The position numbers and the translations under genes were made by a program. Below, in pieces: positions 1 through 64,000 of a stretch of DNA of 64,000 nucleotides (its first letter is position 1; every line of letters begins with the position of its first letter). Source of the stretch: Sinohyriopsis cumingii (Eukaryota > Mollusca > Bivalvia > Unionida > Unionidae); contig CM068824.1 of NCBI GenBank assembly GCA_028554795.2, forward strand, positions 163,860,130 through 163,924,129. The letters are read 5' to 3'. Under the pieces are notes generated by a model, which searched no databases, had not been told where the DNA came from, and was given only the letters and a program-made list of their open reading frames with translations.

Positions 1-719
1 TAATTAATTGTCTAATTACTGGAGTTCGGTTAAAATAGAAATAGCCCGAATTGATGAACCAGCTAATAGGAACAACCGTCACGGGGAAATGTTAGTGAGT
101 TAAAAAATGATGATATGGTTCACTAGTAGTGAGTTCAGGTCAAAACCGAAAGAGTGTCCCTGGAATAACAAAGTCCCTACTAAAATCTAGTGGTGTACAT
201 TGGTGGTGTGACTGCCGTGGCAGTATTTACTGTAGGAAACCGGTAAATTACACAATGGAATCAATAAGAAGGGACTCGTCAGATACCGTTTATGTCACTA
301 TGGTGGCAAATGTGATGCAGTTGTACTGGCGAAATATGCCTGCAAACCAGTTTTACTGACCTAAATCGGCGTAGTTAAAATAGTTCCCCGTGTTAAGGGA
401 TATTTGTATGGTTTCTACGGCGTGAGCTGCTTTCGGTACGGAAACCTAACGAAGAGAAACTATGCAGATGTGCGGTTGCTAGATATCTGGCGGGTCGTGA
501 GATCTGTGGTCTCGCGTTGATTAGAGTGAAATTTATGTATAGAACGGACACGTCAGGCTTTCTAATTTACAACTGAAGTTGTAAGGATGTCTTTTAAAAT
601 TTGGGGTAAACTTATGACTTCAAGCGGGAACCGCGCGAGGTTTGACACCGCTATGTCAAGTAAAGATCCCTTGCTTGTAACAAGAAAAATTGGCAGTGAA
701 AATACGTTACCAAATTTGA
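1..719. other. Unassigned leading segment, probably upstream part of a decayed Gypsy element
   Basis: No convincing gene is visible. One 76-codon open frame at 129-359 on the + strand resembles nothing I know. The segment directly precedes a Gypsy reverse-transcriptase relic in the same orientation, so it may be an eroded upstream part of that element. That is inference only. Confidence 0.3.
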
Positions 720-724
720 CCTTT

Positions 725-1130
725 TGAAAGGATGCAGGCAAATTCCAATGACGGAAAGAGCGAAGGAAATTTTGGCTTTCATAATTCCAGATGGACCTTA
801 TCAGTATAAAGTAATGCCGTTAGAGATATTAAGGTTCGCCTTGTATTTTTCAACGTTTAGTGAGCATGATTACGTCTGGTCTAGATAATTATGATGCTTA
901 CATCGATGATGTCATAATCTAAAACTACGACCGCTGAAAATATCACTTGAAGACGATTCGTAAATTTGTGGAAAGACTCATGAAGCAAATATGACAATTT
1001 ATCCAAAAGCGAGTTTTGTGCTTATGTTACATTTCTAGGACATAGTGTAGGACACGGTGAAGTTAAACCTACATCTGCTAAGGTCTTGGCTATCTTATTG
1101 CAATGGTTTAAAAACTAGTGTAGACAGGTC
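725..1130 (+). pseudogene. Ty3/Gypsy reverse transcriptase fragment
   Basis: Read across frames, this stretch carries the usual order of Gypsy-type reverse transcriptase motifs. A segment with PMTERAKEI and YQYKVMP lies near 740-825. A YIDDVII box, the counterpart of the catalytic Y-x-DD motif, lies near 890-915. A segment with FLGHSVGHGEVKP lies near 1,030-1,075. Frame changes and stops interrupt it, so it is a dead copy. I saw no LTRs, and integrase was not recognised downstream, where a tandem array begins. The family call rests on motif order and spacing. Confidence 0.7.
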
Positions 1131-1302
1131 GGCTTTTAATTTTTTTTTAAAGAACATTATATATATTTAATGTGAATTTTGTGATTATTTTAAGATGGGG
1201 GAAATCTTGCCAGGGTCGACAAAGAGAAACAGGGACGAGAAAAACATATTTGTTTGCTTGGCCTTATGTCCAAATATCGTTTATAGTAAAATGCCTAAGC
1301 GA

Positions 1303-1797
1303 ACCGTAGATGTTATCCATACTAGACTGCAACATAATGTAAGTAGATGTTATCGATACTAGACTGCGATATAATGAAGGCAGATGTTATCCATACTAGT
1401 TTGCGACATAATGTAAGTAGATGTTTTCCATACTATTTTGCTACATAATGTAAGTAATGTAAGTAGATGTTATCCATACTAGATTGTGACATGATATAAG
1501 TAGATGTTATCCATACTAGATTGCGACATAATGTAAGTAGATGTTATCCATACTAGATTGCGACATAATGTAAGTAGATGTTATCCATACTAGATTGCGA
1601 CATAATGTAAGTAATGTAAGTAGATGTTATCCATACTAGATTGTGACATGATATAAGTAGATGTTATCCATACTAGATTGCGACATAATGTAAGTAGATG
1701 TTATCCATACTAGATTGCGACATAATGTAAGTAGATGTTATCCATACTAGATTGCGACATAATATAAGTAGATGTTATCCATACTAGATTGCAAAAT
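1303..1797. repeat. 37-bp minisatellite
   Basis: About 13 copies of a unit containing GTTATCCATACTAGATTGCG followed by ACATAATGTAAGTAG. Early copies diverge more than later ones. Two places carry an extra short GTAATGTAA insertion at a regular distance, suggesting that blocks of several units were duplicated together. Confidence 0.9.
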
Positions 1798-2260
1798 CAT
1801 GCAAGATCATTGGAAGCTGATCTTTACCGTGTTCAACTTGTTGACAACTTTTTTTAGTTCCTATTGTGGAATTGAAACCACCATACATTTCTTCATGTTC
1901 TGTCCCAAGTATAGTAGACATCGAACTTGGCTGATGAGAAAATTACTCTCAGTGTCATATACAACTATTAGCTTAGATTTACTGCTTTGGGAAAAGGGCC
2001 ATGAAAATTGTATAGAATTAACAATATGTATGCAAATGCATAACCGATACAGGACGATTTCAATAATTTACTAAAATCGTGATTTCTGTCATTTTGTCCA
2101 CCCACCCCTCATCATTTTTCATTATTAGTCACCGTTGTCATTTTGAAAATGTTGTAATAAATGTATTATGCAGGGAGAGGAGTAACTTAAGTTGTTAGAA
2201 CTTGTGCCCAGTCCCATTGTATCATATTGCGACAATAAAATATTTTTAAACCAACAGCAA
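1798..2260 (+). pseudogene. 3' end of a non-LTR retrotransposon (LINE) relic
   Basis: The open frame 1,772-2,074 contains CGIETTIHFFMFCPKYSRHR. This resembles the C-terminal Cys/His-rich tail that follows the reverse transcriptase in several animal LINE families. The first codons of the frame are read through the neighbouring minisatellite and are not part of it. An AATAAA lies near 2,234. No reverse transcriptase core remains upstream, so the piece is strongly 5'-truncated. Confidence 0.5.
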
Positions 2261-2429
2261 ATGCTTATCAGTCAGGCAAGGAATAATCAGTTTTAAAGAT
2301 GGCTAGTGTTTCACGTACAATTCTGTTAAACAGGCAAGGAATAATCTATTTTAGAGATGGGTAGCGTTTCATTACAATATTCTTATACAAAGAAAATAAA
2401 CGATGTGTAAGAGCAAGTTATTAAATAAT

Positions 2430-2995
2430 AGTCTGAAATTATCTAAGGGATCCAAAAGCTTTCTTAGTGTCAGTAACTAAGGGATCCAATATTTTTTTTT
2501 TACTGTCAGCAACTAAGGGATCCAATTGTTTTCTAAGGGATCCAATAGTTTTCTTACCGTCAGTAGCTAAGGGATCCAATAGTTTTGTTACGGTTAGTGA
2601 CTAAGGGATCCAATAGTTTCTTACCGTCAGTAACTTAGGGATCCAATAGTTTTCTTACCGTCGGTAACTATGGGGTTCCAATAGTTTTCTAACTGTCATT
2701 AACTAAGGGATCCAATAGTTTTCTTACTGTCAGTAACTAAGGGATCCAATAATTTTGTAAGGGATCCAATAGTTTTCTTACCGTCAGTAACTTAGGGATC
2801 CAATAGCTTTCTTACCGTCAATAAGTAAAGGATCGGATAGTTATCTTCCTATCATTAACTATGGGGTCCATAAGCTTTCTTACTGTCAGTAACTTAGGGA
2901 TCCAGAAGTTTTCTTACTGTCAGTAACTAAAGGATCCGATAGTTATCATACTGTCAGTAATTAGGGATCCAAAAGCTTTCTTACTATCAGTAGTG
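2430..2995. repeat. About 34-bp minisatellite
   Basis: Roughly 16 imperfect units based on CTAAGGGATCCAATAGTTTT followed by CTTACCGTCAGTAA. Nearly every unit keeps a GGATCC hexamer. It lies 5' of the first recognised PhyH exon. Confidence 0.88.
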
Positions 2996-3211
2996 GAGAG
3001 TAACAAGCACTTGTACTAGTTATCGTGTGCAAACGTATCACGAGGTTTCATCGACTGTGTGTAGAAAGTTCAATTACAAAGACATAATGAAAAGGACATA
3101 CAGTTCACTATATAATTAAGTATAGCTTCGCTTGTTTAGGAATTAAAAATAATTGTGTTCATGAACATTTACTGTTGAGTATTTATATCTACTTTTCTTT
3201 TTTCTTATAAG

Positions 3212-3329
3212 GGTTACACGGTTGTGGAAAACTTATTCACTCCCGAGGAACTGCAGCCGTGTAGAGATGGTTGTGATCGGTTGGTAGAAGAGTTGGCTCA
3301 GAAACTTTACAAGGCTGGAAAGATAAAAT
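3212..3329 (+). CDS. PhyH-family dioxygenase, first recognised exon
   Basis: The acceptor is a pyrimidine-rich stretch ending ATAAG before 3,212, and the donor is GTAATA at 3,330. The exon encodes a segment beginning GYTVVENLFTPEEL, typical of the N-terminal region of phytanoyl-CoA dioxygenase family proteins, where the chain enters the double-stranded beta-helix fold. It ends in phase 1 (118 nt), which fits the next exon exactly. The initiator Met is not here. One or more upstream exons are missing from view, either beyond a large intron or outside the window. Reading past the donor meets stops, supporting the splice. Confidence 0.8.
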
Positions 3330-4351
3330 GTAATACTGCTTCGAGAGGTCTCTTCCTTGTTTCCTGGTCAATATTGTAGACTTTTGGACTAAGAAAAACT
3401 GTTAGAACCCATAATGAGAATCTTTCATACATTTAAAGAATTTAAAGCACAATTTTGCACCATTAATATTTTGTAATCTAGAGTATGAACTGCGAGCATT
3501 TTGTTTCTTTTTCAAATATTTTATAAATTTAGAAGAAGCTGTAGCAATCAGTATTTTGACCGCTCTATGAACTAATTTGTTAGTACTTAGGTTAGGATTC
3601 ATTTTGTACGAATTAGAAACAAAACTAGTTTTCTTATAATCTTAGAACTTAAATGTACGATATTAAAATTATCTAAGGTAGCTACCTCTAGAAAGTTTTG
3701 AAAATGTCCCCTTACAGCTGATAGTTGCGTAATGCCAATTTCCTTCTACCGTACTTTGGTGACGCGGACATTGCCAAAAAGGGCTATTTAAGACGGGTGG
3801 CCACTTAATAAAGGTGTCCTTTAAGACAGATCTGAATCTTATTCATTGTACATATAAATGTAGATCTAAATCAAAGTGATATCGGTTAGTCTGCGACAAG
3901 CAGGATGGAGTCGAACAAAACTCAATTTATGATATTTGCTGTAGAATATTTTGCTGCCGGAAAGTGCAACATCAGATACTTAAATCATCACAGGGTTTTG
4001 TCGCTCAAGTCACATTTGAAACTGATCATGCACAAAACTATTTCACAGCCTTGGTTTTTGTTCTTTATTATACTCTGACCATACTGACCATACAAATACC
4101 AAGTTCGTTTCTTTCAACATTGTAATATCTTTTGTATGGTCTTCATTCCATTCTTCAAATGGCTGCTCAAAAATACAAGTTAAGAAACAGCAAATGAAAA
4201 TAAAACTCACAGGAAACGTTAATCTCTTTCTTACTACAAAAATAATCATAACCGGTTCAATTTAATAAATTAACCAACTACCGGCAACACAAAATGAAAA
4301 TAAATTGACAAGAATCTTACCCCAAACTATATTATCTTTTCTGTGTTTTAG
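3330..4351 (+). other. PhyH intron 1
   Basis: A 1,022-bp GT-AG intron. The open frames seen on the minus strand (3,402-3,602 and 4,043-4,249) have no recognisable similarity and are treated as chance. No repeat stands out. Confidence 0.7.
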
Positions 4352-4452
4352 CTTTGTATGAAGATCACGGATTTGATGACCGTCTCATTCTACTGGAAAG
4401 AGAATGGCCTGGCGCAGTGCTACTGCTTCTCAAGCTTGGCAGGTTACCGCCG
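4352..4452 (+). CDS. PhyH-family dioxygenase, exon 2
   Basis: The acceptor TGTTTTAG precedes 4,352 and the donor GTTAGT starts at 4,453. The length of 101 nt accepts phase 1 and leaves phase 0. The peptide contains LILLEREWPGAV and ends KLGRLPP, matching the region of PhyH-family proteins just before the conserved Phe-Arg-x-Leu-Trp segment, which is found at the start of the next exon 20 kb downstream. A Polinton is inserted only 44 bp after the donor, so the splice site itself is intact. Confidence 0.85.
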
Positions 4453-4490
4453 GTTAGTAGACCCAAGGCAACTACAAATGTTTAGATTTA

Positions 4491-4496
4491 GACACA
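4491..4496. repeat. Left target-site duplication of Polinton-1 (GACACA)
   Basis: GACACA lies immediately outside the AGTAGTGAATGGGG terminus and is repeated exactly at 19,744-19,749 next to the opposite terminus. A 6-bp duplication is the known hallmark of Polinton/Maverick integration. Confidence 0.85.
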
Positions 4497-4972
4497 AGTA
4501 GTGAATGGGGATACCATAGGGACAACGAGACTTCAGTGTTAATTTCGGTATTTTCACTATAGGGAGAAAATTTATATGAATAATGAGCATTATCATTACA
4601 GACAGGGTCTTTGTACTATAGGGGCAAAAGGTATAAAAGACGTGGAACTGTACAGATACCATAGGAATTAAACAAGGATGACGACGGTACTTGACACTGG
4701 CAACAATTTTGCAAGTGGCTGACCTGAATCGGGCGGAACAGCGTGGCAAGGGGTTGACCTGAATACTCGTTGCTCTAGGGACAAACAGAGAAATAGAAAC
4801 GTGGTTAGAGACATGATTAGAGACATAGACAGAGACATAGACATATCACACATAGATTTATAGACATCACACAAACAATTATACAACCAACTAAAAAGAT
4901 TTTAGGCAAGAGAGAATATATATCTTTTCAAGGCAATGGAGTGGCCATGAAAAGAGGCTTTGGGTTCTTTTT
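4497..4972 (+). repeat. Polinton-1 left terminal inverted repeat
   Basis: The reverse complement aligns with 19,249-19,743 along its length. Shared blocks include AGTGAATGGGGATAC at the tip, the GCAAGTGGCTGACCT and GGAACAGCGTGGCAAGGGGT blocks in the middle, and GGCAATGGATTGGCCATGAAAA-like sequence at the inner end. The arms have diverged by substitutions and small indels, indicating age. Confidence 0.88.
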
Positions 4973-5441
4973 GTTAACACCATTCAGTTAACACAGAGAG
5001 AATCGCACGGATCTTCTTCTCTTCCGCAAACTTCGTCTGACATCCGGACCGTAGATTAAGACTCTCTTCAGACAGCCTTGTCTCTCCTCATAGATCCTTC
5101 GTTTCCAAAAGGTTGTCTCTTTGATCTGGGAAATTGCCCATTATGATTTGACATATATGGGATAGTCTGGGTTGAACAGCATCGACAGTATGAGGGTAGA
5201 CGATTCTACGTTAGTTCACATCTTGTGACGAGAACAGGTGAATGGAATGGGGTGAACCAAGATAATTTATAGTTGAAGAGCGGATCGAAACGGATTGAAT
5301 TCTTTCACCAACCCTAACATGAAATTCAGTCAGAGTGAGGACTCTGTCTTTCAGTCCGAAAAGAGTTGGATGTGACGTCACAGTCCCTATATAGGTGCGC
5401 TTGCGTCTAAGCGCAATGAATCAAAGCGACAGAGTTAGAAC
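4973..5441 (+). promoter_or_regulatory. Polinton-1 left non-coding region with a TATA-like promoter
   Basis: No gene is visible. CCTATATAGG at about 5,389-5,398 lies some 45 bp before the first possible start codon (5,442), a plausible core promoter for the leftmost element gene. This is inferred from position only. Confidence 0.35.
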
Positions 5442-5549
5442 ATGACGGACACTAAGAAGACAATGAATTGGGATGCAACGGCCGTGGAGACAAGAAGTGA
5501 TGGGATATCAGCAGCTACTAAAACAACCACAATCCTACTTCCAGAAGAG
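5442..5549 (+). pseudogene. 5' end of leftmost Polinton-1 gene, cut by a SINE
   Basis: An ATG at 5,442 opens a frame with a hydrophilic, Thr-rich start (MTDTKKTMNWDATAVETRS). It is interrupted at 5,549 by a SINE with a perfect 11-bp target duplication. The ancestral frame presumably continued into the coiled-coil coding stretch after 5,813. No family is recognised. It lies downstream of a TATA-like box. Confidence 0.45.
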
Positions 5550-5801
5550 CCCCGAATAGCCGAATGGTCTAAAGCGCTCTCCGATATGGATTGCTGCCAT
5601 CTCACCTCTGTCTGCGTGGGTTCGAGTCTCGGATTCGGCCAATGTAGGTATGCGAGAAAGCTTGCCAGTAGCTTCTCGTTGGCCGGTGGCTCTTTCCGGG
5701 GTATTCCCGGGTTCTTCCTCCACCACTAATACTGGCCGCCATGTATAGCCTATCGTGTGCTGACAAATGGCGTTAAACCCTACAACAACAACAACAACAA
5801 G
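5550..5801 (+). mobile_element. tRNA-derived SINE, family A, copy 1
   Basis: It begins with a tRNA-like head: A box around AGCCGAATGGTCT, B box GGGTTCGAGTCTC near 5,619. A body with GAGAAAGCTTGCCAGTAGC and a (CAA)n tail follow. TTCCAGAAGAG occurs directly before (5,539-5,549) and after (5,802-5,812) as the target duplication. Two further copies in this window (29.0 and 45.4 kb) share the whole body. Confidence 0.9.
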
Positions 5802-5812
5802 TTCCAGAAGAG

Positions 5813-6350
5813 AATAATTTTAATAGGGATATAGCTGATTTTTTTCTCTTCACAAGAATTTGTTCCGGTATCAGCACATTCGCTGCTTTCTCCTTCCTTA
5901 CCGTACGTCGAGGAGAGTAAACAGAGGCAGAAAGAAGAACTGGAGAAATGTTTTCAACAGCAGAAAGAAGCAGAACAAGCCTTTCTCATTCAACAGCAAC
6001 AGCGAGAAGAGGAAGAAGAACAAGCAAGAAGTAAATGACTGGAAAAAGAGGCAGAGAAGAAACAAGGTCTATGAGAGAAGGAGGACGGTGAAAGTCAAAC
6101 AGTAACGGCAATCTTAGACATTTTGGCAAAGTTAAGGAGTCTGAAAGAAATGTTTCAGACTTCTTTGATACGAACCAAGAGAACAAGACCTTCCCGAGCC
6201 AAACACTCCAATCCCTTCCAGGCACCTACTACACCTGAGATACCAATACTAGTGATTTCTACTAAATCATTGACAGTAGCAGGTTCAGAAGGAGGCCTTG
6301 GCCGTGGCAAAGGGATAAGACAGTTAAATCTCATTAATTCCCGTTTCTGA
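5813..6350 (+). pseudogene. Coiled-coil protein remnant (Polinton-1 left arm)
   Basis: One frame between about 5,859 and 6,040 encodes a Gln/Glu/Lys-rich heptad-like stretch (KEELEKCFQQQKEAEQAF, then QQQQREEEEEQARSK) and ends in TGA. Another frame from 6,123 to 6,350 is Arg/Ser/Pro-rich. A shift between them suggests one broken gene. It was probably once joined to the start at 5,442 before SINE insertion. No function can be assigned. Similar low-complexity coiled-coil frames occur at the right end of the element. Confidence 0.45.
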
Positions 6351-6699
6351 GTTTTTCTTTTGTATATAAAAAACAGACCCTCCCCCCAAAAAAAACCCCA
6401 CCCAACGGTCCTTTTCAGGGCCACCCATCTCTCTCGAAAACAAACTACTCAATGTTTGCAAAAATCATTTAAAACTCAAAATCCCTTTTTCCCATGATGT
6501 ACGTGTGAGTGAGTAAGTGTAGGTTCTTATTATGATTATAAAATCAAAACCGAGAGACACTTACATTTTTCTTTCTGTTACAGTCTCTTTACAAATTACA
6601 ATTCAGTTTCATAACGCATCACTTTAAAAGTTCATAGACTTCTTTTTGTATTTTCACTCTCTCCTTTTTTGAATTTATTCACCGTCACAGGATTTCCTC
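6351..6699. other. AT-rich spacer in Polinton-1
   Basis: Contains a purine run (6,381-6,400) and T-rich stretches. No coding signal was recognised. It may form the shared 3' region between the convergent coiled-coil and zinc-knuckle genes. Confidence 0.4.
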
Positions 6700-7065
6700 T
6701 TATTCCTCACTTTCTTCTCGTTTTCTTTTCTTCTCTTTCTCAACAAGTCTAGGTTCTTCATTTTCGGGGGGTACCTCTTCGTGTTCGGAACTCCTCTCTA
6801 CCTCCTGCTTCTGCTGTTTCTTAGGGCAGTCTGAAGAACAATGTCATTTCTCTTGACAATGATAACAGGTATCTTGAACTTTGTCTCTTTTGACGCTTGT
6901 CATGCTTTGACGTTTTGGACATTCTGAAGACCTGTGCCCTTTCTTCTGACAGAAATAGCAAGTATCTTGACTTTTATCTCGAAAGGAGGGAGAGTAGTGC
7001 GTCATCTTCTCTGAAGAAAAGCTTCGTATGACGCTTCGAAGATCGAACTGTGTTGACCCTTTCAT
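6700..7065 (-). pseudogene. CCHC zinc-knuckle protein, one nonsense codon
   Basis: Minus-strand reading frame of 122 codons including the final stop. Residues 36-49 form a C-x2-C-x4-H-x4-C knuckle (CYFCQKKGHRSSEC). A second knuckle follows (CYHC, then HCSSDC), but a TGA at 6,844-6,846 sits where the residue before its His should be. Downstream is an acidic/basic tail rich in Glu and Lys ending at TAA 6,700-6,702. CCHC knuckles usually bind single-stranded nucleic acid. It diverges from the polymerase gene across a short spacer containing ATTATATAGG near 7,110. A related relic lies at 40.74-40.85 kb. Confidence 0.7.
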
Positions 7066-7184
7066 CTTTCTGATAAGATTGAGAGTGAAATATGGGAAGA
7101 CACTGACCCATTATATAGGAAAGACACTGCTCTTACATTGACATTGGACCTTAAAATGTAGTCATTTGTTAATTTGCAATCAAG

Positions 7185-7540
7185 ATGAAACGATCGCGCC
7201 ATTTGGGGAAGAAAGGAGAAGAAAGTAAGAAGCAGAAACGTGACCTATCGTCTCGCACAGTAGCTGAAGTCTTGGCTCAAATTCATGACAGCGATTTTGA
7301 AGATGACATGAGTGAGCCAGAATCCAGACCCAGTAAGTCAAAGTCAAACCAAAGTCCACCACCATTAAACCCTGAAAACTAATACCACATTCAAGAGACG
7401 GACCAACGCTCCTCTAGAAAATGTAGAACCACGGCCTCCGCGTACACGGGGAAGTTCAAACATTTCAAGTCCAATGTACCGTTGGAGAAGGCAGAGGGGT
7501 GCATCTTTGTTAACCACACTGAAACGGCAATGTTGAGCAA
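7185..7540 (+). pseudogene. N-terminal low-complexity region upstream of Polinton-1 polymerase
   Basis: An ATG at 7,185 opens a 65-codon frame, basic at first (MKRSRHLGKKGEESKKQKR), then acidic and Ser/Pro-rich, ending in TAA at 7,380. A neighbouring frame continues with Pro/Arg-rich sequence to about 7,540. It is directly upstream of polymerase-like sequence in the same direction, so it is probably either the disordered N terminus of the polymerase or a small separate protein. Confidence 0.45.
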
Positions 7541-9360
7541 ACGAATACGATCGCTTGACACTTTCCATTTATCACGACAGTCTGAAGTCCTCCGTTTGGA
7601 TCGAGTTTAGCAGGCCATCAGAATTGACACCTTCCAAAGTGGACTACCTTCGCAGAACCAAACACAGCGTCGTCCGAATTAACAATCCTCAAGACAAGAT
7701 GTATGAAAATACCATAGGAACGTATTCGTTGGATACCTGAGACTTAGAAAACCTTAAGATCGTGTGCGAGTTTAACGGTTGCTTATTTCACGGATGTCAC
7801 ATCTGCTACCCTCAACGGAATACCCAAAATCAGGTTTTTCAACGTACCTTGGAAGACTTGTACGAGGCCACTTGTCAGCAAAGCTTAAATTTAGAACAGC
7901 AAGGATACCAACAGGTGGTAATATGGGAACACGAGTAAGACCACCATTTGAAAACCGATCCCGTGTTTAAACGCATCATGGAAAGTTACAAGTTTGTGTA
8001 CCATCTGAACACTCAGGACAATTTGTATAGAGGACGGACGAATGCCACCTGGTTGCTGTACCACGCACACGAAGCGAAAGAAGTGAAAATCAAATAACTG
8101 GACGTGTGTTCGCTGTATCCTTACGCGTGCAAATATTGTCTTTTTTCGCAGGGCGCCCATATTTGCTGACGCAGCACATCGACGGGAAAAACATTCTACA
8201 ATAGAAAGGATTGGTGAAATGTAAAGTCTTGCCTTCCACGGACTTGTATCCCGTTTTGCCTCACGATTGCCAAGGAAAACTGATGTTTCCCTTGTGCTGT
8301 ACTTGTGCCGAAACGTGCAACCAAGACCAACCTTGTCAGAAAACCCAGGAAGAACGCACATTGACAGGAACTGGGTCAGCGTGGAATTGTTCAAAACTCT
8401 GGACCTAAGATACCAATTGTTAGAAGTGTACGAAATTTACCACCTTCCCAAGACAGAACAGTACCACAAGAGCGACGAGACTCAAAACGGCATTTTTGTA
8501 GACTACGTGAAACTGAAACAAGACTCCATTGGCTATCCTTCCTGGTGATACACTCCCGAAGACCAAAAAGAAATTCAAAGAGAAATAGTTGGAGCAGGAC
8601 GGCATCACTTTAGTCCACATCGATAAAAACGATCGACGACGATCCTTTGCGAAAGTGATGTTGAATTGTGTGTGGGGAAAAATGGCACAACGACGGTGTT
8701 TACCCAAGACAGAGCATTTTCACAGAACCTTCCCGCTACTTTAAGATGATTCACGACAAAAACAAATGCATGAAACACGTGGATATCCTTCGTGAAGACT
8801 TGATCCAAGTCAATTGCGAAGAAGAACTGGATTTTATACAAACCGACAAATTTGGAGATGTCATCATTGAAGCCTACGTGACAGCCCATGCTCGTTTAAA
8901 ATTGTATGAAGCTATAGAACTGTTAGGAGATCGTGTGCTGTATTTTGACACGGACAGTTGACATCAATCGCCTGGTTCACCGGCACTCTAACATCGAAGG
9001 AGACTGTTTATGGGCCTGGACAGACGAGTACCGCGACAACAAGATTATAAATTGTGCTAGTGGCGGTCACAAAAATTATGGCTACGAATACCGGGACCCC
9101 TAAGGAGAAGTGCACACCGAGTGTAAAGTGAAAGGATTGACTCTCAATAATCGCACCAGTCAAGTGGTGATCTTTAGCCACCTACCAAATCGTCAGTCGA
9201 CCTTTGGAAAAACTGTATCAAATCGTGTATCAGAAGCGAGAGCGGCTTCCTAACCGCTTCACTTTAACTTATGAAGACGTCGATATTGATCAGTGTATAA
9301 AAAGGGAAAAAGTCCAAGACCGATAGTTCGTTGTGACTACAATTGCCAAGCGAAAAAGAT
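7541..9360 (+). pseudogene. Protein-primed type B DNA polymerase (Polinton), heavily broken
   Basis: The landmarks are in the correct order but in shifting frames. A Cys/His cluster CEFNGCLFHGCHIC lies near 7,770-7,810. Motif A, LDVCSLYPYACK, lies near 8,098-8,133. A Cys-containing thumb-like region (8,211-8,548) follows. The motif B region, KVMLNCVWGKMAQR, is near 8,652-8,694, and motif C, VLYFDTDS, at 8,935-8,958. This order is diagnostic for family B polymerases of Polintons, which copy the element from a terminal protein primer. At least six stops or frameshifts are visible, so it is inactive. The exonuclease motifs could not be placed with confidence. It sits between the zinc-knuckle and BIR genes. 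Confidence 0.85.
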
Positions 9361-9581
9361 GAATCCTTTTAAATAGACACAATTCAAGTTTGGTGATTCT
9401 GAAGTGGAGTGCGATGCTGTGCCTTGCGATTGCAAGTACACTGTGACCTCAATGATTCAGTACAACATCCTGGAAACTTCGCTATGACTACTTCAATACC
9501 TACCATGGAAAGTGATGATGTGTGTGTCGAACCTGACGGATGAGAAAGCGATGCCACTCGTTATCGTAAACTCTTAACTGG
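9361..9581 (+). other. Unassigned Polinton-1 segment before the BIR gene
   Basis: A short frame from 9,360 has a Cys-rich piece (VECDAVPCDCKY) near 9,410-9,445 and then degenerates. It could be the start of the BIR-containing gene or a separate small protein. Confidence 0.3.
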
Positions 9582-9956
9582 TTGTCATCTTTAACTGAAA
9601 CCATGCGGTTAACACCCTACGTATGTCATCCATGCCTGAGTAAACTAATGCGGGTTTCACCGTACCCTCATCGAAATGAACATGTGAAAGAAGAATATTC
9701 GTTCCCGGTGCATTTGTCTGAATACTGCGACTTTGAAAGTCGAATCCAAGCCTTTCAAGGTAAGTGGCCTAAATATCTGATAGGACCTACCCCTGAAGAA
9801 CTAGCCAGAGCCGGATTTATCTACTTGGGAAAATGTGTGAATGTCAAGTGCGTTGTGTCACTTCACCAGTGGGAGCAGAAAGACTCGGTTTACCTAGAAC
9901 ATGTTCGATGGTCTCCGTACTGTCAATATCTACCTTTAGTGGGACGAACTCAGTAA
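9582..9956 (+). CDS. BIR-domain (IAP-like) protein in Polinton-1, probably decayed
   Basis: A 124-codon open frame. Residues about 45-118 follow the baculovirus IAP repeat: R-x-x-x-F near the start (SRIQAFQGKWP), ELARAGFIYLGKC, then the zinc region ending LHQWEQKDSVYLEHVRWSPYC. W, the D of the acidic loop, E-H and the last C (H-x6-C) are all spaced as in BIR domains. One zinc-ligand Cys is missing, apparently with a three-residue deletion between VKCVV and SLHQW. BIR proteins block caspases or act in ubiquitin signalling. Baculoviruses and molluscan herpesviruses carry them, so a role in delaying host cell death is plausible but inferred. The start Met is uncertain. Confidence 0.72.
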   Translation: MSSLTETMRLTPYVCHPCLSKLMRVSPYPHRNEHVKEEYSFPVHLSEYCDFESRIQAFQGKWPKYLIGPTPEELARAGFIYLGKCVNVKCVVSLHQWEQKDSVYLEHVRWSPYCQYLPLVGRTQ

Positions 9957-11160
9957 TCTCTTCATGGATACTATACAAGAGATGATTCGTGGTTTGCCTG
10001 TGGAGTTGAGAGAACGCAATTAACACGAGTTTGTCAAAATGCAAGTCAAACGTAAAGAACAATTGCATCCGAGCAATCATCAACTTTTAAATTACTGCTA
10101 GTACCTGAATTCCCGAGGAAGATCTAGACGCTTGCCAAAATCTTGTACACCAAAAATATTGTCTGTAGAGGAAAATTCTATGCGACGTGTGGAGTGCAAG
10201 TTAGTGATTAAACAATTTGGATACGCCACTTGAGTACAATCATTTCTGTGCAAGAAGTACATTTATTACTTTCAACAAAAGAGGGTTTAACAACTTGCTA
10301 CCATGCCACGACCTATATCATTAGTGATACAACAGATTCCGTGGAGGGAAGCCAATGATAGTATCCAGAGTTGTAGGATTATAAACACTTATTACGAGAA
10401 CTGCGTCCATTGAATTAAGGGCGTCGTGTAGTGTGCCTCTATTTGACTTTCTTTTTGAGATTTCGTTTCCCAGCCAATTTCTTGTGGACTCTTTACGTTC
10501 TGTGCCTCATAGTACCACCAAAAACATGAAGGTGGTACCTATATATGTACACGAGAGACTCATTCTGTTAAAAGCCTTGCTCTTTCATCTCGATACTTCT
10601 CTAAATGTACGGGAAAAAAGATTCCTCAACTTTTCGTCACTAAAGATTTTTACGAAGATGTGTGTATAGCTTGTGACTTACAACCTCACTAGCAAAACGT
10701 ACGTGACTGGAAAAGTCTTGGTTTCGAGGCTTGGACAAAAGAAGCGGCAAGTTATGCCAAAGATTTGTTATCATGACTACTAACGTTCAGTGAAAAAAGT
10801 AACATATAAACCTGTGTTAGCCAAAGTGTCAGGAGAAGAACTCGACATCGAAGAAAACCACCCCATTCAGGACAGGAATGTCATTGACAGGGACACCCTA
10901 GAAAGGCCATTCCGGGAGGACATCTGTGTGATTGTGCCAAATGTAGAGACTCTAAGAACATTATCCAGTGTCCCTTGGACACCACACCTTCGTCAACAAA
11001 AATGTTGTTCAGTGACCTGTTTATTTTCCAGTTTGATAATTTTTTTATTTGTATTTTGTCGATGTATTTAACCAATTGGCTTTTAGGTATTTTTGTCTTT
11101 CTTGTTCAATTTAAAAAAATTTGAAGAAAACAAACGTGTCCTGAAAAAGTATATATGCTC
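9957..11160 (+). other. Polinton-1 segment with small unassigned ORF remnants
   Basis: Short frames lie between the BIR gene and the ATPase. One at 9,960-10,020 (MDTIQEMIRGLPVELRERN) is hydrophilic. One near 10,790-11,071 is acidic at first and then hydrophobic. An alternative frame near 10,905-10,990 has a GGHLCDCAKC cluster. None can be tied to a family. ATATATGCTC near 11,150 could be a core promoter for the ATPase. Confidence 0.35.
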
Positions 11161-11202
11161 TTGTCTTGTATGTGTTCGTTTCAAAAGTGACATTCCCTGC
11201 AC

Positions 11203-11950
11203 TATGGCTGCCTCTTCTGTCTCTGCTCCCTCTTTCTCTACTTAACTGTGCTAGTTGGGAGGCCTTGTGTCTTTGTCATACTTTTAACATGTTAATTACT
11301 GGACCGAGCGGTTCAGGCAAAATCGAATTTGTCAAACGTTTCATAGAACATAAAAGTCATTTGACCGATCGTCAACTTCAACGTATCGTATGGCGTTACA
11401 AAGAGTGGCAATCGGCGTACAGTCTCCTGCGAGAAAGTCAAAGAGAATCCTTCGTGTTTGTGGAAGGCATTCCTGGCGAAGACGCATCGATCGTGTCTGA
11501 CCCCAGTCAAACCCATCCGGACATCTTAGACGACATGTTAGGAGAAGACGAAGAAGAAATTAGACTGTGGTTTACGCGAAAAGGGCATTATCGTAATGCC
11601 AGTGTCATTTACATCACCCAACATTTGTTTCAACAAAGTAAAGCCCATCGCACCATCATTATCAATGCTCATTATGTTTTCTTGTTTCAAAGCCATATAG
11701 ATAAATTGCAGGTGCAAGTGTTAGCCAAACAATTTGGAATTCAGTGGCTGACTCGTGCGTACGACGATACAACTCAAACCCCGAATACATATATACTCGT
11801 GGATTTAAAACCCACTAACCCCGATTATTTGCGATTTCGTACCCATCGTTTTCACCACTGGTGCCAAGACGGAGGGCCTCCCGTGTATACGTCCCCGTCG
11901 ACTTTAAAAAGTGTATATAAACTTCGGACGCTTTTGGTCTGTCTCACACA
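11203..11950 (+). pseudogene. Polinton packaging ATPase (FtsK/HerA type)
   Basis: From about 11,284 a long uninterrupted frame carries a P-loop, ITGPSGSGKIEF (near 11,300-11,335). The residue after GK is Ile, not the usual Thr/Ser. A Walker B-like hydrophobic-DD segment, DILDDMLGE, is near 11,520-11,545, followed by YITQHLFQQ (sensor-like) and ILVDLKPTNPDYLRFR. This is the Polinton/adenovirus-like genome-packaging ATPase family. The likely start ATG (11,203, MAASSVSAP) is in a different frame with a stop before the P-loop, so the 5' end is broken. The open frame technically runs to 12,164, but beyond about 11,920 it overlaps the next gene out of frame. Confidence 0.87.
11918..11935 (+). promoter_or_regulatory. 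TATA-like promoter before the gene at 11,959
   Basis: GTATATAAACTTCGGACG lies about 25-40 bp upstream of the ATG at 11,959. Position and sequence fit a eukaryotic TATA box. The inference rests on this alone. Confidence 0.4.
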
Positions 11951-11958
11951 TCGTCAAC

Positions 11959-12730
11959 ATGACGTCCCTTCAGTCTCATGTTCCCGACAAATTGTACGGC
12001 ATCAGTCGCGAAAACGTCCACTAATACATGCTCGTGTCACAGAAGCCAGTCTCAAAGGTCTTACGATGGCTTACGGTGAAAATACGTCACTTACTGCAAG
12101 GCATCATTCACATTCCTCACGAAACCAAACGCTTTCTAAGAGAAACAAAGTAGCATTGATTTAACTAGCAGATCTCCGCATCGACACTCAAACCAAAAAG
12201 CAAATCATTTTGAAAAATGGAGGTAGCTGTTATCTAGGAGTCTAGGAGGTGTCATCATTCGCTCCCTCTTAAAATGGGAACCCAATCCCCCAAAGGTCAT
12301 CCCAAAGAAAAAAGCCACTCCCCTACCCTAACGTACTCAGAAGAAAATTAGCCGTGGTGTCAAGATCAGATCGCAGCCCCAGAAGAAGAAAAGTCCTCAG
12401 AAAAAGAAAAGACCCAAGAAAAAAACCCAGAAATCAGCTTCTATCCGCAAGAGGCAATAGAGTCCGGGCGCAACCTTGCATTCCCAAGTCACAACCTGCA
12501 GCAACGGTGACCGCGTCTCCAGTAGCCTCATGTTCTTCCAGTTCCCCTTTGCTAGTGATCCCAAACTCAGTTTGACAGCCGTTTTTCACCATTTGATGAA
12601 AAAATGGAAGCCCATGTCTCCAAGATCTTCTCCTCCAGCGGTGATACCCTCCTCCTCTTTAGTGTCAGCGGCAGATTCTAACAAAGTAACTGCCCCCCCA
12701 CACACACACACACAAATCAAACTCCAATAG
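11959..12730 (+). pseudogene. Basic Polinton-associated protein (PX-like position), broken
   Basis: An ATG at 11,959 follows a TATA-like box. The frame has a stop within 20 codons, then resumes (VLRWLTVKIRHLLQGIIHIP), and later becomes Lys/Glu- and Pro-rich, with ISFYPQEAIESG near 12,430-12,465. A protein of this kind (short hydrophobic/basic N-part, charged linker, conserved Phe-Tyr-Pro near the C terminus) commonly sits between the ATPase and the capsid genes in animal Polintons. Its function is not established to my knowledge. A (CA)n run lies at 12,697-12,716. Confidence 0.5.
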
Positions 12731-12869
12731 AGATAGGGTATGTTACAGAGTTTACTAGATTTATCTAGGCAAGAGCTGTCACGATTTAATCCTTTGAGAA
12801 CCCCTCAATGACGCGTGATACCTGTCAGAAAGTTGACACGACGTAGAGACAATCAGTGGCGATGCATTC

Positions 12870-13330
12870 CACTATAAAAAAAGACCTTTGGTAAACGATG
12901 GGAATCAGCGGTTTTGTGCTCCTGGGCACAAAAAGATGTCACCTAAAACAAGTATACACCATCACCATCGCTGTTCTCCTGTCCCAAAAGGAAAAAGGAA
13001 AAAGAAAACGACAGTCTTGTCGTTTGAATCCGCATCCGAAAAAAAAACGTTAAGCAAGCGTCGACATCTACCTAAGAAAAGACCCAGTCTTACAAAGAAA
13101 AAGAAGTTGCTGAAAAAAGGATGATTTTGTATGCCTGTTCTGTTACCACATTTTCTCAAAAAACTTCCTGGTCTATTGCCAGCAGTAAAAAAATAAGATA
13201 AAAAGACGCATTTTACGCGATGGACTTCAGTGTATTTCTGATTCTAAACCAAAAAGATGTTTCTTAAAAGACGTGCACATCACTATCACTCTCTTGCCAA
13301 AAAGGAAATAACAAGAAAGGACTGCCTCCT
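12870..13330 (+). pseudogene. Basic Lys/Arg/His-rich peptide(s), duplicated unit
   Basis: An open frame at 12,888-13,124 encodes a strongly basic 78-residue peptide with HKKMSPKTSIHHHHR followed by Lys-rich blocks. A TATA-like ACTATAAAA lies just upstream (12,871). From about 13,248 a second, diverged unit repeats the theme (KKMFLKRRAHHYHS), so an ancestral duplication is likely. Such peptides in Polintons and adenoviruses are candidate DNA-condensing core proteins. That role is inferred from composition only. Confidence 0.45.
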
Positions 13331-13554
13331 CGTTTAGCCAAACATTGGGACGTGTTGTACAAAACCCCTCCATCCATGTAAAAACAACTCATTTAAACAG
13401 CCTCCAAAGATGTATTTAATTCCGTGCGCGAATATTGTTTGAGTGTCTTGAAAGGAACGATACCACGTGTCAAAGAAGTCAAAGGATATCCACCGAATTT
13501 CGACTCTTGGATCGACGCTTCAAAAGTCATCGACAATAAAAATAAGTGGCCATC
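13331..13554 (+). other. Small ORF remnant between core-like and membrane protein genes
   Basis: The frame at 13,424-13,540 contains MREYCLSVLKGTIPRVKEVKG followed by PPNFDSWIDA, after which the frame passes into the next gene's sequence. I do not recognise the family. Confidence 0.3.
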
Positions 13555-13866
13555 ATGTCCTTCATTACAGCCTCAACCACCACAGCGACCACTCCTTCAC
13601 CGAGTTCTTTTCTATCAGATCAACAAAAGCAACCCTTCTGGGTGTGGTGTGGAGAACGTGTGCCAAAAACGAAAATCGTCTTTTTGTGCCAAATCTTTGT
13701 GGTGTATTGTATCATCGGTACTGCCATTGCTAATCTGAGTTTTCAACATGGAGACAAACAATCGTGGACCATTTTACTGAGCAGATGCATCGGTTACCTT
13801 CACCCCAATCCTTCCCTGAAATACTCTGACGGTAACAACGGGAGTCTTTGCCGCCAACGGCAGTAA
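13555..13866 (+). CDS. Polinton-1 small membrane protein
   Basis: Uninterrupted frame of about 103 codons. I chose the ATG at 13,555 (MSFITAS), three codons inside the longest frame. The first 30 residues are Ser/Thr-rich. Residues about 42-63 (KIVFLCQIFVVYCIIGTAIA) form one transmembrane segment, followed by a C-terminal segment ending near GYLHPNPSLKYS. A one-span protein with this layout is regularly found next to the minor capsid gene in Polintons. Its exact role is not known to me. It is one of the few element genes still open. Confidence 0.6.
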   Translation: MSFITASTTTATTPSPSSFLSDQQKQPFWVWCGERVPKTKIVFLCQIFVVYCIIGTAIANLSFQHGDKQSWTILLSRCIGYLHPNPSLKYSDGNNGSLCRQRQ

Positions 13867-13956
13867 CCCTCTCAACAGTCACAACAACAACAACAATCTT
13901 ATTTTAGACACTCCATTGACCTCCAGTGTACTCTCGGACAGCAGAAATCTGGAATT

Positions 13957-14766
13957 ATGAATAAACAATTTTATTTAACTTTACCCGGTGACAGTTCCAT
14001 GGATGTGTTTCCCCACAATAATTTTGTGCTGTTTCACGGCCAAATTACGTCAGGGCATCCATTTGGATTCACCCTACACTGAACGATCAAGTGCAATAAT
14101 ATTTGAATGAAAACGAATCTGTTGATCCCTCGATACTCCACGGTACATCTATATGTTGAACATTTCTGCAGGCTATTATGTTAGTGGTCAACATTTGGTG
14201 GACACAGTTGCTGCCAAATTCAATGCGCTGTTTGGGAAACCTTTGGACAAACTAAAACGAAGTGTCACCGTTAAGTACCATAAAGTGGCTCATCGCCTAC
14301 TGATGAATTTTGTTATGCCAAAACATTGTTCATTACATTTTGACCAGAATTGTTTGACATTTTGGGTGAAGATTTCAAGATGTTCAAGGGTCCACTCATA
14401 CCACCCATCGCCAACAACTTGAAGTTTGAGAAGTTTTTTCGTTATCTTGTAGAACTGAACGAAGGATTAAATTTGATCTTTGTATACTCCGATGGGGTGA
14501 TCTACAACGTGGTGTGACACACATCCCCACCATTACCGAGAATCATTCCATTCAAAGCGGATTCTATTACGACCAATGACGAAGGTGAAAACACCGATCA
14601 CGTTCACCGCGAATATGTACATCCTCACTATTTACCTGTCAGTAAGTTGTATTTCGACAGTGTCAACATTGGTATAAGAGGAGATTTGGGACAATATATT
14701 CCATTCTCCACAGTGAACGTCACAGTGAAACTCCATTTTCGAAAACGATTCTCTGATGACTTGTAA
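13957..14766 (+). pseudogene. Penton-like minor capsid protein of Polinton-1
   Basis: An ATG at 13,957 begins a frame whose start (FYLTLPGDSSMDVFP) and end (HYLPVSKLYF near 14,630-14,660, VTVKLHFRKRFSDDL before TAA at 14,764) are characteristic of the Polinton minor capsid (penton-like, single jelly-roll) protein. About 270 codons is the expected length. Several stops and frameshifts lie in between, for example after 14,080 and near 14,515. The next gene begins four bases after the stop. The identification is from recognised motifs, not a search. Confidence 0.75.
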
Positions 14767-14769
14767 GTC

Positions 14770-15104
14770 ATGTATCCTGTGTACCAAGGAGTCGCTCGAC
14801 AGCGAGGACATAGTTTTGGATATATATGCTGAAATCGGGGTTTCGTTCGGTGGCCTCCGTGTTGAAACTGATGGTGATACTAGGATTGCACGCCTTGAAA
14901 ATAGGCCGCTTTGACGCTAGGCAAAGAATTTCTTCGAAATGTCACCATCGACAAACGAAACCCCAAAGAAACCTTCTTGAGAGACTGGAAAAGACATTTT
15001 GGGCCGACGAGAAACTCCTATAAATACCCTGGACGCTGCCTAGTCAGGCATTACTGCTTTCCTGATACCACAGCAAGGACAAGTAGAAAGAGACAAAGAA
15101 AATA
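14770..15104 (+). pseudogene. Small basic virion-type protein (Polinton-1)
   Basis: An ATG at 14,770 (MYPVYQGVARQRGHSFGYI) follows the minor capsid gene by three bases. The frame soon breaks, and later coding-like pieces lie in other frames near 14,911-15,105. A short Gly/Arg-rich protein with a Tyr-rich start is commonly found between the two capsid genes of animal Polintons. Its function is unknown. Confidence 0.5.
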
Positions 15105-15158
15105 AGAACTGTCCGAGAATTATACTGTTTTGATTATTAAAAAACAGAGAAAAAAATG

Positions 15159-16060
15159 ATGCACCGAGAGTCTTGCTATTGTTCCAAGTTGGAACTGGAT
15201 CTTTTTGCCATGTCACCCACAATGATGACGATGCAAGAATCCCAATGTGTAGAATTTCATCCCATCTCCTCTTTGACGACCTCATCCCCCATCGAATTTT
15301 AAATGAAAGGACAGCTCGAAGATTACATCGATCTGAATATCAGTTACTTGTACCTGAAAGTTAAATTGATAAAGACGGACGACACCTCTACGGGAGCCGA
15401 TGCTAGAGTAGCTCCCGTCAACAATTTCTTGCATTCCTTATTCAGCGAAGAGGATTTTACTTGAAAAAGAAACTAGTCAGCAGCAGCATGGATACTTAAC
15501 CTTACCGAGAGTACCTAGACAATCTCTTGACGTACTGAAAAGATGCCACGAACACGCAGCTGGATTCTTGCGTCGTATGGAAACCTGACATAGCGGGCGA
15601 GGACAAGTTTAACGATATAGCCGTGACAGCAGTTGACGATCATCATAATGTTGGCTCTAACGACCGTCGAAAGAAAATGCTGCAAAGATATAGTTTAAAA
15701 CTGATGGATCGTTTACATTTGGACATGTGGTTGCAAGAGAAGTATTTGCTGAACGGGGTTGATATCCGCCTGAGACTCAATCTCAGCAGTTCCGTTTTCC
15801 AATTTGATGGCCTATGCCAACGAGTACAAAACATTATCAAAAAGACCAGATTCTACTTTGTACGACGTGTGTACGTGTTACCTAATGTGGGAAACGACAT
15901 CAGCCACACTTTGAGCAGAACGATCGCCAAATATCCGATACGACGCGTGGAAGTGAAAACCTTCACCATTGCTGGTGGAGAAATTGAAAGGCAGGATATC
16001 GTGGATGCAGAACCAAAAGACAAAGACGAAGGGGTGATGCTAATGCCCAGATGGCCATAA
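15159..16060 (+). pseudogene. Major capsid protein of Polinton-1, shortened
   Basis: A double ATG (15,156/15,159) opens a frame with CYCSKLELDLFAM, then PIEF followed by a stop, then LEDYIDLNISYLY. The final part, 15,623-16,060, is one clean 145-codon frame with LHLDMWLQEKYLLNGVDI, IKKTRFYFVRRVYV and YPIRRVEVKTFTI. These segments, in this order, mark the Polinton major capsid family (annotated in many genomes as F54H12.2-like). Total length is about 300 codons, shorter than I expect for the family, so the C terminus may be lost. At least three breaks are present. Confidence 0.8.
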
Positions 16061-16079
16061 CAAGAACAACATTTTGCAA

Positions 16080-16430
16080 ATCACCTGGCAGAAACAATTA
16101 CTGGGTTGACCAAGAAAGATTGCTATGGATGCCAAAAACGATCACCCCAGTCAAATTCAACACGATAAATTTCTAATGAGGAGTCGAGAGGAAAAATTGG
16201 ACGAGTAGCTGGATGAAGCTTGGAGTCTCATCTCGGAAGAAGCATCAGTGGCATAAAGACTTGCGTGATCATTACTCTCCTCCATTGATTGATCTAGATA
16301 TCCATCGCATTGAATATCTCTTGGCCCAGAGTACGGAGACGAAGCAAAGAAAGGTATTCTTGACAGAGATTTTCAAGCAAAAATTCAGGATTGAGTTGAT
16401 ATCTTATCATTACTTGTGAAACAAGCAAAA
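16080..16430 (+). pseudogene. Small Polinton-associated ORF with C-x2-C motif, frameshifted
   Basis: One frame reads KKDCYGCQKRSP near 16,108-16,143. An overlapping frame reads DHPSQIQHDKFLM near 16,138-16,176. Together they indicate a frameshift inside one small protein whose Cys pair and Pro-Ser-Gln-x-x-His stretch I have seen in Polinton gene sets. A frame at 16,213-16,419 continues in a third phase. No function is known. Confidence 0.4.
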
Positions 16431-16441
16431 AACAAAACAAA

Positions 16442-16997
16442 ATGGATACCTGGGAACTTTATTGCCTTTTGAAAAACAGTTCGTACACCGCTTCTTTGAA
16501 TCCTGTCGTGTGCGCTAAAGTTGAACTTCCTCATCGCAAACCTAAAGACTATCAAGCTTATGTCATCAACACGGACAACAGTCATCTCCCAGGAACCCAC
16601 ATTGTAGCCATCTACTTTCTCCACGACGCCTGTGTGGAGTATTTTGATTCGCATTTTGGAAGACGACATCATCGACTTTATGAGAAGAAATGTCCAGACA
16701 ACACAGTTCAATAATGTTAAATTAGAAGACACAGATTCCATGGTGTGTGGACAATGTTGTGTGTATTTTCTTCCTCAACGCAGTCTTGGATTTCCCTTAG
16801 AACATTTAGTGACTTATTGTGATCGTGAGTCTTCTAGGAACGATGAAAAAGTAGATCGATGGTTTTGTGACCATTATGGATATATCTTGTCTTTAGCTAG
16901 GAAACGTAGTCCACATCAATGGCCAAATGACCTCCATCAGTGGAAGTTTAACTTGACTTTGCAACATTGTCAACCTTGTCAAAAAGTTGTTATTTGA
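16442..16997 (+). pseudogene. Adenain-like (C5/Ulp1-fold) cysteine protease, one frameshift
   Basis: The ATG at 16,442 opens a frame with GTHIVAIYF (catalytic His region, near 16,592-16,618) and EYFDSHFG (acidic residue region, near 16,638-16,661). The frame is then lost. The remaining coding sequence, 16,665-16,997, is in another phase and has GQCCVYFL (near 16,750-16,773) holding the Gln/Cys active-site motif. His, Asp and Cys order and spacing fit the adenovirus-type maturation protease found in Polintons. A single indel near 16,660 is enough to explain the break. AATAAA follows at about 17,041. Confidence 0.82.
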
Positions 16998-17193
16998 TAT
17001 TGTATGAATTGTTATATTATATGTTGGTGAATTGTTGGTTGAATAAAACTGTTGTCAAAAAAATTGTTGTTCGTGGTTTGTATGAAACATTTTTTTTTTT
17101 ATCATTATGCATGCTCTTTGACTTCTCTCTATTCCTCACCATGAGATGAGCTATAGCGTTCCTTCGCAAAAACCGTAGGGATGTTTTCTATCG

Positions 17194-17215
17194 CGTCCGC
17201 GTTTGAGACATATAA
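17194..17215 (+). promoter_or_regulatory. Shared TATA-type promoter motif, copy 1
   Basis: CGTCCG, two variable positions, then TTGAGACATATAA. The same motif with 20 of 22 identical bases is at 18,795-18,816, 1.6 kb away. Each copy precedes a coiled-coil frame. The ATG at 17,269 is 54 bp downstream. Confidence 0.5.
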
Positions 17216-17268
17216 GTAGTGCGGTCCCCAGTCCGTCCATTAATTGTTGACTCGTCAACCTATGAAGA

Positions 17269-17683
17269 ATGACTTCTAATTTAGCTAAATTGAATGAAGC
17301 CCACGTGAAATTACATCGTGTCAGGCAAAGCCTGATACCCATGCCTGAAGAGATAAAGAATGTCAGGATGTTAAATGTAGCCCAAGCCTAGAAAAAGTCT
17401 TCAGAGATGAAATCAAGAAGGAGCAAGAAGAGTGGACCGAGAAGTATCGACTTCAGAAGAAGAGAGACAGAGAGAGAGACAGAGAGAGACAGAGAGAGAG
17501 AGAGACAGAGAGAGCAGCAACAGGAGCCACACAGAGGATTTGCCGACTGCCGTGTGGACACGAAAGAGTTCTTATCTTTCCGCAGAAGCAGACCCTATCC
17601 TGTATGAAAGCCTGCAGCCAGACCGGGACTCAATCTTAGACGATAAGACATTGGCACAACCCGGAACAAGACAGGCCTTTTAA
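17269..17683 (+). pseudogene. Coiled-coil protein remnant 1 (Polinton-1 right arm)
   Basis: ATG at 17,269 (MTSNLAKLNEAHVKLHRVRQ) with a stop at 17,389, after which an alternate phase gives KEQEEWTEKYRLQKKRDRER. This runs into a (GA)n tract (17,458-17,515) that has probably expanded and destroyed the frame. The composition is heptad-like and strongly charged. No family is recognised. Confidence 0.45.
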
Positions 17684-17804
17684 GGGCTACCCCAACAATC
17701 TAGAAAAGACATACTCCTCTATTGCCAAAATATTTCTCTGTATTTGTGTTTGTAGGTTAAAAATAGATGTATACCTATAAACACTTTGTTTCTCTGGCGT
17801 GTAA

Positions 17805-17838
<34 letters not shown>

Positions 17839-17920
17839 ATAAGTGATGGGATAAAAGATAGTCTGTGTGATTTTTTATATGTATGCGTGGTAATAAAGTG
17901 TTGTTTGAAAGGTAAAGAAG

Positions 17921-18312
17921 ATGAGCAGAATCAGCAAATTGTTGGAACTTCAAATGGAATATGCCAGGATACTCCTGGATGAGCTGGTCATGGAGGCCAT
18001 TGCAGAAAATGCCAGATTTGAGGAAGAGGAGGAAAAAAGAAGAAAGAAGAGGAGAAGAAAAAGAAAAGACAGCTCTTGCCTCACCTCATACTTAGGCAAA
18101 CATGTGAGGTCAAACCTGAGGTGAGGGCGCCATCACCTCCACAACAACGTGAGCCACAGCTACAATTTGAAGAAGATTTGGAGAGGCAGAGACAAGAATG
18201 TGAGCCTCAGCGAGCCCTGCAAGTAAGGAGACAACATCATCCACAGGCAGGAAACATGATAGCAAGGGAGAGATACGTCAGAATCCCACAAAATGAAGAT
18301 TGTGTTTTCTGA
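17921..18312 (+). pseudogene. Coiled-coil protein remnant 2 (Polinton-1 right arm)
   Basis: ATG at 17,921 opens SRISKLLELQMEYARILLDE, a clear amphipathic helix, followed by a Glu run and a Lys/Arg-rich block up to TGA at 18,122. A second frame (18,076-18,312) continues Gln/Glu/Arg-rich sequence, implying a frameshift. A (GT)n tract lies just upstream (17,810-17,836). No function can be assigned. Confidence 0.45.
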
Positions 18313-18503
18313 AGCCACTCAAGTGGCCACTGCGCTCCCAACGCCAACTGTCAATTGGGACAATGACTGGAGTCGGCGATGCGTATGTGGTGCCCGGTCT
18401 AGAAGGTGTCACCTTTAACCGGGTGCATTTGGAGTTAGAAAAAACAGCCCTTCTAAGGGCTAACCAGATCTCCAGAAAGACAATCTAATCCCGAAACACA
18501 AAA

Positions 18504-18509
<6 letters not shown>

Positions 18510-18546
<37 letters not shown>

Positions 18547-18564
18547 TGTGTGCGCGCGTACGTT

Positions 18565-18643
<79 letters not shown>
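18510..18643. repeat. (TG)n/(TA)n compound microsatellite
   Basis: About 35 bp of TG repeats, a short mixed stretch, TG again, and then about 60 bp of pure TA. It sits between the second and third coiled-coil remnants. Confidence 0.97.
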
Positions 18644-18646
<3 letters not shown>

Positions 18647-18794
18647 TGTTAATTTGTTTCTTAAGCAAAAACAATTGTCCCTAAACACAAAAAGTTTGGC
18701 TCGTAAATTATTTTATTTTAAGTGAGCACTACTGTCTCTGAAAATTGTTTGGTAGGTGATATGGGTAGGTGGTGAGAAGGAATTTTTTACTTCA

Positions 18795-18816
18795 CGTCCG
18801 TGCTTGAGACATATAA
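18795..18816 (+). promoter_or_regulatory. Shared TATA-type promoter motif, copy 2
   Basis: Matches the motif at 17,194-17,215 at 20 of 22 positions, including TTGAGACATATAA, and precedes the third coiled-coil remnant. Confidence 0.5.
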
Positions 18817-18879
18817 TGTGGAGCGTTGGTCATTCGCGCCATTCAACAGGGAATAGAAAATTTGCTTCAAACCACATGG

Positions 18880-19193
18880 ACAAGATGATGAAATTGCAAT
18901 TGAGGTGGTGGATACCATAGGCATGGTGGAAGAAACGCTCATCAGAATAGAGTATGGGGCTTATAGCACGCACAGATTGAAAATTGAGATTAATAATTTG
19001 AAGGAAGGGAAAGAAATATTTAGAGACATGATAAAATAGGACAAAGAGGAGAAGGAGGACAAAAAAGAAATGAGAAGATGGAATGACAAGATTGGAAAAG
19101 AAGAGGAGAATGAGGAAAGGAAACAGGAGGAGGAAGACGAGAAGGAGGAGAAAGAGAACTGGAGGAAGAAGAAGAAGACAAAACAAATGTGAC
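18880..19193 (+). pseudogene. Coiled-coil protein remnant 3 (Polinton-1 right arm)
   Basis: One frame reads VVDTIGMVEETLIRIEYGA and THRLKIEINNLKEGKEIFRD, then a TAG near 19,037, then a long Glu/Lys-rich tail to TGA near 19,191. It lies directly inside the right terminal repeat. The helix pattern and acidic tail resemble those of the other right-arm remnants, which suggests a small gene family. The function is unknown. Confidence 0.45.
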
Positions 19194-19248
19194 GGAGAAG
19201 ACGAGAAAATGGTGGAGGGGAAGAAGAGAAGAGAGAAATTAGAAGAAG

Positions 19249-19743
19249 AAACCCCAATACCCTTTTCATGGCCAATCCATTGCCTCGAAAAGATATAAAT
19301 TTTCTCTTGCCTAAATTTTTTTCTTCTCAGTCGGTTGTATATATGTTTGTATGATAGATTTACGTCCATAAATCTATATTTGTGTGATATGTCTATGTCT
19401 CTGTCTATTTATATAAACCTGTTTCTAACCCTGTCTCTATATCTATGTCTCTGTTTGTTGGTAGAATAAGCGTATTCAGGTCAACCCCTTGCCACGCTGT
19501 TCCGCCCGATTGAGGTCAGCCACTTGCAAAATTGTTGCCAGTGCCCAGTACCTTGAGGTCACCCATTTCAATTCATATTGTCCCTACACAGTCCCACTCC
19601 TTTTATACCTTTTGTCCCTATTGTACAAAGACCCTCTCTGGAATGCTAATTTCCATTGCCCCTATAAATCGTGTCCTAATAGTGAATACACCCAAATGTA
19701 ACAATGAAGTCCCATTGTCGTTATTGTATCCCCATTCACTATT
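19249..19743 (-). repeat. Polinton-1 right terminal inverted repeat
   Basis: Inverted partner of 4,497-4,972. The tip reads CCCCATTCACTATT, complementary to the left tip with one mismatch in the outermost three bases. It ends directly at the GACACA duplication. Confidence 0.88.
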
Positions 19744-19749
19744 GACACA
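19744..19749. repeat. Right target-site duplication of Polinton-1 (GACACA)
   Basis: Exact copy of 4,491-4,496. Confidence 0.85.
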
Positions 19750-21480
19750 GCATTTGAAATTTGTAAGATATTCAGAAATATCCACCTGCTGTACGAAAGA
19801 GATAGTTTAGCAAAAAACAAGAACGACAAGAAAAAAGTAGCGGAATGATACGATGAAACCTTTGCTGCAATCTTAAGCTACAAAACGATATAAAGATGAC
19901 ACAGATCGATTATTAAATTTACTAGTCAGCTACATATATGCATATAGTTTCACAACCCGAGATCGCTCTTCATTTGGAACACGTGATTATATGCATACTT
20001 GCTTAGTTTGGTTGCAGAATTTGCAGTTCTTAATAAAAAGACTTGAAACATATATAAGTGATTTTTTCCCCCACCTAAATATCCTAAAAGGATACATCAA
20101 AGTCGCGAAGCGTATCTTGCTTACACATTCTATGGCTGAAAAATATCACGACTTTTATTATGGATGTAGTGATGGATGTAATATATACGTAGTGATGGAT
20201 GTGTCACATAATTAGGCAACAAAAAAATTAACTTGGTTTTGCCTTAGAACTATTTGACTATTTCTTTTTGTACATGCGTACAACGTTATCTAGGGTGAAT
20301 ACGTGTTTTTCCAGGTAAGCGACTGTATTAACATGTACCTCGCCAGAAATTACTTGTGACGAAGGAACATTAATAACATGATATGCACGAGTATTTTACC
20401 CTGACTTTTGCTCGCTCTCCTATGGATTTAAGTAAGATCAATTTCTAAAACCGACACTGGTCGTTTTGGATCGCGTCAAGGAGTGTACGCTCTCCATTAT
20501 TCTCCAGCCATAGGGGTAAGTATTAAATTTACATTTCATTTGATATGCGAAGCTTATTCGGTTTGTAATGTCTTATCGCGTAATAATGCATTTATTATAA
20601 CGCAGATTTGAACTTTGAATTACAAGTCACTATTAGAGGTTAAAGAATTATCATATATCTAGAAATTTTACGGAAACTATTATTATGACCAATTTGGTTT
20701 TATTGTAGCCGATTGTGACTGTCACTGTGATTGTGACTGTGAATATGACTAGAGCTGTCCGAAGCTGTCTGAAGCTGTCTAAAGTTGTTTAGAGCTGTCT
20801 GGAGTTTCCAGAGTATATAAGGCTGTGTGCTGTCGATACGTATGTATGTATGTCTGTGCCACGGACGTAGACATAGCAAATTCAAAAGGTGCTGTATGCT
20901 GTCTGTACGTATATGCTGTCTGTACGTGTATACGTATGACTGTACATGTGGTGGATCCATAAAGGGTGCGAGCGGCCGATAAGAGTGTTGGCCATCTCAA
21001 GGAATCGTGCGACTGTTCAAGGGGTGTAGAAACATACGTTTGGTTCAATTATTGTTCCAATTGCATTTTTATGTTGATAAGATTATTTTGAATCTTAGTT
21101 GTGTTCATAAGATTATTTTGAATCTTCGTTGTGTTCATAAGATTATTTTGAATCTTAATAGGAGTTCATATTCGAGATTATGTGAGATTATTGTAGTGTA
21201 AAATACTGTTTGAAGCGTATCTGCAGTCCATGAGGTTTCTTGGATCTATACTTCATATTGATTTAATATTTTTGGTTTATTTTCAATGTGTGAATGTTGT
21301 GTAGAGTGATTTGAGTCAGTCGTATGTTGAGAGTTTGAGAGAATCATTATATTTTTACATCATATATTTTTTTTCTTTTTTAATTCATTTCATAAATTTC
21401 ACATCTTTCTCACATTGTGTTTGTCTTATTCATTTAGTCCAAAAACCCACTCGGTTTCTATTCTGCAACAGGAAGTAATA
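19750..21480. other. Intron 2 sequence between Polinton-1 and the satellite
   Basis: Non-coding. It contains two stray units of the 23-bp satellite at 20,157-20,207, a short GCTGTCTGAA-type tandem tract at 20,750-20,812, and three 33-bp repeats (CATAAGATTATTTTGAATCTT) at 21,074-21,160. Nothing else is recognised. Confidence 0.6.
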
Positions 21481-21484
21481 TATA

Positions 21485-24400
21485 TATATATAGTCATGGA
21501 TGTAATATACGTAGCGATGGATGTCATATATACGTAGCGATGGATGTCATATATACGTAGTGATGGATGTCATATATACATAGTGATGGATGTCATATAT
21601 ATGTAGTGATGGATGTCATATATACGTAGTGATGGATGTCATATATACGTAGTGATGGATGTCATATATATGTAGTGATGGATGTCATATATACGTAGTG
21701 ATGGATGTCATATATATGTAGTGATGGATGTCATATATACGTAGTGATGGATGTCATATATATGTAGCGATGGATGTCATATATACGTAGCGATGGATGT
21801 CATATATACGTAGTGATGGATGTCATATATACGTAGTGATGGATGTCATATATACGTAGTGATGGATGTCATATATACGTAATGATGGATGTCATATATA
21901 TGTAGTGATGGATGTCATATATACGTAGCGATGGATGTCATATATCCGTAGTGATGGATGTCATATATACGTAGCGATGGATGTCATATATACGTAGTGA
22001 TAGATGTCATATATACGCAGTGATGGATGTCATATATACGTAGTGATGGATGTCATATATATGTAGTGATGGATGTCATATATCCGTAGTGATGGATGTC
22101 ATATATACGTAGTGATAGATGTCATATATACGCAGTGATGGATGTTATATATACGTAGTGATGGATGTCATATATATGTAGTGATGGATGTCATATATAC
22201 GTAGTGATGGATGTAATAGACGTAGTGATAGATCAAATATAGTAGTGATAGATGTAATATCCGTAGTGATGGATGTCATATATATGCAGTGATGGATGTC
22301 ATATATACGTAGTGATGGGTGTCATATATATGTAGTGATGGATGTCATATATCCGTAGTGATGGGTGTAATAGACGTAGTGATAGATCAAATATAGTAGT
22401 GATAGATGTAATATCCGTAGTGATAGATGTCATATATATGTAGTGATAGATGTCATATATACGTAGTGACGGATGTCATATATACGTAGTGATGGATGTC
22501 ATATATATGTAGTGATGGATGTCATATATACGTAGTGATGGATGTCATATATACGTAGTGATGGATGTCATATATATGTAGTGATGGATGTCATATATCC
22601 GTAGTGATGGATGTCATATATACGTAGTGATGGATGTCATATATACGTAGTGATGGATGTCATATATACGTAGCGATGGATGTCATATATACGCAGTGAT
22701 GGATGTCATATATACGTAGTGATGGATGTCATATATATGTAGTGATGGATGTCATATATACGTAGTGATGGATGTCATATATATGTAGTGATGGATGTCA
22801 TATACACGTAGTGATGGATGTCATATATATGTAGTGATGGATGTCATATATACGTAGTGATGGATGTCATATATACGTAGTGATGGGTGTCATATATATG
22901 TAGTGATGGATGTCATATATACGTAGTGATGGATGTCATATATACGTAGTGATGGATGTCATATATACGTAGTGATGGATGTCATATATATGTAGTGATG
23001 GATGTCATATATCCGTAGTGATGGATGTCATATATATGTAGTGATGGATGTCATATATCCGTAGTGATGGATGTAATAGACGTAGTGATAGATCAAATAT
23101 AGTAGTGATAGATGTAATATCCTTAGTGATGGATGTCATATATATGCAGTGATGGATGTCATATATACGTAGTGATGGGTGTCATATATATGTAGTGATG
23201 GATGTCATATATCCGTAGTGATGGGTGTAATAGACGTAGTGATAGATCAAATATAGTAGTGATAGATGTCATATATATGTAGTGATAGATGTCATATATA
23301 CGTAGTGACGGATTTCATATATACGTAGTGATGGATGTCATATATATGTAGTGATGGATGTCATATATATGTAGTGATGGATGTCATATATACGTAGTGA
23401 TGGATGTCATATATATGTAGTGATGGATGTCATATATCCGTAGTGATGGATGTCATATATACGTAGTGATGGATGTCATATATACGTAGTGATGGATGTC
23501 ATATATATGTAGTGATGGATGTCATATATACGTAGTGATGGATGTCATATATACGTAGTGATGGATGTCATATATACGTAGCGATGGATGTCATATATAC
23601 GCAGTGATGGATGTCATATATACGTAGTGATGGATGTCATATATATGTAGTGATGGATGTCATATACACGTAGTGATGGATGTCATATATATGTAGTGAT
23701 GGATGTCATATATACGTAGTGATGGATGTCATATATACGTAGTGATGGATGTCATATATACGTAGTGATGGATGTCATATATCCGTAGTGATGGATGTCA
23801 TATATATGTAGTGATGGATGTCATATATCCGTAGTGATGGATGTAATAGACGTAGTGATAGATCAAATATAGTAGTGATAGATGTAATATCCGTAGTGAT
23901 GGATGTCATATATATGTAGTGATGGATGTCATATATATGTAGTGATGGATGTAATAGACGTAGTGATAGATCAAATATAGTAGTGATAGATGTAATATCC
24001 GTAGTGATGGATGTCATATATAGTAGTGATGGATGTCATATATCCGTAGTGATAGATGTAATATCCGTAGTGATGGATGTAATAGACGTAGTGATGGATG
24101 TCATATATATGTAGTGATGGATGTCATATATATGTAGTGATGGATGTCATATATACGTAGTGATGGATGTCATATATACGTAGTGATGGATGTCATATAT
24201 ATGTAGTGATGGATGTCATATATACGTAGCGATGGATGTCATATATACGTAGTGATGGATGTCATATATACGTAGCGATGGATGTCATATATACGTAGTG
24301 ATGGATGTCATATATACGTAGTGATGGATGTCATATATATGTAGTGATGGATGTCATACATACGTAGCGATGGATGTCATATATACGTAGTGATGGATGT

Positions 24401-24530
24401 CATATATATGTAGTGATGGATGTCATATATACGTAGTGATGGATGTCATATATATGTAGTGATGGATGTCATATATCCGTAGTGATGGATGTAATAGAGG
24501 TAGTGATAGATCAAATATACGTAGCATAGC
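21485..24530. repeat. 23-bp satellite array with higher-order structure
   Basis: About 130 units of TAGTGATGGATGTCATATATACG. A variant block (GTAATAGACG, GATAGATCAAATATAG, GATGTAATATCCG) recurs at about 22,205, 22,365, 23,065, 23,225, 23,845, 23,945 and 24,490. The spacing of about 780-860 bp between corresponding blocks shows that long segments were duplicated as a unit. Open frames here are artefacts of the repeat. Confidence 0.95.
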
Positions 24531-24614
24531 GAAAAAATGAATAAACTACTATCTTAATAACATGAAAATCTTTTAAGCAAGTGCCTTACGGTCTAAATAT
24601 ACGGGTTCACTCAG

Positions 24615-24756
24615 TTTTTTAGAGACCTTTGGGAGAATGAGAAACTTCTGAATATAGTGGAACAACTACTAGGACCAGAAGTTGCCGCCAATCCGATTTG
24701 GAATCTGCGTCCCAAATGTCCAGGACATGCAGAGACTCTTGTTCCATGGCACCAAG
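24615..24756 (+). CDS. PhyH-family dioxygenase, exon 3
   Basis: The acceptor TTCACTCAG precedes FFRDLWENEKLLNIVEQLLG. The exon ends PWHQ plus the first base of an Asp codon at the donor GTATCT (24,757). The 142 nt start in phase 0 and end in phase 1. WNLRPK and PWHQ are typical of the family. The His of PWHQ is expected to be the first iron ligand, and the split Asp codon completes the H-x-D pair in the next exon. Confidence 0.92.
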
Positions 24757-25520
24757 GTATCTCAAATATACACTTGTTTGGCTAGATTGCTAAGTACACT
24801 CTGGTCTACGGATTGGCGATTTCTGTTTGCCTGGCGTCAGCATTTTAGCTACGTTAAAACTAGTTTATTAACTTCCATTCCCTGCAACAGCATAAATTTA
24901 GAAATGTATGTGCCTCAGGAAAAATAATAAACCACTCTTACAAAAAACTAGGTCACTATGACGTATATTTCAAGTTTTTATGTTTTCCGCTATGTTTTGT
25001 TTCTCATAAACCATGCTTTGTCATTTCTTCATGCTGTCGTTAGCAGATTCCTGTTACTAAGTCATGTATGTTTTCAGATGAAGGGTGCATACAAAAGTTT
25101 TTTAGTAACATAAACTTTATACATCTCGTTCATATATCCTTGCGAAATTGCAGACAAAGAAACAGCCTGAATGGCTCTAAATAAAGAAATGCCATTCCAG
25201 AAAACCTTTGTTAATTGCATCATCTTCTTTATATCTGTATACTTTTTTCTGTTTCACCTGATTAATTACGACATTATGATAGATGATTCCTTTTGCCTTT
25301 TTATATCTTTAAATGATCTTTTCATGGTAGTACACGAGTACATGATTCAAGTAAATTCTCTTTGGGCAGAAACGATTTTTTTTCCGTATAATGTGTTAAA
25401 TTCAGTAATTTGTTTCTATGTAACTCAAACTATGTGTTCATGTAATACTATGTGTATCGAAACAGGAATGAACTGTTTGTCTGCCTGTCTGTCTCTCTCT
25501 GATATGTTTGATTCTTTCAG
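24757..25520 (+). other. PhyH intron 3
   Basis: A 764-bp GT-AG intron ending TTCTTTCAG. Open frames inside it (24,682-24,927 and 25,171-25,536) run through the splice sites and are not genes. Confidence 0.75.
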
Positions 25521-25615
25521 ATTCGGCATACTTTGACCTGGATTCCTACCAGACTCTCATTGTCACTGCCTGGATCCCATTTAGAGACTCAACAAAGGAG
25601 AACGGTTGCATGGAG
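25521..25615 (+). CDS. PhyH-family dioxygenase, exon 4
   Basis: Opens by completing the Asp codon, giving DSAYFDLDSYQTL and then VTAWIPF and NGCME. The 95 nt end in phase 0 at the donor GTACAG. The Thr-Ala-Trp-Ile-Pro and Asn-Gly-Cys-Met stretches are family signatures of the 2-oxoglutarate-binding beta-helix core. Confidence 0.92.
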
Positions 25616-26060
25616 GTACAGCCACATATTAGTTTTCTTTGCTTTTAATTTTAATTTTAATAAATATGTTCCACTAATTAATTGTTCCTTTTCTTATGGT
25701 ATATTTGCATGAAGTTTATTCCTGTTTGCTTCGGAATATTCACCTCCCATTAGGACTTAAGTCATATTAAAATTAGTCCTCGTTTTTTTATATATTCCGT
25801 TTACCCCATTCTCTGTAGCATCTCTAGGAAAGAAAAAAAAAACCGCCAAAATCGTCATGTTTCCTTCGGTTTAAATTGTTTTGTTTCTTGCAACTCATCT
25901 GTTGGAACACATTTTATATTTTTTCAATCCTTTCCAATTTTGTAAATTTCCTTTTTCCTTTCTTCGATGTTTTAACTACTTCCTTCTCAGTGCTTCTCAA
26001 CAATTTATTTTTCATTACTTAAAATCAATGTACCTAGATTCAGTTGTAATGCCTCTTAGA
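25616..26060 (+). other. PhyH intron 4, 5' part
   Basis: T-rich non-coding sequence. No element was recognised. Confidence 0.6.
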
Positions 26061-26069
26061 AAGTTAAGT

Positions 26070-26955
26070 AGTTGTCACTATGTGACAGTTACCAGTCAGG
26101 TCCCAAAATTACAATAAATAATGTTGTCATTGTGTGACAGTTACCAGTCAGGTACCAAAACTACAATAAATAATGTTGTCATTGTGTGGCAGTTACCAGT
26201 CAGGTCCCAGAATTACAATAAATAATGTTGTCATTGTGTGGCAGTTACCAGTCAGGTCCCAGAATTACAATAAATAATGTTATCATTGTTTGGCACACAC
26301 CAGTCAGGTCCCAGAATTACAATAAATAGTGTTATCATTGTGTGGCAGTTACCAGTTAGGTCCCAAAATTTCAATAAATATTGTTATCATTGTCTGGCAC
26401 ACACTAATCAATAAGTAATGTTATCATTGTTTGGCACACACCAGTCAGGTCCCAGAATTACAATAAATAGTGTTATCATTGTCTGGCACACACCAGTCAA
26501 TAAATAATGTTATCATTGTCTGGCATACACCAGTCAGGTCCCAGAATTACAATAAATAGTGTTATCATTGTCTGGCACACACTAGTCAATAAATAATGTT
26601 ATCATTGTCTGGCACACACCAGTCAATAAATAATGTTATCATTGTCTGGCACACACCAGTCAATAAATAATGTTATCATTGTCTGGCACACACCAGTCAA
26701 TAAATAATGTTATCATTGTCTGGCATACACCAGTCAATAAATAATGTTATCATTGTCTGGCACACACCAGTCAGGTCCCAGAATTACAATAAATAATGTT
26801 ATCATTGTCTAGCACACACCAGTCAATAAATAATGTTATCATCGTTTGGCACACACTAGTCAATAAATAATGTTATCATTGTTTGGCACACACTAGTCAA
26901 TAAATAATGTTATCATTGTCTGGCACACACCAGTCAGGTCCCAGAATTACAACCA
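26070..26955. repeat. Minisatellite with long and short units (intron 4)
   Basis: Units share CAATAAATAATGTTATCATT followed by GTCTGGCACACACCAGT. Long units (about 54 bp) also carry CAGGTCCCAGAATTA; short units (about 36 bp) lack it. The left part is all long units, the right part mostly short, with long units scattered through it. Confidence 0.92.
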
Positions 26956-27048
26956 AGAGTTGAATTCAAACCGAGACTTGATGCATGATTCTGTCTTACT
27001 GGCTAAAGTCAAATAACGAATCTATCAAATGATTTCAGTCTATCATAG

Positions 27049-27368
27049 ACCGCTCCGGTGGCCTAGTGGTTAGAGCGTCCGCCTCGGATGCGGGAGGTCG
27101 TGGGTTCGATCCCCGGCCGAGTCATACCAGAGACTTTAAAAATGGTACTAACAGCTGCCTCGCTTGGCGTTCAGCATTAAGAGGTAAGTGTTAGGACTGG
27201 TCGGCCTGGTGTCAGGATAATGTGACTGGGTGGGACATCATGCTACATGTCTGCGGCATGATGCCCCAGTGCTAGACATCACTATAAACTGCCACATTGC
27301 AGACATCGTAGCGATATGACTGAAAAATTGTTAAAGCTACGTTAAAAATCAAAATCACATCACATCAC
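27049..27368 (+). mobile_element. tRNA-derived SINE, family B, full-length
   Basis: The tRNA-like head has A box GTGGCCTAGTGGTTAGAG and B box GGTTCGATCCCCGG. The body contains ATGGTACTAACAGCTGCC, CTGGTCGGCCTGGTGTCAGG and ATGATGCCCCAGTGCTAGAC, with an ATCACATCAC tail. TTCAGTCTATCA plus three bases flanks it at 27,034-27,048 and 27,369-27,383 as a 15-bp duplication with one mismatch. It is too long and decorated to be a functional tRNA gene. Confidence 0.92.
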
Positions 27369-27519
27369 TTCAGTCTATCACAGTAAGTATTGTAGGATAT
27401 CATCCCTCACAAGTAAACATAATAACTTAAATGTATTAAAGCAACTGTCAACTACAGACAGCATGAAAAAAGAAATAATTGTATTGATGCGTTTTAATTA
27501 AATGTAAAATACGTTTTAG

Positions 27520-27619
27520 ATGGCCGAAGGTGGCCACTGGAAAGGTCTGGTGGGAGTCCATAAATGCTGTGACAACTTCTACCTCATGCTGGACGAGGAA
27601 GAACTCCAGACTAGATTTG
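27520..27619 (+). CDS. PhyH-family dioxygenase, exon 5
   Basis: The acceptor ACGTTTTAG precedes MAEGGHWKGLVGVH. The donor is GTACGT at 27,620. The 100 nt begin in phase 0 and end in phase 1. It continues with NFYLMLDEEELQTRF, fitting the variable insertion between the two halves of the iron site in this family. The Met at the start is internal, not an initiator. Confidence 0.85.
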
Positions 27620-29038
27620 GTACGTGTCAAGATTTGTATTTTAAATGTCTGCTTTCTTGCAGATTGCTCCGCACAATCTCTGTTACGTAAGGTACCTCTG
27701 CTTGCTGGCAATCCACTATACGATTCGTATATTATCCTTACGCCGACAATCTTAATGGGCACATACGTAATATGTTAGAATCCAACAAAACAATTGCCCC
27801 ACACTCGACTTCTTTAATGTGTTTATTTTGATGACTAAAAAAGTCATCCTGATATATCTATTAATGGATCAAAATTTGAATATCTTTAAGGTTTTTGTTT
27901 TAAAAATGCATTAAGGGTATAAGGCGTTGTAACTAACGTTTCTTTCTCAGATAAATATAAATGGATTATTATTTCTGAATTTTCAAAAGTACAATGACCA
28001 AGTGATACTTAATTAGGTGCTTTACTTACCAAATGTCTTTTTTCAAAGTTTTATCAGTACATCTAATTTGATATTGCTTTTTCTTGCATCTTTTTGTTCC
28101 GTTTTGCATGAGGAAGAGTTTATCTAATGCTGTGAGAACTTGTACCCTGACCATTTTTGTTTAATTTAGCTTTCAAACCAAGCATCAACATAAACAAGAG
28201 AATGAGTTGTCCTTTTTCATCCGTAATCGCCCTCGCTATTTTAAAACTGCGAATACAGCTGCGTACGACTTTGGCTATTTAGTTACAAAATTGTGTTATG
28301 TATATCTGTATTGTATATATTTGTCCTTGATTGTAGGATGTACATTAAGACAGTGGTCATTTGTAAACAGGATGTTTACATGGCTAACTTTTGTCCATGA
28401 TTGTAGGTTGTGAATAACATGCTGACAAGTGTTTGCGTTTCGAATATTCTACCAACAAACTTGTTTACAATTTTATTGGAATTTTCCTTCTGAATGAATC
28501 ACAAGGTCAAGTGAAAATATTTATAAATAGGGACCTAATAAACAAATAATTAATTCCTATCTTAGATCAGTCTTTGGAACCCATTCGTTATCAGAGTTTA
28601 AAGGAGTTTTACAGCTGTCTTCAGACATCCATCGAGAGGAATTATTTATTTAAATTATTCATTGGTATTCCTAAGTACTCATTGTCTTTGGATATACACC
28701 ACTTAGGGACTATTGTGAACTGATTCAAAGACATTCTGGATTGCATCATTGTAGTACATCAAGACATTCAAGACTTTGAATTTCATTCATAACATTCTAT
28801 ATTTTTGGACTTGGGATTTAATTCACAATACTGTAAGTGTCTCTTAAATTTACACTTTGTAACTTCGAGAAATAAATTGCTTGTTGATTTTATTTAAATC
28901 GTTTGTTTCAGTTCTTTATTTTCTTTAATTTAATAACTAAAGTCATAACCAATGCCTTGCCACAAAATTAAACTTTGACCCGGACTCGGCGATCTTAGAT
29001 AATACGCTTTACATTAAGTCTTATAGATTATTAAGAAC
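27620..29038 (+). other. PhyH intron 5, 5' part
   Basis: Non-coding, AT-rich. Short frames show no similarity I can name. Confidence 0.6.
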
Positions 29039-29262
29039 GGGGGCCCCGGGTGGCCGTGTGGTTTTAAGCGCACGCCTTAACCGATCGCTGCCATCTCATC
29101 ACATGAGTTCGAGTCTCGGGTTTCGCCAGTGTTGGCATGTGAGAAAGCTTCCCAGTAGCTTCCCGTAGGTCGGTGGTTTTAGTCGCTGTTTTCCATGGTT
29201 ATTCCTCCACAAGTTATACTGGCCACCATGTATAGCTTAAAAATGACGTTAAACATACAAAA
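29039..29262 (+). mobile_element. SINE family A, copy 2
   Basis: Same head (GGCCGTGTGGTTTTAAGCGC, GAGTTCGAGTCTCGGG) and body (GAGAAAGCTTCCCAGTAGC, TACTGGCCACCATGTATAGC) as the copies at 5.55 and 45.4 kb. Imperfect flanking repeats TTAAGAAC and TATAAGAAC suggest a diverged duplication. Confidence 0.88.
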
Positions 29263-30009
29263 ACTTTATAAGAACAATATAATTTTGTATCAAGAAAGTG
29301 GTAGGGCAATGGGCGAATTTTATATACTTTGTCTCCAGAATGGTTGGTAAAAGTTGTTATTCCTGAATCTGAATTAATTTTTATCAGATCGATATGTATC
29401 AGAGCTACATATAAAATATCGCATTTTGAAAATGAAAAGGTCGAATTGGCATAAAGAATTCTCAAAAGCAAAGGCAGTCTCGAAATACACGAACTACTTC
29501 TATTCAATAATTTATTTTTATCATTGGTAGTTTTATCCTGCTTGAATGGTAATGTCACCTAGTTTTTGCACTTTCTCAGTACATTAATAACGCAAAACAT
29601 GCAAAATGAAATCTTAAGTAGTGAAATTTGTTAGACTATGAGTTTCTTTCATGAAGACCGAAAACAAAAGACTGTGTCTTGCTGTCTTTTCCAGAGAAAG
29701 GAACGTTCGATCAAGTCACCTTTTCCTTGTGCAGATATTCAAAGCTGAATTTATGTGGCATATTTAATTTCAAACACACTAGTGTCAAAACAAAGACGCT
29801 AACATTATTTTTCGTATAACATTTTACACCATTCGAATCAACACAGAATATATGCTCTCCTTTCATGCAAGGTGTATATGAAGAAGAGGGTGAATGTCTT
29901 TTTGTATTAGAATTATTTTTAAAAAGATGAAGTTCATCGTTTTTATATTGCTTTTTGTCATTTATGCCTTCTTGTTAATAAATTGTATTGTTGCACTGTG
30001 TCTCTGTAG
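29263..30009 (+). other. PhyH intron 5, 3' part
   Basis: Non-coding. The frame on the minus strand at 29,214-29,558 overlaps the SINE tail and is not a gene. Confidence 0.6.
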
Positions 30010-30091
30010 ACCTGAAACCCGAGAATTACAAGCTGTGTCCAGTGCCGTATGGTGGAGTTTTGTTCTTCAACAATGTCATACCCCACAGAAG
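30010..30091 (+). CDS. PhyH-family dioxygenase, exon 6
   Basis: The acceptor TCTCTGTAG precedes the end of an Asp codon, then LKPENYKLCPVPYGGVLFF and NNVIPHR. The donor is GTATTA at 30,092, in phase 2. The His of IPHR is expected to be the second iron-binding His of the H-x-D...H triad. The last ~26 bases of this exon plus the first ~18 of the intron reappear as the unit of a minisatellite 0.4 kb downstream. Confidence 0.92.
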
Positions 30092-30502
30092 GTATTACTG
30101 TTACTTTTTAATATGAGTTTTGCTGGCTGGGACTGGTTGATAATGAAAGTAAGAGTTTAGTAAGAAGAATATTTTTAGAGCTCATATCAGTTGTAAGAGC
30201 GACACTGTTTTAATGATGGAATTTCGTTCCTTTTACAGATTTGAGATTGGAAAACTCTTTGCTGAAAATAGCACCTGACATTGTGGTTCAGAATTGAAAG
30301 CACATGTTTCAAATACACGCAGATCCGGAAAATGTCGAGGCTCATGTGGTTTTCTCTACAAATAAGGTGTCATTAAGGATATCTCAATACTAATAAACAG
30401 ACGTTTCATCATGAGCGTTCAGAAATTCAAAGTTACTGAATTGTTAATATCATGTCGTTTGCCTAGGTTTAATATGGAAAATAAATTGGTATAGTGAGTA
30501 TT

Positions 30503-31048
30503 TAAACAACATAATACCCAACACAACGTATTACTGTTACTTTTTAACAGCATCATACCCTACACAACGTATTACTTACTGATGCTTTCTAACAATGTCA
30601 TACGCCACATGAGTTATTACTGTTGCTTCTTTTAACAATGTCATACTCAACACGAGGTATTACTGTTGCTTTTCAACAACGTCATACCAAACACGAGGTA
30701 TTACTGTTGCTTTTCAACAACGTCATACCAAACACGAGGTACTACTGTTGCTTTTCAACAAAGTCATACCAAACACGAGGTATTACTGTTGCTTTTCAAC
30801 AAAGTCATACAAAACACGAGATATTAATGCTGTTTTTGTAGCAACATCATACCCAACACGAGGTATTAGTGTGGCTTTTTAAGAACGTTATGCCCCACAC
30901 GAAGTATTACTGTTGCTTTCTAGCAATGTCATACCCCACATGAAGTATTACTGTTCTTTTTAACAACGTCATACCCTACACGAGATATTAATGTTGTTTT
31001 TTAACGTCATATCCTACAGACGGCAATACTATTGCTTTTTAACAATGT
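30503..31048. repeat. 41-bp minisatellite built from exon 6 end and 5' splice site (left part)
   Basis: About 13 units of the type CAACAATGTCATACCCCACA, CGAG, GTATTACTGTTGCTTTT. Each unit corresponds to exon 6 from 30,067 to 30,091 followed by the start of intron 6. Several copies keep the AG-GTATTA splice donor. The array is cut by a LINE at 31,049. Confidence 0.9.
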
Positions 31049-32180
31049 AATAATAATAATAATGAGGACTTTGTATAGCGCCTAATCTTTAGAAGCTCTA
31101 AGCGCTTTACAACATTAGACAACACCTATAATATAAAAAACATATAATGATATGATTACAAAAACAAACACCATGAAATAATCATAAAAAAAAAAAAACA
31201 ATGCCAAGAATATGTAAGGTAGGAAACATTATTAGGTCTTTAAGTTTGTTCTTGCAGTCGAAATAAGTGAGTTTTGAGAGCACTCTTGAATTGGATCATT
31301 GTGTCTTTGTGTCTAAGTTCAGTGGGCAATTCATTCCACGCTGCTGGGTCCTGGTATGCAAAATAACGCTGTCCATATGACTTTGTTCTCATAGTGGGAA
31401 TAATGAGTATACGATTGTCAGAAGAGGAGCGTAAGTATCTTGCTGGTGTGTACACACGGGTGAGGTCGGATAGGTATGTTGGACTAGAGTCCGACAGTGA
31501 AATGTAGCACAGAGAACAAATTTTGTGTTTGATTTTGGATTGAATGGATAGCCAGTGTAGGGTACAGAGCAGTGTGGAGGTGTGCTCTGATCGTGATACT
31601 GTAAGTATGATCCGAGCAGCTGTGTTTTGAATTTTTTGAAGTTTCTGGAGCAGATATTGAGATGAACTAGACAGAATTGAGTTACAATAGTCCAGTCTTG
31701 AAAGTACTAATGAACACACACAAGTGTTTTAGTGGCATCAACTGAAAGATATTTGCGAATGGAGCTGATGCGTTTCAGCTCAAGATATGCAACCTTGCAT
31801 ATGTTCATGACATGTTGGTGCAATGTGAGAGTACTGTCCAGAGTAACACCTATGTTTTATACTGATTGTGTGAATTTAATGTTGGTGTTGCTGATATTTA
31901 TTGTTTGAGGTAAAGGATGTGAATGAGAAAGTCTTTGTGTTGTGATCAGAATGGCCTCAGTTTTATCATCATTCATCTGCAGCTTGTTACATGTCATCCA
32001 TGATTTCACATCAGAAATGCACCTCTCTACACCTTGGATGGTAGCATTAACTTCAGTTAGATGGCTAGATTTGTATATTTGGGTGTCATCAGCGTACAAT
32101 TGGTGAGACACTGGATGATGGTCTATGACACTTGAAAGCGACTGAGCGTACAGAATGAAGAGAACAGGTCTTTTTTTGGT
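31049..32180 (-). mobile_element. 5'-truncated LINE (CR1/L2-like), with reverse transcriptase remnants
   Basis: On the minus strand, a frame near 32,200-31,857 has QLYADDTQIYKSS, the catalytic YADD box. Another, 31,719-31,240, has LVLSRLDYCNSILS, LHWLSIQSKIKHK and PAAWNELPTELRH, the typical thumb and C-terminal end of CR1/L2/Crack-type reverse transcriptases. The 3' end carries GTAAAGCGCTTAGAGC and GGCGCTATACAAAG, then an ATT-type microsatellite tail, as in L2-like LINEs. Endonuclease and 5' parts are absent. It interrupts the 41-bp array. Confidence 0.85.
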
Positions 32181-32370
32181 ATAATACCCTATACTAGGCA
32201 TTACTGTTGATTTTTAACAATGTCATACCCCACACGAAGTATTACTATTCTTTTTAAGAACGTCATACCCTACACGAGGTATTAATGTTGCTTTGTAACA
32301 ATGTCATACCCAACACAAGGCATTACTGTTGCTTTAAAGCAACGTCATACCCTACAAAAAGAATTAGTAT
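32181..32370. repeat. 41-bp minisatellite, right part
   Basis: Four to five further units of the exon 6-like array (AACAATGTCATACCCCACAC, GAAGTATTACTATT) resume directly after the LINE. Confidence 0.9.
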
Positions 32371-34319
32371 TGTTGAAAGACAAAGAAGGCCTGTATTTAC
32401 TAACCAAGAGTCTTCATAAAAACACAATTGCAATGTTTGGCAGAAAAATGAGAACGGTTAGATAATTAATCGTGACAGCATGTTCTACCCTTAAAAATAT
32501 AAAAAGGACAACATTAAGTTACTCACATTTTCCAGAGAATGAAAGTGTTGTATTATAACTTTCAAAGTGTAAATATATCCTCGAAGTCCAGTGTCCACTT
32601 TTTATACTCACAAATATTATGCATTAAATAGTGCCAAACTCAAAGTCTTTTTGTAACTCCAGTTCATATTATTTAGAATTCTAGTTGAAGAACTTACGTC
32701 ATGGTTCCATAATCTATTCCACTTGTCCCAGACCCCATATGCTTAGATAGTAACCGACATTTTAAAAGCTGATTACTGTCTAGCTTTAATTGGTGAAATT
32801 TGCCCATATTCAGTTTTGATATATAAAAAAATATCAACAATTTGCAATCATTATGAAACAAATGATTGGTTTTCTTTTTAATTCTAACAGTTCAGTTTGG
32901 GAAGACATTAGAAATTGTGATCATTAAATATTATACAGTCGAATCCTCATAAGCCTTCATTTTTATCAGCTTTGTATAATTTAACAGTAATATTTAAATT
33001 TTGGTTCTTCGTAATGACCACCAACATATATATCTGGATTTATTCCATGATTTTCTATTATAGTAGTACTTCGTTTTAATATGTAATTACAATCAGAGGA
33101 ACAAAGTGTAGTATCTCGTATTTTTGTTTCTAAGTGTCAGTTACTTAATAGAAGTTTGTTGGATTTTAGAACAGTGGAGTAATTTATTGTAATGGTGAAA
33201 TATTTTTTATGTGTCATGTGCGACATTTAGTCCTGGAGGTGGGGAGAAATGTTGCTGAATTATGAAGTTAATGTCTTATTGTAGGTTGAATTCGGTTTGT
33301 AGGATTAACTCAACGTTGTTGCGGTACTCATTGGTCATGTACTGTCATGAAAAATAGGTTTTCATACAGGCCTGAGAATTGTTTCCATGACTTTGTATTG
33401 TTTTCTGAGATTACAAAATAAATTCGGATATGGGGAGTCAGAAAAGTATAATACGTGCAACATGAGTTTATACTGGCCCGTTTATTTTCTTTCTTTTCTA
33501 TCGACCAACACAATTCTAGTTTTGAATTAATTGTACACGTCTTCACTTTTAATATTTTCCAATGTAATGACTGCTATAAGAAAAAATCTCAGTACTGATA
33601 ACAATTCCATTCAGCGACATAACTGGGCTGTACGAAGATTTTTAATGGATTCTGGTACAAAAATGGCTGCCAGTTTGGGTAACTTCCGACAGCAGGGTTG
33701 TCCCAGCCAGTGGAGAGACCAGCAACACATAGCGTACGCGTTCAAGCTCTAACAAACTCATATAGTTTTTCTCGCAGACTACTGGGGTGTAGTTCTACCA
33801 TGACTAGCTTATTATTTTGCAAATAGATTGTGTAACTGATTTTTATTCAGGTATATTTTGCTTATTACTCAAATGTTAGCCAATGGATATGATTATCACT
33901 GAAAAACGCTGGTACTGGATTATTTTCAATCAAGTAGAGTCAATTCAATTCTTTTGACTGATCTATGCATTCGACAGAAAGTTCAATCTCTTTTCTGTTA
34001 GTGCTTAGCTGTGAATATTCTTAAACAGTCTATGCTGAAAGAACGATTTCATCATGAAATCACCCATCTGTCCAGTGACTAATGAAATCCTTTATGAACT
34101 GATGCGTGCTGACCGTTCACCAGTAAATTGAGGCTTATGCGTTTGTTCTCCATTTCGACCAGTAATGCCAGAAAAATAATAAGCAGTGGTGGAAAACATA
34201 TTGTTGGTCTAGGCTAAATCAACAAATGGCATGCAGCATGCTTTACAGAAAAGAATGTTTCTTTGAAATACAAATGGAATCAAATCTTTGGCTATTTTTT
34301 ACTGGTTTACTTCTGTTCT

Positions 34320-34353
<34 letters not shown>

Positions 34354-34468
34354 ATTCTACTATTCCAATCTCATTTCTGGATTTCAAGCATTTCCTACCA
34401 TGCCTTTCAATGTACGCTTTTTTTCTTCTTTTATATGAAACACGTTTACCCCTTTTTACTCGTTTTAG
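32371..34468 (+). other. PhyH intron 6, 3' part
   Basis: Non-coding. A (CA)n run lies at 34,322-34,350. The splice branch and pyrimidine region ends TCGTTTTAG at 34,468. Confidence 0.6.
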
Positions 34469-34667
34469 TATTCCGAATACGTCGGACCATGTGCGCTGGA
34501 GCATCGATCTAAGATGGCAGTCTCCAGAAAGACCTTGGGGGTTCTACGGCTTGAAGCCAGGGACACTAATGAGATCGGCAAAGGACCCGGTGACCAAAGT
34601 TGACTGGGCCGCATATGATCAGGTTGACAGATATCACGCACAGAAGAAGTATGAACTTCAAAGAAAG
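34469..34667 (+). CDS. PhyH-family dioxygenase, exon 7
   Basis: Phase-2 entry, then IPNTSDHVRWSIDLRWQSP, GFYGLKPGTLMRS and YELQRK, with the donor GTCTGA at 34,668. The Arg of VRWS lies at the distance after the second iron His (exon 6) expected of the residue that binds 2-oxoglutarate in this family. The 199 nt end in phase 0. Reading on through the donor gives an in-frame stop within two codons, so an unspliced product would be cut short there. Confidence 0.92.
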
Positions 34668-36208
34668 GTCTGAATTGCAAATCAACTATTCCGCCTTTTG
34701 ATGAGTGTGGTCCTGAGTGCTTTCAACCAACACTTTACACATTCAGATGGCACATGTATCCAATCAATTTTTTGTTTCCCTGTTTCATAGTATGTGCTCT
34801 GAACAAATACTTTTGATATAGAGAGCTAGTCGAGAAATTCAGTTGTACACTGACGACATCTAGTGACAGACACGAATGAATGTTGAGTTCCTTTTCATAT
34901 TATATGCTGATACTTCTACTTAAGAGAGAAAAACAAGACTGCTTTCAGAAGAATGGCGAAAGGAACTGTGAACGTTATGGTCATTAAATGACAACCTTTA
35001 ACATCTTAGGTGGCGCTCACCAGATAATATGTACTTTTGAGAGAGTGACGTATGTAAGGTGAAGTAGTTCGCACTTAAAACATGCACAGTGGAGAGAATG
35101 TTTGCATACCTCTATGCTACATTAATGTAATGTGGATGATATTTCTTTTGGATATTGTACTTTTGGAAATTTTACATGATTTAAGCACACTGCTAACTAA
35201 AATGACTGCTCCCTTGTGTTAAAAAATCAGTCTGAATTAGTCTAAAGTACACTATACATAGCAGCTATTAAAATAGGGAAAATGAATTTTGCCAGACTAG
35301 ACAACACCAGCTTCTGAAAATGCAATGAATGAATTACCAAATATATAAAATGTAAAAAAAGTTATCGGCTCTTTTTTACACAATTTACCTCTGAAGTTCA
35401 GGAAGTGAAAATGACCAAGTAGAGCTAGCACTTTTTTGAAAGATGCACATTTGAAGTAAGGCCAAGCTGTATACTCTATAACCCATATTACACCCATCAG
35501 TCATACACCAAAATAAAGGGAATTAAAGGTTCTTTGCATTATACCTAAGATATACAAGGTCTTTTTTAAATAGCCAGTATAACCAGTGAGGAAAGCCAGG
35601 GATATTCTTTTTCTTTAAAATCCTAATATGCAAAATGCGAAACTGTAGAGCGCCACCTTATATTAACTACTAACGATGACTCGCATATTTGTGTTTGACT
35701 GAGACTTTGGTGTTTGCGCCTGACCGAGACTTATGTGTTTGCGTTTGATCGCGTGTTTGCATTTGGCCGATTTTCCTATGTGTGGGAAATTGTTACATTA
35801 TTTATATATTACTGTTTACTTCCAGCTTCATGGAAACGAACAATAATATCCAAATAATAAAAGACAGAGGACATTCAGTCTAATGTTTATGTAAGATATC
35901 TGTTAATATCATTTCATTAAGTTTTGTGTTTATTTTCTTAATTATAGAGACAACTGACTCATAAAGAGCAAAATGTCTTTTCCATGGTCTTCCACTTGTG
36001 TCATCGTAACAAATATAAAAATGAGAGGTTATGTGAAATACATTATTGACAATTTAAATAAGGGTTTACAAAATATGGCATATATTCGTTATCTTAAAGA
36101 CGTGTATTTCTAAATGGCAAACCGTTATGATGCTTCCCCTCTCCCGGCGAACGAGTCTAAGTCATTGTACCCTAACAGAGTATTAATGCACAACAATTTT
36201 ATAACCTT
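34668..36208 (+). other. PhyH intron 7, 5' part
   Basis: Non-coding and AT-rich, with a short GTTTGCGTTTGA-type repeat near 35,690-35,770. No element was recognised. Confidence 0.6.
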
Positions 36209-36241
<33 letters not shown>

Positions 36242-36524
36242 CTCGGATGCCGGAGGTCGTGGGTTCGATTCCCGGCCGAATCATCCCAAAGACATACACA
36301 ATGGTACTAACAGCTGCCTCGCTTGACGCAGAGCATTAAGGGGGGTTAGTGTTACGACTGGTCGGCCTGGTGTCAGGATAATGTGACTGGGTGGAACATC
36401 ATGCTACATGTCTGCGGTATGATGCCCCAGTGCTAGACATCACTATAAACTGCCACACTGCAGACATCATAGCGATATGAATGAAAAATTGTTAAAACTA
36501 CGTTACAAATCCAAAACACACATA

Positions 36525-36564
<40 letters not shown>
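36209..36564 (+). mobile_element. SINE family B, 5'-truncated, framed by (ATT)n tracts
   Basis: A body almost identical in layout to 27,049-27,368 (GGTCGTGGGTTCGATTCCCG, ATGGTACTAACAGCTGCC, GATGCCCCAGTGCTAGAC) starts abruptly at 36,241 within an ATT microsatellite (36,209-36,240). A second ATT tract follows at 36,524-36,564. The A box is missing. Confidence 0.88.
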
Positions 36565-36578
36565 TTACAATGACCCAG

Positions 36579-36725
36579 GGTAAAGACGAGGAATTGGACG
36601 AGTTCGACACATCACTGACCGGACCTCATATGGACAAGTGGGAAATTGTCAGGCACAGTCCTCATACCGACCAGTTCTTGAGAGACCAAAACCCCAAACA
36701 GACATGGGATAATACAGACCCATAA
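36579..36725 (+). CDS. PhyH-family dioxygenase, last exon
   Basis: The acceptor TGACCCAG lies right after the (ATT)n tract. It encodes GKDEELDEFDTSLTGPHMDK, WEIVRHSPHT and then TAA at 36,723-36,725. The Glu-Phe-Asp-Thr...Gly-Pro...Lys-Trp pattern is typical of the C-terminal end of PhyH-family proteins. With this exon the eight recognised exons total 984 nt in one continuous frame. Confidence 0.9.
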   Translation, partial: GKDEELDEFDTSLTGPHMDKWEIVRHSPHTDQFLRDQNPKQTWDNTDP

Positions 36726-36865
36726 AGCGGCTAACAAAAGAAATATACACTTATAAAGTGCTTAAGACACTACTATCAGTAAAAATGTACTTTTTAACCC
36801 CTTTTAAATATATGTCATGTCTAGCTTGTATATATTACAGACATATAAAATGCAATACTGTATAC

Positions 36866-36875
36866 AATAAATAAA
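36866..36875 (+). terminator. Poly(A) signals of the PhyH gene
   Basis: Two overlapping AATAAA hexamers about 140 bp after the stop codon. Confidence 0.65.
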
Positions 36876-37239
36876 AAGGGAATATACAGCCAAACTATAT
36901 ATTGATTTTAACCTAATCTTCACACAGAAATAGTTCATTCCAACAAAGGGAAGTTTGGAGTTAATAGTTCTTCATTTACCTTTAGAACTGTACGAAATTA
37001 TTGATTTAATGAATGTTTTAGATTCCAAATTTGCAAACAGAAGAGTGCATGTCCTGATAGTTCATTGAATTTATCAAATACTACTTATAATCGCAATAAT
37101 CATTGTCATCATCATCGACCAAAGTATCGGAGATGGTGAAGTAAAAGTAATATATAACCACATCCCAATTATTTAGTTGTTAATTTTCTTCACAGTGTAT
37201 TTTCATTATTTGCAATTCATAAATGTGAATAAATGTCAC

Positions 37240-37770
37240 TCTTCTGTCTTATTACCAATGGCACTTTTTGTCTTATTACCAATGGCACTTTTTTGTCTTA
37301 TTACCAATGGCACTTTTTTGTCTTATTACCAATGGCACTTTTTTGTCTTATTACCAATGGCACTTTTCTTTCTTATTACCAATGGCACTTTTTGTCTTAT
37401 TACCAATGGCACTTTTCTTTCTTATTACCAATGACACTTTTTTGTCTTATTACCAATGGCACTTTTCTGTCTTATTACCAATGGCACTTTTCTGTCTTAT
37501 TACCAATGACACTTTTCTGTCTTATTACCAATGACACTTTTTTGTCTTATTACCAATGGCACTTTTCTGTCTTATTACCAATGGCACTTTTCTGTCTTAT
37601 TACCAATGACACTTTTCTGTCTTATTACCAATGGCACTTTTCTGTCTTATTACCAATGGCACTTTTCTGTCTTATTACCAATGACATTTTTTTGTCTTAT
37701 TACCAATGGCACTTTTCTGTCTTATTACCAATGCCACTTTTCTGTCTTATTACCAATGCCACTTTATTGT
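37240..37770. repeat. 25-bp minisatellite, open in every forward frame
   Basis: About 21 units of TCTTATTACCAATGGCACTTTTCTG with few variants. Because 25 is not a multiple of three and the unit has no stop on the + strand, all three frames stay open and encode the same repeated peptide shifted. This explains a spurious 188-codon frame (37,233-37,799). Confidence 0.95.
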
Positions 37771-40223
37771 TTCATTACATTTTCATACTGATACACTGAA
37801 AAGAAATTTTCAGTTTTGATCAGTTTTTACAGCAAATGTAAATTTAGCATTGTTATCATGTATTGTGGTAAAGGAGAGTAATGACGGAGACAGGATGAAA
37901 TTCAGACACGAAAATGTATCCTATGTGCTTAGTGAATTATTACAGCGACATATGGTTAACTTGAAACTATACCAGAGCTGTGGACACCTGGAAACAATAA
38001 CTGCTACGAGAAACTTTGCACATTTCAATCCTAAAACGCAAATGAGACAAAATTTACAAAATAAAGTTTAATTCTAACATGTGTCACGTGCAAATATTAG
38101 TACACTGCTGACGGAATGGAAACTTACAAAGAACGTTGTATTCCTAGTGTGCTAGACAGTCTGCCTGTTTTCGTAGTGTGCTGGAAAGTCACATTTGGAA
38201 GTCTTCTTGTTTTCTTATGTGCTATACAGTCTGCCTGTTTTCGTAGTGTGCTAGAAAGTTACATTTGGAAGTCTTCTTGTTTTTTTATGTGTTATACAGT
38301 CGATTCTAGAAGTCTGCCTGTTTTCCTGTGCACTATACAGTCACTCCAGGATGTCTGCCTATTGTACTAGTGTGTTAGACAGTCAAATCTCAACTCTACA
38401 ATTCGACGCAAGTCTGTCCAGAAGCCTATAGTTTTTTATACCTAGTGTTTGCTTATACTGTCTTTGCTGGTTGCCAGTTCCTTATTGGTCATGATTATTT
38501 TACATTTTATTTAGTTTAGGGCTTCTTTTATTCTCAGGAGACTGAAATGTTCTTGTGTAATATAACGCATTGACATTTTCATTGAGAAAAAGTTGCATTT
38601 TTTTACACTGGCTAACAACTAAGAAGTGGCAGCTTGTCGATTTTCTGAACATTATTTCATTCTGCAACTAATGTGATCATCCTGCTCACATCAGCTACGT
38701 CAAGTTTGTTTTAATCTTCAAACTTTTGTCGATTTTATTACTAATCCATTCCTAACATTATTGTGCTCTGAATATTTAATTTGCATTGTTTGTTAGTTTC
38801 TTTTAAAAATTTTTAAATTGCATTATATGCTATTGATAATGTAAATTGTATGTTGGATTTGATCTTGTCCAAAATCAAGTTAATTTTCTACTTGACCTGA
38901 ATCATTGATTTTTTTAAAAAAAAGAAAATATTCTGTAAACAACTAATACATAGTTTTGCCTGAGTCAAGAGCATTGTGTTTAACACATTTGATATGTTAA
39001 TTATAACTAAGATTTTATTTTGTAAACACTAGGATCCTTCTAGAACGCTATTTTCCATTAGGTAATAGTTTTGTTATTGAAAATGCTGATTGTGACCTGA
39101 GGTAAGGTAAAGGACTATATAATCTTGCTTTCTAGAAATTATTAATTCGTGTTTTAGGTCCTGAGCACAATCGATTGTATTATTGATGTGTCCAGTGGTT
39201 TATCTGAGTTGGAATTTTATTTATTCAAATTATTTATACACTCGAAAAACAACGTGTTCATCAAAAATAACATTCTTAGAAATATAGACTAGAATTTTTA
39301 GTGAAATTTCAAATAAGGATATATTCTTAGAATAATGCGCCAGGAAGATGTACATTAAAGAATTTGGAGCCCCCATATAGTTTAAGCCGATACACTAAAC
39401 ACAGATAACAACTCGAGACTCAAAACACACAAAATGTTATAAAAATGAAAAGAGCCCATTTATGACACATATTCAACACAATGTCCCCAATAAACTTTAC
39501 ACAGTATTTGAAATAGTGGGTCCAACACCCTTTCCCACATGAACTCATTATTCGAATATCCACAATCTATTTGTGAGAGGGTCGGTCCATCTGCTCTGCA
39601 TACTCATCTGTATCCCAGATCTCGTCTTTCTTCTCTTCCACTTCCACCCTTCGCCCCACTTCTATTTCCTTGCTCGCACTTGTGCTGGCAGCCTAAAAGC
39701 TTCCTATACGAATAAAACAATGGACATAACCTCTTGCACCCCTGCTTTACCTTCAGGTGATCGACCATTTTCAATCATATATTTTCCGTCAGATTAATGG
39801 ATGACCAACCTTACAAGGTCCTATGTACAACCACAACTCTTTTCCATAATTTGTACAGCTTTGCAAAGATAACTACGGTTTCTGTAAATATGGTAGAACA
39901 CGGCGTCTAAATGATGGGATATTTATATAAGTATTCTACAACAAAGTTAAAGAGGTAAGTATTCATACCGCATGCGTCATCCAAATTATGAAGATATACC
40001 TAATTTGATCATGATCTTGATTAGCACGACTATAAATCTGCGCTTATGTCATTCAAATAAATAAGAATTCACATCTTAATCAATGCAAATATAATTACAG
40101 GTAGTAATCTGCTTAACTCAACTATAAAATTCGGCCAGGATACCATCTTACCTTTTGAAGCTCGTCAGTTCCAAAGTTCAAGTTCTTTAGCAAGTCATTA
40201 CAATCCCCATGGATTACTCACAC
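37771..40223. other. Intergenic region downstream of PhyH
   Basis: Two to three imperfect ~85-bp repeats (AGTGTGCTAGACAGTCTGCC and related) at 38,140-38,400. Otherwise AT-rich with no recognised gene. The frames at 37,850-38,071 and 39,573-39,797 show no family features. Confidence 0.6.
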
Positions 40224-40855
40224 AGTAGTAATATAGGACACTTGAGCCTGCGGGACACTTTGGTCTCAAATGAGAATTGACATGGGAGAGACACTTGCAC
40301 CTCAAACGAGAAATTAACATAACTCTTTGAGGTGTTTATGGGGTCAAAAGGTGACAGTGTTACAAGTGGCTGTCCTCGGTTGGTCCGTGACTTAGTAACA
40401 GTGTTTGAGTTGACCTCAATATGCGCAACTCTGTGTTAGTATGGGAAATTCTATATTAAATGTGTCCATGCCAGGGAATCTATGGCCTTAAAATGTTGAT
40501 GGGTCAAATGGATTTATAGGGCAGAAGGGTTTATGGGGTAGAAACGTTTATGGGGTGGATTGGTTTGTGGGACGGAAGGGTTTATTGGGTCAAAGGAAAA
40601 GGCTAGTTGTAACAGATTAAGTTTTGAGTCGAAAACAAACAAAACCTCCCTCACACAATCCACACTGCATGTGTGTAGTCAGCTCAAGTCAACCATTAGA
40701 AGAACGTAGGGCGGGCTTTAAATCAAACTACACCTATTTTTTTCTTAGCACAATCTGAAGACTAGTGTCCTTTCTCCTGTTAATGACAACTGGTATCTCG
40801 ACCTCTCTCTTTTATCCTGTGTTTCTCAGGCATTTAGGATAATGTGTTTTGGGTT
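40224..40855 (+). mobile_element. Left end of a second, truncated Polinton related to Polinton-1
   Basis: AGTAGTAATATAGGACAC at 40,224 resembles the Polinton-1 tip AGTAGTGAATGGGGATAC. ACAAGTGGCTGTCCTC and GAGTTGACCTCAATA near 40,362-40,425 align with GCAAGTGGCTGACCTG and GGGTTGACCTGAATA in its left terminal repeat. Near 40,745-40,848 the minus strand aligns with the second knuckle region of the zinc-knuckle gene, now without a usable frame. Most of the element is gone. Confidence 0.68.
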
Positions 40856-40960
40856 TGGATGGTATAGGTGGTGTTTTGCATAGTATTTTAGGAGATTTCA
40901 TCTCCTTCTTTTAAACTTTACACTAACACAAGGCGTTTTGGATAGTGTGTATGGGGGTAT
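40856..40960. repeat. ~150-bp repeat array, left part
   Basis: Partial unit with GGATGGTATAGGTGGTGTTT, ACACAAGGCGTTTTGGATAG and GTGTGTATGG. It is the same family as 43,361-43,985, separated by the CACTG transposon. Confidence 0.75.
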
Positions 40961-41220
40961 CACTGGTCAACAGTGAAATCATTACTGACTTGAAAAGGCC
41001 CTAATCTGTAGTATTTTGGTGTGCCGAACACGAATATAACCGTGAAAAATTTGTATTGGCTCTCGTTTTGAAGATATTCATATACCTCATTTTCTATGTT
41101 TCACTGTGTAAATTTCTCCAGTAGGACTGCAGCAACATCCGGAATAATGATGTAACATTGCATAATACCATCATGCTCACATCATCCACAGTTGATTGCA
41201 TCATTTTCTGATGCAATGCA

Positions 41221-41340
41221 ATACTAATGCCATGCGGCTGCTGAAGTAAGTTGACGTCAGCAGTGTACTATACATGTGTAGGCCTATTATACTAATGCCA
41301 GGCGGCTGCTGAAGCTGACGTAAGCAGTGTACTATATAAA
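41221..41340 (+). promoter_or_regulatory. Putative transposase promoter: direct repeat and TATA box
   Basis: A ~50-bp unit (ATACTAATGCCATGCGGCTG...GTACTATA) at 41,221-41,272 is repeated at 41,289-41,336. The second copy ends in TATATAAA (41,333-41,340), about 115 bp before the ATG. Confidence 0.5.
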
Positions 41341-41454
41341 GCCCAATCAGATAGGTTCAGCATTTAAAATATTTTAGACGTTGTGCGAGACAGTTCAAGC
41401 TACTGTTACATAAAACTTATTATTTTATCCATTTACGTACAATAAAGAACAGTA

Positions 41455-43143
41455 ATGCCTCGAAAGTGTGTTAATACCGCGGACAATTTTTGCTATATTT
41501 GTGGGGAAGTGACATTTGCCAACCAGAAGAAAAGTATCAATTCTCAAGTGAAGAAGGCATATCATCTTTACTTCGGATGCAAGGTTGGTGACCAAGACAA
41601 GCCTTGGGCTCCGCATATATGCTGTGCTACATGTACAACACAGCTTTCACAGTGGTTGAATTGCAAAAGGTCATCAATGCCGTTTGCAGTCCCAATGGTG
41701 TGGAGAGAGCCAAGCAACCACCTAAATGACTGTTACTTCTGCTTGGTTCCTCCTCTTTCCGGCGGAATAACGAAGCGAAAGAAGTCGAGAATAGTCTACC
41801 CAAACATTCCGTCTGCATTGAGACCAGTTCCACATGGTGAGGGACTTCCTATTCCAGAACCTCCAGCAGAATATTCTCTTGATTCATCTGACGAAGACAA
41901 AGGTGAGTCGACCTGTTCTTCTCCTGGTCCATCAGCATGCAGTGATCCAGATTTTCACTGTGGTGCATCATCAACCCCACACAGAATAACACAGGAAGAA
42001 CTAAATGACCTGATTCGTGATTTGGACTTATCAAAGAACAAGGCAGAATTGCTAGGATCAAGACTCCAACAATGGAATCTTCTAGAAGAAGATGTCACAA
42101 TTACTGCATATCGAAAGCGCCACCAGCAATTGGAGCCTTTCTTCAGAAAGGAAAGTAATCTGATATTCTGTTCCGATATTGAGGGCCTCATGAATGCTTT
42201 AAAAATCACTCATGACCCACAAGAATGGAGACTATTTGTGGACTCTTCGAAACTGAGTCTCAAGGCTGTGCTTTTGCACAATGGAAACATTCTTCCATCT
42301 ATTCCAGTAGCGTATGCTGTCCACATGAAAGAGACATACGATAACTTAAGGCAGCTACTGAATTCCATTGAGTATAACAAGTACAGCTGGCACCTCTGTG
42401 GTGATTTGAAGGTAGTTGCCCTTTTAATGGGACTGCAGCAAGGATATACAAAATACATGTGTTTCTTATGCGAGTGGGATAGCCGAGCAAGGGAAATGCA
42501 CTACATGAGGAAAGAATGGACTCACAGGCAGAATGTAGCCATTGGAGAGAAGAATATCCAACACCCAGCTCTGGTTGAGGCTCAGAAAATCTTGCTACCA
42601 CCCCTTCACATCAAACTAGGTTTGATGAAGAACTTCGTGAAAGCCATTGACCGGACTTTGCCAGCATTCCGATACCTGCATGAAAAATTCCCTCGACTCA
42701 GCGAAGCAAAGATTAAAGAGGGAGTTTTTGTGGGTCCTCAGATTCGAGAGCTTTTCAAAGATGACCGGTTCAACAACTTGCTGGAAGGTGACGCGAAACA
42801 AGCATGGGATGCTTTTCGCCTAGTTTCTACAAACTTCCTCGGAAATGTTAGGGCAGAAAACTATAAGGAACTAGTAGAAGACATGTTGATGAAGTATAAG
42901 AAACTTGGCTGCAATATGTCTCTAAAGATTCACTTCCTTCATTCCCATTTGGATTTCTTTCCTAGCAACTGTGGTATTGTTAGTGATGAACACGGCGAAC
43001 GTTTTCATCAAGATATCGCAACAATGGAACAAAGATACCAGGGAAAATGGTCCATTACAATGCTGGCTGACTACTGCTGGACACTCCTCAGAGATGCTCC
43101 CGAACAGCTGTACAAGAGACAGGCGAAGAAATCTAAGATGTAG
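41455..43143 (+). CDS. Intact 562-residue transposase-like protein
   Basis: A single uninterrupted exon. The N-terminal zinc-binding region has Cys13, Cys16, Cys42, His54, Cys57 and Cys60, plus a Cys93-x2-Cys96 pair. A Pro/Ser/acidic linker spans about 120-165. The core has Asp263 (LFVDSSKLSLKA), Asp317 (HLCGDLKVVALL), a Cys336-x2-Cys339 pair and His349 in an insertion, PPLHIKLGLMKN (about 382-393), and Glu512/Glu515 in DEHGERFHQDI. This fits an RNase H-fold DDE transposase with a C-x2-C...H insertion. The catalytic triad is my inference. The C terminus is Lys-rich. I recall similar uncharacterised multi-copy proteins in other invertebrates but no name. No stop or frameshift is visible, unlike every other element here. 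Confidence 0.75.
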   Translation: MPRKCVNTADNFCYICGEVTFANQKKSINSQVKKAYHLYFGCKVGDQDKPWAPHICCATCTTQLSQWLNCKRSSMPFAVPMVWREPSNHLNDCYFCLVPPLSGGITKRKKSRIVYPNIPSALRPVPHGEGLPIPEPPAEYSLDSSDEDKGESTCSSPGPSACSDPDFHCGASSTPHRITQEELNDLIRDLDLSKNKAELLGSRLQQWNLLEEDVTITAYRKRHQQLEPFFRKESNLIFCSDIEGLMNALKITHDPQEWRLFVDSSKLSLKAVLLHNGNILPSIPVAYAVHMKETYDNLRQLLNSIEYNKYSWHLCGDLKVVALLMGLQQGYTKYMCFLCEWDSRAREMHYMRKEWTHRQNVAIGEKNIQHPALVEAQKILLPPLHIKLGLMKNFVKAIDRTLPAFRYLHEKFPRLSEAKIKEGVFVGPQIRELFKDDRFNNLLEGDAKQAWDAFRLVSTNFLGNVRAENYKELVEDMLMKYKKLGCNMSLKIHFLHSHLDFFPSNCGIVSDEHGERFHQDIATMEQRYQGKWSITMLADYCWTLLRDAPEQLYKRQAKKSKM

Positions 43144-43360
43144 TCAATGACTTGATTTTTTATAGGTAGGCTATTACAGTTGACCTTTTACTATTGGAAT
43201 GCATTTCGTTATGTAAACATTAATTTCTTGCAGATTACAAAAAAACTAGAGCCAATTTTGCAATTTGACTGTCATATTCGTGTTCAGCACATAAAAATTG
43301 ATAAGAATTGACTAATTTTATTTCAGTAACATGACTTTTGTAAAAATTTGTTGTCCAGTG

Positions 43361-43985
43361 TATTTGATAGTACAGGTGATGTGATGGATAGTATGTTTGC
43401 GCAATTTTATCTTCTTTATTCGCACACTACCGTACCTTCTGACAGTTGGTTCGGGATTTTGGACCCTACACAAGGCGTTTGGGATAGTGTGTATAGTGTA
43501 TTGGATGGCATACGTGATGTGATTACAATATGTTTATGCAATTTGATCTCCTTTTATACAGTATCCCTATATTCTGATTGTCGGTGTGGGATTTTTGGCA
43601 CTACACAAATCATATTTGATTGTGTGTATGGTGTATTGGATAGTATAATTGGTGTGTTGGATAGTATATTTGTGCGATTTCATCTTCTTAATTTACACAA
43701 TACCCGTATCGTCTGATAGTTAGCGTGAGACTTTAGGCAATACACAAAACGTTTGGAATAGAGTGTTTGAGGTACTGGATGGTATAGGTGGTGTAATGGA
43801 TTGTATGTTTGCACGAGTTCATTTTCTTCACTTATATCACACCAGTTAAAGTTGATAGTTGGTACGGGACTTTAGGCACGACACAAGGCATTTTGTATTG
43901 TGTGTATCATGTGTTGGATGGTATAGTTGATGTGGTAGATAGTATGTGATATTTCTTTTCCTTCATTTAAACTCTATGCTAATCC
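43361..43985. repeat. ~150-bp repeat array, right part
   Basis: About four units, each with GATAGTGTGTATGGTGTATT-like sequence, TGTTTGCGCAATTT and CACTACACAAGGCG-like segments. Units differ by many substitutions. Confidence 0.85.
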
Positions 43986-45408
43986 ATTAGTGACTTTGAA
44001 CACATATTAAACGTGTATAAAAAGTATAAAATGTCTTATATCGTATATGCAAGTATAAAGATATAACATCTGTGCTACAAAGTTTACTGGCTTTATTCAA
44101 ACAACAACTGTCACACCCCTATCTCTAATCCTGTCTGCGATAATGACTTCCTCTATTTCACATTTTCTAAAGTTGAAATGTCTACGAGACAATAGTAAGT
44201 TATATGACTTTTGTTTTGAAACTTGCAGAGACTCTCCAATTTACATGTGTCAAGAGAAGAAGAAAAAACTCTATCCTGTCTTTGCCATTTTCCAAAAACA
44301 TGCACACTTGAAGCTGTACCATAAATCTTCACGTAGTTCAGACCCCCAAAGTCACTAGTTTGAAACACCTCCGCGTAATAGTGTATCTCCTCTCTCTCTC
44401 TCTCTCTGTCTATTTGAGTGTGTGTATGTCAAAATGTCTAGGTGAGAAGTATTCGTTGTCCGCTTCTAAACGCGAACCATTGATGTGACAGTTAAGTATT
44501 TAGTGAGACAAGAACAATGGTACAGTACGCATTAGATGATTGCAAATTCACACTCTAGAACTGTCTGCCCTGCAATGGTAAAAGACTAGAGCCTAGGTAT
44601 TATTTTGCCATACTTCCTATGCACAAAACAATGCGTCACTCGTTTTGAGCAATGTCCCTGGCAACGAATATTTTCTTATCGCGTTCGCTTCGAATGTACT
44701 TCAGTGCCTCTTCACACAGTGACAAAATCAGGCGTGTTTGACTGAAGTCGTTTTTCAAGAAAATAAAACTAACGCACAAACATTCGTACCATTAGTGACC
44801 CATGGAAATGTATCAGTTTTATTGTCACAGAATGTTTGGATGTTCTATTTAGTAAGACTTTTACATCGACGTTTTGAACAGAAGGGTTTTAGTCGACCAT
44901 GTCTTCATTTCACTCTTGTGATATTTTACCGAAGAAGTGGATATTTCCTTTTGATGTAATTTTCTAAGCTGAATTGTGTTTTTGAAATTTCTTAAGGAAA
45001 ATATACCATAATAAACGTAAGTGTAGTGATATTTTTAAAAGTAGGAATAACATATTTCTTCTTTCTTTCTCTATTTGTCTCTCTGTCTGCCTCTGTCCGT
45101 CGTGATGTCCATTATCTGTTTCACAATTTTAAAAGTAGGAGTAAAATACTCTCTCCGTCGTAATGTCGATTCCCTGTCTCAAATACTCAAAAACACATCC
45201 ATTAGATTCTAATAAAATAACTTCGATTACAATTATAATGGTATCCGTTCCCGTTTTAACAAAACTCTGCAAAAGACCGCGATCACTTGTCATAAGTTAG
45301 TTACGTTTGTTTTGCAATTTGTTCAAACACTTGTAACTTTAAAAAATGGTAGAACGATTTTCTTCTACAGGTAAATATAAATCTTGAGTTGAATTGTGCA
45401 TGTCAGGT
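43986..45408. other. Intergenic, no gene recognised
   Basis: A (CT)n tract lies at 44,388-44,409 and two copies of a TTTAAAAGTAGGA-type segment near 45,035 and 45,130. The short frame at 44,143-44,358 has no recognisable motif. Confidence 0.5.
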
Positions 45409-45420
45409 CGTTTATTTTGG

Positions 45421-45678
45421 TTGTTGTTGTTGTTGTTGTTCTAGGGTTTAACGCCATTTTTCAGCACAAGATAGGCCATATATGGCGGCCAGTATAACTG
45501 GTGGAGGAAGAACCCTGGAAAACCCAGGAAAGAACCACCGACCCACGAGAAGCTACTGGCAGGCTTTCCCACGTACCCACGCTAGCCGAGCCTTGGACTC
45601 GAACATACGCAGACAGAGGTGAGATGGCAGTGATCCGGAACGGTGAGCGCTTTAGACCACTCGGCCACTCGGGGCCCC
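45421..45678 (-). mobile_element. SINE family A, copy 3 (reverse)
   Basis: Inverse orientation of the copies at 5.55 and 29.0 kb, beginning with the (TTG)n tail complement and ending GGGGCCCC. CGTTTATTTTGG flanks it at 45,409-45,420 and 45,679-45,690, a perfect 12-bp target duplication. Confidence 0.92.
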
Positions 45679-45690
45679 CGTTTATTTTGG

Positions 45691-46292
45691 TACTTTGTGT
45701 GTCAAGGAAAAAATTCTTACAGCACAATTAAAACAGGTCCTCAGCTTTACGGTATACGAATAATTTTAGTATAACTGACACTAATCCGCATTGTAGAGCC
45801 AATACGTGCGCTTATGGGAGAAACAAATGCAGCAATATGTGACCTATTTCTTTTCTCAGTCGAGTTAAGAGTCAATTGCACAAGATTTTGTTTTGGTGCT
45901 GTTTTTTCGTCCATGGTTCTTATGGAAATGCATCATTGGTTGTACCCTATGGCGTGTGCTGCAAAACATGACATCTCTTAAATTTGGGACTGGGTATAAA
46001 GGAAATGTTACCACAGTCAGTCAGAAATAAATATAATACTACTCTTTTCTGAATTGACATATGTAAGCAATTGCTTGATATTTTACCTTTTTAGGCAAAG
46101 CGCTCTACCGTGGATTCATCCAGCTTAATATCTTCCATTATATTTCAAATTTCACACAAAATTTGCCGAATACTGTTTATCATATTTTACAACTCTGTTT
46201 GGTATCATATCGACAATAAAATCGTCTTCGACTCGTATTTCCTGTATCAGGTCTAGCATAATAAACTTTTCACCTCTGAGACAAACTAGATT
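45691..46292. other. Intergenic, no gene recognised
   Basis: AT-rich. TTTTTAGGCAAAGCGC near 46,090 could be a splice acceptor leading into the recombinase relic, but no coding continuity was found. Confidence 0.4.
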
Positions 46293-47265
46293 CTATAAAA
46301 GTGCAACTGATGAAGGCTGGTTTTGGAAGAAAAGCAAGAGCATCAGAGCCGATAAGCCACAATGACGAACAAGCTTTATTTTCAGCCTGTGAAATGGGCT
46401 CCCGCACGCCAGTTGCTTTGCAATTCTCCCTGTTCTACTTTTTTGGAAAAATGTTTGGATTTAGAGGCGAGACGAGCACAGAAAATTAAAGTTTGGAGAT
46501 TTATCAGTTTTCACAGATTCAACCGGTACCAAATATCTTCAATATGATGAGAGGGATAGCAAAACCTTTGACGGTACTGGGAAGGATGACTACAGATTAA
46601 CAATACCTCGCATTTTTCTACTGGAACTACCCTGTTCATTTTTACCTGCAATATTTGAAACGAAGGCCCTTGGAAATGATGGATGCCGACAGCCTCTTTT
46701 ATTTGACACCAAATCCAATGCAGAAACTGACAGAAACTTCCCAGATATGGTAATTATATTTCTAAAGATTCAATTAATGTCCTTATTAAAAATGAAAATA
46801 TAAATGAAGAAAAAATATACGTAATTTTTTACCGACAATGAAAGGAATAAATGAAAATAAAATTATATTAAAGTAAACAAAAAATTTGGGAACAATCGAG
46901 AATAAATTGTGTACTCTGCAAAACCAAACAATTTTCACAATGAAATGCATCAACCAACCTTGCGAAATATAAGAAAACATATTTTTTAATGAACGTGTGC
47001 ATTTAACAAATATATAAACATATATTTTACTGGACAAAATATTAAAAATTGCAGGTATTATCCGAGACCAATGGGGGTTAATCAACTGGGAACTCTGATG
47101 AAACGAGCCGCAGAATGGGCGGTAATCCAGGGGGAAAATTGCCAACCATTCAGTAAGGAAAACTACTGCAACAAAACTGTCGAAAGCTGGTGTGCCTCCA
47201 ACAAAGATCATGCAAATGACTAGGCATAAAAATATGTCACCTATAACTGATAATAATAATGAGAA
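46293..47265 (+). pseudogene. Crypton-like tyrosine recombinase (DUF3504-type) remnant
   Basis: The frame at 46,301 encodes ALFSACEMGSRTPVALQFSL, FYFFGKMFGFRG, then in another phase DEHRKLKFGDLSVFTDSTG. A segment near 47,144-47,215 has NHSVRKTTATKLSKAGVPP and KIMQMTRH. The Arg in the Gly-x-Arg-Gly context, the His-x-x-Arg of NHSVRK and the later His match catalytic residues of tyrosine recombinases. This form is shared by Cryptons and by animal ZMYM/QRICH1-type proteins derived from them. GTAATT near 46,750 and TTGCAG near 47,055 could bound an intron, but the phases do not fit cleanly. Confidence 0.58.
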
Positions 47266-48080
47266 TAAATCTACTTGCCTTCTTGTATCTTTAATCTCCT
47301 CAAAATGTACTTTGTGGGCTCTTTCTGCTAAGAATTAAGTTGTTTTCCAAATAATGATCCATATCGCGGAAATGTACTGTAATTGTGTAGGCCTATAATC
47401 AAGACTACATTTCTTAAATCAAAATCACGTTACAAAGTAGACTGTACTGCACTCCAAAACTACAAAAAAGTGTTGTTCTCTAAAAAAAACAATGCTGAGT
47501 CCAGCATCTTCTTGAGAATTTAGATTTAAAAACATTCATATTTTTCCAGCTTACGATTCTAAATTATCTATGGCAGAAAAGAAACTGTTGTGCAGCTTGT
47601 TGTCAACGCCAGTTCCTCAAGTCACATGTACCAGTACATCGTGCGGAAAACACACAAAAGGAGATAATCAGAATTTAGCTGGATTGACAGAACAACTCAA
47701 TTCCTCCATTCCTGACCAACTTTGAACTTTGTTCAATGTCGCAGTCATTCATAATATGACTTTAAATTTTAATTTTAGATAGAGCAAAATGGGATGAAGT
47801 TAAAAGGTCGGTGGGCGGAGCTATGTGCGCATGAATACTGTTATTGTGTATTGAAGAATCTACGGTTGTGAATTTATTTTGGAAAAGCAAAAATATACAC
47901 TGTTTCTTGCAATGTATTTTATTATTAAACCTTCTGTAGTTAAACAAATATGAACATATAATAAAAAGGTTATTGCATTTGTATTGGAAAATATAAACTC
48001 GTTTTGTCGGATGGATATACTGCACTCATGGATATACTTCACTTCCAAGGTCGTGCAGTATTTCCATTCGAAAAACTCGT
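47266..48080. other. Spacer between recombinase relic and polymerase relic
   Basis: No gene was recognised with confidence. 47,550-47,740 may hold one more degraded piece of the recombinase gene. The minus-strand frames at 47,762-48,084 are AT-rich and probably spurious. Confidence 0.35.
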
Positions 48081-48089
48081 TCATATTTT

Positions 48090-49950
48090 CCCATACAAAT
48101 GCAGTAACCTATAATTGTTATTAGAGTTGATATAATCTTTTGTCCAACACGATTAACATTTCTTAGTACCAGACCATGAGCAAGTGCCTGTTTCAGATTT
48201 TTACAATGTAAAATATATATACGTTTGTCTAGAAGATTCGGTACTAGTTTTTGAACAATTGATTTACCTCTAGTGCTAGAACTAGATGAGTAATTACGTT
48301 GCTCTGATAACAAACTGTAATCGGTCAGCATTGTCTCACAATGAATAATCGATATGTGTGTCATGTAGTTTTGCAGGTTAGTCGAGATCAACTTCAACAA
48401 AAATAACCAATATTATCAAGTGCAGTTTTATCCGTTTCTTTGAAAATTTGCTCTGGACTTATCCAATGAAATCCACCTTACAGCATCGGCTCAGACATTG
48501 CAAAGCCATAGAGGTTATGGTTGTCCAAATAAACTATGATAAACGACGGCAATGTCTTATCATAGTTGCTTATGTACTTGTTGTTGGCACTCGCATATTG
48601 TTTTGTTATGACGCTTATTCCTCCTCTGATTCCACGTTCTATAAAGCAAAACATGTAAGGGTCTGCTATCAACTCTAATTTTATTTTACTGTGCTTGAGT
48701 AATGCGTCCCAACTTAATCCTGGTGCTGAGTAATGCCATGCTGGGTCACGTCCGTAGTTATCAGCGCTGACATCTCTGAAATATTCAAATGGATCCGCAA
48801 GCAACAACACATCTGTGATCAGATACAGGTCGTGATAATCTCCAAATGTTTTACAGTCGAGATCATTCCAAATTAGCTGAGCGTAAGCATAGTCGTCATC
48901 GCTGACACTTTTAAGATTAGTCGAGAATAAAAACTTTCTCAGGTAAACTTGTTTCATTAAATCTATCCAAGTCGTCAAGATATTCAGATGGAAAGATACC
49001 TTTTCTTGAAAGTAAATTTGCTTTGTCACTGAAATGATCAGTCAAATTATCAAATTTTCCACATCCTTTCACGAGTTTGTCTAACGATGCCGCCATAAAC
49101 TGAAGACTAATCAATAAATCTCAAATTGCCGAGTGTCACAGACATGCATTTTTTCCGTGTTATTTGGGATGAATTTTATTGTATCGCTGTTATTGATTTT
49201 AGACGGTTAATTCTATCTTTGTTGCCGAATGCTTCTTCGATAATATGAGAGTCATAATCACGTAAATTATGCGCGAGAACAGGAACGAAATCTGGTAGGG
49301 TATATTTAAGACTGCATTTGTCATGAGCTGGACCGCAATACTTACCCTAATATGACAGTGATCTTTTATTCGATCTTGAGTCGTAAACGCCTGCTCGCAA
49401 ATATGACATTTTTGCCGAAGCAAATTATGTTTCTTGTTTTATTGTATGCTGTTTCATTGTCTTTATCCTGCCGAGCAACGTCATACGACATCAACCTTGC
49501 TAATGAGATTTTCAACAACCACATAGCAGGATATTCTCCTCGATAAAGTTTAACAGGTTTTGATAAACGTTTATCAACAGCACATACAATGTTGTATGCG
49601 GCCCCACAATGAACATGTTCTTGTACTTTTGTTTTTGAGGATTTTCAGGGTTATTTTCTGCTCCTTGCACAGGAAGTAGAATGAAATCTAAATCATAGTA
49701 TATTATAAACAGCGATTTCGTCTTGTGTTTGTAATTCGTAAACTGCAATTATGTTCTCATCTTTACCTGGCATAGATATTGGTTGTACGTTAGAACAATA
49801 ATCTAGGTAACGATCTAATTCCAGCTGTGACTTACATCTGTGGAGACAGTTGAAACATAAATGTTTTTTTTCGTTGTACTTGTTGTATTGTAGGCGCATA
49901 TATCGATTAAAACTTTTGATCCACACATAATGCCCCTGATACAACAACAG
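48090..49950 (-). pseudogene. Polinton/adintovirus-like DNA polymerase B, N-terminal and motif-A part
   Basis: Minus-strand pieces in order. 49,947-49,693 has HYVWIKSFNRYMRLQYNKY and a Cys cluster (CFNCLHRCKS). 49,423-49,360 has CHICEQAFTTQDRIKDHCH, an endonuclease VII/HNH-like treble-clef motif found fused to these polymerases. 49,029-48,478 is an uninterrupted 183-codon frame with DYHDLYLITDVLLLAD, ERGIRGGISVI and motif A (VYLDNHNLYGFAMS). 48,240-48,110 has KLVPNLLDKRIYILH. Motifs B and C are absent here and lie on the opposite strand at 53.1-53.6 kb. This lineage differs from the polymerase of Polinton-1. Confidence 0.85.
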
Positions 49951-50927
49951 ATTTATTAATTTTTTTTATTAGCTAGATCAGATATTTTCCACGGATACAT
50001 CGTTAGAGATCTATTATCTTCCACCCCTTACACGTTAATACTACCAGGTAACACGCTGATATTCTGCGTTTTGGAACGGATATATTTGCGCACTAAAGAC
50101 TGGGAATTGTATTCCTCTAATACTTAACGCGCCGACGTGTTAGATGTAATTGCGAACTCGATCGACGTGATCAGAAGCTGGAAACAACGCTGATAATAAC
50201 ACCCATTGAAAACATTTGTTTTCGTTGTTCTTGACAGTGATACAACATTTTTAAATTTTAAGTTTAGTTGGCAGATCGATATATGAGCTACTTCGCAATG
50301 GATTATATTTCAAAGTATGAAATCAAATTTATGTTATTTTATCGAATCTCCAACCCGATGAGGATTATTTCTGTATCTCTTTAAAAATATCATATGACAG
50401 TGACATTAAATTTGTTCCAATCAAAACTCGGCGGGATAGTGAAGTAATGTAAGGATCAGCAAGTTCTTCGAATTCCGTTGAGATGATTGCATCTGATCAG
50501 ATTGCCGATCCGATGATATACTCATCTTTGAAAAACGAACATGAAACTGAACAATAATCTTCAGATCTTTGTGCGTTGCAAGCTCAGAATTTATTGTTGG
50601 TTGAATTAAATGAAACAGACTTGTAGAAGAAAAAATTGTTAGTAAAAATTTATTATCAAATCTCCAACTTTTATCGAATCCAACAAACGCTGTTGCAATT
50701 ATTTTAGGCCAATATTTTGTCACGAACAAACTTCGTTTTGCTATATCCGCATGTTTCAACATCACATAACATTGTGTTTTATATTTCTCTAATAGTATGA
50801 TACCAAATTTCTAATTAGAGATTTGAAAAACGCATAGTATATATCGGCAAATTTATACTAGTGATCTATCAAAATCAATAGTCTTGCAAGGTGCCATGAA
50901 ACATTCTGGTGTAACCCAGTATATGAC
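49951..50927. other. Unassigned segment within the second polymerase-bearing relic
   Basis: The minus-strand frame at 50,765-50,421 (114 codons; KIIATAFVGFDKSWRFDNKF) looks protein-like but is not recognised. The rest is AT-rich. Confidence 0.35.
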
Positions 50928-51659
50928 TTGTTCGCGGGCAATGAACGTGTAGTTATTATTAATCTTAAAACTAAAGCTTCGTTCGGGATTATAACACTAG
51001 CAGATAATAAGATTAAAGTCAAGTCCAGCGATGATGCAAAGTTTTTTTTACCTGCATTTATCTGGACACTGTTCAATAATGATATTCCAGCTGGAATGCA
51101 AGTTTATCATATCAATAATCAAGTCACAGACAATAACATTGCAAATTAGCCTTTGAGAGAGGAGTTTAAACAACACCCGATCTACGATTTATATGAGGCT
51201 AACAGAGGAGGTGTTATCACAAACATCCGAACAAGAGAGAATATTGGTGGTATTGATAAAGATGGTTATTTTAGGGTAATGGTACGAGGCACTAATACTA
51301 ATCACATTTTATATGAAGTTTTTCATGGTTTGATTCCTGGTGGCTTAGTTATCAATCATAAAAACGGAAGTAAAAGCGATAATCGTCTCGAAAATCTTGA
51401 TCTTGTGTCACACAGGAAAATACAAGGCGCGGCAGAGGAGGTGGTGTTAAAATTTTTTTAAAATCCCGCTGGATCTGTTAAAGGAACAAACACTGCAACA
51501 GGAGAAGAAACATTATTTCATTCAGTCTTATTAGCGGGAAAGCATTTCAAAATCAACACAGCATCAATCAAATATATCACTGATGGTATTAACAAATACG
51601 CCTTCTCAACAACAACGTTTGATAGAATATTCTTTCGTTACGAATCATTTGTTGTTTAG
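50928..51659 (+). pseudogene. Tandem HNH homing-endonuclease-like gene with NUMOD-like C terminus, two stops
   Basis: One continuous + strand phase with stops at 51,147-51,149 and 51,459-51,461. The first part ends IPAGMQVYHINNQVTDNN. The second part repeats the layout as VFHGLIPGGLVINHKNGSKS followed by DNRLENLDLVS, the HNH-type His-x-Asn-Gly...Asp-Asn...Asn-Leu pattern of phage and large-virus endonucleases. The last part (TLFHSVLLAGKHFKINTASI) resembles the NUMOD DNA-binding repeat that accompanies such nucleases. It lies inside the rearranged polymerase relic, so it was probably element-borne cargo. No host intron structure is seen. Confidence 0.68.
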
Positions 51660-52640
51660 TATAGCAGCAACATCGTTGTTAGTCAAGCAGCAGTTAACAT
51701 ATTTTTAAGAGTTTCTCTGTCGTATTCCATCCAAATCTTTCATATTACAGCACGTGATGTTGTTTAGTATTGCTGAGCAAGATAAGATTTTTTCCTCATT
51801 CTACTTCGAAGTGGGCCATCGGATTAACATCACCGTGAAGCATGTTTTTATTTTATTTTATATAGCCTCTTCAAGCTGATACGTGTTTACAGCATTAGTT
51901 CGAGTAACAAACCGTTCCATGTTATTCAAGTATTTAACATAAATATTGTTGATCACAGATCAATCTTTAGAATATTTTTTAGATTTTCTCGGGGCAAGCA
52001 GCAGTGAGCTCATTTCATGACAGTTTCCCTGTTATATCTGACAAGTACTGTTTTTATTATTATTATCTTTCTCGAGTTCTGATACCTCGAAATCTGTTAA
52101 CACCACATCAAAAGCTTATAAGGATCATATCCAACGATAAGATTTACGTACTTGACATCTGTTTTATCACTGCTCATAAAGACTTTAACCGAGTCAAACA
52201 AGAGCTTTATATTCAATATTTTATCTCTGACAATACTCCTTATTTAATCTGGCATTTTATTACTAGAAAAAAGTTTATTGTATGATGTCGCTGGTAAAAA
52301 ATTATATGTTTCAACGATTGTCTGATCTTCTAGCTGATCTATATAAAACTGAAGATTGTAATAGACTGACAACATCGCATCAGCATGTACAGCATCACAA
52401 TACTACTTGCAGTGAAAGTTTGATCTAGAAACATACCTGTTTCCTGTACATGATGATCAACTTGCCGATGAACAAGGTATTATACCTCAGCACAAAAAAT
52501 TTATGTTGCACTGCAATTAAGATATAATTTCAAATATCATCTTGCCAAAAAGATTTTAAAAAATTGATTTTACCGTCACAGAGCATCTGACACTTTGGAG
52601 GTACTTAAGCCACTTATGCGTATTGGACAACTAGAAGTTT
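51660..52640. other. Unassigned segment within the second relic
   Basis: The + strand frame at 52,004-52,285 (KLIRIISNDKIYVLDICFIT) looks coding but has no recognised family. An adjacent frame continues to about 52,500. These may be element genes. Confidence 0.35.
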
Positions 52641-52649
52641 ATGGTCATC

Positions 52650-52830
52650 AAAAAATATAAAATAGTTTGTCGTGGGCGTGATCTCGGCAACAAATATTAT
52701 GACGCATCGTAATTGCATCAATGGTGTTCTAAGGTTCTTGTTCCGGTAACGGATTATCGTTTTCGTCGAGTTGTTGGTCAAATGGATTCCATGGTCCGGT
52801 ATATTTATGTCCTGGTGATGTCCAACTCCC
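52650..52830 (-). pseudogene. Phospholipase A2-like domain fragment
   Basis: The minus-strand phase reads KYTGPWNPFDQQLDENDNP and, after a stop, TIDAITMRHNICCRDH. A Gly-Pro-x-Asn loop followed by Asp...Ala...x-His-(Asp)-x-x-Cys/Tyr is the layout of the calcium loop and His-Asp catalytic helix of the phospholipase A2-like domain seen in parvovirus capsids and in Polinton/adintovirus-like elements. Here the residue after His is Asn where Asp is usual, and one stop is present. It lies within the same 5-kb block as the inverted polymerase part. Confidence 0.5.
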
Positions 52831-53089
52831 TTAGGTTTTGGTAATTTGACAATAATTTTACATACCCAATCCTGATCCGATGAAAGGTCTGTGATTACAA
52901 TGCTGACAATAAGCAACTATTTTATCTTGCTCAGAGCACATATCTTTGTTCACATCTTCGTAATTACATTTCAGTTATTTTCTATTCTCTTACTAAAATA
53001 TCTTTATCGTCGGACGTTATTGGTACAATCTGCATTGCACAACCACCAGTGAGTGTACACCGGATTTATCTAGTTTAAGAAACATACAC

Positions 53090-53700
53090 TTTCGCCTGAC
53101 ACAAACATAACATATACGAAGAGCAGCTGCAAAAAAAGAATTAGAGAAAAACTTATTCAAGCTCGTGAACAATAGTGTCTTCAGAAAGACTATGGAGAAT
53201 ATTAGCATGAGGGTCAATAAAGAAATTGTGAATCACGATGAACGTCGTAATAAACTTGTAGCCTCTGATTATTTTGTCAGCATGACAATTTTTTATGAAT
53301 ATCTTGTCCCAATACATAAGAGAAAGACAAAATTAAAGTTGAATAAACCAGTTTATGTTGGCATGGCAGTATTTGAGATATTGAAATGGTTGATGTAAAA
53401 GTTTCATTAAAATTTTGTTAAGGTAGAGTGGCCTGATGCAGAGTTGCTATTTACAGATATTGAATCGTTGATATACAATATAGAATCTGATGATATTTAC
53501 AAAGAATTTTATGAATACCGGAATCTGTTTGATCTTTCTGATAATCCAACAAATAGCAGATATCACTGCGATGACAATAAAAGAGTAATAGGAAAGTTTA
53601 AAGGTGAAGTTTCTATGAAAATTTAACGGAATTTATTGGAATACGTAGTAAAATGTATTGCTTACAATTATCTGATAATAAGGTTAAGAAACGAGCCAAG
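53090..53700 (+). pseudogene. Polinton/adintovirus-like DNA polymerase B, motif B and C part
   Basis: The + strand frame begins TKRAAAKKELEKNLFKLVNN and includes motif B (NNSVFRKTMEN, 53,165-53,197) and KLKLNKPVYVGMAVFE. After a break at 53,396 the frame from 53,438 has motif C as LFTDIESLIY (the second acidic residue is Glu) and NKRVIGKFKGE before a stop at 53,624. The piece starts, in protein terms, about where the minus-strand part at 48.1 kb ends, so the two are halves of one gene. Confidence 0.85.
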
Positions 53701-55195
53701 GAATAAAAAGAAATGTGATCGGTAAAGTCATCGGATTTGACAAGTATAAGTCGGCGTTTGACGGTTTTAGTGGTCATGTTGAACTGATGGCAATAAAATC
53801 AAATTGTCACAAAACTGAGACGGATGTTAAAATAAAATCTGAAATTTGCAACTCTGATGATAAGAGTTCTGTTCTGATGGTATCAACACATTTGCGTTGG
53901 GATATAAACTGTCTGATAGTGTTGATTTTAGCAAGGTGGACTTTTTTTAGATTGGTTATTATTTTAAATCGCCATCGATTTCATTTAAAAAAAAAGGATA
54001 TTACAAATTTTGTGTGAAATATAAATCACAGTACCATCTTGAATGACGCTGGATTTCTCTTATCTCAAGTGACTTATATTTTCCATTGTGCATACAACCC
54101 CCCCCCCCCTTTTGATGAATCGCTAAGTGCGAAACTAAATTGTAGAGGTTCAGAGGGCTGTCCAGGCTGATTTTCAACTTTGCAAGAGTTTGATCGCTAA
54201 GCGATCGTTTGTAATAAAATACATCCCCTAAGTGAACCCCGGGCGCTTTGAGGTTCGGAGATGCCAGGTGAGTTTCACCTGGAATTAGTTTTTTATTGGC
54301 AATTTTACAATTACCAGTTTAAGTATATCTCGTCGCTTTCAATGCTCGCAGGCGCTCCCCCAATTATAATAGCTTCTGTCGCGGAACGCAAGACAATATG
54401 TCTATCGAGTTTTTCTGGAGTGAACCCATGAAGTAGTTTCCATTTGTCGATTCCAACGTTCGTCCGTATGTCTTAACCACGTGGCTACCGAGCTCTTACA
54501 GATATACAGATGACATTTAGATATATAACTATATGAAACAGACACTGATCTCTTTAGAGCGTATGTTGTGATATATGTAATTATTTGACCCGCAATTCAC
54601 AGCGAGTTATTAACAGCGGACTGAAATTTTGTGTGAATGTTAGGTATGGTAATTTTGTGTGAAATATCCGATATAAAAATTGCTAGCAATTTTACAGCAA
54701 AATATTGTCTGAAATATATGAGTACTTATATAGGGGGTGTTTCTGGATCAAACCCAATTTTGCTTGACGACGGCGACAATTCAATAACATGTCCTCGACG
54801 AGTAAACGATTAAAAAATAGACAATGTTGCCTCAACAAAATTGTTTTCGTAGTTGTTTAGATGAACTTGAGGGGGCCATGGAGGGCGGTAAAAATGATGT
54901 CGTCCAATACAAAATAGGGTTTTGGGCCAGAACACCCCTTATAAAAGACTACTCATCTTTGTTGATATATGGTAGTTATTATATCGATCCATAAGGTAGG
55001 CAACACATATACCATTTTCTTGCTTTATTTCAAGTCCGAAATAGTACAGGAGATGATGGGCAAAATCATTTAGGTGTGTTTAAGTGTCATTTGAATTACT
55101 ACACACTGCAGCACAAAATATGACTATATCATTTTAGTTTACATTGACTTACGTGAACAAACAGTATTTTACGAGAGTTGCTTGTTTGCTATCAA
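53701..55195. other. Tail of the second relic and unassigned DNA
   Basis: A frame at 53,715-54,017 starts MIGKVIGFDKYKSAFDGFSG and may be a last piece of the element. A C homopolymer lies at 54,099-54,109. GATCGCTAAGCGATCG at 54,191-54,206 is a perfect palindrome. No gene was recognised after 54.0 kb. Confidence 0.4.
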
Positions 55196-55204
55196 TTGTC
55201 TTGC

Positions 55205-55450
55205 CGCAACAAAATCATAAACTTCTTATTTTAGCAACAAAATCATAAACTTCTTATTTCAGCAACTAAATCATGAACTTTTCATTTTAGCAACTAAATC
55301 ATGAACTTATATTAGCAACTAAATCGTGAACTTCTTATTTAGTAACTAAATCATGAACGTTTTATATTAGCAACTAAATCATGAACGTTTTATATTAGCA
55401 ACTAAATCATGAACTTCTTATTTTAACAACTAAATCATGAACATTTTGTA
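55205..55450. repeat. About 31-bp minisatellite
   Basis: About eight imperfect units of AGCAACTAAATCATGAACTT plus TATTTT. The first units have CAAAATCATAAAC in place of CTAAATCATGAAC. Confidence 0.88.
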
Positions 55451-55875
55451 GTATAACTTTGAGATAGATTGCAATGCATATTTCAATAATTCTTTTTGCA
55501 ATTTTGGAAGACAGTATTGGTGTCAAATTGTTTTGAGTATATGTTGAATTTTGTTATATATGTTTGCGTTTTTTATCGTGTTTTATCTTAACTTGTTTAT
55601 TCTTTGAGTTATTGCTTAGTATGCGACCGTCGCTGTTTCATAGCTTGGTGATTTAGTATAGCTTCGTAGTTTAAAGCAGGCTTTTCTTTTTTAATTGTTT
55701 ATGGTCGACTGCCGTGGGTTGGCTAGCTTGCAAACTTTTTAAAATAATATTTCTTTACAGTTGTTTTAGTAAATTATGTTTCTCCTACATCATTTATAGG
55801 ATCACATAAATGTGAGGAATATAAGTCAGACTAGTTCCCGAATCCAGCCCTCCCAAGGATGAAAAGTGTCTTTCT
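55451..55875. other. Non-coding spacer
   Basis: T-rich sequence. Nothing was recognised. Confidence 0.5.
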
Positions 55876-58800
55876 ATCAAATATACAAAGGGAAATAAAT
55901 CTTGCCCATTATCTCTCCTTGCCGCCTACAGATGGAGCTAGTTTACGCTGAGCAGAACATCATGTAACGGGATGCTCGCATAGTGGGAGGATGCGAGTGT
56001 ACTAAATAAATGTGATCGGGTAGGTATTCTAGGAAAAACAGAATTTGCTAAATAAATTTGCTTTATCCATCGAATACCTTCCCCAATCACATTAACGTTA
56101 GGAGAATAGGTACCACGCGAAGGGAATGTTGAGCATCCGACCTATACTTCAGGTAACCTACAATGGGACAAAACTGGATTCCCCATAAAAGGGTTAACTC
56201 AATTTCCTAACTAACAGCAGCACATCCGTACACGACGTTGTTCACATCTGGAAGAAGAAATAATGAGATTCTCTTACCACCTACAATTTTAGGGTGAATC
56301 CAGCGAAAGCTGCATAGGGTGCTCGTCCGGAGGTCGTGCTGATGTCAATTGGGTCTGGGTTGCTGATCGTACGACTGAGACTGGGCTTACCAGATCCAGT
56401 GTGTGCCATTATGGAGTCAAGACTCGAAGATGAAATCTCGAAAATGTTGACTGTTCTTGCCAACTGACTGCCTCGACGATATACTGGATACAGACATCAT
56501 GGTCAAAGGCAAGGATCTCAGAGATTGCTCTTATTTCGAGATCAGAGATCTTCATGAGGCAACTCTGTTCAGGCGATATGTCAGAGTATAACGTATGCAT
56601 TTTCCACGTAGTCCACAATAAAAGGAACAGAGAAAATAAGTACTCCTTCCCATGTTTAAGTGAGAGAAAGATGCCTCTTCGAGCTATACGAATTGGCTCA
56701 GTCCGTTTAAGATAAAGTCTGAGCACACGCACCGTGCCCTGCCTTCAAGTCGTCATGGGATGTGTCAACACAGGAGAGAAGACGTATGATGAATTCTGAT
56801 TACCCAATGATGAAAACATGTTCTTAACAACGAAACTGGGTTGCGTCATAAAATGAAGTTAGACTGGGTCAACAGAGAGGGCAATTGATTCACTGATTGT
56901 GCATCCCGAAGCTAACTCTATCAGAAACAGGATTTGTTTAAAAGGAACTACAAGGAGGTCATGGCTAAAGGCTTGAACTTCATCTACGACATTTGTTAGT
57001 GGAGATCCGTGCCATTCGGCCCCACTGGCCATTGACTGTAAAAATCCTGTAACAGATGGAGTGCTCAGAGGCATCTACGTCTGTACACACGGTCACATGC
57101 GGGTGCGGGTTTTCCAGAGGTATTCCTGTCGTGAGGCAAACTTAGTTGCCTCACTGGTCCAGGAATGATATTATCTCACTTGTTACACTGATCCTGTAGT
57201 CGAGCGGCATGGATGAGGGGCGCCACTGAGATAGCAAGGTCATCTGCAAAGGGTGCATAAAAAGGCAGTCTAGCGTGATAATACCAGCTGTTGCAAAAAC
57301 AGTCGAAGTTTTTTAAAAAAAAACTCCCTGCATGTGATCCATTTTGAGTTGGAAATGGATTATGTGAATACCAAGATGGGAAGATGTACCAGGTTATAGT
57401 GGGTAAGATAATCCATACCCAGATGGATGAACTGATGAAATGAATAAAGATGGATAAGTTCCCGGGTCTCTTGATACAAAAATGTATCTTTTACCAAGCC
57501 TGACGGCACTCCCGTCAGGAATGGAGAGGACATAAGGGGATAGGGTTGTCAAAGCGAGAATCGAAGCCCCTCTGAGAGAATTTGGATTTTGCTTGGCAGA
57601 AAGAGACTGATCCAATGCTGTTTGAAAACATGAACGAGTTGGGGGCCTATAGGTCTATTGTTTGTGGGTCACAAGTCAACATCTAGAGAACGGAGACATG
57701 AGGGCAGATAAACTTGTTTCCTATTCCCATTTATACGATTGCCTCCGAAAATGATACTCAGATTGTCTTCATGCATAATATTGGGATTGCTGATGGATGT
57801 AGGTTGATCAACGAATGATCCCATATCTCACTGACTCTGGTCATCATGTCACTGAAGGTGAATCAGAGATGATACACAAGGCAATTGGTTGCTGCATTGA
57901 GAGATGGAGGAGTAGTTCTTGGGCAAGTTTCATATGTTAAAAAAAAAACTGCAGAGGCGATTCGAATGGATGTTCACATTATTAGAGCAGGATATGCATT
58001 GCCGGCCTTGTCTGCCTGCGTGAGAAATCTCCAGAGACGCCAAGTTCAACAACAAACATTTAGCCACTATATTGTGAATGAGCTTCAAAGTATAGAAGTA
58101 TAGAAGTAGGTGAAGTCAGATTTTGGTTGCAGCGTAGTTCTTGTCTAATTCAGGGAGATCTGTGACAAAGACATCATTATGGGTCTTATACAAGCAATAC
58201 TGCAATGAACGCCAGACACTGATTGTCAAGAAAAGTCTTTGGAATTGCTTTGGTCACACGTCTTTTGACAGATAGACTCTTGACAAATTCCTAATTTTTT
58301 CCCAACTTTGGGGAAGACAGAAAGGAGAGATTACTTCCTCTTTGACATAAAACAACTGTGTCCTTGACCCTTGTATGTCAGTGTAGAAGAGGAATTGGAA
58401 ATTCTGAGTTTGACAACATCCCATTGATTCTACTCAGTCTATGGTGGGATTTGAGGATAAACTATCAAGTTTATCTCCACATTCATTGTGTGGGTCATCC
58501 AGGTCAAGATCAGGATTGGTATCCAAATAAAACATTCCCAGAGGCATAGACAAAGCATAGCTGTTGTCTCTAATACTGTTACTGTACCATCCAATGGCTA
58601 GCAGTATCCACATGATGTAGTCATCGAAATGGTATGGACAGCTTGTAAAAAAAAAAAAAAGAGTCAGCACGTTTATTGTGCGTATGGTTGAACTTCCAGA
58701 GTAATGGTAATGTTAAGAAGACGGTGGACAGATCTACCAATAAGATCCCTAATCAATTCCACGACTCAGCCTAACAAGGCATAGGACGATATGTAATAGA

Positions 58801-60000
58801 AGTCGTACAGTGACTTAACTGAATATTTCCATGGCTAGATGGTACAGTTGGAAATCAGTATGACATGAAAACCAAGAAGCGGCAAAACATTATGGATTGA
58901 GAGCCAGACGGTATGGTTGGCAGTTGAAACATCATTAGAACTGAGGTGCGGCTCATTCCAGTCATTTATATACCCCATGCACCCAGATATACAGGCTCAA
59001 AGGCCATGCTCAGACAAATGTGTGTGTGTCGGGGGTGGGGGGGTGGGCTATGCCACCTGGAATGCCTACATTGTGTGGAAAGTCCCCAAAATAGACAAAC
59101 TTCCCGCAATAAACAGAGTTAAATGGAAGGGCATATAAATGGACAATCAATTTATAAACCCCATTAGCCCATATTTTCAGACTCAACAGTCACACTCGGG
59201 CATATGGTGAGACTTATGCTTACTGGGCTGCATAGAGTTGGGTGGAAACTTCTCCAGAGAATCAAAATTCTCCATAGGTAGCAGTGTCCCCGACAAGACT
59301 GACCAGAAACTTCAGTATTCTCTGTGCATTGGTTTTGTATATTCAAAACATCTCTTCCTCCTTTGATTTCCAAGGTCACTCCTTGTATTTTGCAGTTTTC
59401 CTTAGAACTGTCAAGTATGTATTCTCTGCACATTCTGCTTGCAGCCAACAACATACACTTTGTATATGCGGCATATGAGTTGTGAGATTTCTTGCTAGCT
59501 TGAATTCATGTATTAAGCAAATTTTGTCATTTCAGAAACCGTTGCTTCCGAAATGACAATGTAAGAAAGAGAAAGGAAAATAAAGAAATGCATAATTAAA
59601 TGCCTTCAAAATGTTAGTGACACCTGCTATACCAGAGTTGATAAAAAAAAATATAAAGCACAAACATGAACTTAAACGCGTGTTGATACAATGTAGCTCT
59701 ATAGAACCATGCGGCCAGAGAACGCAGAAACTAAGCCCATATAAGTGAACAAAATTCACATAGTTATGTTCACAATTATTAAAATAATGCATACAACCTG
59801 TAAAATAATCCATAATACAAAATCCTCAATGAATGAAATGAAAATAGCACAAATATCCACTTGATTTTGTGAGGCTTAGTGTACAGTGTGCTAACTGATC
59901 AGATGCAGAAGCTTAAACTAGTGCCACCTGTGGGGGCAAGGGGAGTTAATGGGCAAGAGCTATTGCCTTTTGTCCATATATTATAGACTAAGACAGGTTT
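55876..60000. other. Unassigned stretch framed by inverted repeats
   Basis: TCTTGCCCATTATCTCTCCT and CTAGTTTA at about 55,903-55,946 recur in inverse orientation at about 59,916-59,961. A second pair (CCAATCACATTAACGT at 56,091-56,106 and its complement near 60,040-60,055) lies just beyond. Base composition inside 56.2-59.5 kb is less AT-rich than around it. Frames up to 107 codons on the minus strand (56,281-57,074) and 72 on the plus (57,885) carry no motif I recognise. It could be an unknown element or chance placement of dispersed repeats. Confidence 0.35.
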
Positions 60001-61350
60001 TCGTCTCTGGATTTGGGAAGTAGGTGGGCTTATATTACTACGTTAATGTGATTGGGGAAAGTTTTTGAAGGAGAAAGAAAGATTTAGAAAATAAATTATT
60101 GATACTGGATCTTCATTTGGCTTTTCTCATACGCTTTTTCTTTTCTTGTTAACTATTACACTGCAGATGTGTCAGAACTTTGGATTCAAGTGGGAAATTT
60201 TTTAAAGCATGTTCTGGCCAAGCAAATATTTTTCTTTTAGAGAAGGTGAGTGTAGGGTACTGATTCTAAAACAAAATATATTTGATGTTGGGAAGCAGAG
60301 TGTTGATTCTGAAAATAAAATAAAATCTATGGCTATTGGGAATATATTCGTAATTGCCAGAAACATTATATAACTGCTACACAGACAGATCAAAACACAT
60401 CATATCCTGACTTCAAGTAATTTCTTAGGACTCTATGGTCACAAATTTAGGTAACAGAAAAGAAGCTAAACTAACAAGTCTTAACAGACAATTTTATTAT
60501 TAAAGTAATTTGTTAAAAAATGTGAGAGGAACTTACAGTAATGAAGTGAATCCAAATTAGTCATTATAAAGGCATATGAAAGTCCTTAACAAATGAAAAG
60601 TCCCTTCTAATTTTCAATAACAGCAAAGAATTGGTCCTCCAAGAACTGTGACATTGTCCAGATGGCATTGTCTAGAATTCTTTGAATAATTTATAACAGT
60701 TCCAGAATAATTAGAGTCCAAATAATAAGCACTTTTTTAATCACCATTGAACAGTCTAAACAGATGTTTTACCTCTCAAAAAATATCTAAGTACAACATG
60801 CAACTCGTTTGCAGACTTTCATCAGGAAATAGAAAGTGTGAATGACTCCAGAAATCGGAATGCAAATGATTGCTTAAGTTTCTCCTTATATACACCATAT
60901 ATACACAGCCAAATTATATACACAATTTATAACAAAAGATATTCTATACAGTTTACAACCATGAATAACATTTATGAAAATAAAATAAAATCATATACCA
61001 GTAGTTACAGAAAATATAGATATACATTAGAAATTAATGTTAGAAAAATGCCTTTTGTTAAAATTTAAGTTGATATGTTTCTTCTTTTCTTCAAACTTAT
61101 GATAGAAATAACAACAAAAAAAATGATTCATTTACTGAACCAAAAGGTCTGAAAAAAAAACAAACATTTTTTGTGGGTGTTTTATGGCACAGTAACACAA
61201 ATAGCTTACATAGGGTTGAAACATCTGAAGTAAAGTGCCTTGCCCGCCTTGGTAGCCAACCTTTGACCCCAAAATCAGTACGTTTCCATAATACCCAAGT
61301 ACAAATCATCCACAAAGTTTGACCATGGAGCTTACTCTACAACAAAGGTT
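60001..61350. other. Intergenic, no gene recognised
   Basis: AT-rich. A small frame at 60,838-61,068 has no recognised motif. Poly-A and poly-C tracts only. Confidence 0.5.
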
Positions 61351-61359
61351 ATGGTGCAA

Positions 61360-61920
61360 AACTCACTTATCTCTAAGTCACAAAGACCTTGACCTTTTGA
61401 CCCAAAATCAATAACTAGTGAATACATGACACAAACTTATTCAAGAACTAAAGTTACTATAAAACCATATTTGTTCACTCAGTCACTCTTATGTTTGATC
61501 TCGAATTCAATAGGCATCTTTCTTACCCAAAGTGCGAGCCATCCAGTTACTTTAGTAGAGGTACATGGTCAAGAACTGACATTTTTAATTAATAACAATA
61601 ATTCATATTTCAGACAGTTGTTTTGACCTTGACAATGAAATCAATAGACTTCTTCCTTACTCCAAGTACACGCCATCCATTAAGTTTTTTCCAGGTCTGT
61701 GAAGTAGAATTAAAATTGTTTGTGCGGAAACCATTTTATTTTGTCACAGTGACCACAACCTTTGACCTTCTATCCCAAAATCAAGAGGCTTCTTCTTTCC
61801 TCAAAACGCAAGCCACCAATAAACTTTAGTTCAGATTTGTGATGTTGTTTTATAAAAGTCATTTTGTTTCTTTCAGTCACAGTAACATCAAGTTTTGGTC
61901 CTGTAAGTGCAATAACAATA
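61360..61920. repeat. ~125-bp diverged repeats containing a GACCTTTGACC motif
   Basis: About five diverged units with GACCTTGACCTTTTGACCCA-like starts, AAAATCAATAGGCTTCTTCC-like middles and AAGCCATCCA-like ends. The unit resembles a dispersed repeat common in mollusc DNA, by memory only. Confidence 0.65.
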
Positions 61921-62450
61921 GGCTTCTCCCTTACCCTTAGTGTAAGCCATCCACAATATCAATAGGCTTCTCCCTTACCTTAAGTGAAAGCCATCCACAA
62001 TATCAATAGGCTTCTCCCTTACCCTTAGTGTAAGCCATCCACAATATCAATAGGCTTCTCCCTTACCTTAAGTGTAAGCCATCTGCAATATCAATAGGCT
62101 TCTCCCTTACCCTAAGTGTAAGCCATCCGCAATATCAATAGGCTTCTCCCTTACCCTAAGTGTAAGCCATCCACAATATCAATAGGCTTCTCCCTTACCC
62201 TAAGTGTAAGCCATCTGCAATATCAATAGGCTTCTCCCTTACCCTAAGTGTAAGCCATCCACAATATCAATAGGCTTCTCCCTTACCCTAAGTGAAAGCC
62301 ATCCACAATATCAATAGGCTTCTCCCTTACCCTAAGTGTAAGCCATCCGCAATATCAATAGGCTTCTCCCTTACCCTAAGTGTAAGCCATCCGCAATATC
62401 AATAGGCTTCTCCCTTACCCTAAGAGTAAGCCATCCACAAAGTTTAGTAA
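61921..62450. repeat. 43-bp minisatellite derived from the ~125-bp repeat
   Basis: About 12 nearly identical units of CAATAGGCTTCTCCCTTACC, CTAAGTGTAAGCC, ATCCACAATAT. Each unit is the middle portion of the larger neighbouring repeat, so it arose by local amplification within one copy. Confidence 0.92.
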
Positions 62451-63254
62451 AAAGAAAGATGGCATAAAATTGAAATTAATTCAGGGAAATGAAAATGTAA
62501 GCAGATAGAAAGATAAACGGTCAGTCAGACAGACAGAGAGACATAATATAAGGTCTGTCTGTTTGTGCCCATGTATAAACTGCTCTATTCTTGTTACACC
62601 TCCCCTGGTCACATGCACACTGTAAACCTTGTTAAGGTCATCAACAAGGCAGATGAGACCAAATGATTGTCTGCTTCAAAAACATGTCTACATACATATT
62701 CTACTGTGGAGAAAGACAACACTGTAATTAATTTAAATTTGTTTATTTACAGCAAATGTATACAGACTTGATTAAGCAAGCATATGAACAAGTAGAAAAT
62801 ATATTGTGCATAGTTAGGTCTTAATGCATAAAATTATATGGATATAAAAAATATGCCAAATCCCGACTTAACGAGTAACTCCAAATCTTAAAATAATTAG
62901 AAATGCTTCCAATCCCAACATAATCACAAATAACACTGATTTAATGGAATTGAAAATAATCAAACTGATTAATGTACATAAGGAACTGACTAAAGATGAT
63001 TAGAATATTCCATAAATCATTGTAATGATCAAAAGTTAATAAGAGGCCAAAGTGTCAGTGGACATCTGCTGGGGAGGGACAGTTGTATATCACTTTGATT
63101 TTGGTTCCACTCCCCCAGAAAATGTTATATGGATGCCTATGAAAGCTGGCTTACAACTGTTTACTGATAAGCCCGTGCTTATTTTCAAACTCTGTTAACA
63201 ATGATAATGCAGTTGAAATTTTTAAAAAATCTTACATCAGTTGTTTTTTTCAGT
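62451..63254. other. Non-coding, ending in a splice acceptor
   Basis: A (CAGA)-type tract lies at 62,522-62,545. The last bases, TTGTTTTTTTCAG, form a strong acceptor for the exon that follows. Confidence 0.5.
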
Positions 63255-63677
63255 GATGATACTCACAACTGCAGTGGATTAAAATTATTTTGTAAACTTT
63301 TGAAACGTTTTGGCACAAAGTTCCTCACTATCAAGCAAGTTTATCCAGCAGGTTTGATGAATTTATTTAATGGTAGCTATGATGGCAGATTTGCATCATT
63401 TGTACAAAAACTTAAAACACCTATTTATCATGATGCTTTCTGTAAAACTGTATTTGAATATGGTCAAGAAGTTGATACTAACATGTCATACTTTTCTCTT
63501 TTTAATACTGACAAACATGGCACATGCAAACGTAAATCGACACTTTTGTACAGCCCTGATGCCAGAATGCTGTTGTCAAATAAGGACCAAATTAGACAGG
63601 TGATTGTTAAGAATAAGTCATCCAAGGTTTTGTTATCATCAAAACTAGTCATCATCACTGATGGCAGATTGTCATAA
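63255..63677 (+). CDS. Candidate terminal exon of an unknown gene
   Basis: It follows a strong acceptor (GTTTTTTTCAG) and stays open for about 140 codons to a TAA at 63,675. The sequence looks natural: DDTHNCSGLKLFCKLLKRFG, QVYPAGLMNLFNGSYDGRF, YHDAFCKTVFEYGQE and VLLSSKLVIITDG. Cys and aromatic spacing is irregular. There is no signal peptide or clear membrane segment in the exon. I do not recognise the family. It may be the last exon of a gene whose other exons lie in the unassigned 55-63 kb region or in an unseen intron. The minisatellite that follows starts right after the stop. Confidence 0.5.
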   Translation, partial: DDTHNCSGLKLFCKLLKRFGTKFLTIKQVYPAGLMNLFNGSYDGRFASFVQKLKTPIYHDAFCKTVFEYGQEVDTNMSYFSLFNTDKHGTCKRKSTLLYSPDARMLLSNKDQIRQVIVKNKSSKVLLSSKLVIITDGRLS

Positions 63678-63679
63678 AT

Positions 63680-64000
63680 CTGTACAAAGTCATAAATCTG
63701 TATACAAACTCATATCTGTACAAAGTCATAAATCTGTATACAGTCATAAATCTGTATACAAAGTGATAATTCTATACAAAGTCATAAATCTGTATACAAA
63801 GTCATAAATCTGAATACAGTCATAAATCTGTATACAAAGTCATAAATCTGTATACAAAATCATAAATCTGTACAGAGTCATAAATCTGTATACAAAGTCA
63901 TAAATCTGTATACAAAGTCATATCTGTACAGTCATAAATCTGTATAAAGTCGTAAATCTGTATACAAAGTCATATATCTGTACAAAGTCATAAATATGTA
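63680..64000. repeat. ~20-bp minisatellite running off the window
   Basis: At least 15 units of AAAGTCATAAATCTGTATAC with variable ends, starting at the stop codon of the preceding exon and continuing to the last base. Confidence 0.95.

Follow-up and report, generated by a model that had tools for sequence, protein, structure and literature searches.

A complete, young CACTGG-ended transposon in Sinohyriopsis cumingii, very likely a new family of Chapaev3

The window analyzed here is a stretch of 64,000 nt from Sinohyriopsis cumingii contig CM068824.1. It carries a transposon of 2,400 bp at 40961-43360, which raises the question of what kind of element this is. A sequence-only reading had been unable to name the transposase family and had suggested an undescribed superfamily. 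That view is not sustained, as the features of the element match those published for Chapaev3 (PMC4079192). Assigned by such features, the element very likely represents a new family of Chapaev3 (Chapaev, CMC/CMCT clade) in the form of a complete, probably autonomous cut-and-paste transposon.

The element is bounded by 12-bp terminal inverted repeats, CACTGGTCAACA on the left (40961-40972, forward strand) and, read inward, CACTGGACAACA on the right (43349-43360, reverse strand), both read from the sequence and identical at 11 of 12 bases. A TAT trinucleotide lies on each flank, at 40958-40960 (from the sequence and the empty-site comparison) and at 43361-43363 (read from the sequence), which confirms the inverted CACTGG termini and flanking TAT described earlier. 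Further inside, a second pair of inverted repeats of about 57 bases, absent from the earlier description, was identified by blastn of one end against the other (77% over 60 positions, E 4e-6). The left inner repeat (41013-41069, forward strand) begins at base 53 of the element, and the right one (43242-43298, reverse strand, read from 43298 to 43242) at base 63, counted from the right end. This offset of 10 bases corresponds to about one helical turn.

For the empty-site comparison, the flanks were joined with a single TAT and aligned to five stretches nearby. The array units at 43461-43600, 43601-43740 and 43731-43960 align across the junction, with a gap of one base immediately to the left of the TAT in each case. 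The stretch 40701-40870 aligns across it only with a larger gap, and the alignment of 43951-44400 stops short of it. The proposed internal empty site is thus borne out by three of the five stretches. Alignment of these array units across the junction shows that both the insertion and the 3-bp duplication are genuine. Elsewhere in the window, a 23-bp unit is repeated about 134 times across 3 kb (21482-24524). At 30501-31052 and 32184-32356, ~1.1 kb apart, lie two arrays whose 41-bp units (CATACCC..ACACGAGG.ATTA) resemble each other; they are perhaps one array split by an insertion.

The host assembly (2.9 Gb, 1138 contigs) was searched for further copies, whose completeness was judged by the CACTGG...CCAGTG ends themselves. 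By DNA, 33 candidates were scored and 34 matches obtained; 33 places were fetched and 31 of them hold complete copies. With 31 of the 34 DNA matches being complete copies that share these ends, and 51 such copies read altogether, chance is excluded. In the protein search, 77 of 9586 candidates were scored, and all 77 are full-length unbroken ORFs, nine of them already found by DNA. Twenty-one new loci from this search were read as DNA; 20 are complete and all 20 encode 562 aa, a biased sample since the protein search ranked by intact protein. One locus (L065) has an unbroken 562-codon ORF and an intact right end, without a recognizable left end. Two incomplete loci (L039 and L040) were left out of the counts, and 47 of the 77 protein matches were left out of those made at the DNA level. 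In total, 51 complete copies were read, all identical in the first 20 bases. With 33 DNA candidates and 77 of 9586 protein candidates scored, the copy numbers given are minimum values. The 68 ORFs found by the protein search alone all lie on two contigs (C1 and C2) amounting to about one-eighth of the assembly, from which several hundred intact copies are likely by extrapolation.

The copies are highly similar, with a mean distance to the consensus of 3.4 substitutions per 2,400 (range 0-11) over the 51 complete copies. Among the first 31 complete copies, 25 encode 562 aa, and 24 of those keep all nine key residues. Across these 31 copies, variants are mostly private (92, with 6 shared), indicating a star-like burst. 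The 72 distinct ORF variants of these copies (16 synonymous, 52 non-synonymous and 4 stops) are near the neutral expectation of 25/70/4%, giving no hint that copies were under selection once inserted. The element is intact and young, as had been proposed from the window, and, judged from the identity of its copies, probably spread recently. The intact ORF, together with relatives in several animals annotated as "uncharacterized" or "hypothetical", could also suggest a host gene or a domesticated transposase with coincidental termini. The lack of purifying selection among those 72 variants speaks against this explanation, which is hardly conceivable and was rejected: it is refuted by dispersed copies, 51 of which share the exact ends and 47 of which have short duplications at differing sites.

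The search for copies combining CACTGG ends with 3-bp duplications, as called for by the sequence-only reading, found identical 3-bp flanks in 47 of the 51 complete copies. The duplications are TTA (18), TAA (16), TAT and ATA (three each), TTT (two), and TGA, TTG, CTA, AAG and CCA (one each). TWA accounts for 34/47, compared with a background of 5.3% of flank 3-mers. An A precedes the duplication in 38/47 and a T follows it in 36/47, both being present at 20 of the 34 TWA sites. In the other four copies the two flanks differ (TTA/ATT, CCC/GCC, TAA/TAT and AAA/TTA). The target is TWA between A and T (A-TWA-T) as a strong preference, not a rule. The TAT reported at the window is present on both sides, but it is a minority form within the family (3/47) and not the usual one. 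One complete copy (L023, G000:C1:186909740-186912139) sits in a GC-rich site with a 4-bp GCCC on both flanks and no 3-bp duplication.

The transposase is encoded by an ORF of 562 aa (41455-43143, forward strand, ATG to TAG), uninterrupted as previously read. It is the sole long ORF of the element, the second-longest having 100 aa, and it has no intron. Upstream of the ORF, blastn identified two direct repeats of ~50 bp (41221-41272 and 41289-41336). Each contains a CRE-like motif (TGACGTCA at 41252 and TGACGTAA at 41316), and a TATA box lies at the end of the direct-repeat region (41333), all three found by pattern. Repeats, CRE-like motifs and TATA box likely constitute the transposase promoter (41221-41336, forward strand), possibly a regulated one. 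Downstream of the ORF, neither AATAAA nor ATTAAA was found; only CATAAA is present, at 43290. The protein consists of a Cys/His-rich N-terminus (~1-130), a low-confidence linker (~145-169) and a RAG1/Transib-like DDE core (~175-555).

Residue conservation was scored on an alignment of 62 members. The proposed first and second catalytic Asp, D263 (codon 42241-42243) and D317 (42403-42405), are invariant (62/62), and so are C336-x2-C339 ("C(2)C" motif, 42460-42471), L384-H385 ("LH" motif, 42604-42609) and H493-x4-H498 ("H(4)H" motif, 42931-42948), all on the forward strand. Both Glu residues of E512-x2-E515 (42988-42999, forward strand) are also invariant, which, with the insertion present, agrees with the DDE core with a C-x2-C...H insertion claimed from the window. 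The catalytic Glu is likely E515, given its resemblance to RAG1 E959-x2-E962, in which E962 is the catalytic residue. At the N-terminus, C16, C57, C60, H89, C93 and C96 are invariant in the same alignment, and C5 and C13 are conserved at 90% or more.

The structure prediction proposed as a check for an RNase H fold yielded a core like that of Transib and of RAG1, the recombinase of vertebrate antibody genes. According to the structure comparison, this predicted RNase H-like core has a zinc insertion arranged as in RAG1. As points against, RAG1 entries vary in score (14.7-19.8) and three other HzTransib entries reach only 11.5-11.9, the same level as the P element. Identity in the RAG1/Transib structure alignments is 10-15%.

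Sequence databases provided no name for the protein. In Pfam, the window protein matches no family at E values of 10 or less. A Pfam scan of the 62 members at E up to 1 matched 19 families, each by at most four members and none of them a transposase family; the best matches were zf-AD (0.0017, 2/62), RT_RNaseH_2 (0.0059, four members) and EntA_Immun (0.0082). RAG1_imp_bd was matched in 3/62 members with a best E of 0.23, below significance. Together with the zf-AD matches, this gives no more than a hint of an N-terminal Chapa zinc finger. Eight proteins, including the majority consensus, gave no Pfam transposase family, a PDB sequence search with the protein or profile gave no meaningful match, and a search of viral contig and genome contig collections with the alignment gave no relatives. 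Relatives make up at least 2005 of 8000 scored in a first protein search and at least 2392 of 6817 in a second one, started from a moth relative and aiming at a named Garfield protein. None of the 120 matches listed in the latter is named Garfield, and none of the 120 listed in either search is named Chapaev. The relatives listed occur in several animals, have no Pfam domains and, where named, are "uncharacterized" or "hypothetical", as the sequence-only reading had suggested for other invertebrates. Of the N-terminally short homologs, considered as possible traces of the intron that Merrow and Garfield carry after codon 78, two begin at residue 75 with an internal Met. In the literature searched, no paper on Chapaev with CACTGG ends, or on four conserved peptides, was found; passages of PMC3630058 and PMC12220107 name Chapaev3 in passing only (a repeat table and an expression list).

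The main rival explanation is that the element belongs to a separate, undescribed CMCT lineage, sister to Chapaev3 and alike in mechanism and target preference. The window protein without a Pfam family and the abundant, mostly unnamed relatives would fit such a lineage, as would a Chapaev3 affinity drawn from features. We know of no Pfam model for Chapaev3, so absence from Pfam is no test of this explanation. Against it, those published features of Chapaev3 that could be compared are found here, down to the A-TWA-T site, and a sister lineage appears unlikely.

The features in favor of Chapaev3 itself are the following. In all Chapaev3 elements examined, TWA duplications lie between an A and a T, as confirmed by empty sites; the group also has CAC/GTG ends, and its transposase carries C(2)C, LH and H(4)H (PMC4079192). 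In the present family, TWA predominates, with the flanking A and T as a preference where that paper says "always", CACTGG...CCAGTG ends are found in 51/51 complete copies, and all three motifs are invariant. In the CMCT clade, the region from the second D to the last E carries C(2)C and H(3-4)H, the ends are mostly CA..TG and the duplications are 2-5 bp long, Chapaev3 being placed as a sublineage of Chapaev (PMC12730594). The motif positions, ends and duplications seen here agree, and bear out the CMC-group affinity already suspected from the window. A confident match to a named superfamily had been foreseen there as removing the novelty; it was obtained by features, and size and protein length agree with those of Merrow, a direct sequence match being excepted.

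An animal EnSpm/CACTA element would likewise begin with CACTG, have a 3-bp duplication and carry both C(2)C and H(3-4)H. The TWA site bordered by A and T, however, is the signature published for Chapaev3. EnSpm transposases usually match Pfam models (Transposase_21 or similar), whereas the window protein matches none, although absence from a library is weak evidence. An EnSpm/CACTA origin is thus considered very unlikely.

The element would express its transposase from its own TATA promoter. The N-terminal Cys/His region and the core may bind a two-part end signal, made of the 12-bp terminal repeat and the inner repeat. RAG1, Transib and hAT make a nick and then cut via a hairpin step. By analogy, the transposase would nick the element end, followed by a hairpin-type second-strand cleavage and integration with a 3-bp stagger. 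The RAG1 12 and 23 signals differ by one turn, and the unequal ends of the element might reflect a similar rule, under which only unlike end pairs synapse. Resting on one family, this analogy is doubtful; the copies are nearly identical and not independent, so the end asymmetry counts as a single observation. If true across Chapaev3, the pairing of unlike ends would predate RAG and be a shared trait of the wider clade.

The element is very likely a fresh and well-preserved example of Chapaev3, not a new kind of element. It ties many Pfam-less "uncharacterized" or "hypothetical" database proteins to a known transposon group with a predicted RAG1/Transib fold, so that annotators could recognize them. 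No biochemical study of a Chapaev3 transposase was found in the part of the literature searched. Being very young and rich in intact copies, the family is a good candidate for such biochemistry, and is suited to testing whether unequal-end pairing predates V(D)J recombination.

Among known systems, EnSpm/CACTA and Mirage resemble the element in CACT-type ends, short duplications and two motifs, C(2)C and H(3-4)H (PMC12730594), and differ in that its target signature fits Chapaev3 and its protein matches no transposase model of Pfam. Transib, TransibSU, Chapaev and Chapaev3 have been joined in one superfamily, and the N-terminal Chapa zinc-finger domain of Chapaev3 is shared with RAG1 (PMC4411706). 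The predicted core is arranged as in RAG1. The target duplication of Transib is 5 bp. Unlike Transib, ProtoRAG (BbRAGL) and RAG1, the element has a 3-bp duplication (47/51) and no second ORF for a RAG2-like partner, with the low identity given above in structure alignments.

The closest likeness is to Chapaev3, in TWA flanked by A and T, in the CAC and GTG ends and in the motif set C(2)C-LH-H(4)H, the differences being the TAT of the window copy and the 13/47 copies that depart from TWA. Merrow_PM (2,451 bp, 78+484 aa, or 562 aa) and Garfield_BM (2,289 bp, 78+478 aa, or 556 aa) are near the element in size and protein length (PMC4079192). Size is no defining trait of Chapaev3, since Conan_ET, also a member, is smaller (1,865 bp, 461 aa; PMC4079192). 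An intron follows codon 78 in Merrow and Garfield, or codon 77 in one case, in contrast to the intron-free ORF of the element, and most other Chapaev3 are single-exon (PMC4079192).
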